DNA from: Candidatus Brocadia sp.
GTDB taxonomy: Bacteria > Planctomycetota > Brocadiia > Brocadiales > Brocadiaceae
Assembly: GCA_011525665.1 (NCBI GenBank)
Contig: WYAU01000014.1
Location: 1-64,000 of the forward strand
Reading direction: 5' to 3'
Length of the DNA: 64,000 nucleotides
In this document: piece by piece, positions 1-64,000 of the stretch
Position numbering within the stretch: the stretch's first letter is position 1
Layout of the letters: every line of letters starts with the position of its first letter
Notes under the pieces: model-generated
Told to the model about the DNA's origin: nothing
What the model saw: only the letters and a program-made list of their open reading frames with translations
The model's database searches: none
Position numbers and translations under genes: made by a program

Positions 1-107
1 AAGTTGCTGCGTGGACTGACCGACGCAATCAGGCCAAATCAACAATAGATTGGAAGTTTACACGACAAGATGCTGATCAAAAGCTGTCAAGGCACTATGT
101 TTCGTAA
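1..107 (+). CDS. IS630-type transposase, C-terminal end (cut by window edge)
   Basis: The frame starting at base 3 is open from the window edge to TAA at 105-107 and encodes 34 residues. The pattern W-x3-RN, then I-x-W-x-F, then DA-x2-KL near the C-terminus is what I know from the ends of IS630/Tc1-type DDE transposases. The catalytic DDE residues would lie outside the window, so activity cannot be judged. The right inverted repeat of the element was not located. Low to moderate confidence because only the tail is visible. Confidence 0.5.
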   Translation, partial: VAAWTDRRNQAKSTIDWKFTRQDADQKLSRHYVS

Positions 108-135
108 TTAATTTGTTACAATACTAGGGTATAAT
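108..135 (+). promoter_or_regulatory. Possible sigma70-type promoter for the MAT gene
   Basis: A perfect TATAAT lies at 130-135. The best -35 candidate at 108-113 (TTAATT) is weak with a 16-base spacer. Transcription would start near 142 and leave a leader of about 170 bases before the ATG at 311. It sits immediately behind the transposase stop, so the end of the insertion element may contribute to it. No SAM riboswitch-like structure was recognised in the leader. Confidence 0.35.
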
Positions 136-310
136 CATAGATACATTTTGTGTATACGCATGGTTTGCCGGCACAGATGGGTACCATTCTTCAGGAATGC
201 CATGTCATTCTCAAGACCCAATAGTATTCAGCCCCCCTTTGCTTCCCTGTTCATTGCTCCGGGATTTGCCTTTGCATGGTGATAATTCTTATCCCGCTAT
301 ATTGACTGAC

Positions 311-1492
311 ATGGAAATAATTGTTGAAAAAATGAGAGGTGTACCTGTTCAGCAGTCATCTGTTGAAATTGTTGAACGCAAAGGATTAGGACATCCCGAT
401 ACCCTGTGTGATCGTGTAGCTGAAGAGCTGAGTATTGCCTTTTCCGGGTACTATTTTAAAAAGTTTGGCAGGGTGCTCCATCACAATATTGATAAATGTC
501 TTCTCGTGGGAGGACGTTCTGATGTTTGTTTTGGTGGAGGCGAAATGACAATTCCCATCCAGGTAATTGTTGTGGGTCGGGCTGTAGAAGTCGTGGGAGA
601 TGAAAAAGTGCCTTTAGAAGCGATTGCCAGAGAAACGACCCACCGGTGGTTAAAAGAACGGTTACGATTCCTCGATCCGGAGAAAAATGTCATTGTGGAA
701 ACAAAGATTCGAACCGGCAGCGTGGACCTGCGCGCGACATTCGATAGCTCGGTTCCCCTGGCAAACGATACCTCGATTGGCGTTGGTTTTTCGCCTTTGA
801 CAGAAACAGAGTCTCTCGTTTATCACACGGAACAATTTCTCAATTCTGCGGAAGTGAAACAGAAATATCCCATGATCGGCGAGGACATTAAAATTATGGG
901 GATACGTGTATACCATCGGATTGACCTTACGATCGCCATGGCTTTTGTTTCACGGTTTATTTCTTCAAAAGATGAGTATTTTCACGTGAAAGAGGAACTG
1001 CGCGAATATATTCTGGCCTTTGTGAAGAAATTGACGTCTCATGCAGTTACCGTTGCAATCAACGCAGCGGACAGTTACCAGCGGGATATTGTTTACGTAA
1101 CGGTGACAGGGACAAGCGCTGAATGCGGGGATGATGGTCAGGTGGGCAGAGGAAACAGGGCCAATGGATTGATTACACCTTTCAGGCCGATGACTCTTGA
1201 GGCCACAGCGGGGAAAAATCCCATCACCCACACAGGAAAATTATATAATCTGGTTGCCGGTGAAATATCTGCGGAGGTCGCCAGGGATCCCGATATTTCC
1301 TCGGCGGAATGCTATCTGGTAAGCCGGATAGGAAAGCCCATTACAGAACCCCGGCTTCTCCATATAAAAATCCATTCCAGCCTTGACCAAAAAGTGCTGG
1401 AAGAAAAATGCAGGGGCGTCATAAAAAAGCATCTCAACCAAATGCCACAATTGTGGACGGGGATTTTAGAAAGGCGCTATTCACTGTTTTAG
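311..1492 (+). CDS. S-adenosylmethionine synthetase, archaeal type
   Basis: Makes S-adenosylmethionine from ATP and methionine. The 393-residue product belongs to the archaeal-type MAT family (about 400 aa), not the usual bacterial MetK. Visible family features are the GHPDTLCDRV segment near residue 27, GSVDLRATF in the middle, and the glycine-rich GDDGQVGRGNRANGLITP stretch followed by an AGKNPITHTGKLYN-like segment. An upstream in-frame ATG at 197 would add 38 residues with no family character, so ATG 311 is preferred although neither start has a good Shine-Dalgarno site. Archaeal-type MAT occurs sporadically in bacteria, so lateral acquisition in the lineage is likely. The DUF155-like gene follows after 24 bases and may be cotranscribed. 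Confidence 0.9.
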   Translation: MEIIVEKMRGVPVQQSSVEIVERKGLGHPDTLCDRVAEELSIAFSGYYFKKFGRVLHHNIDKCLLVGGRSDVCFGGGEMTIPIQVIVVGRAVEVVGDEKVPLEAIARETTHRWLKERLRFLDPEKNVIVETKIRTGSVDLRATFDSSVPLANDTSIGVGFSPLTETESLVYHTEQFLNSAEVKQKYPMIGEDIKIMGIRVYHRIDLTIAMAFVSRFISSKDEYFHVKEELREYILAFVKKLTSHAVTVAINAADSYQRDIVYVTVTGTSAECGDDGQVGRGNRANGLITPFRPMTLEATAGKNPITHTGKLYNLVAGEISAEVARDPDISSAECYLVSRIGKPITEPRLLHIKIHSSLDQKVLEEKCRGVIKKHLNQMPQLWTGILERRYSLF

Positions 1493-1516
1493 AAATTGCA
1501 AAGTGAGGATTAACTT

Positions 1517-2560
1517 ATGAATCTCAATCCTGCTGTCAAAGGCACATTAGTTTCCTTTCTTGTGGGAATTACAGAGATCAATATCGATACGGTAGAAATC
1601 GTCGATATCAAAAAAGGCAAGAGTTCCCCCTCGTATCCCGATGTCATTCCCAAACAGATGGTGGTCAAGGTTGAAAAGAGGACTGTTGAATCCAGGGAGG
1701 TCGATTTCCTGGTTAAGTTCTGTCCTCCGGGAATTGTCATCGTGGAGGCATCTGTTGATCTGGAGGATATCCTGGGTGAACATGTATTTGATATCAAACG
1801 AAGTCTTACTGTTGAATGCAGGGCTATCCTGTGGGAATATCATTGTGATCCTTATTTTGATGAAGAGTACAGCGTATACTGTGTGTCTGATTACCATGGG
1901 GACCCGGAAGACATTATTTCGGAACATAAGGATAGTATTGCAGGACTCCTGAAAACTGAACGCATACCTTTAGACGAAGAAGAGATTAATGCGACCCTCA
2001 AATTTAATATTAAATATTCAAAGGACGATATAACGATTGTGGAATGGGATGGGGCATTTGTATTTGATCCGCGCGGTGATTTTGCCAGCAATATCGAACT
2101 TTTCGAGATTGCCAATCTTCAGTTATTAAAATTGAGGGTATTGGAACACGAGTTGGAAAAACGGCTGGAAAGGGCTGCCTGGCTTCTGCAAAAGACGACA
2201 AAAAAAAAGATACCGCTGCTCAAATCCCATGAGATCCGGTACTCCTTGCGTGAAATTATACAGATACGTACCGAATCCGTTCTGGAATTTGCAGCTACGG
2301 AACGCAACATCAACCTCATCGGGGATTGGTATTCAGCCCGGTTGTTTGACCTGATAACCAAAAAGCTCCACCTGGAGGAATGGAAGACGAATAATAACGA
2401 GACACTTGATGCCCTGGAAGACATTTACAGCATGATCTCTGAGAATTTTTCCATGTCCTTTTCCACCACACTGGAATTCATAATTATCTTTGGCTGGTTA
2501 ATCATGCTATTCGGCTATTTTGCCTTGTTCTTTCTGGAAGTGTTACAAAAGAAACCATGA
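1517..2560 (+). CDS. RMD1/DUF155-like protein with C-terminal membrane anchor
   Basis: 347 residues. The C-terminal half resembles the RMD1/DUF155 family, best known from eukaryotic mitochondrial proteins and scattered bacteria: a helical RTESVLEFAATERNINLIGD segment, then WYSARLFDLITKKLHLEEW, then an acidic helix. One hydrophobic segment near residues 320-342 precedes a short basic tail, so the protein is probably tail-anchored with its bulk in the cytoplasm. The N-terminal half is mixed alpha/beta with no catalytic motif that I recognise. The gene follows MAT after 24 bases and ends just inside the upstream extension of the cupredoxin frame. Biochemical role unknown; family assignment is by motif memory only. 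Confidence 0.6.
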   Translation: MNLNPAVKGTLVSFLVGITEINIDTVEIVDIKKGKSSPSYPDVIPKQMVVKVEKRTVESREVDFLVKFCPPGIVIVEASVDLEDILGEHVFDIKRSLTVECRAILWEYHCDPYFDEEYSVYCVSDYHGDPEDIISEHKDSIAGLLKTERIPLDEEEINATLKFNIKYSKDDITIVEWDGAFVFDPRGDFASNIELFEIANLQLLKLRVLEHELEKRLERAAWLLQKTTKKKIPLLKSHEIRYSLREIIQIRTESVLEFAATERNINLIGDWYSARLFDLITKKLHLEEWKTNNNETLDALEDIYSMISENFSMSFSTTLEFIIIFGWLIMLFGYFALFFLEVLQKKP

Positions 2561-2585
2561 TGTTTTTTATGAAAAGGAGATTGAG

Positions 2586-3317
2586 ATGTTTATGCTTGCG
2601 TTCGGAAAAATGAATTTTAGACGGTGGTATGGACTTCGTCGTGAGCGCTCAGTCGAACGACAAACGTATTTGTCCGTGCTTCCTTTAACCAAAAAGATAC
2701 GGGTGTATATGACTCCTCTGGCAGTTTTGTTTTTTGCGGCATCCTTTGTGACAGCAAATTTCACATTATATGCATTTGCCGAAGAAAAAGGCCTGGGTAC
2801 CATCACGGGTACCGTCAAGGCTAAAAAGGCAAAGTTTCTCAAGGACACTATTGCCTATATCGAGAATGTGCCAAATGCTTTTGAACCCCCGAAGGAACAC
2901 GCCCTCATAGACCAGAAAAATATGACCTTTATCCCCCGCGTGCTTCCCATATTAAAAGGTACCACAGTCGATTTTCTTAATAGCGATCTGGTTCAGCACA
3001 ACGTCTATTCACCAGATGCAGTTGCAGATAATTTTAATCTGGGAACGTGGCTTAAGGGTGAAACACGACCGTTCACGTTCAACAAATTAGGAATTGCCTC
3101 CATCCGGTGTAATGTGCACGTCGATATGCTGGCCTACGTCCTTGTCCTTCAAAATCCATACTTTGCAAGGGTCAACATTGACGGGAGTTTTTCTATTCCG
3201 GGCGTACCGGAAGGGAAATACACTATCAAACTGTGGAGCGAAAGGCTTAAGGCGCAGGATCACCACGTGGAAATCAAGGCGGGCGCCTCGACTACGGTGG
3301 AATTCGATTTGAAATAA
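2586..3317 (+). CDS. Exported cupredoxin-like (plastocyanin-fold) protein
   Basis: The mature part is a cupredoxin domain of the methylamine-utilisation-like family followed by a carboxypeptidase-regulatory-like beta domain (FSIPGVPEGKYTIKLW). Candidate type 1 copper ligands are all visible: His in LVQHNVYSP and C-x2-H-x2-M in IRCNVHVDM. A signal peptide-like hydrophobic stretch beginning MTPLAVLFFAASF starts at the in-frame ATG at 2709. ATG 2586 has the better ribosome binding site (AAGGAG, 8 bases upstream) but would give a 41-residue N-terminal extension, part of which is encoded by a dispersed palindromic repeat (2623-2681). Either start gives export; I chose 2586 for its Shine-Dalgarno. 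Likely periplasmic electron carrier or copper protein; partner unknown. Confidence 0.75.
   Translation: MFMLAFGKMNFRRWYGLRRERSVERQTYLSVLPLTKKIRVYMTPLAVLFFAASFVTANFTLYAFAEEKGLGTITGTVKAKKAKFLKDTIAYIENVPNAFEPPKEHALIDQKNMTFIPRVLPILKGTTVDFLNSDLVQHNVYSPDAVADNFNLGTWLKGETRPFTFNKLGIASIRCNVHVDMLAYVLVLQNPYFARVNIDGSFSIPGVPEGKYTIKLWSERLKAQDHHVEIKAGASTTVEFDLK
2623..2681 (+). repeat. Dispersed hairpin repeat, copy A (inside a coding region)
   Basis: The outer arms GGTATGGAC and GTCCGTGC pair almost completely when G-U pairs are allowed. They enclose a loop containing GTCGTGAGCGCTCAGTCGAA. The same arms and loop recur at 12208-12265. Part of the loop recurs inverted at 3376-3404, and a loop-less version occurs at 30131-30164. 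Here the repeat lies within the 5' part of the cupredoxin reading frame, where it would be translated if ATG 2586 is the start. Confidence 0.7.
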
Positions 3318-3375
3318 CTCTTAAGGATTCTTCCCGCTCTACTTTACCGGTCAATCCCCCCCCCCGGTCATTGGA

Positions 3376-3404
3376 AATTTGACTGAGCGCTCACGACGAA
3401 GTCC
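3376..3404 (-). repeat. Dispersed hairpin repeat, copy B (inverted, partial)
   Basis: Reading the minus strand gives GGACTTCGTCGTGAGCGCTC followed by AGTCAAA, which matches the central part of copy A in inverted orientation. Copies A and B therefore flank most of the cupredoxin gene as an inverted pair about 700 bases apart. The outer arms are not recognisable here. Confidence 0.7.
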
Positions 3405-3423
3405 TCGCCATCCATTTCCAGGT

Positions 3424-4318
3424 TTACCATGTATGCGCCTCCCGCACTTTTTCTATCGCCTTTACAGGACACTCCTCCGCGCAGATCATGCAACCCTTGC
3501 AGTTATCGTAATCGGTAGAGGGAAAGCCATCCTCGTTTACTGCAATGCAACCGTCCGGACACCGCGCAACACAGGTCATACACCGGGTACAGACTTTGTA
3601 ATTCCAGACGGGCTTGAATACCCGCCAGTTGCCGGTTTTTCGTAAAGGGGTATTTCCGGTGGTATTTATGGAGGGGCTTGAAATCGCAGCAGGTTCGAAA
3701 GGGACAACAATGACAGGATTTTCCTTGCGGACAGGTTCCGTGGCCTTTATTTCTCCGGGTTGTATAGCACGGAAACAACAGAGTGCCGCCTCTATATTTT
3801 TTGCTATCAATGCCTTGTCGGTTAAAATCCCGGATGCTTCCTTTTCGACTGCCTTTCCCAGAGAATCCTCTTTGATTCCGGCAATCCGTGAGGCAACGCC
3901 ACCCGCAAGGGTGCTCAGTACAGGTGATCCCAGCATATCAATGCCAATCTTCGTTATATCCCAAGCAACGACCTGCGCTGCAACAGTGTACTTTTTCTTT
4001 GCCTCTGAAGGATTATGGATGGTATTTATAAAGACGACACCTTCCGCATGAAGTCCTGACAATGGGTTTGCCAGCGGGTCGTTCAGGAGGGATTCGTCCA
4101 TCACAATTACAATATCGGGTATGGATATTACTCCCCGTTCCAGGATAGGCTTTCCTGATATGCGGGTGAAGGCTGCTATCGGCGCCCCCCCGCCTCTCGG
4201 CTCCGTAAAGCGGGAAATCCTGCGCGTGATAACCCTCAAGAAAGGCTGCGGTGCCAAGCACCCTGCTTGCAACCTTCGCCCCCTGACCACCCTTGCCGTG
4301 GAATCTTACTCTAAGCAT
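3424..4318 (-). pseudogene. 2-oxoacid:ferredoxin oxidoreductase gamma-delta fusion, frameshifted
   Basis: Gamma subunit of a pyruvate/2-oxoacid:ferredoxin oxidoreductase (CoA-dependent oxidative decarboxylation or the reverse) fused to a delta ferredoxin domain. The start MLRVRFHGKGGQGAKVASR with YGAERRGG is the gamma signature. The C-terminus has two 4Fe-4S clusters: C-x2-C-x2-C-x3-CP and C-x2-C-x2-C-x3-CP. The reading frame changes at a run of seven C (4185-4191). Adding one base restores a continuous protein in which GAERRGGAP joins the IAAFTRIS segment, so this is either a real frameshift or a homopolymer error. No alpha or beta subunit lies next to it, which is unusual for this enzyme. 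Confidence 0.75.
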
Positions 4319-4566
4319 GTAGTTATTCCCGAACGCCGCAAAATCAGACTGCGAAAATCACCCGGTATCTGCCCTGTTGCCTTCGGGCACTGAGAGTGAA
4401 GGTGCTTTTCGGAAAAGGACAAATTAATACAGTAAAAATTATTGTACTCCACGACATCCTGAAGAGGCAAGAAATGTTTTTTCTGAGTGTACCTGCCACC
4501 TATCAATGGGGGGTGTCCGACAAGGGCGCGTGATTGTTTATGCGTCGTGCAACAAAATATTTTTTG

Positions 4567-4595
4567 TTGACTCTGCAAAAAAATTGTGTTATAGC
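4567..4595 (+). promoter_or_regulatory. Sigma70-type promoter of the thioredoxin-like gene
   Basis: TTGACT at 4567-4572, a 17-base spacer and TATAGC at 4590-4595 fit a housekeeping promoter. The predicted start near 4602 gives a leader of about 46 bases to the ATG at 4648, with AAGGAGG about 6 bases before it. The rest of the 329-base gap 4319-4647 contains no recognisable gene. It also carries the 5' side of the divergent POR gamma-delta gene. Confidence 0.6.
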
Positions 4596-4647
4596 TTAAA
4601 CAAAACTTTATGTTCATCCTGCCACTTTTTGAAAAAGGAGGAAAATC

Positions 4648-5295
4648 ATGACAAAGCATATCTTCGCCTGTTTTATTTTATTATTGACGCCTCTGACAGT
4701 AACGCTTGCTACAGAGACAAAAGACACACCGCTGCTTATTGTATGGGAAAAAACCCTCGATGATGCAGTCGCAAAGGCAAAAACATCGGGAAAGCCTATT
4801 TTGTTGGACTTCTTTGCACCTACCTGAACGGGCTGCAAAACATTGGGTGCCGTGACGTACCCTGATGCCAGAGTAGGAGGCTACATCAGCAAAAATTTCA
4901 TTCCCCTGCAAATTAACATTCAAAGCAGTTCCGGTCTTGCCGGAAAATACCGGACATTTTGGACACCCACCCTCATCATTTTGGATTCTCTGGGAACCGA
5001 ATATTATCGCTTCTCCGGGTTTTTGCCTCCTGATGAATTTATTCCGCAACTGCAGTTCGGATTAGGTTTCATGTCGCTGGAAAAGCAGGATTATAAGAGT
5101 GCCAGCGCCCGGCTAAAGTTGGTAGTGGATAAATATCCCGGGAGCGACATAGCCCCGGAGGCGCAATATTGGTTTGGTGTTTCGGAATATAAGGCCACAC
5201 ATTCCGTGGACGCATTACTAAACGCATGGAAGAAAATTAAGACGGATTATCCCGGGAGTATTTGGGCAAAGAAGGTCTCTTTTGTAAAGGATTGA
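4648..5295 (+). CDS. Exported thioredoxin-like/TPR protein, probable selenoprotein (UGA at 4825)
   Basis: From ATG 4648, which has a strong AAGGAGG site, the frame reads a signal peptide (MTKHIFACFILLLTPLTV), then a thioredoxin start KPILLDFFAPT, then TGA at 4825-4827, then TGCK and a normal thioredoxin continuation with the cis-Pro region FWTPTLIIL. It ends with a TPR-like C-terminus up to 5295. The UGA sits precisely where the first Cys of the CxxC motif belongs, giving U-T-G-C. A stem-loop with a GU-containing apical loop follows 13 bases after the UGA. Reading UGA as selenocysteine gives 215 residues. The alternative is a nonsense mutation (TGT or TGC to TGA), but coding character is unbroken on both sides. 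A shorter start at TTG 4843 would lack both signal and active site. Likely a periplasmic thiol/selenol oxidoreductase. Confidence 0.75.
4841..4867 (+). promoter_or_regulatory. Candidate bacterial SECIS element
   Basis: Downstream of the in-frame UGA the mRNA can fold as CAU, bulged U, GGGUGC, loop CGUGAC, GUACCC, UG, AUG. The helix begins 13 bases after the UGA and the 6-base apical loop contains GU. Bacterial SECIS elements bound by SelB lie in this position and typically have a GU in the apical loop and a bulged U in the stem, as in E. coli fdhF. The structure was folded by eye and its free energy was not computed. Confidence 0.55.
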
Positions 5296-5335
5296 TTGTT
5301 AGGAAATACCAGAATTATGGTGAATCGCGTTAATT

Positions 5336-5938
5336 TTACGTCTCTTTCCAATTGATCCATTGTGGGACTTCGTAAAGGGGTTTACTGCATATAAGTTCCT
5401 CCAGGAGCGATTCCGGATTGTCAGAGGTTATGAGAAGGCGGTGATGTTTTGTCTGTATAAAACGTTCCCGTAATACATGGTTTATAAATGCCAATAATAG
5501 ATCAAAATATCCTTCCACATTGAGCAACCCGATGGGCTTTGCATGCAGTCCCAGTTGCGCCCACGTAAGAATCTCGAAGAATTCATCAAAGGTGCCAAAT
5601 CCTCCGGGCATTGCAATAAAGGCATCGGCTAATTCCGCCATCATTGCCTTTCGTTCGTGCATGCTTGATACCATTCGAAGTTCTGTCAGACCCGGATGGG
5701 CAAACTCTTTAGAGGCAAGGGCGTGTGGGATTACGCCGATAACATCGCCCTTTTCTTGTAAAGCTGCGTCTGCAATAACTCCCATCAGGCCGACGCTTCC
5801 TCCGCCGTAGACAAGCCCCATTTCACGGAATACGATAGCCCTGCCGAGTTGTTGGGCGGCTTCTGTATACACCGAACGTGCACCGGCATGGGAACCGCAA
5901 AAGACACAGATGCGTTTTATAGAGTTTTTATCTGCCAT
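5336..5938 (-). CDS. LOG family protein (TIGR00730-type nucleotide phosphoribohydrolase)
   Basis: 200 residues with a Rossmann-like start (ICVFCGSHAGA), the glycine-rich GLVYGGGSVGLMG, and the family signature PGGFGTFDEFFEILTW carrying the catalytic-type Glu. LOG proteins cleave the N-glycosidic bond of nucleoside 5'-monophosphates; plant members activate cytokinins, and bacterial members act on AMP or related nucleotides. It is the last gene of the minus-strand ribH...LOG run and follows the 56-aa ORF by 7 bases. It ends facing the thioredoxin-like gene with about 40 bases between the stops and no clear terminator. Confidence 0.9.
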   Translation of the reverse strand: MADKNSIKRICVFCGSHAGARSVYTEAAQQLGRAIVFREMGLVYGGGSVGLMGVIADAALQEKGDVIGVIPHALASKEFAHPGLTELRMVSSMHERKAMMAELADAFIAMPGGFGTFDEFFEILTWAQLGLHAKPIGLLNVEGYFDLLLAFINHVLRERFIQTKHHRLLITSDNPESLLEELICSKPLYEVPQWINWKET

Positions 5939-5945
5939 GCGTTGC

Positions 5946-6116
5946 CTATATCTTTGCGCCCATTTTATATAAGGTATTCAGGATATTCATAGCAAGCTCC
6001 ATCGCCTGCGATTTTGAGAGGTACAATTCATAATCGTCGGTGTCTCTTTCGCCTTCCACGACGATTTCAATACCCTCAGTCCTTGCGACAACAACTATTT
6101 TTTTCTTGTCTTCCAT
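5946..6116 (-). CDS. Conserved-looking small acidic/basic protein, 56 aa
   Basis: ATG at 6116 is preceded by GGAAGGGTGG. The frame ends at TAG 5946-5948. The product begins MEDKKKIVVVARTEGIEI and ends in an amphipathic helix (SQAMELAMNILNTLYKMG). No family recognised. The tight placement between sdhB (33 bases) and the LOG gene (7 bases), the good ribosome binding site and the protein-like composition support a real gene. It is probably cytosolic. Confidence 0.6.
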   Translation of the reverse strand: MEDKKKIVVVARTEGIEIVVEGERDTDDYELYLSKSQAMELAMNILNTLYKMGAKI

Positions 6117-6149
6117 ACACACCACCCTTCCTGCAATAAATGTTAGTCT

Positions 6150-6869
6150 TTAAATCTTGTTTTTGACAATTTCCATCTTCAGGTGAGCAATAGAACCGCC
6201 CGGATTCAAATCCCTGGGACATACCTCCTGGCAATTGAAGACCGTATGACAACGCCACACGCCATGCTCATCGTTAATGATTGCCAGACGTTCCTCCTTC
6301 GCACCGTCCCGGCTGTCGGATACAAACCGGTCGATGTTGAGTAAAGCCATAGGGCCGAGATACTTTTCGTGGGATGCCGTAACAGGACACGAGGAATGAC
6401 AACAGGCGCAAAGGATGCAATCGGTCAGGATGTCGATTTTCGCCCTTTCTCCGGGACTCTGCGACTGTTCTCCCGGTGTTTGCAGGGGTTTGCCACGCAT
6501 CAGATACGGTTTAATATGCTCGTATTTTTCCCAGAAGAGGTTCATATCAACGAAGAGGTCTTTGTGTAAAGGCATGTGCGCAAGCGGGCGAATCGTAACG
6601 GTGTCTGATTTGAGTTTGGAAACCTGTGTGTTGCAGGCCAGACGATACTTCCCATTGATATGCATGGCGCAAGAACCGCAAATAGCCTCCCTGCAGGAAG
6701 AGCGAAAGGCGAGAGAGTTATCCAGCCGCTGCTGGATATAATAAAGCCCCTCCAGAACGGTCAGGTCTTTCCGGATAAAAGGAATTTCAAATTTCTGGAA
6801 AAATGGTTTTTTATCGGTATCCGGATGAAAGCGAAAGATATTAAAAAAGACCTTGTCTTTTCTCATCAT
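6150..6869 (-). CDS. sdhB: Succinate dehydrogenase/fumarate reductase iron-sulfur subunit
   Basis: 239 residues. The N-terminal plant-type [2Fe-2S] domain shows SCREAICGSCAM and a later Cys in RLAC. The C-terminal part has CILCACCHSSCP for the 4Fe-4S cluster and CHTVFNCQEVCP for the 3Fe-4S cluster, the normal order for SdhB/FrdB. It passes electrons between the flavoprotein and the membrane quinone subunit. Neither sdhA nor sdhC is in the neighbourhood, and the gene sits between ftsY and small genes, so the subunits must be encoded elsewhere. Alternative: a heterodisulfide reductase-type or other complex II-like partner, less likely given the cluster pattern. Confidence 0.9.
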   Translation of the reverse strand: MMRKDKVFFNIFRFHPDTDKKPFFQKFEIPFIRKDLTVLEGLYYIQQRLDNSLAFRSSCREAICGSCAMHINGKYRLACNTQVSKLKSDTVTIRPLAHMPLHKDLFVDMNLFWEKYEHIKPYLMRGKPLQTPGEQSQSPGERAKIDILTDCILCACCHSSCPVTASHEKYLGPMALLNIDRFVSDSRDGAKEERLAIINDEHGVWRCHTVFNCQEVCPRDLNPGGSIAHLKMEIVKNKI

Positions 6870-6927
6870 GAATCTTCTTTATGCTTTCCTTGTATTCCCG
6901 GCGCTCTCTGCCGGTAAAGAGAGTATA

Positions 6928-8244
6928 CTACTCAAACAGGGCGTTCACAAAGGCATCAGGGTTAAATTTCTCCATGTCATCAGCCTTTTCCCCCAGTCCA
7001 ACGTATTTTACAGGGATGTTTATTTCATTGCGCATACCGAGTACGAAACCGCCCTTAGCTGTGCCGTCCAGCTTTGCCAAAAATATCCCCGTGATGTCTA
7101 CTGCCTGTTTAAACATCTTTGCCTGGGCAATGGCATTTTGCCCTGTTGTGGCGTCGAGCACCATCAGGACTTCATGGGGAGCGCCGGAAATTCTTTTGGA
7201 GATAACCCGTTTAATCTTGCCCAGTTCGTTCATAAGATTCTCATGGGTGTGAAGGCGCCCCGCAGTATCTATAACGACGACATCCATGCCCCTTGCGATA
7301 CTCGCTTCCAGTGCGTCGTATGCCACCGCAGCGGGGTCGGAACCGGTTTTATGTTTTACAATCTCCGCCCCGATGCGTTTGCTCCAAATATCCAGCTGAT
7401 CAACGGCAGCCGCCCGAAAGGTATCTCCAGCCGCAACCATGACCTTTTTGCCATCCTTGATGAAATTATTTGCCAGTTTTGCTATGGCCGTGGTCTTGCC
7501 CACTCCATTTACCCCCACAACCATGATAACGGTAGGAGGTGTAGGGGCATAATTGATGTCGATGTGAAGAGACCGCAGGCTTTCTTTGAGTCTGTCTTTT
7601 ATAAAATCCTGTATCTGAGAGGTTTCAGTTATGGTTTTGGATTTCCATGCCTCGTGCAGTTCGCTCACTAATTTTTGGACGGACTTTACGCCAATATCTG
7701 CACCAATCAGAATGTCCTCCAGTTCCTCAAGCACAGATTCATCAATCTTTCTTCTGAAAGAAAAGATGTTTTTCAGGCGGGACCAAAAACGATTGCGGGT
7801 CTTCTCCAACCCCTTCTTGAGTTTTTCAGACGAAACAGAAATTTCCTCTTCAGCAATTGCTGTTTCCGGCAAAGGGGAAACAGGCTCTTCCGGCGGAGCC
7901 AGGGTTTGCCCCCCCGTTTCCCCTTTACCCGCAACGGTCTCCGGCACTACCGAAACCGGCATTTCGGGAGAGGCTGATGTTTGCGTTCCCCGAGATTCTT
8001 CAACAACCGCAGTTTTTTGCGAGAGGGGAACGAGTTTTATCGTCTCCCCTTCAATGACAACTGTTTTTGGCGCTTCTGCTGTAAAATTCTTTAACCGGTG
8101 CCAAAAACCTGCCCTGCCGTTCTTCCGCTCTTCAGAGGATGCTTCGGGTTGGTTTTCCCCACCTTTTTTTCTTCGATCGGTTCCCTGTGTTTCCCCTTTG
8201 GTCCCGTCCAATACACGTGCGTCTTTCTTCGAGGTCTGTGCCAT
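6928..8244 (-). CDS. ftsY: Signal recognition particle receptor FtsY with long N-terminal region
   Basis: 438 residues. The NG GTPase domain (from about residue 160) shows GVNGVGKTT (P-loop), DTAGR, and LAKLDGTAKGG near the end. It receives SRP-ribosome complexes at the membrane for cotranslational targeting. The first 150 residues are charged and Pro/Glu-rich. Two copies of the amphipathic motif FWxRLKN occur (near residues 47 and 153), where other FtsY proteins have a single membrane-targeting helix before the NG domain. A degenerate repeat with core PVSxxPETxA lies between them. The gene is 75 bases after the nusB-PHP gene on the same strand. Confidence 0.95.
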   Translation of the reverse strand: MAQTSKKDARVLDGTKGETQGTDRRKKGGENQPEASSEERKNGRAGFWHRLKNFTAEAPKTVVIEGETIKLVPLSQKTAVVEESRGTQTSASPEMPVSVVPETVAGKGETGGQTLAPPEEPVSPLPETAIAEEEISVSSEKLKKGLEKTRNRFWSRLKNIFSFRRKIDESVLEELEDILIGADIGVKSVQKLVSELHEAWKSKTITETSQIQDFIKDRLKESLRSLHIDINYAPTPPTVIMVVGVNGVGKTTAIAKLANNFIKDGKKVMVAAGDTFRAAAVDQLDIWSKRIGAEIVKHKTGSDPAAVAYDALEASIARGMDVVVIDTAGRLHTHENLMNELGKIKRVISKRISGAPHEVLMVLDATTGQNAIAQAKMFKQAVDITGIFLAKLDGTAKGGFVLGMRNEINIPVKYVGLGEKADDMEKFNPDAFVNALFE

Positions 8245-8319
8245 TAATTATGATCTCCTGACAGAATATTTATATCACTACTATCGTTTATTGATAAATT
8301 ATTGACAAAACAAGATGCT

Positions 8320-9597
8320 TCATTTCGGGGGGCATTTTTGTCTAAGTTTGCTGACGATGTCACCCGGCACGGTTACTTTTGCAATGGGGCTGTCTAGTTT
8401 TCTTTCTCCATGGAAATCCGAACCACCGGTTATTGCCAGGTTGTATTTCTTTGCTATCTTGAGATACTTATCAACAGCCTGGGGGGTATGAGACGGATAA
8501 TACACCTCGATCCCTTTCAGTCCGTATTTTACCAGATCTCCAATAACATTGTCTCTTTGGGTTAATCCCGGATGAGCTAGAACCGGCACTCCCCCGGCAT
8601 CCGTGATCAATTCAATAGCCTGTTGCGGGGTTAACGTTTTCTTGGGAACATATGCAGGCTTGTTATCCCCAATATATTTTAAGAATGATTCGATAAGGGA
8701 ATTGCAATAACCGTGTTTCCATATCATTTCTGCCACATGCATACGGCCGGGAGAACCTTTTCCTGCAAGTGTCAAAATTTCCTGCGGGTCGATATCAACC
8801 TGGAGATTCCGTAATTTCTCCGCCATGGCATAAATGCGGTTTATTCGGTCCTCGCGGGATTGTTTTATGATCTTTTGTAAGACGGGGTTATTTACGTCAA
8901 TAAAATATCCCAGGATATGGATCTCGGAAGGGCTCAGATAGGAAGAAAATTCTATGCCCGGTATAATATGGAGATTTTTACCATGCCCATAACGTTTGGC
9001 GGCTATGACACCATCGACGGTATCGTGATCTGTGATCGCGATCGTCGAAACACCGAGCCGGATTGCTTCAGCAACGACCTCTTCCGGCGTCATTGTGCCA
9101 TCAGAATAATTCGTGTGTACATGGAGATCTGAGTTTCCATAGTCTATTTCCCCCTCGTCCTGAAGAAGGGAACCAAGGCTGCTGTCTTTTCCGTTTCCAA
9201 ACTGGGTATAAATCTTGTCTAAAATTCCATTCACAAACGTTCCTGAATTTTTCGTACTAAATTTTTTTGCAAGCTCTATGGCCTCATTGATTGATACCTT
9301 TGGCGGGATATCACTTCTGTACAGTAGTTCGTAAACTCCTAAACGTAAAATATTTTTGTCAATGATGGCCATGCGGCGTAATTCCCAGTGTTCTGTAGCT
9401 CCAGAGATCTTTTCATCGATTTCTCTGAGGTGTGATCGGCATCCGTTGACAAGCGCTATGGCAAACAGGTATATATCGTGCTTTTCCGTGCTTTTTTTGC
9501 AAAAAGTATCGACTTCCTCGATGATTTCGTCACCACGCAGATCAAGTTGGTAAAGAGACTGGAGTGCAAGTTCGCGAGCAATCGTTCTGTTGCGCAT
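8320..9597 (-). CDS. NusB - PHP phosphoesterase fusion
   Basis: One continuous frame. Residues 1-135 are NusB (RNRTIARELALQSLYQLD, then VSINEAIELAKKFS and FVNGILDKI), the antitermination factor that pairs with NusE on boxA RNA. Residues 155-425 are a TrpH/RNase AM-type PHP domain: DLHVHTNYSDG, ITDHDTVDG, GIEFS, LAHPG and GGSDFHGE supply the metal ligands. The PHP relatives hydrolyse nucleoside 3',5'-bisphosphates and process rRNA 5' ends. The start at ATG 9597 gives the canonical NusB N-terminus; an upstream TTG at 9624 is possible, and neither has a clear Shine-Dalgarno. It follows ribH, the common ribH-nusB arrangement. The fusion links antitermination with an RNA-end-processing type of enzyme. 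Confidence 0.88.
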   Translation of the reverse strand: MRNRTIARELALQSLYQLDLRGDEIIEEVDTFCKKSTEKHDIYLFAIALVNGCRSHLREIDEKISGATEHWELRRMAIIDKNILRLGVYELLYRSDIPPKVSINEAIELAKKFSTKNSGTFVNGILDKIYTQFGNGKDSSLGSLLQDEGEIDYGNSDLHVHTNYSDGTMTPEEVVAEAIRLGVSTIAITDHDTVDGVIAAKRYGHGKNLHIIPGIEFSSYLSPSEIHILGYFIDVNNPVLQKIIKQSREDRINRIYAMAEKLRNLQVDIDPQEILTLAGKGSPGRMHVAEMIWKHGYCNSLIESFLKYIGDNKPAYVPKKTLTPQQAIELITDAGGVPVLAHPGLTQRDNVIGDLVKYGLKGIEVYYPSHTPQAVDKYLKIAKKYNLAITGGSDFHGERKLDSPIAKVTVPGDIVSKLRQKCPPK

Positions 9598-9693
9598 GGA
9601 ATATTTGGTTTTCGCTAAGAGCAACTATGTAAATATATCTACAATAGAAACAACTGATTATGAAAAAAGAAGGGTAAAATACCGAATAGCGGG

Positions 9694-10188
9694 TTAGCGA
9701 CTCTTGATTGCTTTTATACCGGATTGCATCTGCTCAAAAAGATTTGCCATCTCTATGGCGGATATGGCAGCCTCTGCGCCTTTATTCCCAGTCTTTGCAC
9801 CTGCACGGTCAATAGCCTGTTCCAGTGTCTCTGTTGTAATTACACCATAAATAGTTGGAATCCCTGTAGATAATCCAACGTGTGTAATGCCCTTGGCAGA
9901 TTCGTTAGCGACGTAGTCAAAATGCGGTGTTTCGCCGCGGATGATCGCGCCTAAACAAATTACTGCATCGTATTTCCCGCTTTGCGCCACCTTAAGGGCT
10001 GCGACCGGTATCTCGCAGGCGCCGGGCACCCAAAAGACATCGACATCCTCATCTTTTACACCATGTCTGACAAGTCCATCAATTGCACCGTCCAATAAAC
10101 GCCTTGTTATGAAATTATTGTATCGGCTAATGACAATTCCAAAAACCTTCCCCGCACCAACGAAATTGCCCTGAAATTCAACACCCAT
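9694..10188 (-). CDS. ribH: 6,7-dimethyl-8-ribityllumazine synthase
   Basis: 164 residues, normal length. It condenses the pyrimidinedione intermediate with dihydroxybutanone phosphate, the penultimate step of riboflavin synthesis. Visible family features are [19 protein letters not shown] at the N-terminus, [32 protein letters not shown] with the catalytic His, and the closing GNKGAEAA segment. ATG 10188 has AGGAAAGG upstream. It is the first gene of the run ribH, nusB-PHP, ftsY, sdhB. No FMN riboswitch seen. Confidence 0.95.
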
Positions 10189-10292
10189 AGCATAAGCACC
10201 TTTCCTGGTTTGCCAAGCTGGATATATTATTATTACTTTAACATATCGCCTTATTTAAGAACAACCAATAATAGCACATGCATGCGAATCTT

Positions 10293-11003
10293 TCAAGGCT
10301 TTTCTCCGGGGTTTCTTCCGTCATCTCTGTCGCTGGCGAAGCAAAATGTAGTGGAGAATCCGCTCCGTCCATCATAATTCCACTCCTGGTTACCCTCCTG
10401 GAATTGGTGGGTTGTTGCCTTTCCCATATCCAATGTCATGTCAAATTCCCTTGCCCATAGTGAAAAATTCTTGTTTACAATTTGAGTGGGCTTGCCGGGA
10501 TCTCCTGCTCCGCGAAGCAACTCAATGACTAATGTCAGATTGTCGGCTACAATCGCCTTTTTATGCCACCGGGAAGACTCCACATGCATGGGCACATATC
10601 TTACCGTAATCCTCTCCGGAGGAACTTTTGCAAAGCCAAATACATGGTTTTGAAAGATGTCCAGCAATGCGTTTTTCTGGACGGCTGCGGCCTTTTCGTC
10701 AAGGTAGAAAACAATCCAGTTTTTGTCCGGCCTTGCGGTTAAATCCGTTATTCCTATTACGGTTTGACCGTCCACAGCATGTTGCCCGTAATGTCCCTTT
10801 TTAATATGAAAAACACCGGTAATTTTACACGTTTTGTTATGAGTCGGTTCGCTTCCGAACATGCACGGGCAACCGGGATTGCAGGTGCATCCTTCAAAAT
10901 ATTCACCTTCGATCGACCACGTGGGGTCTGCAAAGACAACACCGAAGATACCACATGACAGAACAACGGCTATGAATCCCGCCAATACATATCTGCTCTT
11001 CAT
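10293..11003 (-). CDS. Exported DUF1326 family protein
   Basis: 236 residues. A signal peptide (YVLAGFIAVVLSCGIFGVVFA) is followed by the DUF1326 signature GEYFEGCTCNPGCPCMFG with four closely spaced Cys, and a further Cys in NKTCK. The C-terminal tail after about residue 215 is low-complexity and charged. DUF1326 proteins have no established function; the Cys cluster suggests metal or redox chemistry in the periplasm. It has its own promoter (11096-11125). Its stop lies about 100 bases from ribH, so it is probably monocistronic. Confidence 0.85.
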   Translation of the reverse strand: MKSRYVLAGFIAVVLSCGIFGVVFADPTWSIEGEYFEGCTCNPGCPCMFGSEPTHNKTCKITGVFHIKKGHYGQHAVDGQTVIGITDLTARPDKNWIVFYLDEKAAAVQKNALLDIFQNHVFGFAKVPPERITVRYVPMHVESSRWHKKAIVADNLTLVIELLRGAGDPGKPTQIVNKNFSLWAREFDMTLDMGKATTHQFQEGNQEWNYDGRSGFSTTFCFASDRDDGRNPGEKP

Positions 11004-11095
11004 CGTCCATTTCCTCCCGCAAAATTAATGAAAATATAACACGCTCCCTTTGCAAAGCCAAAGAGCTGCCTCATTGCCTGTATGGAATTACCGGT

Positions 11096-11125
11096 AGCAT
11101 AATCATAACCATAGGTCTTTGTCAA
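11096..11125 (-). promoter_or_regulatory. Sigma70-type promoter for the DUF1326 gene
   Basis: On the minus strand TTGACA (11120-11125), an 18-base spacer and TATGCT (11096-11101) form a near-consensus promoter. The start would be near 11089, with a leader of about 85 bases to ATG 11003. The remaining AT-rich bases 11126-11418 upstream of the tRNA show no gene that I can support. Confidence 0.65.
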
Positions 11126-11418
11126 GTTTTAGCTTCGATAAAAACATGTTATGCCACATCTTCCAGGACGCAGGGGCTTTGGTTTTAATTTTTCTTGCAA
11201 AAACATTGTTCAAGGGTATAATGAAAATTTCATAAAAAAGGAGTAATAATTGCTGATTTAAAGTATAAAAATATTTTAAAGGACACATCTTACAGTAATC
11301 AAGTATAAAAAAAACGCTAAAATTGGCAGTTTTTGGATGTCTTTTGAAGACTGGCTGCTTTGGGGTGTGGGTATATAACTTATTGTCAAACCATTTGTAT
11401 AACAACTTGTAATCCAAT

Positions 11419-11492
11419 GCGCCCGTAGCTCAGCTGGATAGAGCGACGGTTTCCTAAACCGTAGGTCAGACGTTCAAATCGTCTCGGGCGCA
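11419..11492 (+). tRNA. tRNA-Arg (anticodon CCU)
   Basis: 74 bases fold as a complete cloverleaf. The acceptor GCGCCCG pairs with CGGGCGC, the D arm is GCTC...GAGC with AGCTGGATA, and the anticodon stem ACGGT/ACCGT holds the loop TTCCTAA (anticodon CCT). The T arm carries the TTCAAATC loop, and the discriminator is A. CCA is not encoded. Confidence 0.96.
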
Positions 11493-11522
11493 TTAAATTT
11501 TTTCCACAATTTATTTTTACCG

Positions 11523-12164
11523 ATGATTGATTTGCACACCCACACGTTGTTTTCTGATGGCGTACTTTTGCCGTCCGAACTAATCCGCCGGTGTGAGGCG
11601 AAAGGCTTTCGGGGTCTGATAATCACGGATCATGTCGACTATTCCACTATCGACACGGTAATACCGAACGTCTTAAAAGCGTGTAAGGAAATTGCGGCTG
11701 TTTCAGAAATCAGGGTACACGTTGGGGCTGAATTAACCCATCTTCGTCCGGAACATATAAAAATCATGGTAAAACGGGCAAGGGAACTTGGTGCACATAT
11801 AGTGGTGGTGCACGGCGAAACCATTACGGAACCCGTACTTCCGGGAACAAACAGGGCGGCAATAGAGGCCGGCGCTGACATCCTGGCGCATCCCGGCCTT
11901 ATTACAGAGGATGATGCAAGTCTCGCCAAAAGCAGAGGCGTCAGATTGGAAATTTCCGGCAGGAAAGGGCACGCCTATGCAAATGGGCACGTTGTTAAAA
12001 TGGCACAGAGGGTTGGGGCAAAACTTGTCTTTGGCTCTGATTCCCATACACCTGACGATTTGTTAGACCGGGGCCGCGCCGAATGCATTGCCCGCGGGGC
12101 AGGTTTGGAAGAAAAAGACATTCAGGAAATTTTTAAAGAGGCGGAATCTTTAATCGGTTTATAA
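11523..12164 (+). CDS. PHP domain metal-dependent phosphoesterase
   Basis: 213 residues. PHP motifs are in order: MIDLHTHTLFSDG, ITDHVDYS, GAELTHL, VVHGE, ILAHPGL and FGSDSHTPDD, giving the usual His/Asp metal site. It is closest in feel to the histidinol-phosphatase/YcdX-type small PHP proteins. The true substrate is not deducible. It begins 30 bases after the tRNA, has no strong Shine-Dalgarno (TTTACCG before ATG), and could be cotranscribed with the tRNA. Confidence 0.85.
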   Translation: MIDLHTHTLFSDGVLLPSELIRRCEAKGFRGLIITDHVDYSTIDTVIPNVLKACKEIAAVSEIRVHVGAELTHLRPEHIKIMVKRARELGAHIVVVHGETITEPVLPGTNRAAIEAGADILAHPGLITEDDASLAKSRGVRLEISGRKGHAYANGHVVKMAQRVGAKLVFGSDSHTPDDLLDRGRAECIARGAGLEEKDIQEIFKEAESLIGL

Positions 12165-12207
12165 CTCAATTGTACAAGAAAATTCCATTTTATTTATGAG
12201 GTATATT

Positions 12208-12265
12208 GGGCGGCGCGGACTTCGCTGTGATCTCAGTCGAACGACTGACTTGTGTGTCCGTGCTT
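12208..12265 (+). repeat. Dispersed hairpin repeat, copy C
   Basis: The arms GGCGCGGAC and GTCCGTGC pair around a loop with CAGTCGAACGAC, matching copy A at 2623-2681. It ends directly in front of the TPR gene's first possible start codon at 12268, so it forms that gene's leader. Confidence 0.7.
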
Positions 12266-12267
12266 AA

Positions 12268-12936
12268 ATGGTAGAGAGAGAAAAAATGAAAGAAGCTACT
12301 TTAAATGTATTAAAAACGCTGAATAAATATAAGGTTTATATGGGAATAGGTGTTGGCATTGCAATTGCTGCGGGAGGGGGAACTGCTTTCTTTATCACAG
12401 AAAAGGCCAGAAAGTCTGAGGTTGTATGGCAAAACCTGTGGAAAATCAACAAAGACCTGGCAATGGCTGCACAACAGGGAAAGGGTGAAAAAGACAGAAC
12501 CACCGCATTAAACACAGCAGCTGATGCCTACAAATATCTGAGAGACAATACGTCTTCCTCCAGCGCTACGCCGTGGGTATTGCTTCAGATGGGAGATGCC
12601 TATTATAACCTGAAGAACTATGATGAAGCCATTCGAGCCTACAGTGATTTCTTAGAGAAGCACAGCGGTCATCCGCTTGTGCTCATTGTAAAGCAATCTT
12701 TGGGGTATGCCTATGAGGAAAAAGGGCTTTTTCCGGAAGCGGTAAAGCAATATGAGGATATTACAGTTGCCGGCAATAATTTTCTCGTTGCACAGGGAAA
12801 TTGGGATGCCGGCCGCTGTTATGAAAAGTTAGGTCAGATAAGTGATGCAATCCGCTCATATAGCAAGGCAATAGAACTCTCTCCAAACAGCAACTGGGCT
12901 ACCCTGGCGCAGTACCGCTTGTCAGCAATCCGATAA
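12268..12936 (+). CDS. Membrane-anchored TPR protein (YfgM-like topology)
   Basis: 222 residues: a short cytoplasmic N-terminus, one transmembrane helix at about 27-47 (YMGIGVGIAIAAGGGTAFFI), then TPR repeats (WVLLQMGDAYYNLKNYDEAI, DAIRSYSKAIELSP). Topology and size resemble YfgM, which escorts proteins at the SecYEG exit, but the sequence is not diagnostic. ATG 12286 is an alternative start with a purine-rich GAGAGAG ahead of it; ATG 12268 lies just behind the hairpin repeat. The rluD-like gene begins 4 bases after its stop, so the two are probably translationally linked. Confidence 0.75.
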   Translation: MVEREKMKEATLNVLKTLNKYKVYMGIGVGIAIAAGGGTAFFITEKARKSEVVWQNLWKINKDLAMAAQQGKGEKDRTTALNTAADAYKYLRDNTSSSSATPWVLLQMGDAYYNLKNYDEAIRAYSDFLEKHSGHPLVLIVKQSLGYAYEEKGLFPEAVKQYEDITVAGNNFLVAQGNWDAGRCYEKLGQISDAIRSYSKAIELSPNSNWATLAQYRLSAIR

Positions 12937-12940
12937 TACT

Positions 12941-13945
12941 ATGCAACGGGAACTTTTACCGGTAAAAGAGGTAACCTTCGATATAAAAAAGGTGTTTGAA
13001 GACAAAAGAATTGATCGATACCTTGCCTCGCGTCTTCCCGATTATTCCAGGACATTTATTCAGAAATTAATAAAAGAAGGGGCCGTGCTGGTCAATGGCC
13101 GTGCGGTCAAAAGCAGCTATGATATACAGAAGGGTGACTTTATTTCCGTTCGTGTGCCCGTCCTCGAGGAAAGCAAGATCGTCCCTGAGGATATCCCCTT
13201 GGATATCGTTTACGAAGACGATTATTTAATGCTCATCAACAAGCCCTATGATATGGTGGTACACCCCGCTGGCGGCCATCCTTCCGGCACCCTTGTTAAC
13301 GCATTGGCTTTTCATTGCCAGAATCTTTCTCAGGTCAATGGACCATTGAAAGCCGGTATTGTGCATCGACTGGACAGGGATACAAGCGGTGTTATGCTGG
13401 TAATCAAGAGTGACGTCGTTCATTCCCATATCGCTATGCAGTTTGAAAAACGACATGTGAAAAAGGAATATCTTGCCGTGGTAGAGGGTGAAATTATGTT
13501 TGATTCCGATGAGATTCATTTACCCATTGGAAGACACAGGGTGGACCGGCAAAAAATGGCTGTAAGACGTGATAATGGCAAGGACGCCATATCTGTCTAC
13601 GAGGTAGTGGAACGTTTCCGGGGTTATACCTTGGTGAGAATAATGCCGAAGACGGGCAGAACACATCAAATCCGTGTGCATATGCGGTCAATAGGGCATC
13701 CCGTCGTAGCGGACTTTATGTATAGCAATCATGAGGCATGCTATCTTTCCGATCTGTTGGATAAGGAACGCGAATGCGGAGAAGCCCCGATTATTGAAAG
13801 GCAGGCGCTCCACGCGCATAGGATCGAATTTTTCCATCCAATCCAGAACAAGAAAATGGAATTTCAGGTAGACATGCCGGAGGATATCTCACGCCTTGTA
13901 AGAACACTGAAGGACGTAAGGCCTAACAAGAACAGCAACAATTAA
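12941..13945 (+). CDS. RluD-family 23S rRNA pseudouridine synthase
   Basis: 334 residues. An N-terminal S4 RNA-binding domain (IDRYLASRLPDYSRTFIQKLIKEGAVLVNG) precedes the catalytic domain with HRLDRDTSGVML, whose Asp is the catalytic residue, and GRTHQIRVHM. It isomerises uridine in rRNA. RluD itself modifies helix 69; RluC/RluD-type specificity cannot be assigned from sequence alone. An extra segment around SDLLDKERECGEAP near residue 270 is typical of some bacterial members. Confidence 0.92.
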   Translation: MQRELLPVKEVTFDIKKVFEDKRIDRYLASRLPDYSRTFIQKLIKEGAVLVNGRAVKSSYDIQKGDFISVRVPVLEESKIVPEDIPLDIVYEDDYLMLINKPYDMVVHPAGGHPSGTLVNALAFHCQNLSQVNGPLKAGIVHRLDRDTSGVMLVIKSDVVHSHIAMQFEKRHVKKEYLAVVEGEIMFDSDEIHLPIGRHRVDRQKMAVRRDNGKDAISVYEVVERFRGYTLVRIMPKTGRTHQIRVHMRSIGHPVVADFMYSNHEACYLSDLLDKERECGEAPIIERQALHAHRIEFFHPIQNKKMEFQVDMPEDISRLVRTLKDVRPNKNSNN

Positions 13946-13973
13946 TAATCGTCGTGGAAGCGTAGAGATTATC

Positions 13974-14108
13974 GTGAACGGTTTAAACCTGTTTCTTTTC
14001 CTGCTGGCAGTACAATCCCTGACAGGTTCTGGTGTCCTGGCAGCGGATGCCATTCCGATTCATTCGTTTCTCCGCGAATCGTTTATTTCTCAAAAACAAA
14101 TTCATTGA
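13974..14108 (+). CDS. Possible 44-aa signal-peptide-like ORF
   Basis: GTG 13974 to TGA 14106 encodes VNGLNLFLFLLAVQSLTGSG with a following AADA, which looks like a Sec signal peptide with a very short remainder. There is no convincing Shine-Dalgarno, another frame is open through the same bases, and the tatA promoter overlaps its 3' end. It could be the remnant of a lost exported protein. Reported only because the hydrophobic/AxA pattern is suggestive. Confidence 0.2.
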   Translation: MNGLNLFLFLLAVQSLTGSGVLAADAIPIHSFLRESFISQKQIH

Positions 14109-14134
14109 TTTTCAATGGTAAAAAATGATATAAT
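14105..14134 (+). promoter_or_regulatory. Promoter of tatA
   Basis: TTGATT at 14105-14110, an 18-base spacer and a perfect TATAAT at 14129-14134. The start near 14141 leaves a leader of about 32 bases to ATG 14173. Confidence 0.6.
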
Positions 14135-14172
14135 TTCTGCATTATGAGAATTTTGTATAAGGAGGCATGAAT

Positions 14173-14397
14173 ATGTTTAGTATGCCAGGTGGTTGGGAAT
14201 GGCTTATCATCCTGATTGTTGCGCTTCTGATCTTCGGCAAAAGGCTCCCGGAGGTAATGAAATCCCTCGGAAGAGGCATTGTGGAGTTTAAAAAAGGTGT
14301 AAAAGGAGTCGAGGAAGATGTAGAAGACGCAAGCAGCAAGAGTGCGCAGAAAAAGATAGAGACAGAAAAGGACGTTACCAAACAGGAAAGCAAGTAA
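14173..14397 (+). CDS. tatA: Sec-independent translocase subunit TatA/TatE
   Basis: 74 residues with the standard TatA layout: a short N-terminal membrane helix (WLIILIVALLIFG), the FGKRLPEVMKSLGRG hinge and amphipathic helix, and an acidic/basic tail. It forms the pore ring of the twin-arginine pathway for folded proteins. ATG 14167 is one base from GGAGG and too close, whereas ATG 14173 is 7 bases away, so 14173 is the start. No tatB or tatC gene is adjacent. Confidence 0.92.
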   Translation: MFSMPGGWEWLIILIVALLIFGKRLPEVMKSLGRGIVEFKKGVKGVEEDVEDASSKSAQKKIETEKDVTKQESK

Positions 14398-14591
14398 CCG
14401 ATTGAAAATTTATATTCAGGAATTTTAAAGTAGGGGTGCGGTTTTACCGTATCCTTAAAAATTAATATCTTTAGGCAAAAAAATTTGTGGAAGGCCTAAT
14501 GTGCTGTTAGGAGATTTCGTGTGAAAGAGTGTCACGGGCAAACCTTTTTGCTTGTGTTTCATTGTAGGTTTTTAGGGGGGAGAAATTTCTC

Positions 14592-14690
14592 ATGAGAGAT
14601 AAGAGGAGGCAAAGATTAACATGGCGCAGTAAGCGCGCGAATCATGGAAAGATGGGATGCAAAGGGAGAAGGGTTGGGAGATATAAGTAA
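14592..14690 (+). CDS. Tiny basic protein with a bL37-like RANHGK motif
   Basis: 32 residues, 15 of them Lys/Arg, from ATG 14592 with GGGGGGAG about 7 bases upstream to TAA 14688-14690. The segment WRSKRANHGK resembles the SKANHGKRP core of the small mycobacterial ribosomal protein bL37 as I remember it. Composition and size fit an rRNA-binding peptide. It sits between tatA and a rho-independent terminator, so it would be the last gene of that transcript. The assignment rests on a motif of about nine residues. Confidence 0.5.
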   Translation: MRDKRRQRLTWRSKRANHGKMGCKGRRVGRYK

Positions 14691-14775
14691 AAATAAACTT
14701 TCAGCCATCGGCTGTCAGCATTCAGATGCCGGATGACAGACAAAATATAGCATCATTCCTGACAAACAACGGAAA

Positions 14776-14803
14776 GCCACCTCTTCAGGGGTGGCTTTTT
14801 GAT
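14776..14803 (+). terminator. Rho-independent terminator after tatA/small basic ORF
   Basis: The stem GCCACCTC / GGGGTGGC with loop TTCA is followed by five T. The opposite strand has AAA before and TTT after the stem, so it may also serve smc, whose stop lies about 95 bases away on the other strand. The rest of 14691-14897 contains only minor imperfect palindromes. Confidence 0.85.
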
Positions 14804-14897
14804 TTAATAGCGAAAGCAATGTCAGTAAATCGGCCTGTTTTCAAAACTTTGTGTATGCATAATTATAATTAATGAAAGTAAGTACCTATAAAGATTC

Positions 14898-17800
14898 TCA
14901 CGCGACCTTTCTCTCGATCTCCTCAAATTTAACAGCCACCTTCATGGATACGCCCGGTTCCTGCATGGTAATGCCATACATCACATCAGCAACGCCCATG
15001 GTGACCTTATTGTGGGTAATAACCAGGAATTGCGTGTCCCGGGTAAACTCTTTTAAAATATGGGTAAATCGATTGATGTTGTTTTCATCTAGGGCTGCAT
15101 CCGCCTCGTCCAGGATGCAAAAGGGGCTGGGTTTGGATTGAAACACTGCAAAAAGGAGCGCTACGACGATCATTACCTTTTCACCTCCGGAGAGCAGAGT
15201 AATTGAACGAAGTTCTTTATTGGGTGGTTGCGCCATAATCTCAATACCTGCCTCCAGGATGTCTACGTTTTCCTCCAAAAGTATATCGGCCTTGCCCCCG
15301 CCGAACAATTTCCGGAACACGATCTGGAAATTCTGGCGGATGTCATTGAAGGTTTTCTCGAATAATTCCCGGCTGGTATGGTTGATCTTTGTTATCAGGT
15401 TCTGCAAGGCTTCCTGGGATTTTTCGAGGTCTTCCTTCTGATTTACCAGGAATGTCTCACGGATTTCCAGTTCGTCCTGTTCTTTGATGGCCTCCAGGTT
15501 CACATTCCCCAGCCTTCCGATCTTTTCCTGCAGTTCCTCGATCTCCCGGGAAACTGCCTCCCAGAAATCAATACCGGTTTGAGCCGGATCGTCAGGTTCA
15601 GACGGTGACGTAGTTAGTTCCACCGTGATTTCTTCGGTGGTAGCATCTAGGTTTGACAGATCGAGCTGATATTCTTCACGGACACGCTCTTCCAGATTAG
15701 ATAAGCGAATTTGGTATTCGTTTTCTTTGAGCTTTAGTTCCTGTAGCTGTTGTTCAGAATGTTTCTGCTCTGATCGTTTTTCGTCCCGGTGTGCCTTTAA
15801 TTCTTTCGCCTTAAGATTGTGCTCATCCTGCACGGCTTTGAGAGATGCCATTGACTCTTCCAATGCCATCCTTTTTGTGTCGAGTTCGCTTATGAGAAGT
15901 TCCAGGCGTTTGATCTCTTCTTCAGCTTCCCGCTTTTTCTGCTGGCAGTTTTGTTGTTCCTGGACAATATGCTTGATTTGTTCCTGGGTTTCCCGCACTT
16001 CTGCATCAAGTTTAGCTGCTGCCTTACTCAGACCATCTTTCTTTTCCTGTCTTTGCGCAAGACCGATTTTTACCGCAGTGATTTCCTCCTGAACGCTCCT
16101 TTTTAAAAGCTCTTTTTCTTCAACAAGCATGGCGGATTCCTCTACCTGTTGCTCTAATTGCTTGTGCTGCTGGCTGAGATGCATTAACTCTTCTTGCAAA
16201 CCCCTTTCACGTTCACAAGCATTTCCCACTTCCACATCGATCTCTTCCATTTCATTCTCGTTGATCTTTTTCTCTGCTGTAAGCTCATCCCGCTTCTGTT
16301 CATTCTGCGCAAGTTCATTGTCTTTCGAAATTTTCAGGATATTTACCTGCTCTATTCTCTTTGCCAGGTGTGCCGTCTCCGTTTCAAGCCCGGTAAGCTC
16401 CTCGATGTGGTATTGTTTATCAAGTTCCAGTTTTTCAAGGATTTGACGGATTTGAATCAATTCCTCTTCGATCTTCTTCAACTCACTTTTCCGGGATATG
16501 ATTCCTACCTGTCCCTGTTTTTTGCCACCGCAGAGCGCGCCATCGGGCTCTAACAATGCACCGTCGAGGGTAACGTACCGGATGGTGCGGTTATAGCTGC
16601 TCATGGCGAGAGCCGTAGTAATATCCTTTACGACAACAGTATTGTTCAGGAAGCCATCGACCGCCGTGCAAATCTCTTCCGGATTGCTGACGAGTTTGCG
16701 CGCAATACCCACGACATCAGGCTTTTGCAGGATTTCATCAGGGATGGAGGAATAGCCATTTGTTCTGTCTAAAGGAAAAAAGATTGCATGCCCCTTTTGA
16801 CTCTTCTGTAAGAATGCAATCGCCTGCACGGCATCATCTGTGGTATCGGTAACAATACCCTGCACCCTTTCACCTAAAGCCGTTTCGATGGCCAGTGCGT
16901 ACGGGAGATCGACTTTTATCAGGTCGGCGATCATGCCCCGTATCCCCTTCATCGAAGCACTGTCCTTTTTTGTTTCTTCCAAGATAGCCTTTGCGCCGGA
17001 CTCCACCCCTTCTGCCCGCATTTCGAAGTCCATGAGCACTTCGTACCGGGATGTTTTACTGCTCAGTGATTGTTTTTGCTGGTTGATTTGCTCGTCCAGA
17101 GACCGTATCATATTTACCAGTTCTTGTATACGTCCCTTTGATGCGGATATTTTCTGATCCAAAGTGTTATATTCTTCGGTGAGTGTATCTTTTTCCCTCG
17201 TGGCTTCCTGATATTTCAACACCAGGGAATTCATAAACAAAGCAATTTCCTCCTGTCTCCTGGAAAGTCTCATTTTTCTGCCCTTCAAGGCGTCTTTTTC
17301 GGTAGTCAGGCCGCCAATTTCATTCTGAAGGCTGGATTCCTGTTGAAGGATAGAGATAACCTCAGACTTCTTTTCATCAATACCCTGATAGAGCAGGTCA
17401 CATTCGAAGCCAATCTGCTTCTGGAAGGTCTCTTTTGTCTTCTGGATATCGATAAATCTAATAATTTCCTGTTCTACCGTATTCATCAGTTCTTTTGTCT
17501 CTGCAATTTTATCGTTTGCCTCACGTATTTTATTTTCAAGTCCCGTTTGTTGTTCGGTATATTTTCCCCGGAGAATTTCTAATTCTTGTATGCGCTCGTG
17601 GTCATATTTTACTCTGTCATGATTTTTTGATATTTGTGCCTCCAGATTTACCCTTTCGGTCTGCATCTGAGCCAATTGTTTCTCCCCTTGTCCTATCATG
17701 CCATCAATTGCACTGATTTGCACTTCAAGTTCGTTGATTTCAGAAATCATCTTTTGGTTTTGTTCTTCAATCTGATTGAACTGTTCTGAAACAGCCGCTT

Positions 17801-18521
17801 TTTTCTCTTTCAGATCACGATAGTTTTTTAGGGAAAGTCCCATCTTTAATTTTTTCAGCTGTTCCACATATTCCTGATATTTGCGTGCCCTGGATGCCTG
17901 GAGTTTTACCGAACGAAGCTGTTTTTGCAATTCCTCGACAATATCGCCGACCCGAAGGAGATTCTGCTCCACCTGTTCCAGTTTGCTCAAGGCAGCTTTT
18001 TTGCGTGATTTAAACTTGCTGATTCCGGCAGCTTCTTCAAACAGGAGTCTCCTCTCGCGAGAATCCGCCTGCAGCATGGCTTCCACATTGCCCTGCTCGA
18101 TCACTGAATAGGCATTCGCACCAAAACCCGTATCCAGGAAAAGCTCCCGGATATCCTTTAACCTGCTTACCTGCTTATTGATGAGGTATTCCGATTCACC
18201 TGAAGTGTATAAACGACGGGTTATGCAGACCTCCGTGTATTCGAGTGGTAAAAGTCCTTTGTTATTTTGGATAGTGAGGGATACCTCGGCATAGCCTAGG
18301 GATGGGCGTTTATCCGTGCCATTAAAGATCACGTCGGCCATTTCATTGCCCCGTAACGACTTCACGCTCTGTTCTCCGAGCACCCACTTAATGGCATCAA
18401 TGACATTGCTCTTTCCGCACCCGTTGGGTCCTACAATGACGGTTATTCCATCCTCAAAGACAATTTCTGTCTTTTCAGCAAAGGACTTGAATCCGAATAA
18501 TTCCAGTTTTTTTAGTTTCAT
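14898..18521 (-). CDS. smc: Chromosome segregation ATPase SMC
   Basis: 1207 residues, normal length for bacterial SMC. The N-terminal head has GPNGCGKSNVIDAIKWVLGE (Walker A). Two long coiled coils flank a hinge near residues 520-660 (IRGMIADLIKV, ALGERVQGIVTD). The C-terminal head has TLLSGGEKVM (signature) and FCILDEADAALDENN (Walker B). With ScpA (27327-28103 here) and ScpB it forms the condensin that organises the nucleoid. The start at 18521 gives the expected MKLKKLELFGFKSFA. No Shine-Dalgarno of note. Confidence 0.97.
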   Translation of the reverse strand: MKLKKLELFGFKSFAEKTEIVFEDGITVIVGPNGCGKSNVIDAIKWVLGEQSVKSLRGNEMADVIFNGTDKRPSLGYAEVSLTIQNNKGLLPLEYTEVCITRRLYTSGESEYLINKQVSRLKDIRELFLDTGFGANAYSVIEQGNVEAMLQADSRERRLLFEEAAGISKFKSRKKAALSKLEQVEQNLLRVGDIVEELQKQLRSVKLQASRARKYQEYVEQLKKLKMGLSLKNYRDLKEKKAAVSEQFNQIEEQNQKMISEINELEVQISAIDGMIGQGEKQLAQMQTERVNLEAQISKNHDRVKYDHERIQELEILRGKYTEQQTGLENKIREANDKIAETKELMNTVEQEIIRFIDIQKTKETFQKQIGFECDLLYQGIDEKKSEVISILQQESSLQNEIGGLTTEKDALKGRKMRLSRRQEEIALFMNSLVLKYQEATREKDTLTEEYNTLDQKISASKGRIQELVNMIRSLDEQINQQKQSLSSKTSRYEVLMDFEMRAEGVESGAKAILEETKKDSASMKGIRGMIADLIKVDLPYALAIETALGERVQGIVTDTTDDAVQAIAFLQKSQKGHAIFFPLDRTNGYSSIPDEILQKPDVVGIARKLVSNPEEICTAVDGFLNNTVVVKDITTALAMSSYNRTIRYVTLDGALLEPDGALCGGKKQGQVGIISRKSELKKIEEELIQIRQILEKLELDKQYHIEELTGLETETAHLAKRIEQVNILKISKDNELAQNEQKRDELTAEKKINENEMEEIDVEVGNACERERGLQEELMHLSQQHKQLEQQVEESAMLVEEKELLKRSVQEEITAVKIGLAQRQEKKDGLSKAAAKLDAEVRETQEQIKHIVQEQQNCQQKKREAEEEIKRLELLISELDTKRMALEESMASLKAVQDEHNLKAKELKAHRDEKRSEQKHSEQQLQELKLKENEYQIRLSNLEERVREEYQLDLSNLDATTEEITVELTTSPSEPDDPAQTGIDFWEAVSREIEELQEKIGRLGNVNLEAIKEQDELEIRETFLVNQKEDLEKSQEALQNLITKINHTSRELFEKTFNDIRQNFQIVFRKLFGGGKADILLEENVDILEAGIEIMAQPPNKELRSITLLSGGEKVMIVVALLFAVFQSKPSPFCILDEADAALDENNINRFTHILKEFTRDTQFLVITHNKVTMGVADVMYGITMQEPGVSMKVAVKFEEIERKVA

Positions 18522-18560
18522 GGTTCTGATAATTCAAGGTTATAAACGAAGTACCCTTAA

Positions 18561-18597
18561 TAAAAAGGGGTATTTCGCTTGTGCGAAACACCCCTCT
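18561..18597 (-). terminator. Rho-independent terminator upstream of smc (minus strand)
   Basis: On the minus strand the arms AGGGGTGTTTCGC and GCGAAATACCCCT pair with one mismatch around loop ACAA and are followed by TTTTATT. It lies after the 28-aa ORF and before smc, so it probably ends the small gene's transcript and separates smc. The stretch 18598-18791 is AT-rich with nothing recognised. Confidence 0.75.
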
Positions 18598-18791
18598 CTC
18601 ATTATACATACAGCGTGTGGTCTCTTGCGTGAAATATAAGAAATTCTTTATACATTAATCATTACTATCCTCGATACATACGCTCAGCACGCAAAACGTA
18701 ATTATAACCAAAAATATCAATTAAGTAAACATTCCCCCCTAAAATTATCATAAAAGGCTTTTAAGATAATTTCAGGTTGATACAATCGTCA

Positions 18792-18878
18792 TTATTTCTT
18801 TGTCGATTTTTTTGTCGTTGCTTTCTTCGTGGTTCCTTTTGCCGTCTTTCCTGAACTTCCACACTTCTTCATTGCCAT
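18792..18878 (-). CDS. 28-aa Lys/Thr-rich basic peptide with consensus Shine-Dalgarno
   Basis: ATG 18878 is preceded by AGAAAGGAGGTGATTTTCT, an exact anti-16S match with good spacing. The product MAMKKCGSSGKTAKGTTKK continues as Lys/Thr/Ala repeats resembling the tail of histone H1-like proteins, and carries a single Cys. It ends at TAA 18792. The ribosome binding site is far stronger than those of neighbouring genes, implying high expression. No family identified. A dedicated terminator follows. Confidence 0.6.
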   Translation of the reverse strand: MAMKKCGSSGKTAKGTTKKATTKKSTKK

Positions 18879-18931
18879 AGAAAATCACCTCCTTTCTTAA
18901 ACCTTATATGAGACCAAACGGTATAATGAAA

Positions 18932-19666
18932 TTACCAATTTCTCTGTAAAACCCTTCCCTCCTCGCCGCGCACACAGCAGTAGCCAACATATTTGCCAGC
19001 GTTTACGGCAAAACTTCTCATCGTCTCAGGAGGATACGGCTCGATGTTTAACATCTCGGCGTCCAAACAATGATTCGGGCGGAAGGACTGGAGGATATAT
19101 CGCCCGGCGCCCTCAATAGTTCGCCCGATTTCCTCAATGTCATCTCCATCCAACTGCGACGGACAAACGGTAGTGCGAAATTCATACTCGATACCGCTAT
19201 CCATAATAATCCGGATACTCTCCCGGATATCCTCAACATTACACGGTACGCCGGCAACCATCTCATATTTCCCCTGCTGAAGAGGGGCCTTGATATCCAT
19301 GGCCACACAATCCAGAAGCCTTCTGCTGATGAAATCCTTTAGTATTCCGGGATTGGTGCCGTTGGTATCCAAGCGCACCTGTACTCCTGCGTCCTTCAAT
19401 AGGGCAAGAAACCCATCGAGATGCTTGTGTGCGGTTGGCTCACCGCCCGTGACAACAACGCCATCCACCCATCCAACATTTTGCCGTATCCTGCCAATTA
19501 CGGCATCGACGGGGATGGACTCCAACTCATTCGGCGTTTGAACCAGATGGGGGGCATGACAATAAGGACAACGAAGGTTGCAGGTGGGCAAAAAGATTAT
19601 CGAGACAATCTTGCCTTCCCATTCGATGAGACTATTTTCTATGAATCCCTTGATTGGTACCGTCAC
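18932..19666 (-). CDS. nrdG: Anaerobic ribonucleotide reductase activating protein (radical SAM)
   Basis: 244 residues. The radical SAM motif CNLRCPYC (C-x3-C-x2-C) is followed by VVVTGGEPT and LDTNGTNPG, typical of NrdG/PflA-type glycyl radical activases. It uses SAM and a 4Fe-4S cluster to install the glycyl radical on NrdD, whose gene lies immediately upstream on the same strand (gap 124 bases). Length is larger than E. coli NrdG (about 154 aa) and like the archaeal/anaerobe subgroup. Confidence 0.92.
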   Translation of the reverse strand: MTVPIKGFIENSLIEWEGKIVSIIFLPTCNLRCPYCHAPHLVQTPNELESIPVDAVIGRIRQNVGWVDGVVVTGGEPTAHKHLDGFLALLKDAGVQVRLDTNGTNPGILKDFISRRLLDCVAMDIKAPLQQGKYEMVAGVPCNVEDIRESIRIIMDSGIEYEFRTTVCPSQLDGDDIEEIGRTIEGAGRYILQSFRPNHCLDAEMLNIEPYPPETMRSFAVNAGKYVGYCCVRGEEGRVLQRNW

Positions 19667-19689
19667 GCTATAATGTAATTAAAAGCAGG

Positions 19690-19786
19690 ATAGGCTAAGC
19701 GAAGCAAACCTATTCCCTCCTCAGCCTTTTAAAGGCTGACACTAATTTTAACCGTTTGTTGGGTGTGCTCCGCGTCACCCAACCTA
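19690..19786. repeat. Three adjacent short palindromes between nrdG and nrdD (REP-like)
   Basis: AGGCTAAGCGAAGCAAACCT (19692-19711) is an imperfect hairpin. TCAGCCTTTTAAAGGCTGA (19721-19739) is a perfect inverted repeat. GTTGGGTGTGCTCCGCGTCA with following CCCAACCTA (19758-19786) resembles the widely dispersed GTTGGGT...ACCCAACCTAC REP elements of many bacteria. They occupy nearly the whole nrdD-nrdG gap and may attenuate or stabilise the message. Confidence 0.6.
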
Positions 19787-19790
19787 TTAC

Positions 19791-22238
19791 TTAGTACTTC
19801 GTTGTACATGATTCTGCAGGCATGTGGCCCTCTTTCGGCAAAAAATCGCTTACCGTATAATTACCCTTGTGCCGGTCTGCCAGTTCCCCGATCTTGGACT
19901 TGTTCCAGTTATTGATGCGGCTGAAGTATCCTACGATCCGTGAAATGCCATAGACATTCCGGGAACCGCAGTGCCCGCAGATATCGGTAAGTTTTTGGGT
20001 AACCTTTTTGCAATCATTGCAAATTGTGAATTCCGGGGAGATGGTAACCTGGGCAGCCTGGGTGTTTTTGAATGTCTTTTTAACCAGATTCATGATACTG
20101 GATGCCGGCGGCCTTTCTTCACCGACAAATGCATGGATAATGGCCCCCGATTCGATCATCGTATGGAACTTGCTCTGGAGGAAAATTCGGGTAATCATGT
20201 CTACCGGGGCATCGGGACGCAGATGCACACTATTGGTATAGTAGAATTCATCCCTTTCAATGTTTCCCTTTACCATGTCAACCGCTTCCGGATAATTTCT
20301 TACATCGACCTTTGCAAGTCTCCTGCTGGCGCTTTCTGCGGGAGATTCTTCCAAAGAAAATTTAAACTTATACTTTTTTCCTGCTTCCTTTACGCGCATA
20401 TACATGTGAGAAACGACCCGCAATCCCTGCTTGATCATATCCTCACCTTCGTGTAATTCTCTTCCGGTCATAAATTGCAGGCACTCATTCAATCCCAGGA
20501 TCCCCACGATATATGTCGAGGTCTCCAGATCCACATAAGGACGCCCGTCCTTTGCCTTCTTGCCAATCTCCCAGAGCGGCATCTCCGGGCTGGCCATTAA
20601 CTTTGCGACAAATGTCTTTTTCTGGAGATGCGCCTTTACGGCAATCTCAATGCCTTTGTCGATCTCCCTGTACAGCGCGTCCCAATTACCTCTCCCTGCC
20701 CGATACGACGCCTGGGGGAGGTTGATGGTAATATTTTGGAATCCGCAGAAACGCATACTTTCCGGATGTTTGATCATATAATTGTCATCTATCGTGGTAC
20801 GCAAACGGCAGCAGGCCGAAAGGGTAATTTCGTCCCTGTCGAAGATGAAATAGGGAACGCCATTTTCACTGGCAATCTGACAAGCATATTCAAGGATTTC
20901 GTATTGCTTCGGGTCGGTAAGGGTATCTTCATTAATATGGAAATCGCACTTCGGAAAGGCGAAGACATGCCCATAACAATCCCCTTCGCGCCATACGTCC
21001 AGCATGGCTAAGGTAAATTGCCTGGCCGTCTCCTCATAATCTCCATAGGTCTTTCCTGTGGGTTTCCCGCCGGGCCCGATAGCGGGAATATTCTTTAAAT
21101 ACCTTGGAATCCCGGTATGGACATTAAAATCCAGAAACAGGGTCTGCCCCCCGCGGGAAAAGGCGCTCTGCGAACAACTGAAGATCAGATGTTGCGCCTC
21201 CTGCTTCATTTCCTTATAGCTCATCCCTTCCAGGTAAGGGGCGTACATAATATTGACGTACCCTACACCGAGCGCCCCGGCATAATAGGCCTGCATAGAA
21301 GCCAAAAAGGTATTCAGATGGCCAGTCAGGGTGCGCGCATGTTTTGCAGGCGCGGACTCTGTGTCCAGGTTTTGAAGCGACAGGCCATACTTTTTCAGAT
21401 ATTCAAGGGAGTGGGAAGAACAATATACACGTGTCGGATAACCCAGGTCGTGGATGTGTACCATACCGTTCAGGTGGGCGTCTGCAACATCCTTCGAAAA
21501 TACCTCCTGAAGGGCAAACTGTTTCAGCGTGTTTTCGGCGATTGCAAGATTGATTGCCTCGGGGTTATTCGTGGCAATATTACTGTTTTCCTTGTTTTTT
21601 GACATGATCAACTCTTCGAGATCGTACTTGGGCATACCGATCATAACCTGTTTTTCGAGTTTCTTATTGTAGCCTCTTTCGAAAAGTTCATTGTCTACCA
21701 GTTCTCGTATTAATGCGGTAGAGATACGGTTCAATCCGGACGCAAAGACCCTCTCTTCAACTGCTCCGGCAATTTCAGAAGCGACCTCTTCGGAAAAGTC
21801 GGCTTCCTTTATCAGGGCATCTGCAATCTTTCTTTTATCCCAGGGAAATGTTTCGTCTTTTGTCTCTGTATTAACCAGGAGGGAGACATCGGTTGTGTCC
21901 GCCCGTTTTTTTGTTTGTTTGCGGACGCGAAGGGATTCCCGAATCCTTGCCCTTTTATCGCGATAGAGTATGTAGGCCTTGGCAGTTTTAGCATGTCCCG
22001 TCTCGATGAGTACCTTTTCTACAACGTCCTGAATCTCTTCAATACCGGGAGTCTGCCCTGCATATTTTTTTTCCAGAAACATGGTGACAACAACCGCCAG
22101 CTCATCTGCCAGGGCGCGGTCTTCTCCCCCAACCGCCTGGGCCGCCTTGAAGATGGCGTCGGCAATCTTTTTTTCGTTAAAAGACACTAATCTTCCGTCG
22201 CGTTTTACGATATATTCTATTGTTGTTGCTGTGTTCAT
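19791..22238 (-). CDS. nrdD: Anaerobic ribonucleoside-triphosphate reductase
   Basis: 815 residues. It reduces ribonucleoside triphosphates to deoxy forms using a glycyl radical; active only without oxygen. An N-terminal ATP-cone (YIVKRDGRLVSFNEKKIADAI) carries allosteric control and a second cone-like segment follows (PWDKRKIADALI). The C-terminus has the structural zinc site CNDC...CGHC and the radical-site region RIVGYFSR. The start ATG 22238 has GGGAAAAGGAAG ahead of it, 18 bases after the nrdR stop, so nrdR, nrdD and nrdG form a regulator-enzyme-activase set. Confidence 0.96.
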   Translation of the reverse strand: MNTATTIEYIVKRDGRLVSFNEKKIADAIFKAAQAVGGEDRALADELAVVVTMFLEKKYAGQTPGIEEIQDVVEKVLIETGHAKTAKAYILYRDKRARIRESLRVRKQTKKRADTTDVSLLVNTETKDETFPWDKRKIADALIKEADFSEEVASEIAGAVEERVFASGLNRISTALIRELVDNELFERGYNKKLEKQVMIGMPKYDLEELIMSKNKENSNIATNNPEAINLAIAENTLKQFALQEVFSKDVADAHLNGMVHIHDLGYPTRVYCSSHSLEYLKKYGLSLQNLDTESAPAKHARTLTGHLNTFLASMQAYYAGALGVGYVNIMYAPYLEGMSYKEMKQEAQHLIFSCSQSAFSRGGQTLFLDFNVHTGIPRYLKNIPAIGPGGKPTGKTYGDYEETARQFTLAMLDVWREGDCYGHVFAFPKCDFHINEDTLTDPKQYEILEYACQIASENGVPYFIFDRDEITLSACCRLRTTIDDNYMIKHPESMRFCGFQNITINLPQASYRAGRGNWDALYREIDKGIEIAVKAHLQKKTFVAKLMASPEMPLWEIGKKAKDGRPYVDLETSTYIVGILGLNECLQFMTGRELHEGEDMIKQGLRVVSHMYMRVKEAGKKYKFKFSLEESPAESASRRLAKVDVRNYPEAVDMVKGNIERDEFYYTNSVHLRPDAPVDMITRIFLQSKFHTMIESGAIIHAFVGEERPPASSIMNLVKKTFKNTQAAQVTISPEFTICNDCKKVTQKLTDICGHCGSRNVYGISRIVGYFSRINNWNKSKIGELADRHKGNYTVSDFLPKEGHMPAESCTTKY

Positions 22239-22256
22239 CTTCCTTTTCCCTTCGGT

Positions 22257-22766
22257 TTAATGTTGAAGAGATATACTCCGGGAGTCGTTACCCCCGTCCT
22301 TTTTTTTCTTCTTTTCGGTTGTCATTAATGGTTTTAGCTCATCAATAAATTCGGAGATATCTTTGAATTCCCGGTACACCGATGCAAACCGCACGTAAGC
22401 CACTGCGTCAAGGATCTTCAGTTTTTGCATCACAAGAGACCCGATAAAGTTTGTCGTTACTTCCCGGTCAAATTGGTTGTAAATTTCAACTTCAATTTGA
22501 TTTACAATATCTTCAAGCGTGTCCGTCGAGACCGGCCTTTTTTCGCACGCCTTCAATAACCCATTGAGTATTTTCCTGCGATCAAACGCCTCGCGCGTCC
22601 CATTTTTCTTAACGACACGCAAAGGACTTTCTTCAATCCGCTCGTATGTCGTATAGCGGCGACCGCAGCTCAAGCACTCCCGCCTTCGCTTGATGCTCAG
22701 ACCATCCACCGATGTGCGGGAGTTAATAACTTTGTCGTTATCTACTTTACAAAACAAACACTGCAT
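22257..22766 (-). CDS. nrdR: Transcriptional repressor NrdR
   Basis: 169 residues. The zinc ribbon CLFC...CLSCGRRYTTYER binds DNA and the ATP-cone (VVKKNGTREAFDRRKI) senses ATP/dATP, repressing ribonucleotide reductase genes when dATP is high. The C-terminal tail KKKKKDGGNDSRS is an unusual lysine-rich extension beyond the usual 150-155 residues. It is the first gene before nrdD on the same strand. Confidence 0.95.
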   Translation of the reverse strand: MQCLFCKVDNDKVINSRTSVDGLSIKRRRECLSCGRRYTTYERIEESPLRVVKKNGTREAFDRRKILNGLLKACEKRPVSTDTLEDIVNQIEVEIYNQFDREVTTNFIGSLVMQKLKILDAVAYVRFASVYREFKDISEFIDELKPLMTTEKKKKKDGGNDSRSISLQH

Positions 22767-22846
22767 AAAATTTCAACGTGGAATGCCTGTTAAATGAAGC
22801 AGTTTTTGGGTTCGCACGACTATGTGAAAATATCCATATGTGACAG

Positions 22847-22882
22847 GCACAAATATATATCATACAACATATAGGATGTCAA
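22847..22882 (-). promoter_or_regulatory. nrdR-nrdD promoter with possible NrdR-box
   Basis: On the minus strand TTGACA (22877-22882), a 17-base spacer and TATATA (22854-22859) give a start near 22847, about 80 bases before nrdR. Within it ACAACATATAGGATGT (22864-22879) matches about 11 of 16 positions of the NrdR-box consensus as I remember it. It overlaps the -35 region where a repressor would act. The second AT-rich stretch over the -10 is a poorer match. Autoregulation is inferred. Confidence 0.45.
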
Positions 22883-23025
22883 GGGGATTTTCGGAAAAAA
22901 GAAAAATTCCCCTTATTCAAAGGTTTTTCAGATGAATGTTATCACCAACAAGCTTGTAATTTTTACTAAAGATTTACCTTTACGAACCGAAAACCACTTC
23001 CCCCCACACTTACAGAGAACTTTAT

Positions 23026-23088
23026 TTATAGGGCGTAGGTGTAATTGGTAATGGTAACAATACATTTGATGCCTGCATTCACGAGCAT
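23026..23088 (-). pseudogene. Fragment of a duplicated dCMP deaminase gene
   Basis: The 20 residues [20 protein letters not shown] match [20 protein letters not shown] of the intact deaminase about 370 bases away. The DNA is also clearly alike over about 55 bases (23039-23092 against 23438-23491). No upstream catalytic part is recognisable, so this is a relic of a tandem duplication. The remainder of the 22883-23146 stretch contains nothing else recognised. Confidence 0.65.
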
Positions 23089-23146
23089 CGTATTTTTATA
23101 TATACGGGGTTTAGATAGAAGAGGCTTATAATGCACTACTAGAATC

Positions 23147-23269
23147 TTACACTGCTACTTCCAATTGCACTGCGAGGGAATACGTGACTTTATTCTTTTC
23201 TGTCTCATGATAATGGCGCTCCCTTACTCCATCATCAAAAACAACTATAAAATCAACTGTTTTTACCAT
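23147..23269 (-). CDS. Possible 40-aa ORF or gene remnant
   Basis: ATG 23269 to TAA 23147 encodes MVKTVDFIVVFDDGVRERHY with a polar tail ending LAVQLEVAV. The alternating hydrophobic/charged pattern is protein-like and the frame stays open 10 codons upstream of the ATG, but there is no Shine-Dalgarno. It lies between the deaminase fragment and the intact deaminase gene, so it may be debris from the same rearrangement. Confidence 0.25.
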   Translation of the reverse strand: MVKTVDFIVVFDDGVRERHYHETEKNKVTYSLAVQLEVAV

Positions 23270-23355
23270 AAGGAATTCAGGGAATGTGAATGGCCTTCTT
23301 AATCATAAAAGGAAGTTTTATTTAATTTTCTTTCTAGGATTTTCTGGAATCGAAA

Positions 23356-23823
23356 CTACTCCCTGGCCTGCTCATCTAGCTTTATAATCTCTACTTTAAT
23401 ATTTGCCATGGAGAGTATCTCTTTGGCAAGGGCATCCGGGTAATCAGTAAGGGTAACAATGCGTTTGATGCCTGCATTGACCAGCATCTTGGCGCACAGG
23501 GAGCAGGGGTACGTGGTACTGTATAATGTCGCCCCGGAAATTTTTATACCATAATGCGCCGCCTGAAGCAGGGCGTTCATCTCGGCGTGGAGGCCGCGGC
23601 AGAGCTCATGTCGCTCTCCGGGTGGTATCCTGAGCTGTTCCCGCAAGCAACCAATTTCCAGACAGTGCTGAAGTCCGCTGGGCGCCCCGTTATAGCCCGT
23701 CGTCAGGATGTGTTTGTCCATCACCAGGAGCGCCCCCACCTGCCTCCGCAGGCATGTGGATCGTTGCGCTACCTCCCGGGTAATTCGCAAAAAATATTCA
23801 TCCCACGAAGGTCTCCTGGACAT
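23356..23823 (-). CDS. dCMP deaminase (ComEB family)
   Basis: 155 residues from ATG 23823. The zinc deaminase motif is complete: [11 protein letters not shown] (His-Ala-Glu) and [12 protein letters not shown] (PCxxC). The N-terminus [23 protein letters not shown] is characteristic of the family, so longer frames extending into mnmE are rejected. It converts dCMP to dUMP for thymidylate synthesis. The ATG lies one base after the mnmE stop, so translation is probably coupled. Confidence 0.92.
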
Positions 23824-23824
23824 C

Positions 23825-25231
23825 TTATTTCCCGATACAAAATTCAGAAAATATTTTATCCAGAATGTCTTCCGTTGTTGTCTTTCCCATGATCTCGCCA
23901 AGGGTATCTATTGCTGCGTGCAGGTTCAACGCAATAAATTCGTAGCTTTCCTGATTCTTGGTGGATTCTATAGCTTGCTGAACTGATTGAAGGGATTGCC
24001 GGAGCGCCTCTCTTTGGCGCATGTTCAGCATGGGAGGAGTAGCAGAGGTATTTATCTTGCCACACAGCACAGATTCGACCAGGGTTTCTTTCAGTCTTTC
24101 CAACCCCTTGCCGGTCAGAGCTGAAGTATGCACTGCAGGGTAATTTTTAAGAGACATTGGTAATTCGCTGCAATGGCTATCTTTTTGCAGGTCGCATTTG
24201 TTGATAATAACAATCACGTTATTTGTCAATCCCTCCAATTTCGTTTCCCCGAATTGTTTTTCCAGATCAGCGCTGCTATCTAGAACAAACAGGATCAGCT
24301 GCGCCTTCTTTAATACGGATTGTATCTTTTCCATTGCTTTTAAAATTATGTTGTCCTTTGTGTCGTCTACCCCCGCCATATCTATCAGTTTAAAACGAAT
24401 CCCCGCTATTTCTAGAATATCGGCAACAACATCCCGCGTCGTTCCCGGTATCTCACTGACAAGAGATCTCCGCTTGCCCAGCAGGGCATTTATCAGGCTC
24501 GATTTTCCGGCATTGGGCTTACCGTATAAAACGGTGTCGATTCCTTCAGGAGAAACCTTGCCGGTTTCCGATCGGCTTAAAAGATCAAAAATATTTGCCT
24601 TTATTCCCTCCAGCCGTCTTAAGATTTCTGTTGCGGACGCCAGTTCAATGTCCTGGTCTGAAAAATCAATGGACGCCTCTATCTGTGAACAAAGGGATAG
24701 CGCCTCATCCTGTATGCGTTTGATTTCTAAAGAAGCATCTCCGGCCAATTGAGCAATTGCCATCTTTAGCTCGATATCTGTTTGTGCTCGAATGACGCGC
24801 ATGGTTGCCTCGGCTTGGGTAAGGTCAATCCGGCCATGCAGGAAAGCGCGTTTTGTAAATTCACCCGCTTGTGAAAGCCGGATGCTTCCTTTTGGCTGAA
24901 GTCCTCCGGACAAGAGGGTGTCCAGGATCATTTCAGTAAGGGGGGGGGAACCGACGGTATGGATTTCTACCACGTCTTCCCCTGTATAAGAATGAGGTTT
25001 TCTCATAACATATAAAAGTGCCGGAATAGTGACAAATTCCCCGGGGGGATAAATATGTCCCCATACAGAACGGTAGGTCTGAACGGTCTCTAAGGAGATA
25101 TTGTCGGCGGAGACAAAAAGTCCTTTTAGACACCGGATCGCATCAGGCCCGCTGATCCTGACAATTACCTGAAGCGACCTTCCCGCCGGCGTGGAAACTG
25201 CAACGATCGTATCCTGAATCCCGGGATACAT
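23825..25231 (-). CDS. mnmE: tRNA modification GTPase MnmE
   Basis: 468 residues. An N-terminal tetrahydrofolate-binding domain and a helical domain flank an inserted G domain with [16 protein letters not shown] (P-loop), EIPGTTRDV (G2), DMAGV and INKCD. The C-terminus FCIGK carries the catalytic Cys. With MnmG it makes the cmnm5 modification at U34 of tRNAs. It sits in the yidC-mnmE order common in bacteria, 19 bases downstream of yidC. Confidence 0.96.
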
Positions 25232-25250
25232 ACAAAGAATAGAGCGCTTA

Positions 25251-26936
25251 TTATTTTATCTTCTTAATAGTTTTGCGAATCACAATGCCTTCAATAATAC
25301 TAAATATTGTGCTTGTTGTCCAGTAAACCGTGAGTCCTGACGGCATGTGGTAGAGGATGAAGGCGAACATGATCGGCATAAATGACATCATCTTTTGCTG
25401 TGCCTGGGCTTGTGGGTCGGCAGCCGGGGCTTTGGGTGTGACCTTCATTTGAGCAAAGGATGCACCCGTCATGATTAACGGCAGTATGTTGAGGGCGTTT
25501 CCGAGAAAGGGGATGCTGAAGGGAAGGAGGAGTAATGTGTCTGGCCTGGAAAGGTCTGTGATCCAGAACACAAATGGCGCCTGCCTCATTTCAAAAGAGA
25601 GTTGCAATGTGCGAAAGAGCGCAAAAAATATGGGAAGTTGCAACAGCATGGGCAAACATCCGCTCATGGGGTTGACCCCGTATTTTTTAAACAACAACAT
25701 CTGTTCCTTTCCCATCCTTTGTTTATCGTGTTTATACTTTTCTTTGAGCTGGTTTATCATGGGTTGCAGTTGTTGCATTCGAAACATGGAGACCTGGCTT
25801 TTCCTTGTGAGCGGGAAAAGGATTGCCTTGATGATGATGGTTAATACAATGATAGAGATACCATAGTTGGGAATTACCCGGTGGACGGCGTTCAAAAAAG
25901 CCAAAAGCGCTTTGCTTATTACAGTAAACCAGCCATAGCTGAGAAGAACATCCAGGGTTTCATATTGTTTCAGGACTTGTTCCTTTTTCGGCCCCACAAA
26001 ATAGGCGTAGCTGTGTTTAACAGTTTCATTGGGTGGTATCCGGAGCTTGTTTGTTTGTAAAACAACCATAAAGTCGCCTTTTTCTGCCTTTTCCTGGGTA
26101 AGCATTCCCTGGGCATCAAATGCCTGTGCGTTAATGAATGCCACCAGATCACTGGACGTGGGTTTCAAAATCGTTGAGAAATACTTGTTTGTTGATCCAG
26201 CCCAAACAATGCCCACCGATTCATTCCGGGAGGGCAATTCCTTTGGTGCCATAAGAACCAATTTTGTCCTTTTGTTTCCCACATCCACGCCTGCAACGGC
26301 TGCTATGTCCGTTGCAGGTTCGCCTTCATGGCTAATCAGGGAAGATGCGATGATGCTGTATGAGGTTGAAATTTCAGTGTTTGTTGTGTTTTCCAAGGTA
26401 ATGTCCATGCCCACGTGATATTTATCAGGGGGTAAGGTTACCGTCTTGACGATATCGATCCCTTCCTCCAGTGCAGTCGTAAAAACTATCTTGTCCCTGC
26501 CTTCTTCGGTTACAGTGTATCGGCGTCTCTGAAAGTTCGTTTTTTGATGGATACTGTCTATGGCAAGGGGGCGATATTCTGTGTCAACATCCTTTAGTAA
26601 ATCCAGGATGCTTTTTGCCTCCGCATCTTTAAATTGCTTCAGCTTAATGGATTTGAGCGCTGCCCCTTCGTTTGTCCATATCAGCCTGACGAGTTCGTTT
26701 TCAATAACGACTTCCCGGGATGGAACGTCTGTGTGTGGCCTGGCAGGTTGTGGTGGCAAGAATTCCGGGGCTTCGGCCGCCTTTACCCTTTCCCGTGGCT
26801 CTTCTAAAACAGCCTCTTCTTTCGTTTCCTCGCCAACCTTTGTCTTTTTCGGTGAAAAAAGGGGTAATATAAAGGGATAATACAACAACATAATTACCCC
26901 GCAAACAATCATAGCAATAAGCGCCTTTTTATCCAT
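25251..26936 (-). CDS. yidC: Membrane protein insertase YidC
   Basis: 561 residues from ATG 26936 (MDKKALIAMIVCGVIMLLYY). Gram-negative layout: an N-terminal membrane anchor, a large periplasmic beta domain (residues 40-350), then the conserved core with the hydrophilic groove: a helix with PLTRKSQVSM, the MQQLQPMINQLKEKY hairpin, and MSGCLPMLLQLPIFFALF. The C-terminus is basic. It inserts membrane proteins alone or with Sec. A longer TTG-type start at 26975 would overlap trm112 fully and is not preferred. Confidence 0.95.
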   Translation of the reverse strand: MDKKALIAMIVCGVIMLLYYPFILPLFSPKKTKVGEETKEEAVLEEPRERVKAAEAPEFLPPQPARPHTDVPSREVVIENELVRLIWTNEGAALKSIKLKQFKDAEAKSILDLLKDVDTEYRPLAIDSIHQKTNFQRRRYTVTEEGRDKIVFTTALEEGIDIVKTVTLPPDKYHVGMDITLENTTNTEISTSYSIIASSLISHEGEPATDIAAVAGVDVGNKRTKLVLMAPKELPSRNESVGIVWAGSTNKYFSTILKPTSSDLVAFINAQAFDAQGMLTQEKAEKGDFMVVLQTNKLRIPPNETVKHSYAYFVGPKKEQVLKQYETLDVLLSYGWFTVISKALLAFLNAVHRVIPNYGISIIVLTIIIKAILFPLTRKSQVSMFRMQQLQPMINQLKEKYKHDKQRMGKEQMLLFKKYGVNPMSGCLPMLLQLPIFFALFRTLQLSFEMRQAPFVFWITDLSRPDTLLLLPFSIPFLGNALNILPLIMTGASFAQMKVTPKAPAADPQAQAQQKMMSFMPIMFAFILYHMPSGLTVYWTTSTIFSIIEGIVIRKTIKKIK

Positions 26937-27111
26937 GAATCTTTTTTGGTTCCTCCGGTAATTCAGCTTCGTCAATAATCATAATGGGAATATCGTCTCT
27001 TATCGGATACCGTCGTCCACACTTCGTGCAGACAATCCTTTCGCATTCTATGCGGATATCTGCCTTGCAGAGCGGACAGGCAAGGACATCCAACAATTCC
27101 CTGGCAATCAT
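26929..27111 (-). CDS. Trm112 family zinc-ribbon protein
   Basis: 60 residues with two CxxC pairs (LACPLCKAD and CTKCGRRYPI) followed by DDIPIMIIDEAE, the classic Trm112/UPF0434 pattern. Trm112 proteins are activators of methyltransferases in other systems; bacterial partners are mostly unknown. It overlaps the start of yidC by 8 bases, so translation is probably coupled. Confidence 0.88.
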   Translation of the reverse strand: MIARELLDVLACPLCKADIRIECERIVCTKCGRRYPIRDDIPIMIIDEAELPEEPKKIHG

Positions 27112-27152
27112 AAATAAATCACCTTTTATCCGAAAATGGATATTTTACCAAT

Positions 27153-27299
27153 TCACAAATTTATGAGCTTTTTTGATTTTAAAACATCAAACTCCTTGAC
27201 GTTTTGCGGAATCTCCCTGGCCACAAATGTGTAATCCAGGCGGCGAGGCACATGACATCCGAACGTGGCGTCCACGAAAATTGTCACGAGTTCAAAATG
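27153..27299 (-). pseudogene. Possible C-terminal relic of an endonuclease/exonuclease/phosphatase family gene
   Basis: Minus-strand frame with no start codon, ending at TGA 27153-27155. It contains PRRLDYTFVAREIPQNVKEF and then LKSK, resembling the region just before the SDH motif at the end of EEP-fold nucleases/phosphatases (RxDYIFV). The expected SDHxPV is absent. Weak; it could be coincidence. Confidence 0.3.
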
Positions 27300-27326
27300 C
27301 TAACAAACTAGTCCGCTAATTTCAAA

Positions 27327-28103
27327 TTAAAAGTACGATTCGTGGTGATTATCTGTTGCGCAAGGCGCAGGGTGAGAAGAGAAGGATATCTGGATATCCG
27401 CGTAGTTTGCCGGTTGCTCGATCTTTATCCTGTTCAGGCGAACCAGTTCCAATAAAGCCAGGAAAAATCCAATAATCCTGCGTCTTTCTTGTATTTCGGC
27501 AAAAAGATCGGTAAAAGACAGGGTAGTATGGAGATGTACCCTTTCTAAAACTTGGTTCATGTACTCCTGTATCGGCGTATCATCATAAATCACTTTGGTG
27601 GAGACGTCCAGCAATGTTTGCTTCAGAAGCCGGGAAAATCTTTGTAAAAGATCCCACACGCTTACCCCCTCTAAGGGGAGTTCTTCCTCTTTCTTGTCCA
27701 TCGTTTCGGCAGAGAATCCCGCGTGCGCCCGCGTACACTTTTTTTCCCACTCAGTGGCTCGTGCAGCTAAAACAAAGGTGCTCTCCTTATATTGCTTGTA
27801 TTCCAGTAATTGTTTTACCAGAGATGCACGCGGGTCTTCCATCTCTTCTTCGTCCTCCTTCATTTCCGTACGGGGAAGGAGCATATACGATTTTACATAC
27901 ATAAGCGTGGCTGCCATCACCAAAAAATCTCCCACAATGTTCATATCCATGGCTTGCAATGCTTCCACGTATTGTAAATACTGATCCGTAATCCTTGCAA
28001 TGGGGATGTTGTAGATATTAACCTCTTCCCTTCGGATCAGATACAGGAGCAGATCGAGGGGGCCGTTATAAATATCCAGGTCTACTTTATAATCGTTTGT
28101 CAT
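27327..28103 (-). CDS. scpA: Segregation and condensation protein A
   Basis: 258 residues. The N-terminus YNGPLDLLLYLIRREEVNIYNIPI is diagnostic for kleisin ScpA, which bridges the SMC head to the opposite neck. The C-terminal winged helix has FLALLELVRLNRIKIEQ. The tail after AD-IQISF is longer and Cys/His-containing. No scpB seen next to it. It lies about 9 kb from smc on the same strand. Confidence 0.95.
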   Translation of the reverse strand: MTNDYKVDLDIYNGPLDLLLYLIRREEVNIYNIPIARITDQYLQYVEALQAMDMNIVGDFLVMAATLMYVKSYMLLPRTEMKEDEEEMEDPRASLVKQLLEYKQYKESTFVLAARATEWEKKCTRAHAGFSAETMDKKEEELPLEGVSVWDLLQRFSRLLKQTLLDVSTKVIYDDTPIQEYMNQVLERVHLHTTLSFTDLFAEIQERRRIIGFFLALLELVRLNRIKIEQPANYADIQISFSSHPAPCATDNHHESYF

Positions 28104-28135
28104 TTTCCTGTGAAAATTCTACAATCCGTGTGATA

Positions 28136-28765
28136 TTACAGGCCCGTAAATAACCGGAGAAAGTATTGTATGGGTGGGCCGAGTATCATGCCCAAAATCG
28201 GGACTCCGGCGTAATTTCCCATAATAATTAGTCCCAGCAGAATAAACGGGCTGTATCGCTCAATCTCTTTATATTTCTGCGCCATTGAATAGGGCAGCAA
28301 ACCTTCCAGGATATGAGAGCCGTCAAGAGGGAATAAGGGAATCATATTAAAAAAAGCCAGCGAGAGGTTAATAATAATTCCTGATATGAGTACATTATAG
28401 AGAAAAGCGGTTACGTTCATCGGGATGAATGGCACGTTCTGTAATAGTTGAAAGAGTGCGCCGAACAAAAATGCAGAAACAAAATTTGAGGCAGGGCCTG
28501 CAAAGGATACGATTACGTTGTCCCGGCGGGGGTTTCTAAAGTTGTAGGGATTTACCGGAACGGGCTTGCCCCACCCAAAATGGGCGAAGACAAAACATAA
28601 TGCCCCAAGAATATCGATGTGTGCCAGGGGGTTCAATGTCAGTCTTCCCTGCAGTCTTGCCGTAGGGTCGCCAAATTTATTTGCAGTCCACCCATGGAAA
28701 TACTCATGAATGGTCAGTGCGTAAAGTATCGCCGGAATTGATATGAGTAGGTTGTTTAGGTTCAC
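28136..28765 (-). CDS. Site-2 protease family (M50) membrane metalloprotease
   Basis: 209 residues and about five hydrophobic helices. Zinc ligands: HEYFH in the first helix and the distal LFPLDGSHIL Asp. NPLAHID after the first loop and FAGPASNF in the centre are typical of the small YwhC/rseP-unrelated M50B subgroup. Substrate unknown. The start is GTG at 28765, with AAAGGAG 13 bases upstream, a long spacing. Its own promoter lies at 28799-28827. Confidence 0.9.
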   Translation of the reverse strand: MNLNNLLISIPAILYALTIHEYFHGWTANKFGDPTARLQGRLTLNPLAHIDILGALCFVFAHFGWGKPVPVNPYNFRNPRRDNVIVSFAGPASNFVSAFLFGALFQLLQNVPFIPMNVTAFLYNVLISGIIINLSLAFFNMIPLFPLDGSHILEGLLPYSMAQKYKEIERYSPFILLGLIIMGNYAGVPILGMILGPPIQYFLRLFTGL

Positions 28766-28798
28766 AGATACACAAATTCTCCTTTTTTATCCGTATGC

Positions 28799-28827
28799 AT
28801 ATTAACACAGGAGGAATAAGTTGTCAA
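28799..28827 (-). promoter_or_regulatory. Sigma70-type promoter of the M50 protease gene
   Basis: Minus strand: TTGACA (28822-28827), a 17-base spacer and TAATAT (28799-28804). The start near 28792 is 27 bases before the GTG start. Confidence 0.7.
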
Positions 28828-28880
28828 GCGTGGAGCACTTAAATTGAGTGTTTTGTCCGCGGTAATATCGTTGTTTTCTC

Positions 28881-28909
28881 TTGAATGTTGAAGAAGTGGC
28901 CACTATAAT
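28881..28909 (+). promoter_or_regulatory. Promoter of the kdsD-kdsC-lptC-like operon
   Basis: TTGAAT (28881-28886), a 17-base spacer and TATAAT (28904-28909). It would give a leader of about 175 bases that contains the hairpins GCGG...CCGC (near 29023) and CCCTCA-TTGCAAG-TGAGGG (29047-29065) just before the start codon. No other gene is seen in 28828-29074. Confidence 0.6.
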
Positions 28910-29092
28910 CTGTTACATTAATGCATAAAAATTAATCGGTTCCCCGTTGCCGTCGCGAACAGGGCCGTGAAGGATTTAGGTTGTTCAGACGAATTTTATA
29001 GCCGCAACCAGGCTGACCAATAAGCGGGGAAGACCGCTTCTGCATTCCCTCATTGCAAGTGAGGGGGAAGAGGGGTGGTCTTAAGTTTTGGA

Positions 29093-30088
29093 ATGCAAGA
29101 CAATCTGACTGAAGAAATCGTGCGAACAAATACAGATATCGACTTCGCAAAGGAAGTGTTGTTCCTTGAATCGGAAGCCATAAAAAATCTGATCAATCGC
29201 CTGGATCATGCTTTTCAACGGGCGGTTGATTTAATCTTTTACTGCAAAGGCCGTGTGGTAGTCACGGGCATTGGAAAGGCTGGGATTGTCGGGCAGAAGA
29301 TTTCGGCGACGCTGGCAAGCACGGGAACCCCTTCCTATTGGATTCATTCGTCCGAGGCAAGGCACGGAGACCTCGGGCGCATTGTCGCCGACGACATTGT
29401 CCTGGCGCTCTCTAATAGCGGCGAAACGGAGGTCGTTGCGCTTTTGCCCTGGGTGAAACAAATCGGGGCAAAGGTGATTGCCATGACGGGAAACAATAGG
29501 TCTTCCCTTGCCCTCCATAGCGACATCGTTCTTGACATCGGAAAGATTGAGGAGCCCTGCCCGCTGGGACTTGCCCCCTCGGCAAGTTCTACGGCAATGC
29601 TTGCTCTTGGTGACGCACTGGCCCTTACGATTTTTAAAAAGAGAAATCTCGGGAAAGAAGATTATGCCTTTTATCATCCGGGCGGGGAGCTTGGCAGAAA
29701 ACTGCTGACGGTAGAGATGGTTATGCGCAAGAATAAAGAGAATCCTGTAGCCGACGAGGACATGCCTTTGTTAGACGTTCTCGCCATAATGACGGAAACA
29801 GCGGGCAAACCCGGCGCCGTGAGTGTTATTGACAAACAGAAAAAACTCGTAGGATTTTTTACTGATGGCGACCTGAGAAGGCACTTGAAGAATGGCATAT
29901 CATTTCTCCATTGCAGTGTAAAAGAGGTAATGACGCGGTCGCCCAAGGTCATCCATGCCCATTGCCTGGTCGCCGAGGCATACAAAATATTAAAAGATCA
30001 CAAAATCGATCAGATTCCCGTTGTCGATGATTCCAATACCCCTGTCGGGATTATCGACGTGCAAGATTTACTGGAGGTCGGATTTTAA
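29093..30088 (+). CDS. kdsD: Arabinose-5-phosphate isomerase (KdsD/KpsF)
   Basis: 331 residues. The SIS domain (RVVVTGIGKAGIVGQKISATLASTG-type core, LALSNSGETEV) is followed by two CBS domains (MVMRKNKENPVADEDMP..., VKEVMTRSPKVI). It converts ribulose 5-phosphate to arabinose 5-phosphate, the first committed step to KDO of LPS. ATG 29093 is preferred; a GTG at 29075 would add six residues. No ideal Shine-Dalgarno for either. kdsC follows and supports the assignment. Confidence 0.93.
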   Translation: MQDNLTEEIVRTNTDIDFAKEVLFLESEAIKNLINRLDHAFQRAVDLIFYCKGRVVVTGIGKAGIVGQKISATLASTGTPSYWIHSSEARHGDLGRIVADDIVLALSNSGETEVVALLPWVKQIGAKVIAMTGNNRSSLALHSDIVLDIGKIEEPCPLGLAPSASSTAMLALGDALALTIFKKRNLGKEDYAFYHPGGELGRKLLTVEMVMRKNKENPVADEDMPLLDVLAIMTETAGKPGAVSVIDKQKKLVGFFTDGDLRRHLKNGISFLHCSVKEVMTRSPKVIHAHCLVAEAYKILKDHKIDQIPVVDDSNTPVGIIDVQDLLEVGF

Positions 30089-30130
30089 AATTTACCGGAT
30101 AGGAATTTTCATTTTATTTAAACAGATTTT

Positions 30131-30164
30131 GGGGTGGCATGGACAAACTTTGTTTGTCCATGCC
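30131..30164 (+). repeat. Dispersed hairpin repeat, copy D (loop-less form)
   Basis: A perfect 13-base inverted repeat, GGCATGGACAAAC / GTTTGTCCATGCC, around TTT, preceded by GGGGT. Its arms match the outer arms of copies A and C. It fills the kdsD-kdsC gap and could be mistaken for the 5' end of kdsC because a GTG within it is in frame. Confidence 0.75.
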
Positions 30165-30175
30165 TATTTCTTACC

Positions 30176-30712
30176 TTGATAAAAAATATAAAACTCGTCA
30201 TTGTTGATGTTGATGGCGTTTTGACGGATGGCGCCATTTATGTTGACTCACAAGGACGCGAAATAAAGGCCTTCAGTGTATTGGATGGCGCCGGCATTTC
30301 ATACCTCCATCGCGCCGGTATCAAAACCGCAATTATCAGCGGGAGGAGTTGCGACGCCGTTATATATCGCGCAAGGGAGCTAGGTATTGACAGTGATGAC
30401 GTATACCAGGGGGCCAAAGACAAAATAGATGCCTACCGGAAAATCATCGGGAAATACGCCCTCCGTGATGAAGAAGTGTGTTTTATTGGCGACGACCTTA
30501 TAGATCTCCCCCTCCTCCTCCGTGTAGGATTTCCTGTTGCAGTCGCCAACGCATCTCCCGGCGTTAAATGCGCTTCAGCCTATGTTACTCAGGCAAAAGG
30601 GGGGTGGGGTGCAGTGAGAGAGGTTGCAGAAAAGATCCTGAAGTTTCAGGATAAATGGCATTCCATCATGGAACGATATAAGAAACCTGATATGCAGGGA
30701 CAAAAAATGTGA
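30176..30712 (+). CDS. kdsC: 3-deoxy-D-manno-octulosonate 8-phosphate phosphatase
   Basis: HAD-superfamily C0-type protein of about 178 residues: VDVDGVLTDGAIYVDSQG (nucleophile Asp), TAIISGRSC, KIDAYRKI and CFIGDDLIDLPLL. Releases KDO from KDO-8-P. TTG 30176 gives the expected N-terminus (IKNIKLVIVDVDG). GTG 30134 would add 14 residues translated from hairpin repeat D and is not credible. Follows kdsD. Confidence 0.92.
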   Translation: MIKNIKLVIVDVDGVLTDGAIYVDSQGREIKAFSVLDGAGISYLHRAGIKTAIISGRSCDAVIYRARELGIDSDDVYQGAKDKIDAYRKIIGKYALRDEEVCFIGDDLIDLPLLLRVGFPVAVANASPGVKCASAYVTQAKGGWGAVREVAEKILKFQDKWHSIMERYKKPDMQGQKM

Positions 30713-30805
30713 GTGCTCACAATACAGCAGGGAGTTGGTAGCTCCAGCTGATACCGCCTGAATTAAAAAGGACGTGGGGAAAGAAGTTATTATTTCCATA
30801 TTGCT

Positions 30806-32770
30806 ATGACCGCACGAAGATACGTATTTATTGGTATTCCCGCCGCATGTGTACTTTCTATCATCGTATCGCTTGTTATCCATAACCCGAAAAAAGAGGT
30901 TGGAAATCAAAAGGAAAATCCCGCCGCCCACCGGGAAGAGCAGAAGCATCATTTTGCGGGAACAGAAACGGTGACACAGGCAGTACGGGGTTTGACCATG
31001 CCAAATTACGATACAGAAGGGAAAGAAGTTGTTGTTATGCGAGGCGAAAACACCTTGCTTCTGAATGACAATGTCTACAAGATCATTGCCCCGGAAATCG
31101 AGGTTCTGGACTCGGCAAATACAGAAAGCGGAACGCAGTCTCTTTTGATCACATCCCGTATAGGGGAAATGAATAAGGCTTCAGATGAAGGCTATCTCTC
31201 GGATAACGTGGTTGTCCATCTTGACCCTGAAACCCGGCTCAATACCGACTATCTGAGATATTTGCCCGATAAAAAATTTGTGCATACCGACGATCCCGTT
31301 ACCATCAACGGGAAGGGCATAAAAATTGTGGGACAGGGCTGTGAAATAGATCTTGTCAACAGGAAAATGTGGATTAAAAAAGACGCCGAGATGGAAATGG
31401 ACGGCGTTAAGAACGATCTCTTTTTTTTGTCGCAGGACGACGCTCCGCACACGGCCCGGAATCATCCGGATGAAAAAGGCATGGGAGAAACGCCACGCGA
31501 AAAGACCTTTATCCGGTCCAGCGGACAGCTTGTTTTTGACAGGCACCCCGATGCAAACAGTATGACTTTTCATGACAATGTTGAAGTAAAGAAGGGGAGT
31601 TCAACCGTTTTTTCCGATAAACTGGTTGTTTTTCTTGATCCGGAAACGAAGAAAACGACACAGGCCATTGCCAGTGGAAACGTGCTCGCATCACAGGGAA
31701 CAAAAATCGCCAAGGGAAGTTTTTTAACCTGGGATGTTCATACGCAAAGTGCAACGCTGGAAGATGCCCTGAAGGCGGAGTTTGTCGAAGACAATCTGAA
31801 TATTGACGCCCTGAAAATGATCTTCTATAAGGATACGGGCAAAATAGACGTTCCCAGTGCGGGCAGCCTGAAAACTACAATGAAGGGAAAAAAGGGCAAA
31901 AAAAGAACCCTTTCCGGAACAGAGAAAGACGACAAAAACATTAGCGTAAAATGGGAAGGGAAAATGAATTTTCATGACGATACACGGGAGGCAAATTTTG
32001 AAAAGAACATCGAGGTAAGAAAGGAAAATTCAACCCTTTTGTGCGATAATCTGAAAGTGACATTCACCGATCACGATTATAACCTGCAGACGTTCAAGGC
32101 TACCGAAAAAATACATATTATTGATAAAAAAGGCAATTTATTCAAGGAGGCCGTGGGAGACCATGTTACCTGGGACGCAAAAAATAAGGTTACCATCCTG
32201 AGAGGACAACCCTTTGCGTTGCTGCGAGAGGGAAATAAGAGACAAATCCTCGCCCCCCGGGTTTTCTTTTATGAGGAGGGAAACAAAATACTGTGCGAGG
32301 GCAAGGGCAGTTTATATGAGAAGACAGAAGAAGGACTTTCCAAAGAAAACAGTGAGGATACGGATATAAAAGTGAACTGGGCAAAAAAAATGGTCTATAA
32401 CGATGCATTAAAAAAAACGAGCTTTTATGAAGTGGTTGAAGTAACAAAAGGCGGACAAAAGTTGAACGGTGACCAAATCGATGCCTACCTGGACGATAAC
32501 GGTAAGATAAGGAAAATTATTGCCACAGGCAATGTCTATTTTTTTAGCAAGAGCTTGAGTGGCAGCGAGGGTTTCGGGTCGCTCTTTACCTGGGATTTAG
32601 CGAAAAATGCGGCCTTGCTGACAGGCAATCCAAAGGCGGAATTGCGAAAAGAAGGCTCGCGAACGTTCTCGGAAAAAGTATATTTTGATATGGCTGAAAA
32701 CCGGGTTACATGGGAAGGCAGACCGCACTGGCAATTCATCAGCCAGGATACAAAGCGTTCGGAGGAATAA
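30806..32770 (+). CDS. Large LptC/LptA-like (OstA-domain) LPS transport protein
   Basis: 654 residues. An N-terminal membrane anchor (residues 6-25) is followed by an LptC-like segment (MRGENTLLLNDNVYKIIAPEI) and at least three OstA-type beta-jellyroll repeats, each with the pattern FHDNVEVKKGSS..., FSDKLVVFLD..., IASGNV. Normal LptC is about 190 aa and LptA about 180 aa, so this looks like a fused and expanded periplasmic LPS bridge. The position after kdsD and kdsC matches the usual kdsD-kdsC-lptC order. ATG 30806 has no strong ribosome site (TTATTTCCATATTGCT). Confidence 0.8.
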   Translation: MTARRYVFIGIPAACVLSIIVSLVIHNPKKEVGNQKENPAAHREEQKHHFAGTETVTQAVRGLTMPNYDTEGKEVVVMRGENTLLLNDNVYKIIAPEIEVLDSANTESGTQSLLITSRIGEMNKASDEGYLSDNVVVHLDPETRLNTDYLRYLPDKKFVHTDDPVTINGKGIKIVGQGCEIDLVNRKMWIKKDAEMEMDGVKNDLFFLSQDDAPHTARNHPDEKGMGETPREKTFIRSSGQLVFDRHPDANSMTFHDNVEVKKGSSTVFSDKLVVFLDPETKKTTQAIASGNVLASQGTKIAKGSFLTWDVHTQSATLEDALKAEFVEDNLNIDALKMIFYKDTGKIDVPSAGSLKTTMKGKKGKKRTLSGTEKDDKNISVKWEGKMNFHDDTREANFEKNIEVRKENSTLLCDNLKVTFTDHDYNLQTFKATEKIHIIDKKGNLFKEAVGDHVTWDAKNKVTILRGQPFALLREGNKRQILAPRVFFYEEGNKILCEGKGSLYEKTEEGLSKENSEDTDIKVNWAKKMVYNDALKKTSFYEVVEVTKGGQKLNGDQIDAYLDDNGKIRKIIATGNVYFFSKSLSGSEGFGSLFTWDLAKNAALLTGNPKAELRKEGSRTFSEKVYFDMAENRVTWEGRPHWQFISQDTKRSEE

Positions 32771-32774
32771 ATAC

Positions 32775-34556
32775 ATGCGTTATATTCCAATCATGATTTC
32801 TCTCCTGCTTGTCCTTTCGTCAATTTCGGTTTTTGCGCAGGGCACAAGGCGGGTAGAGGTCTTTGCACATCGGGGCGTACTGGAAGATGTGCCGGAAAAT
32901 ACGTTTGCAGCATTAGAGAAAGTCGCTGCATTGGGCATTGACGGGATTGCAGTTGATATCCGGCAAACAAAGGATAACCAGCTTGTGTTGATGTGTGATG
33001 AAACGATAGACAGGACAACCGACGGGAAAGGGCGTGTCGACCAGTTGTTATATGCCGAACTGCAGCAATATGATGCGGGTTCTTGGCGTGGCGCAGGATT
33101 CCGGAATGAACGTGTGCCATTGCTTTCCGATGTCCTGAGCTTTTGTAAAATTAACGGCCTTAAATTGATCCTGAATGCCCGGCATGCCTGTTTGGAAAAG
33201 CACGTGTTGAATCTCGTTAATGAGTTTGGGATGTCTTCGCAAGTATATTTGTGGGGGACGTTGAGAAGTCTTAGTGCGGAAGATGCTGAATCTATCGGAA
33301 GAGAACTCGTTTTTGTATCACCGGAGGAAATGACGGAAGAAAAAATAAGCCGGATACGCGAGGAAAAGAAATACGCCCTCTCGGTTCTGCTCGAAAATGA
33401 CGACAGAAAAATGGTAAAGGAGCGCATCAAGGCGGGGGTGGATGTTGTTTTGGTGGATTATCCCTGCGTTGCAATGGATATCCTCAATAGGGAAAGCCAC
33501 ATAATTGAGAAGAAATCAAAAAACAGGAGAGTTATCAGCCAACAGCGCGAAGCAAATAATGCGGCATATATTCAGGAACAAGTAAAAAATCTGGTGAAAA
33601 CAATGGAAGGAGAGGACGACGACAAGGCGAGGACGGCTGCTCTGTCACTAAGGGTGTTGCCGCAGAGTTACACGGTGCCTCCCCTTGTAAAACTTCTCGA
33701 AGATCGAAAGGCACCGGTAAAACAAAACGCTGTTTGGGCGCTTGGATTTTGCGGTGATGGCACTATAGCGGAATACGTACAAGCGCTTCTCAAAGACAAA
33801 AACACCGCGGTGCGCCGGGAGGCCGTTCTCGCATTGAAACGGCTGGGCGCTGCCCAATCTGTTCCGGCGCTTCTAGAGACGTTAAAAACAGAAACTGATG
33901 TGGGCGTGAAGTATGATATCGCGCGGGCTTTAGGAACACTGGGAGACCAAAGCGCGGTCTTTACTTTATCAAACATACTTACGAAAGAAAAAAGCTGGTA
34001 TGTGAAAAGCGGTTGCGTGGAGGCATTGGGTCATATTGCCAGCGATAAGGCTATAAATGTCCTGGCCAAGACCCTTGTTGCCGACGCAGGGGAGGATGCT
34101 GCGTGGGCACGCACAAAGGCAGCATGGGCGCTGGCTGCAATGGGGGAAAAATCTGTCCCCGTGTTAACGCGCGCCTTGAGCGACAATGAAGAGGTGACAA
34201 GACGCAGGGCAGGATGGGCACTGGTAAAGATCGGTGCTCCTGCAGTAAAGGCTTTAATCGGCTCGCTGCGGGAAATTAACAAAGATACCAGGGAACGGGC
34301 TGCACGGGCACTTGGCTGGATTGGCGATGAAAGGGCAGCCACTTCACTCATATGGGCGCTCAAGGATAAAGAACCTTCTGTCGTGAGTTCTGCAGCGTGG
34401 GCGTTGGGCAGGATAGGCAATCCTGAGGCGCTTCCTGCGCTTCGGGATCTGGTTAACGATAAAAATGAAGACATCCGGGAGAATGCGGTCGAGGCCATTG
34501 AAAAAATTGTCGCGTTTAAAGAAAAAACGGCTTATTATCCAGAATCTGCACAATAA
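32775..34556 (+). CDS. Exported GDPD-like domain fused to HEAT repeats (catalytic residues altered)
   Basis: 593 residues from ATG 32775, 4 bases after the lptC-like stop. A signal peptide (residues 1-21) is followed by a glycerophosphodiester phosphodiesterase-type domain (28-260: FAHRGVLEDVPENT, DIRQTKDNQLVL, DRTTDGKG) and about eight PBS-lyase-type HEAT repeats (285-580, e.g. VKQNAVWALGFCGD). In active GDPDs the second motif is ExD and the fourth HD. Here they read AVD and CD, so one metal-ligand Glu and the general-acid His are missing. The domain is probably non-catalytic, a binding or scaffold module in the periplasm. Alternative: residual or altered activity. Confidence 0.8.
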   Translation: MRYIPIMISLLLVLSSISVFAQGTRRVEVFAHRGVLEDVPENTFAALEKVAALGIDGIAVDIRQTKDNQLVLMCDETIDRTTDGKGRVDQLLYAELQQYDAGSWRGAGFRNERVPLLSDVLSFCKINGLKLILNARHACLEKHVLNLVNEFGMSSQVYLWGTLRSLSAEDAESIGRELVFVSPEEMTEEKISRIREEKKYALSVLLENDDRKMVKERIKAGVDVVLVDYPCVAMDILNRESHIIEKKSKNRRVISQQREANNAAYIQEQVKNLVKTMEGEDDDKARTAALSLRVLPQSYTVPPLVKLLEDRKAPVKQNAVWALGFCGDGTIAEYVQALLKDKNTAVRREAVLALKRLGAAQSVPALLETLKTETDVGVKYDIARALGTLGDQSAVFTLSNILTKEKSWYVKSGCVEALGHIASDKAINVLAKTLVADAGEDAAWARTKAAWALAAMGEKSVPVLTRALSDNEEVTRRRAGWALVKIGAPAVKALIGSLREINKDTRERAARALGWIGDERAATSLIWALKDKEPSVVSSAAWALGRIGNPEALPALRDLVNDKNEDIRENAVEAIEKIVAFKEKTAYYPESAQ

Positions 34557-34652
34557 CCGTAAAACAGGGTTGATTAATGAATAAATTTCCCATATCATAA
34601 TATTTTTATAGTTACTGACATTATAATTAACAACTTGTAGAAAGGTTTTGTT

Positions 34653-36179
34653 TTGATGAAACGCAGCCTTGTATATCTTGTGGGTGCAGGTCCGGGTGAC
34701 CCGCGGCTTATTACCGTAAAAGGCTTGGACTGTATTAAAAAGGCCGATGTGATTATATATGATTATCTGGTAAACGTAGACCTCCTCAAGGCCGCCAGGC
34801 CTGATGCAGAATTTGTCTATGTCGGTAAACAGGGAGGGGCTCATACGCTGGAACAGGATGAGATAAATAAACTTCTTGTGAGGAAGGCGTTGGAGGACAA
34901 AATAGTTACCCGGCTGAAGGGTGGCGACCCATACGTCTTCGGGCGCGGCGGCGAAGAGGCGCTGGTGCTCTCTGAAAACCGTATACCCTTTGAGGTGGTT
35001 CCCGGCATTACCGCTGCCATAGCAACCCCTAATTATGCAGGCATTCCGGTGACGCATCGCGACTTTACATCTACCTTCGGCCTCATCACAGGGCATGAAG
35101 ACCCCACAAAAGACGAAAGTTCGATCGATTGGGCGAAGATAAGCACCGGAATCGGTACGCTCGCGTTTTACATGGGAATCAAAAACCTTCCGTATATTAC
35201 CGGACAGCTCATGAAGCATGGCCGTTCCAAAGATACCCCCGTCGCTGTGATCCGCTGGGGAACCACGCCACAACAAAAGACGGTGGTAGGGACGCTTGAG
35301 ACGATTGTACAAAAGGCCAAAGACATCCGCCCTCCGGCAATTACCATAGTTGGCGAAGTAGTAAAGCTCCGCGAACAACTCAACTGGTTTGAACACAAAC
35401 CGTTATTCGGGAAGACGATCGTTGTAACGCGTTCACGGGAGCAGGCCAGCGAATTTGCAGATCAGTTATACGAATATGGTGCGCGTGTTATTGAATTTCC
35501 AACCATTGAAATCGCAAAACCGGATTCCATTCAGCCCCTGGATGAAGCTATAAACAATATCCAATCCTACAATTGGCTTGTCTTTACCAGCATCAACGGT
35601 GTGGATGCCTTCTTCCAGCGTTTGTTTGAGTTAGGAAAGGACATCCGCGATCTGAAGGGCATTAAGGTTTGCGCTATTGGTCCGGCAACGGAAGGTGGAA
35701 TTGAAAAGTATCACATAAATGTCGATTGCCGGCCGCCGAAATTTGTTGCAGAGTCTGTTGTCGAAGAGCTAAAAAAGGTCACCGCCATAAGAGACCAGAA
35801 ATTTCTGCTGCCAAGGGCGGATATTGCCAGAAGCTTTCTTCCCGAAGAGCTTGAAAAGCTGGGGGGGATAGTGACTGATCTGGTAGCCTATAAGACCATC
35901 ATGGCACAACCCGCGAATATTAATCTTCTCGACAAGATCAAAAGCGGCGAAATTCATATTATCACATTTACGAGTTCTTCGACTGTAAGGAATTTTGTGC
36001 AAATCATCGGAGAGAAAAACATTGCGGCATTGGATGGGTGCGTGCAGTTTGCCAGCATAGGCCCGATTACCACGCAGACCGCTGAGGAGATGGGATTTCG
36101 CGTCGGCATCAGGGCTCATGAATATACCATTCCGGGATTGGTAAGCGCCATCCTGGAAAATACCCTTTCCGGAAATTGA
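34653..36179 (+). CDS. Uroporphyrinogen-III methyltransferase / uroporphyrinogen-III synthase fusion
   Basis: 508 residues. The N-terminal SUMT/CobA domain (1-245) shows VYLVGAGPGDPRLITVKG, VTRLKGGDPYVFGRGGEE, VVPGITAA and HRDFTSTFGLITGHE. The C-terminal HemD domain (255-508) shows TIVVTRSREQASEF and LVFTSINGVDAFF. It closes the tetrapyrrole ring and methylates C2 and C7 to precorrin-2 for sirohaem, cobalamin or haem d1-type cofactors. Fusion of the two is common in Clostridia and planctomycetes. Start ATG 34653, with a second Met codon next to it; GAAAGG lies upstream. Confidence 0.93.
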   Translation: MMKRSLVYLVGAGPGDPRLITVKGLDCIKKADVIIYDYLVNVDLLKAARPDAEFVYVGKQGGAHTLEQDEINKLLVRKALEDKIVTRLKGGDPYVFGRGGEEALVLSENRIPFEVVPGITAAIATPNYAGIPVTHRDFTSTFGLITGHEDPTKDESSIDWAKISTGIGTLAFYMGIKNLPYITGQLMKHGRSKDTPVAVIRWGTTPQQKTVVGTLETIVQKAKDIRPPAITIVGEVVKLREQLNWFEHKPLFGKTIVVTRSREQASEFADQLYEYGARVIEFPTIEIAKPDSIQPLDEAINNIQSYNWLVFTSINGVDAFFQRLFELGKDIRDLKGIKVCAIGPATEGGIEKYHINVDCRPPKFVAESVVEELKKVTAIRDQKFLLPRADIARSFLPEELEKLGGIVTDLVAYKTIMAQPANINLLDKIKSGEIHIITFTSSSTVRNFVQIIGEKNIAALDGCVQFASIGPITTQTAEEMGFRVGIRAHEYTIPGLVSAILENTLSGN

Positions 36180-36427
36180 CGAAAACCCATAACCGCACAT
36201 CCAACGCCGTAAAACCGACTATGACATTCCTCGCAATCAGCGATTGTTGTTCTGCGTCTATTTCGGGTCGGATGGACTGTAACAAAAAAATCCAACCGTA
36301 CCCATATACCACAAACACAAGCTTACCCCTATCCACTATGGTTCTAAGCCCTTGTGAGGTGAATTGACAACTCCTGTTTTGTAGAAAAAAATTTCCTCCA
36401 GTCGAATAGTAGGAAAAAGTCCTGTGA

Positions 36428-36808
36428 GAAAAAAAGGAAGAACTGCTGATAACGATATTTGCAGTACTGATTCTGCTGGTGATCTCTGCAAGCCTGATGT
36501 ATTTTGTTGAAAACGAGGCACAGCCAAATGCCTTTTCGAGTATCCCGGCGTCAATGTGGTGGGGGGTGGCTACCTTAACAACGGTTGGCTATGGAGACGT
36601 TTATCCGATAACGCCTTTAGGGAAGCTTTTGGGGGCGATAATTGCTCTTTTGGGGATTGGAACAGTTGCAGTGCCGGCAGGAATAATCACTTCCGGTTTT
36701 GCCGAGAAAATTCAAAAAAAGCACAGGAAAAGAATCACCTGCCCGCATTGCGGAAAAGATATTGATGAACCACGGGAAAAGTTACCTGGCATCAAACAGT
36801 ATTGTTAG
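36428..36808 (+). pseudogene. Truncated, frameshifted voltage-gated-type K+ channel pore
   Basis: The open frame starts directly after TGA 36425-36427 and encodes S5 (LITIFAVLILLVISASLMYF), the pore helix with filter TLTTVGYGDVYP, S6 (LLGAIIALLGIGTVAVPAGI) and a tail with CPHCGKDI. The usual S1-S4 voltage sensor is absent. The preceding residues SSRIVGKSPVRKK are in another frame, joined at a run of seven A (36429-36435), consistent with a frameshift. The first usable start in the pore frame is GTG 36479. Stops overlap the convergent GT2 gene by 4 bases. The 248 bases upstream show no channel remnants. Confidence 0.7.
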
Positions 36809-37704
36809 AACCTTTTTATAAAATTTTGCAATCTCCGGAAATTGTTTGTTCCAAGAAAGGACAACAACAGGAAAAAAAAGGCGCGTATTGCCACCGGATA
36901 GATTCTCATTGCCCGTAAAAAATATTTCCGCCCGTTTTTTGTATTTCCATTACAGCAATAAAGCACACCAAGGCGAATATGATATTGACTATAGGCATTA
37001 CGATGAGAAGAAAAGGCTTTGCTATATCTTTCCAGCATTAATTCAATTCCCCTTATTCTTGTTTCGGCATTAGCCGAAATGCTGTTTTTGTGAATGTGAT
37101 ATTTTACAAGGGGTTTTTCAATATATTCAAAGTGAAATTCTTTCGAAATGCGAATCCACAGATCATAATCTGTCGGATAGGGTATCATTTTATCAAACAA
37201 CCCTATTCTGTCAAAGCATACCCGCCTTACCATAACTGTCGATGGTATTCCAACGTAATTTTTGATAAGGAGAAACTTATAAATATCGCCTTTTTTGGAA
37301 GGGTGCCTTTTTTTTAATATTTTCTGACTTGTTAGGTCTACTTCAATATAACCGGTATACACCACACCAACCCTTAATGAGCTATTTTTTAATAAATCAA
37401 CCTGTAGTGTAAGTTTTTCCGGCAACCATTCATCGTCATCGTCTAAAAATGCAATATATTCAGAATCGGAATTCATTATTCCGGTATTCCTGGCCACTGC
37501 TTCGCCTTTGTTTGTTTTATTACGTATATATTTTATTTTCTTATTATTCAGTTTTCTCACAACATCCGGGGTGTTGTCCCGGGAACAGTCATCTACCACG
37601 ATTATCTCAAAATCCTGAAATGTTTGATTTAACACGCTTATAATTGCAGAGCAGAGAAGCCCTGAACGATTATAGGTAGGAATAATTACACTGACTTTAG
37701 ACAC
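36805..37704 (-). CDS. Family 2 glycosyltransferase
   Basis: 299 residues. GT-A fold: VSVIIPTYNRSGLLCSAI, IIVVDDCSRDNT, NKGEAVARNTGI and the AFLDDDDEW metal-binding DxD-type motif, then PTDYDLWIRIS as acceptor-side acidic motif. It has a hydrophobic C-terminal helix (FFFLLLSFLG) that may bind the membrane. It probably adds a sugar to the surface glycan made by this island. The region 37705-37977 behind it contains nothing recognised. Confidence 0.9.
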   Translation of the reverse strand: MSKVSVIIPTYNRSGLLCSAIISVLNQTFQDFEIIVVDDCSRDNTPDVVRKLNNKKIKYIRNKTNKGEAVARNTGIMNSDSEYIAFLDDDDEWLPEKLTLQVDLLKNSSLRVGVVYTGYIEVDLTSQKILKKRHPSKKGDIYKFLLIKNYVGIPSTVMVRRVCFDRIGLFDKMIPYPTDYDLWIRISKEFHFEYIEKPLVKYHIHKNSISANAETRIRGIELMLERYSKAFSSHRNAYSQYHIRLGVLYCCNGNTKNGRKYFLRAMRIYPVAIRAFFFLLLSFLGTNNFRRLQNFIKRF

Positions 37705-37977
37705 GAATAGCCCCTTCCCCTCGTTGAGGTTCCCTTATAAATTCCTCTCAATTACTAATAATCGGAAGATTTACAAAAAATTTAATAAAAGATAATTGTA
37801 CTAATAACACAAGACAAATTCCGGAAAAGAGCGAATAATGGAATTTACGTGCTACTCCTTAAAAACATCCGGCTGTACTTGTTTCTGCCGGAGGATAAAC
37901 TCAGGCATTGATACCGCAGTCGTCCCTCCCCTGCTTCTTTCTTCCAAAAAACGCCGGTTTATTATATTTGGCGAATC

Positions 37978-38856
37978 TCATTTGGCATGTGTTTCTGTGT
38001 AGCCGCTGTGTCCCTGGTTTGCCAGTACATACGGTTTCCTGCAGCCTTTATGCCCGGCGCGGCGGAGTGACCTCCAAAATCCAAAAGGCCCGGCCAGGGT
38101 GCCGATAATTTCGATCATAAGAAGCGACAATGGATAGATGTTTCCGCCACATAAGCAGTGTATGATCCGCCGCAGATGTACCACGGGTAACTCTAGCAAC
38201 AGCCGCCACAGTGCACGCAAGTTGCCATCGAAAATCAGTGTGGCAAGATGGCAGGCAACGTGCCCCTTCCCATAGTTGTAAAGATGATGACGCAGAGACG
38301 TTATAGAGGGGTAATGCCTACTCCACACATAAGCGTTTGGCCTGTAAACAAGCGTATAGCCTGCCCTCACGACCCCATAGAAGAGATATCCGTCCTCTCC
38401 CCCACCAGAAGGCGTGCCGTGCCCCAGTGCTTCATTCATCAGGCCAATTGCGGGATTTTTGAAGATACTGGCACGTAACGCTGCATGGGCGGCCGTACCG
38501 AGCTTTTCTAAAGGCACAGCACGGCACCAAAACGACTTAAACCATTCTCTGTCCGCTTCGAATGGCTCAAATGGCTCAAAGCCACATTTGAAATCTTCGT
38601 GCATAGCAAAAAGCCGTTGCGACCTGGTTTCAAGTTCTACGGGCAAAATGTTTCCGGTAACGATCATAACGTCGCTGCGGACAAACGGTGCAACCAGTTT
38701 TTCCAGCCAATCTGAAGGCATTGTCACGTTATCATTGACGGTAACAACAACAGTGCCCTTGCTCATGATAAAGCCTTTATTTCTGGCGCAAGCCAGCCCC
38801 CCGAACGGTGCGTTTATCAATATCACGCCGGGAAAACCTGGCAACAACAGATGCAA
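37978..38856 (-). CDS. Family 2 glycosyltransferase B, 3' part of a frameshifted gene
   Basis: Together with the frame at 38777-39226 this encodes one GT2. The break lies at a run of four A (38833-38836; T on the coding strand). Removing one base joins SVVARF to PGVILINAP and gives the usual GLACARNKG and VTVNDNVTMPSDW segments, then GGGEDGYLFYGVVRAGY (acceptor-binding acidic motif). The C-terminal part contains amphipathic helices typical of membrane-associated GTs. Either a recent inactivation or a sequencing error. Confidence 0.75.
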   Translation of the reverse strand: MHLLLPGFPGVILINAPFGGLACARNKGFIMSKGTVVVTVNDNVTMPSDWLEKLVAPFVRSDVMIVTGNILPVELETRSQRLFAMHEDFKCGFEPFEPFEADREWFKSFWCRAVPLEKLGTAAHAALRASIFKNPAIGLMNEALGHGTPSGGGEDGYLFYGVVRAGYTLVYRPNAYVWSRHYPSITSLRHHLYNYGKGHVACHLATLIFDGNLRALWRLLLELPVVHLRRIIHCLCGGNIYPLSLLMIEIIGTLAGPFGFWRSLRRAGHKGCRKPYVLANQGHSGYTETHAK

Positions 38857-39226
38857 TCAGACCGGAGGATGGGTTGCGATCCACAACAATAATCTCAACC
38901 TCGCGGGAAGTCTGCTGAGACACGAGGCAATGCAAACATCTGCTCAAATCATCAGGCCGGTCAAGTGTTGCTATTACGACTGATACAGAAATATCGACCG
39001 GCAAACTCGTCGTCTCGTCTGCAATTTCCGCATTAGACGCTATAGTGCGCCGGAGTAAAGATGTACATACGCTTGTCTGTAAGGAAGTTATGTCAGGATC
39101 GTGATATGGTTCGAGAAGCTTAAGATTGAAGCGATCGATGATAGCTTCACAAAGACGGGTTGCACTTATTGGCTGGTGATGATTAGCTATGTCCACACTG
39201 CCCAGAATGTTGCCATTCCTGATCAC
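38777..39226 (-). CDS. Family 2 glycosyltransferase B, 5' part with shared N-terminal module
   Basis: Encodes the N-terminal ~70-residue module (RLFVIRNGNILGSVDIANHH and following) and the start of the GT-A fold (VSVVIATLDRPDDLSRCL, VEIIVVDRNP). The frame stays open upstream to about 39357 and reads AVAVRTVDLGQPLRALTDVT, clearly part of the module. No ATG, GTG or TTG is available there, and it overlaps the preceding gene's tail. The GTG at 39226 therefore truncates the module. See the neighbouring 3' part for the frameshift. Confidence 0.7.
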   Translation of the reverse strand: MIRNGNILGSVDIANHHQPISATRLCEAIIDRFNLKLLEPYHDPDITSLQTSVCTSLLRRTIASNAEIADETTSLPVDISVSVVIATLDRPDDLSRCLHCLVSQQTSREVEIIVVDRNPSSGLIASVVARFSRRDIDKRTVRGAGLRQK

Positions 39227-39261
39227 AAATAAGCGGACATCTGCATAGTCAGTTACATCAG

Positions 39262-40071
39262 TCAGCGCACGCAGGGGTTGGCCAAGATCAACGGTACGTA
39301 CAGCGACGGCATATGCGGATTCTTGAGGACAATTTTTTGTGATATAATTTTCTCAGGTAACGCCGCTTGTGTAAGATTACCAAAGCTGTGCGCGATTTCT
39401 TTTGCGGTACGCCGTGCTTTTTTGTAACAGTACAAACCACGAAATGAACCCTTTAGCCTGGCCAGGAGAATATCACGAGGGAAGTACGACGGATACACCG
39501 AGGAAATTAACAAAAAACGCATCTGTCGCAAGAGCCAGCGGAACCCCAGCCGGAAAAAGGCAATTCGTTCATCGGGATATACAAGAATACTGCGCGTCAG
39601 GTATGCATAAAAGGCAGTGTCCCAGGTAGCAAGCTGAGTTCTTAGGTGGGCATAATCGCGGCGGTGGCAATGCCGCACAACCGCTTCCGGCTCATAGACC
39701 AATGCATATCCCGCTTTCAACACACGAAAGAACATCTCGAGGTCACCTCCTCCATTGGTAACAGTACCTACATCCAGGGCGGGGTCGAAGTAGCCAATCC
39801 GGTCAAACAGGTGGCGCCGGTAGGCCATATTGGCCCCGGTACCGTACTTGCCCGTAACTCCATGAAGGGATGCCGCCCGTTCACCTCTTTCGGTATTTAC
39901 TCGATACCGCCTGCGCTCAAAACCTCTCCCGAAACCGCCGCATTGCTCAAAGAGTAGCTGGGCTTCGGTTTCAATCTCGTACGGTACAACAAGACCGGTA
40001 ACAGCCATAACCTCAGCATTTTCGGCGAAGACGGTGGCAAGGGCTTTAACCCAGCCTGAATCAACTACCAC
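39262..40071 (-). CDS. Family 2 glycosyltransferase A, 3' part of a frameshifted gene
   Basis: Continuation of the GT2 that starts at 40646. Frame change near 40111-40114 (four A on the plus strand). Combining frames gives ESRGEIIAYTDDDVVVDSGW, the expected DxD region, followed by GTGANMAYRRHLFDRIGYFD and GGGDLEMFFRVLKAGYALVY, the acceptor motif. Basic C-terminus. Paralogous to glycosyltransferase B. Confidence 0.75.
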   Translation of the reverse strand: MVVDSGWVKALATVFAENAEVMAVTGLVVPYEIETEAQLLFEQCGGFGRGFERRRYRVNTERGERAASLHGVTGKYGTGANMAYRRHLFDRIGYFDPALDVGTVTNGGGDLEMFFRVLKAGYALVYEPEAVVRHCHRRDYAHLRTQLATWDTAFYAYLTRSILVYPDERIAFFRLGFRWLLRQMRFLLISSVYPSYFPRDILLARLKGSFRGLYCYKKARRTAKEIAHSFGNLTQAALPEKIISQKIVLKNPHMPSLYVPLILANPCVR

Positions 40072-40646
40072 GTCGTCATCGGTGTAAGCGATAATCTCGC
40101 CGCGGGACTCAAAATGACCCCACGGTTGCGTGCCCAGTCAAGACCGGGCCTGGGCTCGCACACATAGCGCACATTAGGGTACGTTGCGCGTACCAATTGC
40201 TCGGTTGCAGTACTGTTCGGTGCATTGTCAACGACGAGAATGTCCAGTTTCGGGTAATCGAGGCGGCAGAGAGAATCAAGGCATCGGGCAAGGTCGGCAA
40301 CGCGGTCACGCGTGCAAACCACCACCGTCACCAATGGCAGTGGCCCGTTGTAAACCGGATGCGATATATCAAGTAGATCGCCTATCCGTAATCTACCCGG
40401 ACTTGGCAGCGTCAGCAAACCATCGCATAAAAGATGCCGTATGATGGCGTGCCCATGCCCCTTTTGGACGGATCTGCTAATCGCCGCCGCTGTACATATA
40501 CCATCGGTGATAGGTATTTTGATGTACCCAATTGGCGTACCGTGCAAACGAACCAATGCCTGCAATGACCCGTATCCATCCACGCCCTCAATATCTGCAA
40601 GCGGGCGGCTCAGTTCTATGTCAACTATTTTTATTGGCTTATACAC
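40065..40646 (-). CDS. Family 2 glycosyltransferase A, 5' part with shared N-terminal module
   Basis: Residues 4-75 (IKIVDIELSRPLADIEGVDG..., RLHGTPIGYIKIPITDG) form the module also seen in glycosyltransferase B and twice in the 861-aa fusion protein. The GT2 fold follows (VTVVVCTRDRVADLARCLDSL, LDILVVDNAP, CEPRPGLDWARNRG) up to the frameshift near 40111. Out-of-frame residues after RNRGV are not meaningful. First gene after the 28-bp palindrome. Confidence 0.75.
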   Translation of the reverse strand: MYKPIKIVDIELSRPLADIEGVDGYGSLQALVRLHGTPIGYIKIPITDGICTAAAISRSVQKGHGHAIIRHLLCDGLLTLPSPGRLRIGDLLDISHPVYNGPLPLVTVVVCTRDRVADLARCLDSLCRLDYPKLDILVVDNAPNSTATEQLVRATYPNVRYVCEPRPGLDWARNRGVILSPAARLSLTPMTTW

Positions 40647-40712
40647 AATAGTATTTGACGTGTTTTAATAAATTTTCGCATGCGATTTTTCTTGCATCTG
40701 GGAAACTGTATG

Positions 40713-40740
40713 CCAAGTATTGATTTAAATCAATACTTGG
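40713..40740. repeat. Perfect 28-bp palindrome
   Basis: The half-site CCAAGTATTGATTT is followed immediately by its exact complement AAATCAATACTTGG. It lies in the 116-base gap between the 861-aa fusion gene and glycosyltransferase A. No T-run follows on either strand, so it is not a standard terminator. Possible operator for a dimeric regulator or recombination/replication-type site. Confidence 0.85.
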
Positions 40741-40762
40741 TCGCTTGTCGAGTAGGAGAATA

Positions 40763-43348
40763 TTACATCTTATGAACATCGAGCTTTGCTATGAAGTTTT
40801 GTAAGTTATCGGAATCCCCTGGCTCGATACGGGGTAGCGCAAGCAGGGAATCATTCAGTTTGCTTGTTTCTGCCTGGCAGGTCAGGCCAAAGATGTAACC
40901 ACATGCCCCTATGAGATGTTGAACGATTCTGTTTGTCGCCCCGTATGGGTATGAAAAGGCCTTGACTGCCACCCCAATTTCATGGCCTAAAGTTGCCCGC
41001 GAACGAGCCCCTTCACGAACAATTTCCTCGTGGGTGAGTTTTGTAAGTGAACGATGACTGGCCGAGTGGGAGCCGAATTCTATACCTTCTGCCTGGAGAG
41101 TGCGAATTTCATCCCATCCGAGCAGCGGGATCTGTCCGCCGAATTCACTATCACAGTTACGTAATGTTTCCACCCAGTCAGTGACAATAAAAATTGTTGC
41201 CGAGAAGCCGTAACGGCGTAAGATTGGCCATGCGAAAGTCAGGAAATCCAGGTAGCCGTTATCAAAAGTAAGAAGAATCGCCCGTACGGGAAGGGGTTTT
41301 TTCTCAAGTATTGCCACACCCCAATCTTCCAGCCTGATACTTTGAAATCCGGCATTGTGCAGGCAGGAGATATGTTCTTCAAATGTTTCCGGAGTTATAG
41401 AGCCGTCTGCTGTTGCCGGCGACGTAGCAGGACAAATTCTGTGATACAAAAGGATCGGAAGTTGGCTGGTCACAGTGTTTTTATTCCTGTGGTCATGATA
41501 GGCGCCTGTTGCTTTTGTCTGCTGAATCTTACGGGAAATATTTGGGTTAAAAAAGGGTTCTTGCTTTTGCAACAAGTGATGCCAAATGAGATCGGGGGAA
41601 TGAATGATGCGTTTAGGGGGACCATTTTCAGACGGTGCCCGGGCTATCGATTCTCCATTGGCCAGTGCCGCATCAATGATATCTTTTTCCGTAACGGCCG
41701 GAAGTGTTGTCCGTCTGGAAGCGCTCGTTCCCATCAATCCATATGTGTTTCGGCCGAGTATAAGGTTGTATGTGTCAGGAATCAGTGTTTTACAGGCAGC
41801 ATGGTCAAGCGCACGAATGTCATTTCCGAATGCATACAGAGGATAGCCGTCTTTAGAAAATCGGTTTACAGTTTCTGCCGATTGGGAAAGCCGGTCGCGA
41901 AGGGACAGAAGGCTTGTGGCGGATTTGCCAAGAATCCCTTCCCGGACAGCCACACGGCATAATTCAAAACCACTCGCTTTTGTAAGCATTGCACGTAATT
42001 CATCGGCACGGAGTATATTGCCTTTAATGGGAATGGTTACGGCTCCGACTGCGGCTCCACCTACGGTCAACAGAACGTTTATTTCAGGACATGAAACCCT
42101 CATATCAGAAATATCTTTACTGACTTCAACTATCAGCCAGCTGTTATTAACACAGTACCTTATGACTTTTTTGGAACCTTCGAACAAAAAGATTTGTGGT
42201 CGGTACATGGATTTTTCTTGTGGCTTATCGCAACTGGTCAGATAAAAATGTTCTAGAGATACATTAGGGCAGCCCCACACCTCCTGTAAGAATATTACCC
42301 AACCAATCAGTTCATGTAATTGTATCCATAGAGCACGCTCATCTTTTGGAAGACCGCTAACAAGGCATAATTTTTCTTTGTAAATGGATAATCCGGCAGG
42401 TTCGTGTTTAATACGGATATTCCGGTAGATTGTACGTTCAAAAAAATGACGAATAATAGGCCAGGCAAAATCAGCTGCAACAGCATCTGAAAGGACATAT
42501 GCGGGAACGAGCCCATCGCAAATGGGCAACTCGAGTGTGCCGATGTAAGCGCCCATAAATTCGATTTGGCAAAAGAGCCGGCTTGCGAATGCATGAGGGA
42601 CAACATCGCTAACGGGCTCTGTAACCTCAATCTTGATTATATAGGCGTCCTCAACGGTCATTGGTAAGGTTTCCGCTGCAATTTTCTTGAAATCTTTTTG
42701 ATAAATTTTGGGGTGAACAATTGCGAGTTGAGAGATATTCGTATTTTCCAGTTCTCTTTCAAGGAGAGGATAATTGCCAATGCAATTGTGTTTAACAAAG
42801 ACAAAAATATTTTGAGCGTAATAGGGTTCTACGTTTTCATTGTCCCATATTGCTCTCCGCAAACAATCAATTATTAAATAGTTATTCTTTTTAAAGTACT
42901 TTAGCCAGTAATGAGGCCATTGTTCATTTACGTGACATACCCCTCCTTGAAAAGGGATAGCTGCTGAAAAAAGAATAACATGCCCCAGTTTTGTGACAGA
43001 ATCTATAAAAATTTCCGCACATTCAGCGGGGAGATGTTCCGCAACCTCCAGGGATACAACTAAGTCAAATTCCCTGTTTAATTGAAGGGGTTTTGTCAGG
43101 TCAAACGGCAGAAATTCTTCCTGGGGGATTTGCAACATGTTTTTCTTTATATAATCGCCATCAATTCCCAGGCATTCTGTAATGCCAAATTCCTTAAAGA
43201 CAGTTAACCAGGTTCCTAAACCGCAACCGACATCAACAACACTTTTGGGATGGATAAATCCAAGAATCAAAGGTATAATTTCTCTTGCCGATCTTTTTGA
43301 GGCCTCTTTTTGAATTCTGTAAAAATCTTCTTTATATAGTGTATTCAT
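40763..43348 (-). CDS. Methyltransferase - double shared module - polysaccharide deacetylase fusion
   Basis: 861 residues in one frame. 1-190: class I SAM methyltransferase (VVDVGCGLGTWLTVF, LVVSLEVAEHLP). 236-303 and 405-470: two copies of the module found in the neighbouring GTs (e.g. FMGAYIGTLELPICDG and VGGAAVGAVTIPIKGN). 630-861: NodB-type deacetylase with ILLYHRI, LLTFDNGYLD, GSHSASHRSL and SYPYG. In the first NodB motif TFDDG reads TFDNG, replacing the second Asp, a metal ligand in characterised enzymes, with Asn. It probably modifies glycan intermediates; catalytic competence of the deacetylase is uncertain. Confidence 0.8.
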   Translation of the reverse strand: MNTLYKEDFYRIQKEASKRSAREIIPLILGFIHPKSVVDVGCGLGTWLTVFKEFGITECLGIDGDYIKKNMLQIPQEEFLPFDLTKPLQLNREFDLVVSLEVAEHLPAECAEIFIDSVTKLGHVILFSAAIPFQGGVCHVNEQWPHYWLKYFKKNNYLIIDCLRRAIWDNENVEPYYAQNIFVFVKHNCIGNYPLLERELENTNISQLAIVHPKIYQKDFKKIAAETLPMTVEDAYIIKIEVTEPVSDVVPHAFASRLFCQIEFMGAYIGTLELPICDGLVPAYVLSDAVAADFAWPIIRHFFERTIYRNIRIKHEPAGLSIYKEKLCLVSGLPKDERALWIQLHELIGWVIFLQEVWGCPNVSLEHFYLTSCDKPQEKSMYRPQIFLFEGSKKVIRYCVNNSWLIVEVSKDISDMRVSCPEINVLLTVGGAAVGAVTIPIKGNILRADELRAMLTKASGFELCRVAVREGILGKSATSLLSLRDRLSQSAETVNRFSKDGYPLYAFGNDIRALDHAACKTLIPDTYNLILGRNTYGLMGTSASRRTTLPAVTEKDIIDAALANGESIARAPSENGPPKRIIHSPDLIWHHLLQKQEPFFNPNISRKIQQTKATGAYHDHRNKNTVTSQLPILLYHRICPATSPATADGSITPETFEEHISCLHNAGFQSIRLEDWGVAILEKKPLPVRAILLTFDNGYLDFLTFAWPILRRYGFSATIFIVTDWVETLRNCDSEFGGQIPLLGWDEIRTLQAEGIEFGSHSASHRSLTKLTHEEIVREGARSRATLGHEIGVAVKAFSYPYGATNRIVQHLIGACGYIFGLTCQAETSKLNDSLLALPRIEPGDSDNLQNFIAKLDVHKM

Positions 43349-43433
43349 CGGTATATTGTATTGATTTTTTCCTGTGCATTATCAGAACATTTTCCTATGC
43401 CGTTTATCTCACAAATAAAACTTTTAGTTTTAT

Positions 43434-44366
43434 TTAATCCTCAAAGAATTCTTCCCATGGGGTATTTTTAAATTCTTTCTTCAGTTCAAAATAATTTGTG
43501 ATTATTTTAGAAAGCGGCTGTTTTGTCTGTTTATATGTGGATGGTTCAAGAATTTTATAATGTACACCTAAAAACTCTTGTATGCGTCTCATTTCGCTTC
43601 CGTAATTACGGGATAGATTTTCATAGAAAACGTCAATCTTGTGATGGTTTTCAAAATAGACATCGTATTGTTTTTTAATCTCTTGCGCCCAGGTAAATTC
43701 ATGAAGACATTCTTCGTAGCCAAGCGAAACAGTAAAATCTTCTTCCCCGGAACCGGTAATATCAGTCCATTTATCAGTTTTAAATGCCCTCTTAAGGGAG
43801 AGCAGGACTTTAAGGGTGTTATTCCTCTTAAGGTGAATTATTTTTAAATCTTTTTGATTCTTTAAGAATGTCCAGACGGTTTTGCGGGAGTCGTTTTGTG
43901 CGTGGTAATAAAATATTTTGAATCCTACCGCCCCTATTTGTCTTGGGAATTTTTTAAATACCTTTTCTTTTAAAAATCTATCCGGTCTATTTTGGATTAA
44001 TGCCTTTAAGCGCCGGGATTGCAAATATTTATCATAATCGGGTAAATCCCATCCGATAGAATCATATGAGCGAAACAATTCCCCGAAAGCAACGATCTGA
44101 TCATGGGAATTTAATAAACCGCGAAGAAAGTTCGATCCGGATCTTCCTCTTGTAAGAATAATAAATTTACAATAATCTGAGTGGCCATCACGTATTCCTA
44201 AGGCAATAGCCAGGTTCCTTAAATGAAAACAAATTAGACCTTTCAGAGTCGGGGGGCTTGCAACGGTCATTTTTTTATTGTAAGGATATATAAAATTATT
44301 GTATTTTTTCCCTGCATAGTCATTTACCAAGGTGAAAAGACACACCGTATCTTTTCGGTAGCCCAC
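43434..44366 (-). CDS. Sulfotransferase family protein
   Basis: The PAPS-binding P-loop is ILTRGRSGSNFLRGLLNSH and the central helix GAVGFKIFYYHA follows; LKIIHLKRNNTLKVLLSLKRA gives the 3'-phosphate-binding Arg/Ser region. It transfers sulfate from PAPS to a glycan or other hydroxyl acceptor. GTG 44366 would overlap the preceding gene by 47 bases; ATG 44270 (MTVASPPTLKG) removes the overlap and is equally plausible. The adjacent DUF6473-like protein is a frequent companion of such sulfotransferases in my recollection. Confidence 0.85.
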   Translation of the reverse strand: MGYRKDTVCLFTLVNDYAGKKYNNFIYPYNKKMTVASPPTLKGLICFHLRNLAIALGIRDGHSDYCKFIILTRGRSGSNFLRGLLNSHDQIVAFGELFRSYDSIGWDLPDYDKYLQSRRLKALIQNRPDRFLKEKVFKKFPRQIGAVGFKIFYYHAQNDSRKTVWTFLKNQKDLKIIHLKRNNTLKVLLSLKRAFKTDKWTDITGSGEEDFTVSLGYEECLHEFTWAQEIKKQYDVYFENHHKIDVFYENLSRNYGSEMRRIQEFLGVHYKILEPSTYKQTKQPLSKIITNYFELKKEFKNTPWEEFFED

Positions 44367-45237
44367 GTGGATTCAGATGCCTTTTGCACACTTTTTCAAG
44401 GGTATTTGCAGCATCTACATGCATTTCGGGCGAGGGATAGTACCAATTCTTATTCCAAACACCGCCCCACGGATCTTCAATAGTGATTGGTTTGCCTGTA
44501 AACCGGTTAATAAGCGAGTGTGGTATCCCTTTCCTTGATACACATTCAACATATTCGTCACCAAACTTTCGTATTTGGCTAATCATATGTGCATTAACCA
44601 ATTGGGGAAATTCTCCAAATAACGTGTCAATATCTTTGTATTTTTCCTTATAATGTGGTTTTCTGGTTGAGAACCAGAACAATATTTTGGGTGGGGTAAT
44701 TTCTTCCAGGAATTTTCTATAGTTATCAACCCAATTATTTCTGGTTTCAGCAATAATTGTTTTTATATAATTTTTATCGTGGTGTTTCAACAACTCTCTA
44801 AAAGCGTCGTCACATCCAATCGGAGTGCCATCGGATACTCTCGTATAAAATCCCAGGCCTTTACTGTTAAATAATGAATTACTCTCGGATCTTCCCGACA
44901 GTATTTGTATGATGGCAAACCTGGCATTGTTGATATATTTTAATAGTTTATCGTTATCTTTTGAGAAAAACGATGGTCCTGCACCTCCCCGTCCAAGATT
45001 TAATGTTTGTATACCAAGCCTCTTTTGCAGTAAGGTCGGATATGGTTCTTCACAAAAACGCCCGAAAGTTTGTGCGGCACCAATAGATACGAAGTAATTG
45101 CCCTCTTCTAATTTTTGGGGTTTAGGTCCTCTGAACAGCAATTGAGTATTGGTCTGACGATCAATTATTTCCGGATCTAAACAGTACATTTGATAATCAA
45201 CTACTTTCCAGTCCTGGTTTGTGTATCCTTCAGCCAC
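44320..45237 (-). CDS. DUF6473-like (SGNH-type) protein
   Basis: 305 residues. The pattern YFVSIGAAQTFGRFCEEPYP, TLNLGRGGAGPSFF and the closing YYPSPEMHVDAA resembles DUF6473, which is SGNH hydrolase-like; Gly-rich blocks and a C-terminal His/Asp pair support this. No signal peptide. A role in glycan acylation/deacylation or as a sulfotransferase accessory is possible but unproven. The sulfotransferase frame follows directly. Confidence 0.65.
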   Translation of the reverse strand: MAEGYTNQDWKVVDYQMYCLDPEIIDRQTNTQLLFRGPKPQKLEEGNYFVSIGAAQTFGRFCEEPYPTLLQKRLGIQTLNLGRGGAGPSFFSKDNDKLLKYINNARFAIIQILSGRSESNSLFNSKGLGFYTRVSDGTPIGCDDAFRELLKHHDKNYIKTIIAETRNNWVDNYRKFLEEITPPKILFWFSTRKPHYKEKYKDIDTLFGEFPQLVNAHMISQIRKFGDEYVECVSRKGIPHSLINRFTGKPITIEDPWGGVWNKNWYYPSPEMHVDAANTLEKVCKRHLNPRGLPKRYGVSFHLGK

Positions 45238-45277
45238 TGAGTCCGCCTCCTCTAACTTTACGTTATTGTTCTTATAA

Positions 45278-46336
45278 TTATCTTTTCATTATAATTCCCG
45301 TAAGATTTCCTAAGTGGACTAACGGTTCATTAAAGATTTCATCATTCAAAATATCAATAAACTCATAATGACTTGGGTGCGTAGGAAAATGAACGGCCCT
45401 ATTTCTAAATTCCTCTTCAGAGTATGTTCCGTAATTCACTAACTGGCTAAAATAAACGGTATCAAAATTGAAATACTTGCCAAGGCGTACAAAATCAGGC
45501 ATCTCTTTAAAGTTGTTTTTTTGAACAACCATGCTTATGCCTACCCACTCTAAGGGGCCGTTTTTACGAAGGGAGCTGATAAATTTGAGGTTTTCAAGAA
45601 GCCTTGCGAAACTCCCGCCCCTGCGATTAATTGCATAAGTTTCAGGGTTTGCTGCATCAATTGAAATATCTGCGCTTTTTATAAGCTGTTGTATATCCTT
45701 TGCGATCGTATTCCACATTTTTACTGTCCATAATTGCGCGTTTGTTTGTAAATGTATCTTATCAATATCCGGCATATCCTTTCTTTTCATAGTTTGCAGC
45801 CATTTCCTGAAAAAAGGACTGCCAAAAGGGTCGCCTGATCCCGTAATGTGTAAATAGTTCGCATGTTTCATAGCCTCCTGTTGAATCTTGTGCTGGATTC
45901 TTAATATTTGTTTCTTGGCTTTCTTCTCTATAATAATATTCGTTCGACAGGAAGGGCAGGAGAGATTGCAAGATTTATCGTATGTACAAATAATTTGTTT
46001 CGGTCCATAAGGTAGGAGTGTGAGTTTGTTTTCTATTACGGTTTTTAAATATTTGTCTTTAACATCTTCAATTTTTTCAACCGGTCCTGATACCGTTTGT
46101 AAAAAAGCGCATCTGGAGCGATTGCAATAGGTAAATGAACCATCCAAAATCGAGCGCCGTATTTCTTGTGCCTTTTCACCATTCCATATCTCTTCAACCG
46201 TCTGATCTTGTAAATTCCCTATGGATGTATCAAGCCATGCAGGACAGCACAGAAATACCTCCCCGATTTTTTTCAAATGGGTGATCTCAAACCATGTAAA
46301 AGGTTTTGAGCAAAACAAATGTCTGTTTTCTGACAT
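45278..46336 (-). CDS. Radical SAM protein with N-terminal SPASM-like domain
   Basis: 352 residues from ATG 46336, which has AGAGGG 9 bases upstream. The N-terminal 100 residues form a SPASM-like Cys cluster (FCSKPFTWFEI, VFLCCPAW, TYCNRSRCAF, IGNLQDQTVEEIWNG), preceding the radical SAM core with CNLSCPSC (C-x3-C-x2-C) and HITGSGDPFG. The order SPASM before core is reversed relative to most SPASM enzymes. Likely an anaerobic modifier of a glycan, peptide or lipid in the island. Confidence 0.85.
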   Translation of the reverse strand: MSENRHLFCSKPFTWFEITHLKKIGEVFLCCPAWLDTSIGNLQDQTVEEIWNGEKAQEIRRSILDGSFTYCNRSRCAFLQTVSGPVEKIEDVKDKYLKTVIENKLTLLPYGPKQIICTYDKSCNLSCPSCRTNIIIEKKAKKQILRIQHKIQQEAMKHANYLHITGSGDPFGSPFFRKWLQTMKRKDMPDIDKIHLQTNAQLWTVKMWNTIAKDIQQLIKSADISIDAANPETYAINRRGGSFARLLENLKFISSLRKNGPLEWVGISMVVQKNNFKEMPDFVRLGKYFNFDTVYFSQLVNYGTYSEEEFRNRAVHFPTHPSHYEFIDILNDEIFNEPLVHLGNLTGIIMKR

Positions 46337-46341
46337 AATAT

Positions 46342-47022
46342 TTACCCTCTTAGTTTTTTTGACCTTTTTATCAGGTGCGAAAGTTTCCACTTATTGATAA
46401 TTGATTCTTTTCTTCGTTTATTTATATCGCAACAATAGGGCAAATTAATTTTCTGACTGGTCCAGTCATTAACATTTTTTGGTTCCTGTAATTTTTTAAA
46501 GAAAGCAGTATTATTCATGATTTTTATTAATTCCCATTCTTCCTCTATACTTAAAAAATCATATAATATTTTAACTGATGGTATCTTAAAGTCGTCTACG
46601 CATACAATGCCTCCCGGCTTTAACTTGGATGCTGTGTAATACCAATCAATAATCGGTATAGGGAAACGATGTGCTCCGTCGATGAATATAAAATCTAATT
46701 CTGACTGTATCAATCCATGCTGCGGAAGGATTTTATCTGAAGTTTCAATAATGAAAGTTATATTTTCTGCAAGACCTAATTTTGCGCAATATTGTTGTAC
46801 CCGTTCAGCTTCTCCCGGATCAGGCGTAATGCAAATATGTTTTGTATTTACTATAGAGAAGATGACTGTTGTATGCCCACAACCGGTTTCCAATGTTGAC
46901 ATGCCCGGAGCCAGCAGGCTGTGAAGAAATCGCAACGTATCGGGATGGATAGCCCAACTGGTGAAAGCTCCCTTGTAATAGTGAAATTGGGGATTATCTT
47001 TAATTAACATTTCTAGTAACAT
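46342..47022 (-). CDS. Class I SAM-dependent methyltransferase
   Basis: 226 residues. Rossmann motifs: STLETGCGHTTVIFSI (motif I), CITPDPGEAERVQQYC, LDFIFIDGAHRFPIPIIDWY and LKPGGIVCVDDF. Closest in style to macrocin-O-methyltransferase/cephalosporin hydroxylase-like small MTs in glycan clusters. Its stop lies 6 bases before the radical SAM start, and its start overlaps the stop of the upstream pseudogene by one base, so these genes form one translationally linked string. Confidence 0.85.
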   Translation of the reverse strand: MLLEMLIKDNPQFHYYKGAFTSWAIHPDTLRFLHSLLAPGMSTLETGCGHTTVIFSIVNTKHICITPDPGEAERVQQYCAKLGLAENITFIIETSDKILPQHGLIQSELDFIFIDGAHRFPIPIIDWYYTASKLKPGGIVCVDDFKIPSVKILYDFLSIEEEWELIKIMNNTAFFKKLQEPKNVNDWTSQKINLPYCCDINKRRKESIINKWKLSHLIKRSKKLRG

Positions 47023-47599
47023 TATTTACTCCTTTTGTATTTGCGGTTAACTCTTTTCTGCCTCTCATATATTAACTTAAAGTATTTACGCAATCTATAT
47101 TGAATTAAATGTATCCATGAAGTATACCTGTGTGCAAAATCTTGGTGTAATATGTAGCTCTTATTTACTATTAGATACGGAAAAAATTTACTTAAAATAG
47201 CGTTTGCCAGTTTCCATGATTTCATAGCATCAATCAAAAGAAATTCAATATCTCTGCCAATCCATCCAAGCTGACAAAGGTCACCAGCATATATTTAAAT
47301 GCGAGCAGACCAGGGGCTTATCCGTTTTTTAAATTCCTCAAGAAAACTTTCGCCTGGTTTATGCTTACCTTCGAGTGCTGTTCCTTTAACAAAGCCGTTC
47401 ATCCAGTCTTCCCAAATAAAGTGGTCAAAAGCATGAATTTTTCTATTTTGTGCTTTAGGATTAGAATTTTTATACAGCCCTTTAACGCAGGGAATAGTAG
47501 TTGACCCTAGCCAGCAACCAAGACAACAATCTCGCCTTCACCCGAATAATTAGTGCAAGCATACTTTTCCAAATACGATTGCTCATCCTGGGTTGCCAT
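47022..47599 (-). pseudogene. Broken TylF-like SAM methyltransferase gene
   Basis: Pieces in order on the minus strand: MATQDEQSYLEKYA...GEGEIVVL; then, one base out of frame (near 47515-47522), GCWLGSTTIPCVKG...FIWEDWMNGFVKGT...ISPWSARI; then an in-frame TAA (47295-47297); then IYAGDLCQLGWIGRDIEFLL, DAMKSWKLANAILSKFF and HQDFAHRYTSWIHLIQYRLR. The whole resembles a TylF/macrocin-O-methyltransferase-type class I MT of about 200 residues. It is disabled by one frameshift and one nonsense codon. The last 71 codons remain open from ATG 47237. Confidence 0.75.
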
Positions 47600-47705
47600 G
47601 CAAAGCAAGGTGCGACAAGGGTTGGGATTGTTTTTGAATAATCATTCTATTTCGTTCCTCTCTGTTTATTATCCATTTATTGATACGGTATCCCTGTATT
47701 ATGAA

Positions 47706-48767
47706 TCAGCAGTTGTTTGTTAGTTTCGAATATACCGCTTCATATTGTGGAGCTATATTTCTCCAATCCAGCTCTTCAGTCCTCTTGCGGGCTTCCAGCG
47801 CCATTTTTTTACGGTCCTGTGGATTCAGAACCAAATGTAATATCGCATCTGCCAATTGTTTTGGATCATTGTTTCTTACCAAGAGAGCTTCTTTTCCTGG
47901 TACATATGTCGCAACCGATGGCAAGTATGTCGATACAACAGGTAACCCACAGGCAATTCCTTCCAGGAGCGCATTATTCGCAGTGGATTGTAGCAAAGGC
48001 AGAAATAATATGTCCGATTGCTGGTATAGTTTAAGTAACATGTCATCGTCTATGCCGCTATATATGGTGACGTTTTGTAAATCCTCTATTTCAGTTGCCT
48101 GTGAGGACACAACATGAAATTCTATATTTCTGTAACTGCTTAATCTCTCTGCCACCTTTCGCAGCGCTTTGAAATCCCGTAAATAATGTCCTACGGTAAT
48201 GCACTGAAACTTACCGTTCCTTCTTGGAGTATCTCCTGGTTTAAAATAGTCAGTATCTACACCATGAAGAATTAAATGGATTTTATCAGGGTCTATAAAT
48301 TCCTTAAAATAAGATGCTTGCTCTGGCGATACAACGGTAATGCAATCAAGCTTCCGGACAACGTCCTTAATAATAAGAGAATCAAGAATTTCTGGTGGCT
48401 GATGATAGGTTACAACGATCCTGGGGCGTATTTTATGAAGCCGCTTTAGCAATTGGGGAAGAAACTGTGCTGAATGTTCACCGTCAAGATAATGTACGAT
48501 ATCTGTCCTTTTAAAATAACAATGGTATAGCGCTTTTATCTCAGCAGTCAAATCACTAAGTTTATACCATTGCATGCCGCGCTTTTGAATGGTGTTACGT
48601 AAGTATTTTCTTATTAATCTGTTCTGTACAGGAAAATCTTCATCATTATCTGGTATCTGCTTTACTTTTATTTTATAATTAATTGTATCAATATATTTTA
48701 AAAACTGATTTATACCAGAATGAGCGCACCAGTGAGGATAACGAGTATGGATCAAATATATATGCAT
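47706..48767 (-). CDS. Family 4 glycosyltransferase
   Basis: 353 residues from ATG 48767. GT-B fold: TDIVHYLDGEHSAQFLPQL and ITVVSPEQASYFKEFI in the acceptor half; HLILHGVDTDYFKPGD, QCITVGHYLRDFKAL, SDILFLPLLQSTANNALLEG (the EX7E-like nucleotide-sugar region, here with N..LLEGIACGLPVV) in the donor half. Probably adds a sugar to the exported glycan. It starts 8 bases after the upstream GT2 stop. Confidence 0.88.
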   Translation of the reverse strand: MHIYLIHTRYPHWCAHSGINQFLKYIDTINYKIKVKQIPDNDEDFPVQNRLIRKYLRNTIQKRGMQWYKLSDLTAEIKALYHCYFKRTDIVHYLDGEHSAQFLPQLLKRLHKIRPRIVVTYHQPPEILDSLIIKDVVRKLDCITVVSPEQASYFKEFIDPDKIHLILHGVDTDYFKPGDTPRRNGKFQCITVGHYLRDFKALRKVAERLSSYRNIEFHVVSSQATEIEDLQNVTIYSGIDDDMLLKLYQQSDILFLPLLQSTANNALLEGIACGLPVVSTYLPSVATYVPGKEALLVRNNDPKQLADAILHLVLNPQDRKKMALEARKRTEELDWRNIAPQYEAVYSKLTNNC

Positions 48768-48774
48768 AATCATT

Positions 48775-49707
48775 CTACCTTCGTCCGGCTCCCAGCAAGC
48801 CTGCTATATGTCCAATCGTAATTAATGCGAGGCATTTTTCGGTAAATCGCTTTGGGTCCTTTCTCGGCAATATGAGATTTATAATGGTTCGTGGAGATTG
48901 CAATAAAGAATATAGTTTAATTGCAGCGCAGTTTATACGTTCTGCTATCGATGGTGTTTCTTCAATTAATTGCATGATAGCATCGGAAATTCCCTGCCAA
49001 TAATATCTGTAAGTAAACCAGCGCTGGTTAAGTCGTGACTTGGGTGTAAGATGATGAATGGCTATCTCCGGATGGTAAAAACAAGCATATCCTGCCTTCT
49101 GTATTTGCTTTTCAAGAAAAACATCGCCTCCCGACAAAAGGTGTTTGCCCTTACGGTCAAGGTTATGGGTAAATCCACCGACATGCTTAAGGACTGCGGT
49201 TGGAAACGCAATATTCGCGCCAACGAGCCATTTCCGGTTCAGATCAGTTAAAGTATGTGGTGTGTCAGACCAGTCAATGATCGTGAGGCTGGTTAAAAGT
49301 TCATCAGATATCCAGAGGGGTCTGGGAGCTTCCCAAATGGGATTTACCTTTCCCCCTACACAGCCGGGTCTTGGTTTTACCGTTTCAAATACCTCCAAGA
49401 TTTTGCTGAGCCAGGTTGGACAAGCAATGGCGTCGTCATCCAGGTAAGCAACATATTTTCCCCGCGCATTCTGCCAACCAGTATTCCGCGCATAAGAGAG
49501 ACCCAGCTTCGATTCGTAGAGGTATCTGATGTTCTTGTTTAAAGTCTTTTTTATTACTTCTTCGGTGGAATCTGTAGAGCAATTATCTACTATAATAATT
49601 TCGTACGTGTCTTTATGCAGATTTTGATCAAGCAAGCTTTGAAGTGCTTTCGCTAGATATTCGGCACGGTTGTGTGTACATATTATTGCAGAAATAAGAA
49701 TATTCAT
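48775..49707 (-). CDS. Family 2 glycosyltransferase
   Basis: 310 residues from ATG 49707 (MNILISAIICTHNRAEYL). IIIVDNCSTDSTEEV, ESKLGLSYARNTGWQ, VAYLDDDAIACPTW and LSGGDVFLEKQIQKAGYACFY supply donor, DxD and acceptor motifs. A final hydrophobic/basic helix suggests membrane association. It starts 20 bases after the stop of the 755-aa GT4-GT2 fusion. Confidence 0.88.
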   Translation of the reverse strand: MNILISAIICTHNRAEYLAKALQSLLDQNLHKDTYEIIIVDNCSTDSTEEVIKKTLNKNIRYLYESKLGLSYARNTGWQNARGKYVAYLDDDAIACPTWLSKILEVFETVKPRPGCVGGKVNPIWEAPRPLWISDELLTSLTIIDWSDTPHTLTDLNRKWLVGANIAFPTAVLKHVGGFTHNLDRKGKHLLSGGDVFLEKQIQKAGYACFYHPEIAIHHLTPKSRLNQRWFTYRYYWQGISDAIMQLIEETPSIAERINCAAIKLYSLLQSPRTIINLILPRKDPKRFTEKCLALITIGHIAGLLGAGRR

Positions 49708-49727
49708 TTTACGTGTTTTGGTATTAA

Positions 49728-51995
49728 TTATAGGAGAAATAAAATTTGACAACCAGATAGGAATATGCGCGCTATCTTATTTTTCACTTTTTTTAAAAAT
49801 AGCAAAGCCTTCCTTAAAGTCTTTTTATGAAAAAAATAAAGTAGCATATGTTCCAGAATACATTGAAATAATTTATTTTGTGTTGAATTTGCAGTTGCTG
49901 AATTTACCATGTAAGCCTGAGCAAGAAGGGCAATATCCTTAGCATCGCGGTTAATAAGGTCTGGAAATCTTTCAAAAAGTTTCCTATATGTTCTTCCATA
50001 AACCCCCGTATTTACAAAATGTAACGTTGATTCTTTTCTCTGCCTAAGTTCTCCCAATATTTCCGGAATAGTAGCAGCAGCCCATCCTGCAGCCATCACT
50101 GCATTGAAAAGGTCCCACGTGTCATATTCCTCGCTTATTGTGGAGCGAAAGTAACCGGCTTCTTGCAATGACTGTGTGCGAACGACACTAAAGGGCATCG
50201 CTTCATTTGAAAGCCACTGATAAGGGAAGGATGGGCAGAAGTTCGTCAAAATTTTATCCTTAACTCCAATATACTGCGCCCAGCAGGAGACAAGGCCAAC
50301 TTCTGGAGATCGTAGAAGAATAGATTCGCAGATGGCTATAAAGTTAGGTTTTAACCTGTCATGGGCATTGAGGAAAGAGAAACCGAGGGGTTTCGTTCCT
50401 GAATTAAGTATTGCTTCAATGCCAGTATTCTTAGCCGGCGTTACATCGCCATTTTTTTTGAGAATAACATGCCATCCTCCTTGTTGCGTAATAGCTAGGG
50501 TTTTCAATGCCTGATTTTGTGTAGATCTATCATCTACAATAATTACAGCAGCGGGTTTTTGTGTTTGCTGTTCAATGCTTTGCAGGCATTCAGTAAGAAA
50601 TTGTGCTGTATTAAAGCAGGTAACAACAATGGCAATTCCTTTTTCGGAATTATTTTGCAAGACCTTATGCTTTTGCCTCTCATAAAGGGGTCTTGTAGAC
50701 CATGATAAATTTACCGGCAGGTTTAAAGATTGTTTTGGCCCTTGATTGACGATTTGACTGCGGAAGTCTAAATGCCTTTCCAGGATTTTCTTGTTATCGC
50801 ACATCTGGCGGATGGATGCTGATGCATTACTCCCCATTTCGGCAATTTTTTTGGGAGGTGTTTCTAATGCCCGTTCGAGGGCTTCTGCAAGGCCATTATT
50901 TTCAGTTTTTTTTGCCAGCCAACCCGTTTTGCCGTCTTCGATCATTTCGACCATTCCTCCCTCACGCGATGCAAGAACCGGTAGTCCTGAACACATCGCT
51001 TCAACGCAACTATAAGGGAAATTTTCCCAACGAGATGGTACTACGGCAATACGTGCTTTAGCCAGAAATTGCGGAAGCAAAGAACGTTCTTGGTGGCCCA
51101 GAAAGTGAAACCTTGTCTTTAACTCGTCGGGGATACGACGCGTCACGAAATCTTCACCACTCATGTTTTTTGTGGTAAGAATATTGGCGCCAACAAACTC
51201 GAAATGTGCTGCCGGATATTTATGGGCAACCGCTGCTGCAGCATCGATCCATTCTATTATTCCCTTGCGCCGCTCAAGTCTTCCCATATAACTAATTTTT
51301 CCGTATTCCCATGTGTCTTTATTCCGTTCGAGGATGGGACTGTCTCCAATTGGTAATGGAATAACCCGAATGCTTCCTGCCTGCAATCCGTAATGCTCTT
51401 CTGCTTGGTTGGCTAAATAACGACTGGGGCAAAGGAGGGCATCGGCCGACGTGATACTAAAGTCCTCAAGCCTTTTTATTTCCAGATGAGAAGGAGAATA
51501 AATATCCCAATCATTGTGTTGGGCGATAAATTCAATGGGAGAATGTAAATGAATAAAACAGGGGGGACACCTTTTTGGTCCTAATCCCATGGCCCGGCGA
51601 AGTTGAAAAAAATATAAAGGCGCCTCATAATCCTGTGATTCAATTATATCGATCCCTTCCTGTTCAATAAGTTTCTCTGTAAGAAGGCTAACTTGCCAGG
51701 AAAAAGATTGGGCGTGGAGACTCCACTTAAAGAGATTATTCGCTTTCTTAAATTTGATTAAGGAATTTGATTCGTGACTCATAAAAGATTTACAGTTCGT
51801 AGAGGGAAGACGATGGATAATTAACCTCCCGTTGCACTGTTCTTCAGTCTGCCTATGGGAGCCTTCATAAAATTTACCGATTACATGTACTGTCTCTCCA
51901 TTTTCAGCAAGTAGCCGGGCAATATGGACTCCATACGTTCCAATACCACCTCCTGGTGCCGGTGGATATTCACTGCAAACTATAAGATGTTTCAT
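49728..51995 (-). CDS. Bifunctional GT4-GT2 glycosyltransferase fusion
   Basis: 755 residues. 1-420: GT4 with YPPAPGGGIGTYGVHIARLL, ISYMGRLERRKGIIEWIDA and RWENFPYSCVEAMCSGLPVLASREGGM. 445-720: GT2 with GIAIVVTCFNTAQFLTECL, VIIVDDRSTQ and a degenerate DxD region reading FLNAHDRL instead of FLDxDD. Two transferases in one chain suggest sequential addition of two sugars, although the second domain's metal motif looks altered. Downstream gene overlaps by a few tens of bases in its long frame only. Confidence 0.85.
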   Translation of the reverse strand: MKHLIVCSEYPPAPGGGIGTYGVHIARLLAENGETVHVIGKFYEGSHRQTEEQCNGRLIIHRLPSTNCKSFMSHESNSLIKFKKANNLFKWSLHAQSFSWQVSLLTEKLIEQEGIDIIESQDYEAPLYFFQLRRAMGLGPKRCPPCFIHLHSPIEFIAQHNDWDIYSPSHLEIKRLEDFSITSADALLCPSRYLANQAEEHYGLQAGSIRVIPLPIGDSPILERNKDTWEYGKISYMGRLERRKGIIEWIDAAAAVAHKYPAAHFEFVGANILTTKNMSGEDFVTRRIPDELKTRFHFLGHQERSLLPQFLAKARIAVVPSRWENFPYSCVEAMCSGLPVLASREGGMVEMIEDGKTGWLAKKTENNGLAEALERALETPPKKIAEMGSNASASIRQMCDNKKILERHLDFRSQIVNQGPKQSLNLPVNLSWSTRPLYERQKHKVLQNNSEKGIAIVVTCFNTAQFLTECLQSIEQQTQKPAAVIIVDDRSTQNQALKTLAITQQGGWHVILKKNGDVTPAKNTGIEAILNSGTKPLGFSFLNAHDRLKPNFIAICESILLRSPEVGLVSCWAQYIGVKDKILTNFCPSFPYQWLSNEAMPFSVVRTQSLQEAGYFRSTISEEYDTWDLFNAVMAAGWAAATIPEILGELRQRKESTLHFVNTGVYGRTYRKLFERFPDLINRDAKDIALLAQAYMVNSATANSTQNKLFQCILEHMLLYFFHKKTLRKALLFLKKVKNKIARIFLSGCQILFLL

Positions 51996-52004
51996 AACGG
52001 TTCG

Positions 52005-54395
52005 CTAGTTTGTCAATAACTGTGTAATAATCCTTCCTGTTTTACGTAAAAATATTTTAAATAAAGGAAGAATATGATTTGAATTGTTAGGGGGTGCAGA
52101 TAGGGTTTTTTCCGTATAAACATATTGCTTCAATTGATTTTCCAATTGCATAGCAATTTCAACGGCAAATTTGGAGACCGTTTCGCGATGGGTGTTCAAC
52201 ATAAGTTCCCTCATAACCTGATTCTGCACAGAGGTCATGCTTCGGTAAAGTGAATCCTTGCGAACCCGGTATCTTGTAAGGTGCATGGGAATTGTTATAA
52301 TAGGCCATCCTGATGCAAGCATTCTAACGCCTAATTCCCAATCTTCATAATTATAACGCTGGCGAGTATCGTAGCCACCTAGATCCCGTAAGAGTTCTGT
52401 GCGTGTCAGGCAGGGAACGATCACGCTGTGTTCGATAAATAGAAAGGGTAGCTCCGTCTGCGGAGCGTTCCAGAAGCCATCAGGGATATCATTCCCAAAA
52501 ATAAAAGCCCAGGCGGCAACTCCACCTAAACGTGGATACTTATTAAGGATTTGAAGGGCAATATCATAAAAAGGAGGCTCAATCATATCATCTCCATCAA
52601 GAAAGGAGATGAATTCCCCGCTTGCTTTCTCGAGTCCGGTATTTCTTGCCGCTGCTAACCCCTGGTTTCGTTTGTGAATAACTGTAAGGGGAAGACCTTT
52701 TAAAGATGCCTCTTTTTCAAGCTCCCTTATATACGAGCGTGTTTCTTCTCCGAGTGATCCGTCGTTAATCAGAAGAACCTCATCAGGCTGATGTTCAGAT
52801 GCCCAAACGCTTTTTACCGCATCCTTTATCAAAGACCCCATTTCATAACAGGTTACGACAGCCGTTAATGTTCCCTTTCTGGTATGAGGTTTAGGCTCCG
52901 GTAATAAAGGTGGTTTGTCAGCCGCTGCGTGTGTACGGAGAGAAATGCGGCGGTCAAGGAACATAAGAGCCATCCGCGACAAATTCTGTGAGTGACGTGG
53001 ATGATGAAGAAGTTGTGCTAAGGCTGCTGTAGTTTTTGTGATCAGGCATTGCCGCGTATCTCCACAGTGAGCGCTGATAATACGCTTACACAGTTCCCGT
53101 CTTATTTGATCCAGTTTTTCAACATCGGTTGCCATGATTTTTTCCATGAAATCTGCTACATTCTCAGGAGTAGGATCTCCACGAATTAAAATTTCTTCGG
53201 GCAGGATTTCTTCAGGTGCCAATCCTTCTGCAGCCGCCGGAGAGAGTAACACAAAAGACCCTTTGGCAAGTTCATGCCAGATATTCGGGAGATGATCAAA
53301 AAAACTTGGGTAGAGACGCACAGGAAAGATTTGATAGGGATGTTGTGGATATTCTCTTCTCCATTCCCATTGTTGTTCCCGCACCAGCTCCTTTACAAAT
53401 CCCCGGGAGGACCAATAGTCAACAAAATCCCTTGGTTTCATAGGGGCAAAGATCATGGGTGGTCCTGCGCTGATTACCGGATTTTTAAAGGACACTCCTT
53501 TGTTTGTTAAAAGAGTAACAGCATCAAGTGCCGCTAGCACTCCCGAAGAGGCCTGTTGAGGTTCGTAGAGAAAAAATCCCGGATATTTGCAGGTATTGGT
53601 GGTGCATGTTGCAGACGTACGGGAGATTGCATCAAGTAATTGTTTATCAACAAAACGTGGTGCAAAAACAGGGGGTAAAGATTCGGGCAGTCTGCCATCA
53701 ACGGCTATCTTATTTCCTCTGTGTCCAAAAACTAATGCAAGCTCTGCTAAAGCCAATGACACATCTTCCATCTGCCGCCGGATGATCGCATGGCGGGTCC
53801 ATATGCCTTCCTGATTAGCCATCTGGCGGTTAACGGATTTATCGGTAATCACAACTACGAAAGGCACATCCACCCTATGGGAAACCTCGGTTGCCTTTGC
53901 CATCTGTGAGACATATCCGAGACCTCCCCACATTGGCAGGATAATAAGCTGAAATGGGTCTATTGTATAAAGTGCCTGAAGTTCTTTGTTCAGGCAATAA
54001 GAAATAAAAGATAATAGCCCACCATCATTGATTAATCCGTGAGAACGTGGGCTTAAGCCTTTTTCATCGAACGGAAGCCAATATTCAGGGTCCCTCGCAG
54101 GAATTGGAATCCATTTTACCCTTTCTGATCCGAAGGGATACGGCATAGTCTCAAAGTTTAGTTGTAATACCGGACGCGTTGCCGGGGTCGGCACCCAGGT
54201 TTTTCCTGCTTCGTAACGGTACCATTCACTCCAGCAAAGAATAGTGATCCGGCAGTCAAGATGCTCGGCGATTTCTTCAACCGGAAGTCCTAATCCTCTC
54301 ATGGATATTCTTTCTTCTGTCTCATCTGAAAGAAATTCACAGTACCCCTCATACCCTTCTATGATAACAATGTGATGTCTGTCTTTTTTATTCAT
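52005..54395 (-). CDS. Large glycosyltransferase: GT4-like half fused to GT2
   Basis: 796 residues. The N-terminal ~480 residues have a GT-B-like plan (ITILCWSEWYRY, LILPMWGGLGYVSQMAKA, FPVRLYPSFFDHLPNIWHEL, SAAAEGLAPEEI) but the classic GT4 EX7E motif is not obvious. The C-terminal half is a clean GT2: LTAVVTCYEMGSLIKDAVKS, EVLLINDGSLGEET, NQGLAAARNTGLEKA, ISFLDGDDMIEPPF and RYNYEDWELGVRM. Probably a second multi-step polymerising or chain-extending enzyme of the island. Confidence 0.8.
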   Translation of the reverse strand: MNKKDRHHIVIIEGYEGYCEFLSDETEERISMRGLGLPVEEIAEHLDCRITILCWSEWYRYEAGKTWVPTPATRPVLQLNFETMPYPFGSERVKWIPIPARDPEYWLPFDEKGLSPRSHGLINDGGLLSFISYCLNKELQALYTIDPFQLIILPMWGGLGYVSQMAKATEVSHRVDVPFVVVITDKSVNRQMANQEGIWTRHAIIRRQMEDVSLALAELALVFGHRGNKIAVDGRLPESLPPVFAPRFVDKQLLDAISRTSATCTTNTCKYPGFFLYEPQQASSGVLAALDAVTLLTNKGVSFKNPVISAGPPMIFAPMKPRDFVDYWSSRGFVKELVREQQWEWRREYPQHPYQIFPVRLYPSFFDHLPNIWHELAKGSFVLLSPAAAEGLAPEEILPEEILIRGDPTPENVADFMEKIMATDVEKLDQIRRELCKRIISAHCGDTRQCLITKTTAALAQLLHHPRHSQNLSRMALMFLDRRISLRTHAAADKPPLLPEPKPHTRKGTLTAVVTCYEMGSLIKDAVKSVWASEHQPDEVLLINDGSLGEETRSYIRELEKEASLKGLPLTVIHKRNQGLAAARNTGLEKASGEFISFLDGDDMIEPPFYDIALQILNKYPRLGGVAAWAFIFGNDIPDGFWNAPQTELPFLFIEHSVIVPCLTRTELLRDLGGYDTRQRYNYEDWELGVRMLASGWPIITIPMHLTRYRVRKDSLYRSMTSVQNQVMRELMLNTHRETVSKFAVEIAMQLENQLKQYVYTEKTLSAPPNNSNHILPLFKIFLRKTGRIITQLLTN

Positions 54396-54461
54396 TGCTT
54401 AACTTTACGGTTGCGTAAAATAATCTTAATGCATCCTTTTCGTGACAAAAGAAGTTTGTTT

Positions 54462-55748
54462 TCAGTGAGTTACGATATTTGTTTCTGGTGTCTTGTTGTG
54501 CATATTTAAAATAGACCACGCCGGACATAGTGAAATAACACCCGTATCTCCGGAGTTTGCTCCATCTTTACTTAAAATATGTAAGGGGTGCATTTGCCAG
54601 TGATAATCATAGATATAATTCCACTCAAGAGGATAGAGGCCGACGTTGATGTAATACATGCCGGGAAGCAGGGACAGTTCTGGCAAATGGCAAATAAAAT
54701 TGCCGTGCTGGTCTATATGCCCAAAGGTTGCGCATGCAGAGACAATATAGGTTTCAAAACACTTGACATCTGCCTCATTGTATATGCCAAAGATAACTGC
54801 TATATCAGGCATGGGTTTTGTTATATTGTATTCAAGGCTAATCGTCAGACCCTCACCGCTGCTTATTGTATCAGTAGTTTTGCCCAGTGTGTCATACAAA
54901 TAAACGGCGCATATCTCCGCTTCCTGAGTCCCTAAACGTTTGCCATATGGGGTTACTGTATTAGGCTGGTTTGTTTTTCCAAAAAGCTTCTCTGCCCGTT
55001 TTTCTGTCCGCTGACGCATAAGATCGTTATAACAACGAATAGCGCTTTCCGGATCCCCTTTCATTGCTATACGGCCTTCCTCCAGCACAAGCACTTCATC
55101 ACATAAACTCCTGATCTGTCCGGCATCATGTGAAGTCAGGATTGTGGTTTTGTCTGATGCTCGAAAAGCCGCCAACCGTTCAAGGCATTTCTTCTGAAAG
55201 CGGGAATCGCCAACCGCCAGCACTTCATCAATAATCAAAACGTCGGGGTCGAAATGAATGGCTGCGGCAAAGGCAAGCCGCAAATACATGCCATTTGAGT
55301 AAGTTCTGACCGGCTGATCCATGAATTCTTCCAGTTCAGCAAAGGCAATAATTTCTTCCTGCCTTGCCAGCACCTGGCGTTTCGTAAGGCCGCTCAGGAT
55401 GCCCCCGGTCATGAGATTTTCACGACCGGTCATATCGGGATGGAAACCACTTCCCAGTTCGAGTAATCCACTAACGTGACCTACACGACGGATATATCCG
55501 GTGGTAGGTCTTCCCAGACCGCACAGTAAACGCAGTAAGGTACTTTTTCCTGCACCATTATGACCAATAATGCCCAGCGCCCGTCCCTGTTCCACAGAAA
55601 AAGTGACATCACGCAGCGCCCAGAAGTCATTGTCTCTGTTGTGGCGGCCCGTAAACCTTCTGATTATTGACTCTTTGAGGGTAACCGGACGATTGCGTTG
55701 AATCCGGTAACGTTTTGAAACAGAGTCCACTATTAGAACTGCGGACAT
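54462..55748 (-). CDS. wzt: Polysaccharide ABC exporter ATPase (Wzt type) with C-terminal carbohydrate domain
   Basis: 428 residues. The ATPase domain (1-245) has GIIGHNGAGKSTLLRLL (Walker A), YSNGMYLRLAFA (signature) and VLIIDEVLAVGD (Walker B). The C-terminal 150 residues are a beta-sandwich of Wzt-C type that recognises the capped glycan end before export. It pairs with the permease gene 131 bases upstream. Defines this island as an ABC-dependent O-antigen or capsule pathway. Confidence 0.92.
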   Translation of the reverse strand: MSAVLIVDSVSKRYRIQRNRPVTLKESIIRRFTGRHNRDNDFWALRDVTFSVEQGRALGIIGHNGAGKSTLLRLLCGLGRPTTGYIRRVGHVSGLLELGSGFHPDMTGRENLMTGGILSGLTKRQVLARQEEIIAFAELEEFMDQPVRTYSNGMYLRLAFAAAIHFDPDVLIIDEVLAVGDSRFQKKCLERLAAFRASDKTTILTSHDAGQIRSLCDEVLVLEEGRIAMKGDPESAIRCYNDLMRQRTEKRAEKLFGKTNQPNTVTPYGKRLGTQEAEICAVYLYDTLGKTTDTISSGEGLTISLEYNITKPMPDIAVIFGIYNEADVKCFETYIVSACATFGHIDQHGNFICHLPELSLLPGMYYINVGLYPLEWNYIYDYHWQMHPLHILSKDGANSGDTGVISLCPAWSILNMHNKTPETNIVTH

Positions 55749-55879
55749 ATTGTACTCCTATTTTTGTCCCTCAAACATACCCCTCGAAGGTTTCATTTTA
55801 TTGCCGTTGAGAAGACAGTAAATTGTTTTACCAAAGCACGGGTATCTTTTGTACGTATACATTTTAATGAAACGTTATA

Positions 55880-56752
55880 CTAAATGGTATCAATAACATC
55901 ATGAAGAAAAAACCTGTAAAGAAGGTAACCAAAGACGCATACAAAGATACTTGTTACACCTGCAAACAGAAGCAATCTTCCTTCAGGAAACGTACCATAA
56001 AAAAAAATCTCCCGGTAGCCTTGTATCAACACTGCAATCGGACTAAACGTATACAAGCCACGGAGGTTTTCACTGACTGCTTGAGGCTGATAAAAAACGG
56101 GGGTCATGTAAAAGAGGAGCATAAGCACCACGCTCATAATGTGTTGCACATCCCGATAAAAGACATTTAGGGTTGCGATGATCAGGCCTAGACCGACGAT
56201 CAATATGCCCTGAATCAGTATGAGCAAAGGAAAAACCAGAATAGCCTGTGTCACGGTTCTGTCGTAGATGAATAACATAACAAGGAGTATCGGCAGGACT
56301 ACAAAAAAGTTGATCATGTATGATAGGGTGTTAGCCAGGATAAGGGTCGCCGGTGAAAAGTTAGGCCTCCTAACCAAGCCTCGATTGTTAATCAAAAGAT
56401 TGCCAGCGGAACCAACACACGTGCTAAACCATGTCCAGGGCAACAGCGCACTAAAGACGAAGGCCGGGTAAGCATCAATGTTCAGAGGGACAACCCTCTG
56501 GAAGAGGAAAACCAATACCAGTAATTGAGACAGAGGAAGCGCAAGTGACCATAGCACACCCAAAGCCGAACCTTTGTAGCGAACAGTAAAGTCGCAGCGC
56601 ACAAGGTGGCAGATGAGGTCGTAGTAGTAACGTACGGCTCCCGATTGACCGGATTTTTTGCTGGGAATTGGAATTTTTTCCTGTGAGATTGGCAATGTCC
56701 GATTTGTCAAGGAATGTATCCCTACATCTTCCGTATAAATCTGAAAAATCAA
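55880..56752 (-). CDS. wzm: Polysaccharide ABC exporter permease (Wzm type)
   Basis: 290 residues with six predicted membrane helices after a cytoplasmic N-terminus. ABC-2 motifs: RYYYDLICHLVRCDFTVRYKGSALGVLWSL, LPWTWFSTCVGSAGNLLINN, and the C-terminal NVFYRDVQHIMSVVLML with FYMTPVFY. It moves undecaprenyl-linked glycan across the inner membrane with Wzt. The N-terminal 35 residues are longer than usual, so the ATG at 56752 may be upstream of the real start. Confidence 0.9.
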   Translation of the reverse strand: MIFQIYTEDVGIHSLTNRTLPISQEKIPIPSKKSGQSGAVRYYYDLICHLVRCDFTVRYKGSALGVLWSLALPLSQLLVLVFLFQRVVPLNIDAYPAFVFSALLPWTWFSTCVGSAGNLLINNRGLVRRPNFSPATLILANTLSYMINFFVVLPILLVMLFIYDRTVTQAILVFPLLILIQGILIVGLGLIIATLNVFYRDVQHIMSVVLMLLFYMTPVFYQPQAVSENLRGLYTFSPIAVLIQGYREIFFYGTFPEGRLLLFAGVTSIFVCVFGYLLYRFFLHDVIDTI

Positions 56753-56939
56753 TGACCAAACAGCGTAGATAAAACAAAACTATCTTCGCTTATCTTCTTT
56801 CTACCTAAATAATTAGATTTGCACCATACCAAATACCATTATCGGCATTCCATGGTTCTTCTGAAGAAGCAAAATGATCGGTATTCAAAACGGCTGAATT
56901 TTTCGGCATCAGATTATTGTTGCAGGATGTTAAAAATTT

Positions 56940-58067
56940 TTACGCCTCAAGCATCTCCACATTGGTCCGCGGTACGACAGCCGAGGAGCCGTCGGGAAAT
57001 TCGATTTCAAGGATGCGTACCGTGGCCCCGGTTTCAATGGTTTGGGGAGAAAAGGGGAGCGCCTTGATCTTGCCGATCTTTCCAAAATAGGGCACGCGGA
57101 TGATCCTTACGGTGTCTCCGATCTCCATACCCCTGTCGGGTAGCTTATCCATCTCTTCTCCGGAAAACCCACCTGTCTCATAGGGTATAATGATTTCAGG
57201 TCTTACCACACCAGCCCGGATCTGCGTAGCGCCATTAATAGAGGTTTTAGCGCCCGAGCGGGATTTTAAAAGTTCGAAGGTTCTCTGGGCCATTGGTATC
57301 TGACCAAAGCCCTCGGTAATAATGAGTGTAATGCCAATTTCTTCAGAACCCGTAATGGCTACGCCAAGGTCGTATCCAAGCAGTTTCCTGAGATCTTCGT
57401 CATCAATCCCGCCGACAATGATTCCTTTTACCCCCGTCCTTCTTGCCTTGTCAATAGCGTCGTGTCGGATAAACGCACCCCCCACAATGATTTTATCCTT
57501 ATGAAGGGGCAGTATGTGGTCAGCGGTAAGCATATCATCAGGCTTATCAACAGTAACGGCAAGTTCACCCACCGTTTCGCCACCCACGCCAAAGATACCC
57601 TGAATAAAGGTTGCAGTTGTCTCCATAACTACACCCTCTTTTTCCATAACCGCTGTGACAGAGCCGCCTATGTAAGCGTATACTTGTATTGGTTTTGGTG
57701 GTTCCCGCAAAAGGACCTGCCCAGTTACCGTGGATATGGTTTCAATCGTACCTGTGATGGGAGAAAGCAAGACGGTCTTTAATATCTTAACCCATGGTTT
57801 GGTTTCAGCAATAATTTCATCCTTCCGGACAGGATCGCCTTCCTTCTTCAGCATGTATTCCCTGAGGTCTTTGGGCTGAATGCCCAACCGGTTCACGGCA
57901 TTGATGGCGTGAACCTTTCCCGGCAAATGGGTCCTCGCCACAACATCCTCTGCCTTGAGGACGTCACCCTTTTTGACGATAACGTCACCCAATAGGGGCA
58001 GGACACGTTGACTCGTGACCTTTGTCCTTTCGGCTATGCGTAAACCCGGTGTATATGCGTGTGTCAT
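56940..58067 (-). CDS. Unknown protein with lipoyl-like and KOW-like domains, GlmL partner
   Basis: 375 residues. The N-terminal third looks like two hybrid-barrel/lipoyl-type segments (LLGDVIVKKGDVLKAEDVVA, LLSPITGTIETISTVTGQVL). The middle is an alpha/beta domain (GVKGIIVGGIDDEDLRKLLG, ITLIITEGFGQ). The end holds a KOW-like segment (MEIGDTVRIIRVPYFGKIGK). No catalytic motif recognised. It is the last gene of a minus-strand trio with the GlmL-like ATPase and the 88-aa protein, which suggests a shared function. Confidence 0.6.
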   Translation of the reverse strand: MTHAYTPGLRIAERTKVTSQRVLPLLGDVIVKKGDVLKAEDVVARTHLPGKVHAINAVNRLGIQPKDLREYMLKKEGDPVRKDEIIAETKPWVKILKTVLLSPITGTIETISTVTGQVLLREPPKPIQVYAYIGGSVTAVMEKEGVVMETTATFIQGIFGVGGETVGELAVTVDKPDDMLTADHILPLHKDKIIVGGAFIRHDAIDKARRTGVKGIIVGGIDDEDLRKLLGYDLGVAITGSEEIGITLIITEGFGQIPMAQRTFELLKSRSGAKTSINGATQIRAGVVRPEIIIPYETGGFSGEEMDKLPDRGMEIGDTVRIIRVPYFGKIGKIKALPFSPQTIETGATVRILEIEFPDGSSAVVPRTNVEMLEA

Positions 58068-58224
58068 AGGGTAATAGGGTACAAAAAAACCTTATTGATA
58101 AAACGCCTCAAATTAAAAAGCAACCACGAATAAACCGTTTAAACAGCTCAAACAGTTCAACCGGTTTAAGTGGCTTTGTCAATCTGTATCATCTGTGAAA
58201 TCTGAGGTTTCTCGAATGCTTTTC

Positions 58225-60012
58225 TTATTCTGGATACGCATCGATGGCCTTTGTCCATTGTTGCAATTGTTCTACCCTTGATACCTTATCCTTTGCTACT
58301 GTTATGGGTCTTCCCCGGGTATCAATTACTATCCCCACAACTCCCCCAAAGACCTTCCTTCTCACGGGTTTGCCCTTTCCTTCGCCGGCATCAAAATTTT
58401 TTACCGGGAGAACCTCAATTTCAGCCACCTGACCCGTGTCGAGCGGTAAAACACAGATATCCCCGTAGGAAAGAGCGCCTTTCGTCTGCTTGCCGTCAGG
58501 CATTGTTATCCTGTATGAGATGCATTTTTCACCGCGTTTCCCGACACTTTCCTTAACGAGGGACACACACGTACCCAGATGAATCAGACAATCTTTCTCA
58601 AAAACCTCCGTTGCGGCCTGTTCATTCACGGTTGAAAGGACGCCCAGATGCGGCATCATGAAAATACTATCAACGGCGAGCCTTGTGACGCCTTCGGGCT
58701 GGAATGCATCAATCATCATGAGCATTGCCTGAGACCTGCGCGGTGCATGGGAGAGTACGCCCCCGCTGCCTACCAACAAGTCCAAAGTTAACATGTCTAT
58801 GAGTGTTTCACCGGCAATTTCCTGTTTAAAGGCCTCGGAAATGTCGCGCTCCCTCTGTACGCCTTTCAGTCCCACGGCAAGGGACTTGTGCTGTTCAAAA
58901 GACAGCCGCAGGGCTTCCCGCGATATGGCCTGTTCGACTTTCAGTTCTTCCAGTGTCTGGGGGATCGTTGTGGGACGGATCATCTTGTTCTTAACCCTGT
59001 TCCGGAGGTCTGACTCATCGATATCAAATGGCACCCACCGGAGAATGTTTTCAAGTCCTGCCTCGGCCAATACATTGGAGATGCTGTAACTCATTCCAAG
59101 ATTGGCGCTCACCGTGCGGTTAAAGATTTCGCCGTATACAGAAAAGACGTCCGTGGTGGCACCGCCAATGTCTACACCCACCACATTAATAGTGTCTTTT
59201 TTGGCAATGGTCTGCATAATGAGACCGACGGCTCCGGGAGTGGGCATAATCGGCGCTCCCGTCCACGACATGAGTTTTTTGTAACCGGGCGCCTGTGCCA
59301 TGACGTGTTCAAGAAAGAGCTTCTGGATTTCCTGACGGGCCGGAAAGAGATTTTCACGTTCAAGCATTGGCCGGATATTTTCTGTAATATGAAGCGAGGT
59401 TTTTTTGTCCAAAATTTCTTTAATTTTTTCCCGGGCGACTTTATTGCCGGCATAGATGACAGGGAGTTGAAAGGTCATGCCGAGCCGCGGTTTTGGGTTG
59501 GCCGCAGAGATATATTCAGCCAGTTCTACCACATGGGTGACTGTACCACCGTCTGTGCCTCCCGAGAGGAGGATCATGTCCGGTCTCAGATGCCGGATAC
59601 GGTCGATCTTTTCATGCGGGAGACGCTGGTCGTTGGATGCGATGACGTCCATAACGATTGCACCCGCGCCGAGCGCAGCACGCTGGGCGCTTTCGGCGGT
59701 CATGGTCTTTACGGCCCCGGCAACCATCATCTGCAATCCTCCGCCGGCGCTGCTTGTGGAAACATAGATATCCACTCCCACATTTCCCCGGGCAGGTGTT
59801 ATAATCTTTTCACCGTCTAAAATCTTCCGGCCGGAAAGTTCTTCTACTTCTGCGAATGCATTTAAGACGCCACGGGTTACATCCTCAAAAGGGGCTTCCA
59901 CAGTGGTGGGTGATTCGCCACGAAATGTCTGGCGGTATGCCCCCTCCTTTTTTTCGATCAGGATGGCCTTGGTGGTGGTGCTTCCGCAGTCTGTTGCAAT
60001 GATAACGTTCAA
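58225..60012 (-). CDS. GlmL/MutL-type actin-like ATPase (mutase reactivase family)
   Basis: 595 residues from TTG 60012, which has GAGGGTGG ahead of it. VIIATDCGSTTTKAILIE is the actin/ASKHA phosphate-1 motif. VDIGGATTDVFSVYG gives phosphate-2, and LLSGGTDGGTVTH and LLVGSGGVLSHAPRR are typical of GlmL (MutL) proteins. GlmL is associated with B12-dependent glutamate mutase and related aminomutases, probably as reactivase. No GlmS or GlmE is in the window, so the client enzyme is elsewhere or the protein has another role. Upstream codons of the longer frame are not supported. Confidence 0.88.
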   Translation of the reverse strand: MNVIIATDCGSTTTKAILIEKKEGAYRQTFRGESPTTVEAPFEDVTRGVLNAFAEVEELSGRKILDGEKIITPARGNVGVDIYVSTSSAGGGLQMMVAGAVKTMTAESAQRAALGAGAIVMDVIASNDQRLPHEKIDRIRHLRPDMILLSGGTDGGTVTHVVELAEYISAANPKPRLGMTFQLPVIYAGNKVAREKIKEILDKKTSLHITENIRPMLERENLFPARQEIQKLFLEHVMAQAPGYKKLMSWTGAPIMPTPGAVGLIMQTIAKKDTINVVGVDIGGATTDVFSVYGEIFNRTVSANLGMSYSISNVLAEAGLENILRWVPFDIDESDLRNRVKNKMIRPTTIPQTLEELKVEQAISREALRLSFEQHKSLAVGLKGVQRERDISEAFKQEIAGETLIDMLTLDLLVGSGGVLSHAPRRSQAMLMMIDAFQPEGVTRLAVDSIFMMPHLGVLSTVNEQAATEVFEKDCLIHLGTCVSLVKESVGKRGEKCISYRITMPDGKQTKGALSYGDICVLPLDTGQVAEIEVLPVKNFDAGEGKGKPVRRKVFGGVVGIVIDTRGRPITVAKDKVSRVEQLQQWTKAIDAYPE

Positions 60013-60145
60013 ATTTCCACCCTCTTTTTGTAAAAGCCCAATGCAAAGGCGCAAAGCGTTAAAAATAATCGACAATCCTTTTGTTCCATAGAAAATGCGC
60101 TTTCCTCTATCAGCTATCTATAAACTTTGTATCTTCCTTCGCGTC

Positions 60146-60412
60146 TTACCGGTGAAGATCAAGCTTTTCTAACTCTTCAATAATCTTTTTTATCCCTTCT
60201 CTCCTTTCAAGGATTCCCTGAAGCAGGTCATATTCGGCCGGAGTGAAGAAAAAGGTTAAAAATGGTCTGAAGAATACCATCGTCTGGCTTCCAAGATAAC
60301 TGAGTGGTTGTGCGCATTCAAGAAACATTGTGGCGGGAACCGTGATTCTTCTTTTGTTTATTACCGTTGCCAGTTTCCGGATGAGGGCCAGTTCCTGTTC
60401 GTTCATTGTCAT
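60146..60412 (-). CDS. Conserved-looking 88-aa protein upstream of the GlmL-like gene
   Basis: The frame from ATG 60412 (or ATG 60406, MNEQELALIRKLATVI) has a compact core (TVPATMFLECAQPLSYLGSQTMVFFRP, then AEYDLLQGILERREGIKKII). This looks like a known kind of small protein with an ExxxPL-x4-SQ motif that accompanies GlmL-type genes in several anaerobic lineages, as far as I remember. No Shine-Dalgarno. Longer start codons add an out-of-character N-terminus. Function unknown; possibly membrane-associated. Confidence 0.6.
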   Translation of the reverse strand: MTMNEQELALIRKLATVINKRRITVPATMFLECAQPLSYLGSQTMVFFRPFLTFFFTPAEYDLLQGILERREGIKKIIEELEKLDLHR

Positions 60413-60639
60413 TTTTTTATGAGGTGTCCCTGTACTAAAGGCATGCCGGAACTCCCGCCGGACAGATTGTCCGTTTACTTTTGGAAAACAGGAAAATATT
60501 TTTGAAAATAAATTGTGTAAATACATGACGTTAAAGAATCTTATCAAAGTGGTGGCATTTTTGTCAAAAGCAAAAATGGGTTTTTTTCCCTGGCCAATAA
60601 ACTTTTCAGTATTTCAGTGGCGCATCCGTTTGAAAAAAC

Positions 60640-60669
60640 TTGACAAATGAGAGAGGGGAATCTTATAAT
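60640..60669 (+). promoter_or_regulatory. Consensus promoter abutting a start codon
   Basis: TTGACA (60640-60645), an 18-base spacer and TATAAT (60664-60669) are both perfect consensus hexamers. The ATG at 60676 begins 6 bases after the -10 box, so the message would be leaderless or nearly so. Confidence 0.75.
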
Positions 60670-60675
60670 TCTAAG

Positions 60676-60789
60676 ATGCCTGAAATTGAAGAATTAGAAC
60701 ATAGAATTGCAAGGCTTGAGGCCCTTTGCGAAGACGTTCTCAAGGAAAGAATTGCACAAATTGCCTCAAGACTGGACCAGTTAGTATGA
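60676..60789 (+). CDS. 37-aa coiled-coil peptide
   Basis: MPEIEELEHRIARLEALCED with following LKERIAQIASRLDQLV is a single amphipathic heptad helix. The stop TGA 60787-60789 overlaps the ATG of the next frame as ATGA, implying translational coupling. The promoter immediately upstream is consensus. The product could pair with the membrane-anchored coiled-coil product encoded next. No family identified. Confidence 0.5.
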   Translation: MPEIEELEHRIARLEALCEDVLKERIAQIASRLDQLV

Positions 60790-61002
60790 AAAAAACAGAA
60801 CGCGACAAGGCGGAGATACTGACAAAAGCTGAAAAAGATAAGTCAAGATAAGTCAGAAATACTTGCCAAGACAGAAATATTGATAAAAACAGAAAAGGGC
60901 AAGCGGCAGATTATTTATTGGATGGCGGGATTGAATGTTGGCTTTTTAACCCTTACCATTACGGCGCTCTGGGCAATCCTGTCTTTTGCATTAAAGCCGT
61001 AA
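60786..61002 (+). pseudogene. Lys/Glu coiled-coil plus membrane-helix gene broken by a 10-bp duplication
   Basis: From ATG 60786 the frame reads MKKTERDKAEILTKAEKDKS and then hits TAA because AGATAAGTCA (60836-60845) is duplicated at 60846-60855. Deleting one copy restores SEILAKTEILIKTEKGKRQI and a membrane helix (IYWMAGLNVGFLTLTITALW, ending at TAA 61000). The intact ancestor would be a short coiled-coil with a C-terminal anchor. The duplication is visible directly. Confidence 0.6.
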
Positions 61003-61031
61003 ATGTTTCCCAATTTTGAAAGGAGAAATAG

Positions 61032-62372
<1,341 letters not shown>

Positions 62373-62480
62373 TATTTCTCGCCCGGCACAAGGAACGGCG
62401 CCCTATTTCCATATCCCTTTACGTAAAACAGACTGCGTTACTATCTTATTTCCACTGAAAAATGCATAAGATTAAATTCC

Positions 62481-62508
62481 TTGACAAAAAATAGGCTGTA
62501 CTTATAAT
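62481..62508 (+). promoter_or_regulatory. Promoter upstream of htpX
   Basis: TTGACA (62481-62486), a 16-base spacer and TATAAT (62503-62508), both consensus. The start near 62515 gives a 270-base leader to ATG 62785. The remaining part of 62373-62784 holds no gene; see the hairpin at 62665-62691. Confidence 0.7.
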
Positions 62509-62664
62509 AATTTTTCACGGCAAAGGCATTCTGACGTTAGGGATTTTCAAGCCAGTCTCTGGAGTGGCATTCATGTAATTACTACCATACCAGAAAAGAC
62601 ACTGAATGCCTAATGAGAGGACAAGGAATTTTCCCCCCATACCCCCCGCAAATGGGAAGGAGGG

Positions 62665-62691
62665 GGAGAGCGACAAATCTCGTCGCTCTCC
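62665..62691 (+). other. Strong hairpin in the htpX leader
   Basis: A 10-bp perfect stem, GGAGAGCGAC / GTCGCTCTCC, encloses AAATCTC, and lies between C-rich and G-rich runs that could extend it. It is not followed by T, so it is not a terminator. It lies in the predicted 270-base 5' leader of htpX and may regulate translation or be a repeat element. Confidence 0.55.
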
Positions 62692-62784
62692 GGGGGAAAG
62701 GTTGCCGTAAGCATGATTTATCTAAAATATACAGGGTTTCTCCCCTAAAAGTTTCTTTACGGGTATTTGAGGAGAAATAATATT

Positions 62785-63630
62785 ATGAATTATTTTAAGA
62801 CAACGGTATTGTTGATTGCCCTGACGTTATTGCTCGTTTGGGTAGGCAGTATGTTCGGAGGACGCCAGGGCGCGGTCTTCGCATTTGCCATTGCAATGGG
62901 TATGAATTTTTTTAGTTACTGGTTTAGCGACAAGATCGTTTTGAAGATGTACGGCGCAAGGGAGGTTTCAGAAAAGGAGTCGCCAACCTATTACGGAATT
63001 GTTAAGGAATTGACCATGCACGCAGGATTACCCATGCCCAGGACATATATTATACAGACGAATGCTATGAATGCCTTTGCCACAGGCAGAAATCCGAATC
63101 ATGCCGCGGTGGCAGTTACCGAGGGTATGCTTAACTCCCTGAAACGCGAGGAACTCAGAGGGGTACTGGGACACGAATTGTCCCATATCAGAAACAGGGA
63201 CATACTCATTTCTACCATTGTTGCAACCGTTGCCGGTGCTATTATGATGCTGGCCAATATGGCCCGGTGGGCAGCAATCTTTGGGGGGTACGGAGGAAGG
63301 GATGAAGAAGAAAACAGGGGTGGAGGCCTTGCGATGCTGCTGATAGCTATCGTGGCTCCCATAGCCGCACTTATAATCCAGATGGCGATTTCCCGTTCAC
63401 GGGAGTATGCGGCCGATAAGGGGGGCGCATTATTAACGGGAAATCCGCTGGGACTGGCCAGCGCCCTTGAGAAATTACAGCAGGCATCAGTGGTCAGGCC
63501 TATCGATGCTAGCTCGGCTACGGCCCATCTTTTTATTGTGAACCCGTTAAGCGGCCGTTCATTTGCTGCAATATTTAGTACTCATCCACCAATCGAAGAG
63601 CGGATCAAGAGGCTCAGGGCAATGGCCTGA
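62785..63630 (+). CDS. htpX: Membrane metalloprotease HtpX
   Basis: 281 residues from ATG 62785, which has GAGGAG 10 bases ahead. Two N-terminal helices ([34 protein letters not shown]), then [20 protein letters not shown] with the HExxH zinc site, two further helices, the distal zinc Glu in [11 protein letters not shown], and [14 protein letters not shown]. An inner-membrane protease that degrades misfolded membrane proteins together with FtsH. Confidence 0.95.
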
Positions 63631-63823
63631 AAAAGGCTTTCTATGACTGCATTCACCGTGACAACGATTCTCTGCAGCGGATTTTAAAGCCAGCCATTCC
63701 GGAGACCGGTTTTACATTCTTATCCTGAAGGAGCCTGGTGTTATTGTATCTTAGTAGCGTGGACTAATTATCGAAAACAACGTGTGTTTTTACAAAGAGA
63801 GCAATTTACTTGGAGGAACATGA

Positions 63824-64000
63824 ATGGTGCACTATACTTGTGATATGTGCGGAAAACCATTACTGGCGGATGAAGAGATTCGGTATGTGGTGAAAATTGA
63901 GGTATATACCGCATGCGATGCTATGGAGATGGACGATGACGAAGATCTGGATGATGAGGGATGGGAAATGGATGGGGAAAACGAGAGGCAGGATGGCGCA
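63824..64000 (+). CDS. Cys-containing acidic protein, 5' part (runs off the window)
   Basis: ATG 63824 opens a frame that is still open at the window end (59 codons). It begins MVHYTCDMCGKPLLADEEIR, with a CxxC zinc-ribbon half, then continues with a strongly acidic DDDEDLDDEGWEMDGENE stretch. GGAGG lies 7 bases upstream of the ATG; an earlier ATG at 63820 opens only eight codons. No family recognised. The region 63631-63823 has no gene. Confidence 0.6.
   Translation, partial: MVHYTCDMCGKPLLADEEIRYVVKIEVYTACDAMEMDDDEDLDDEGWEMDGENERQDGA

Follow-up and report, generated by a model that had tools for sequence, protein, structure and literature searches.

The closest described system to the gene reported here is a UxxC selenoprotein of the PF13098 family, annotated as a "thiol:disulfide interchange protein" (WP_011366075.1) and known from Geobacter and Syntrophus (PMC1794560; PMC13188914, Table 1). 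It is also the nearest entry in the 2026 inventory of 119 prokaryotic selenoprotein families, which names no thioredoxin-TPR family (PMC13188914). The protein described here likewise matches Thioredoxin_2 (PF13098) and has a UxxC motif with selenocysteine (Sec) in the first position; however, WP_011366075.1 was reported from Deltaproteobacteria, whereas the present family is found across the Planctomycetota, the two having been compared by description only. In the listed papers that link selenocysteine or selenoproteins to anammox, Brocadia, Planctomycetes, TPR or DsbD, most of them judged by title and abstract, no description of the family was found; selenoproteins of marine planctomycetes were reported in 2016 (PMC4807772).

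The C-terminal (gamma) domain of DsbD is similar to our protein in sequence profile and in the position of the redox motif, but DsbD is a membrane protein with a CxxC motif, whereas the present protein has 215 residues, Sec and a TPR tail but not the transmembrane domain of DsbD; consisting of thioredoxin and TPR parts only, it has neither the membrane-embedded beta domain nor the periplasmic alpha domain of full-length DsbD, and it scored 44 bits on the DsbD model, for which the cut-off is 330. The thioredoxin-like selenoproteins of NCBIfam (VPGUxxT, NF041382/NF041383; Trx7/PDZ, NF041199; TsoB, NF045694) share with it a thioredoxin-like domain and the occurrence of Sec in members, but differ in motif or architecture, and its scores of 18-44 bits on these models compare with cut-offs of 275-805; no NCBIfam model, these included, was matched above cut-off. 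YbgF/CpoB and BamD have a similar C-terminal helical repeat, although the likeness is limited to the TPR repeats, there being no thioredoxin domain in those matches. The protein apparently belongs to an unnamed subfamily of thioredoxin-fold bacterial selenoproteins, which may be a family of its own or a longer branch of the one that includes WP_011366075.1.

We consider it highly probable that the gene encodes a 215-residue exported selenoprotein of a Candidatus Brocadia-type anammox bacterium, in which Sec60 is incorporated by means of SelB and a hairpin, and which would act as a DsbD-gamma-like reductase or carrier with TPR docking. In silico, its being a selenoprotein is all but certain, which cannot be said of its function.

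The gene, its product and its surroundings

In the window, by which we mean the whole 64,000-nucleotide stretch of contig WYAU01000014.1 that was analyzed, positions 4648-5295 form one reading frame, MTKHIFACFILLLTPLTVTLATETKD...FFAPT-U-TGCK...VKD, in which U60 is the only in-frame TGA ahead of the terminal stop, itself a TGA (5293-5295). A sequence-only reading of this DNA had described a strong ribosome site, a signal peptide, an internal TGA and a thioredoxin/TPR continuation in one frame, all of which are present (Table 1); on inspection of the sequence, 6 nt separate the Shine-Dalgarno from the ATG. That reading had placed the TGA at the first Cys position of the redox motif PT-U-TGC-K, and the two homologues with Cys at this position have TGC there. 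The peptide spanning the UGA in the Brocadia window is SGKPILLDFFAPT-U-TGCK. The same reading had also warned that automatic annotation would yield a 150-residue fragment, and standard ORF calling returned exactly that (4843..5295, TTG start).

Table 1. Features of the selenoprotein gene and its product, in positions of the window
Feature	Positions	Strand	Basis
Shine-Dalgarno, AGGAGG	4636..4641	+	sequence
Selenoprotein gene, 215 residues with TGA read as Sec	4648..5295	+	translation, homologue conservation, dN/dS
Apparent Sec-type signal peptide, MTKHIFACFILLLTPLTVTLA	4648..4713	+	by eye; hydrophobic N-termini in aligned orthologues
Thioredoxin-fold domain, DsbD-gamma-like, residues 29-135	4732..5052	+	Pfam PF13899/PF13098, DsbD structures, model, conservation
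UGA codon for Sec60, first residue of UxxC	4825..4827	+	codon read in homologues
Cys63, resolving Cys of UxxC, invariant in 41/41 representatives	4834..4836	+	alignment
Bacterial SECIS hairpin, GGGUGC-CGUGAC-GUACCC	4845..4862	+	folding, comparative analysis
TPR-like helical tail, residues 137-210	5056..5277	+	profile matches, model, structure comparison

Judged by eye, the N-terminus resembles a signal peptide that would be cleaved off. Pfam assigned residues 33-133 above cut-off to Thioredoxin_7/Thioredoxin_2 (PF13899/PF13098), and a profile search of solved structures gave as nearest match a putative disulphide isomerase (2kuc, E 1e-14), with DsbD C-terminal domains (2fwe, 1uc7 and others) at E values from 6.6e-10 to 6e-8 and YbgF/CpoB matching the tail. 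The AlphaFold model (mean pLDDT 77) has thioredoxin elements followed by TPR-like helices, with low confidence in the active-site loop (residues 60-67). When the whole model was compared with known structures, TPR proteins dominated and the TPR part alone was confirmed, so that the assignment of the thioredoxin domain depends on the sequence profiles. The protein combines a thioredoxin domain, a redox pair spaced by two residues (U60/C63) and a proline at the cis-Pro position, P107, which we would expect to be in the cis state.

The next gene downstream (5336-5938, LOG family) runs in the opposite direction and so leaves this gene without an operon partner. A promoter scan of the + strand found no promoter-like site. 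Among Brocadia relatives the flanking genes are kept, on the opposite strand, with no functional partner in the neighborhood; in distant homologues the neighboring genes are inconsistent. Elsewhere in the window, the minus strand at 10293-11003 encodes a DUF1326 protein that appears to be exported and contains the Cys-rich motif CTCNPGCPC.

Conservation of the UGA codon and the SECIS hairpin

We searched 392 planctomycete genomes for read-through homologues and scanned species genomes for encoded relatives, reading the codon at the aligned site directly. TGA occupies this site in 64 distinct homologues of the same architecture from the phylum sample, down to ~25% protein identity, in which the distance from the UGA to the next stop is mostly 155-169 residues, and was read in 15 further genes from the order to which the window belongs. 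The only sense replacement is TGC (Cys), in L042 and L114, so every other same-architecture homologue recovered has TGA in the same alignment column, a degree of conservation far beyond chance. Residues 60 (Sec or Cys), 63 (Cys) and P107 are invariant in 41 aligned representatives. Against ten orthologues, dN/dS was 0.09-0.43 in the part before the UGA and 0.08-0.22 in the part after it, which indicates purifying selection on either side of the codon. In the tree the two Cys forms group together, a topology that leaves both Cys and Sec as possible ancestral states.

Several related genes were noted in the course of this survey. Tandem duplicates, i.e., two adjacent TGA genes of the family with divergent motifs (UTGC/UAGC and UTSC/UASC), are present as well (L026, L033, L053, and L120). 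Related UGWC thioredoxin genes with a longer architecture, ~305 residues after the TGA, are found in planctomycete families f71 and f78 (L088, L089, L090, and L093). Two genes of Candidatus Aminicenantes (L058:295 and L059:2081) have TGA at an aligned UGSC site in a longer protein, of ~500 aa, that combines thioredoxin with a long TPR part, and it is possible that they represent a related selenoprotein in another phylum.

The UGA is followed by a hairpin with a 6-bp stem (+20 to +25 paired with +32 to +37 from the UGA) and the loop CGUGAC, and folding produced the same hairpin from +20 to +37 in nearly every homologue. The apical loop of a bacterial SECIS is expected 16-37 nt from the UGA, and the position of the hairpin agrees with this spacing. 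For comparative analysis the 64 homologues were reduced to 40 representatives sharing <85% nucleotide identity over 90 nt from the UGA. All six pairs form in 37 of the 40; with synonymous codons resampled (1000 trials) a mean of 1.6 and a maximum of six were fully paired, and with the partner strand slid by 1-6 nt none were. Across the alignment 96.3% of cells are paired and three pairs have two-sided changes, with 14 two-sided cells against 2.5 in shuffles and a covariation score matched by none of 500 shuffles; one homologue (L086) has the stem exchanged for GGCCAA/UUGGCC. Synonymous divergence is also depressed in the hairpin codons (pS 0-0.32, vs. 0.35-0.79 downstream). The Cys genes L042 and L114 have neither the UGA nor the stem. 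At the gathering threshold Rfam matched only a tRNA in the window, and the call consequently rests on the comparative analysis, by which the hairpin is a bacterial SECIS.

Selenocysteine machinery in the source genome and its order

A genome without selB or selC would speak against a selenoprotein. The source genome (3.63 Mb, 99.9% complete) has both, as well as selA and selD: tRNA-Sec with anticodon UCA (67.8 bits), SelB (386 bits, contig C49), SelA (556 bits, adjoining selB on the same contig) and SelD (359 bits). The selD gene (L064; G000:C99:4872-5792) contains one in-frame TGA, for which reason SelD is probably a selenoprotein itself. The earlier proposal of a probable selenoprotein is supported by every in silico check that was run (TGA conservation, Cys homologues, sel genes). 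The SECIS hairpin, the spread through the phylum, a second copy lacking a signal peptide and the absence from curated selenoprotein families are new relative to that proposal.

In the window's order the TGA form occurs in 32 of 62 genomes and the Cys form in two. In 27 of the 32, SelB was found over cut-off or, for G168, well above the background set by EF-Tu; where the TGA form is absent (30 genomes), only six have SelB. We regard these counts as supporting and not independent evidence, as related genomes share ancestry. Four of the five TGA-form genomes with SelB below cut-off were covered by a tRNA-Sec search (G138, G390, G362, and G366, but not G395); a good tRNA-Sec is present in the first three and none was found in G366, which is 84% complete. 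No tested genome of family f3, home of both Cys forms, has SelB over cut-off. G374 and G416 lack SelB over cut-off, and no tRNA-Sec above the tRNA-Ser level was found in G374. The Cys orthologues L042 and L114, in genomes without SelB over cut-off and with no stem, are a natural control. Four genomes from two other genera of the window's family (G070, G182, G228, and G267) have no SelB over cut-off, no tRNA-Sec above the tRNA-Ser level and no gene of this family, and Sec decoding has probably been lost in them. These lineages make up a natural experiment, in which Brocadia and its relatives have the Sec form, a sister family has the Cys form and lacks SelB, and further genera have neither the gene nor SelB.

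Alternative readings and the proposed function

Were the TGA a nonsense mutation or a sequencing error in a decaying thioredoxin-TPR gene, damaged copies would count in its favor, and there are three: G206 (L074) and G322 (L038) have truncated copies from which the half with the UGA is missing, alongside an intact TGA paralogue in each genome, and the copy in G122 (L037) has an extra TAA after the UGA. However, these are isolated exceptions among close relatives with intact frames, so that the TGA is not accompanied by other disabling mutations in the way that the sequence-only reading had named as telling against a selenoprotein. The identical TGA column in dozens of independent genomes refutes decay or error, and with dN/dS well under 1 on both sides, a conserved SECIS and the complete Sec machinery we regard this explanation as exceedingly improbable. 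Scarcely more credible is that an altered code or a near-cognate suppressor tRNA causes UGA to be decoded as Trp, Cys or Gly. Other bacteria are known in which UGA stands for Trp or Gly, but this gene and many of its homologues terminate in TGA, from which it follows that readthrough is context-dependent; a tRNA-Sec with the UCA anticodon is present together with SelA, SelB, and SelD, the SECIS comes right after the internal TGA, and the sole sense replacement is Cys, in genomes without SelB over cut-off. On these grounds we reject an altered genetic code. Insertion of Sec at UGA 4825 is strongly supported by sequence conservation and the encoded machinery: SelB and Sec-tRNA-Sec would bind the hairpin after the UGA and insert Sec at residue 60.

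The selenoprotein could be a chaperedoxin-like holdase, a disulfide isomerase or a selenium carrier and not a reductase, a proposition that we find unlikely yet by no means negligible. The combination of thioredoxin and TPR recalls the CnoX/YbbN chaperedoxins, and a paralogue without a signal peptide lies just upstream of a gene for an HtrA-like protease, which hints at quality control; but this neighbor belongs to the paralogue and not to the exported gene, a UxxC motif with an invariant resolving Cys and a proline at the cis-Pro position is typical of reductases, and DsbD C-terminal domains are among the closest solved relatives. The product is most likely a UxxC oxidoreductase that resembles DsbD-gamma, is exported and bears a TPR tail. 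By analogy with the family, after export Sec60 of the thioredoxin domain would attack a disulfide or an oxidized thiol, and Cys63 would resolve the intermediate, making the protein a disulfide reductase or a reductive thiol-redox carrier in the envelope. The C-terminal TPR helices would most likely dock a partner, and recharging would plausibly be by a DsbD-type membrane electron donor; at other sites, this genome has genes for two proteins as long as DsbD that contain Cys thioredoxin domains (L019 and L020). We infer the redox direction and partners of this UxxC-TPR selenoprotein, as well as the enzymatic direction implicit in the earlier term "selenol oxidoreductase."

Since standard ORF calling presents this gene and its homologues only as fragments after the TGA, the genomes of anammox bacteria and other planctomycetes probably conceal a conserved redox protein that depends on selenium. 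It follows as a prediction that selenium serves many anammox bacteria in an exported thiol-redox step. More tentatively, the genes may constitute an unnamed Planctomycetota-wide family of UxxC thioredoxin-TPR selenoproteins with Sec in nearly all known members, having exported and apparently cytosolic anammox forms and serving a selenium-dependent system of envelope thiol redox or cytochrome maturation, which is possible but doubtful as a whole. The second family member in the source genome (C69; L018:1483-2049), which has no signal peptide, has the motif UIGC and the same kind of hairpin, and lies 130 bp upstream of the gene for the HtrA-like trypsin/PDZ protease, named by eye from its sequence.
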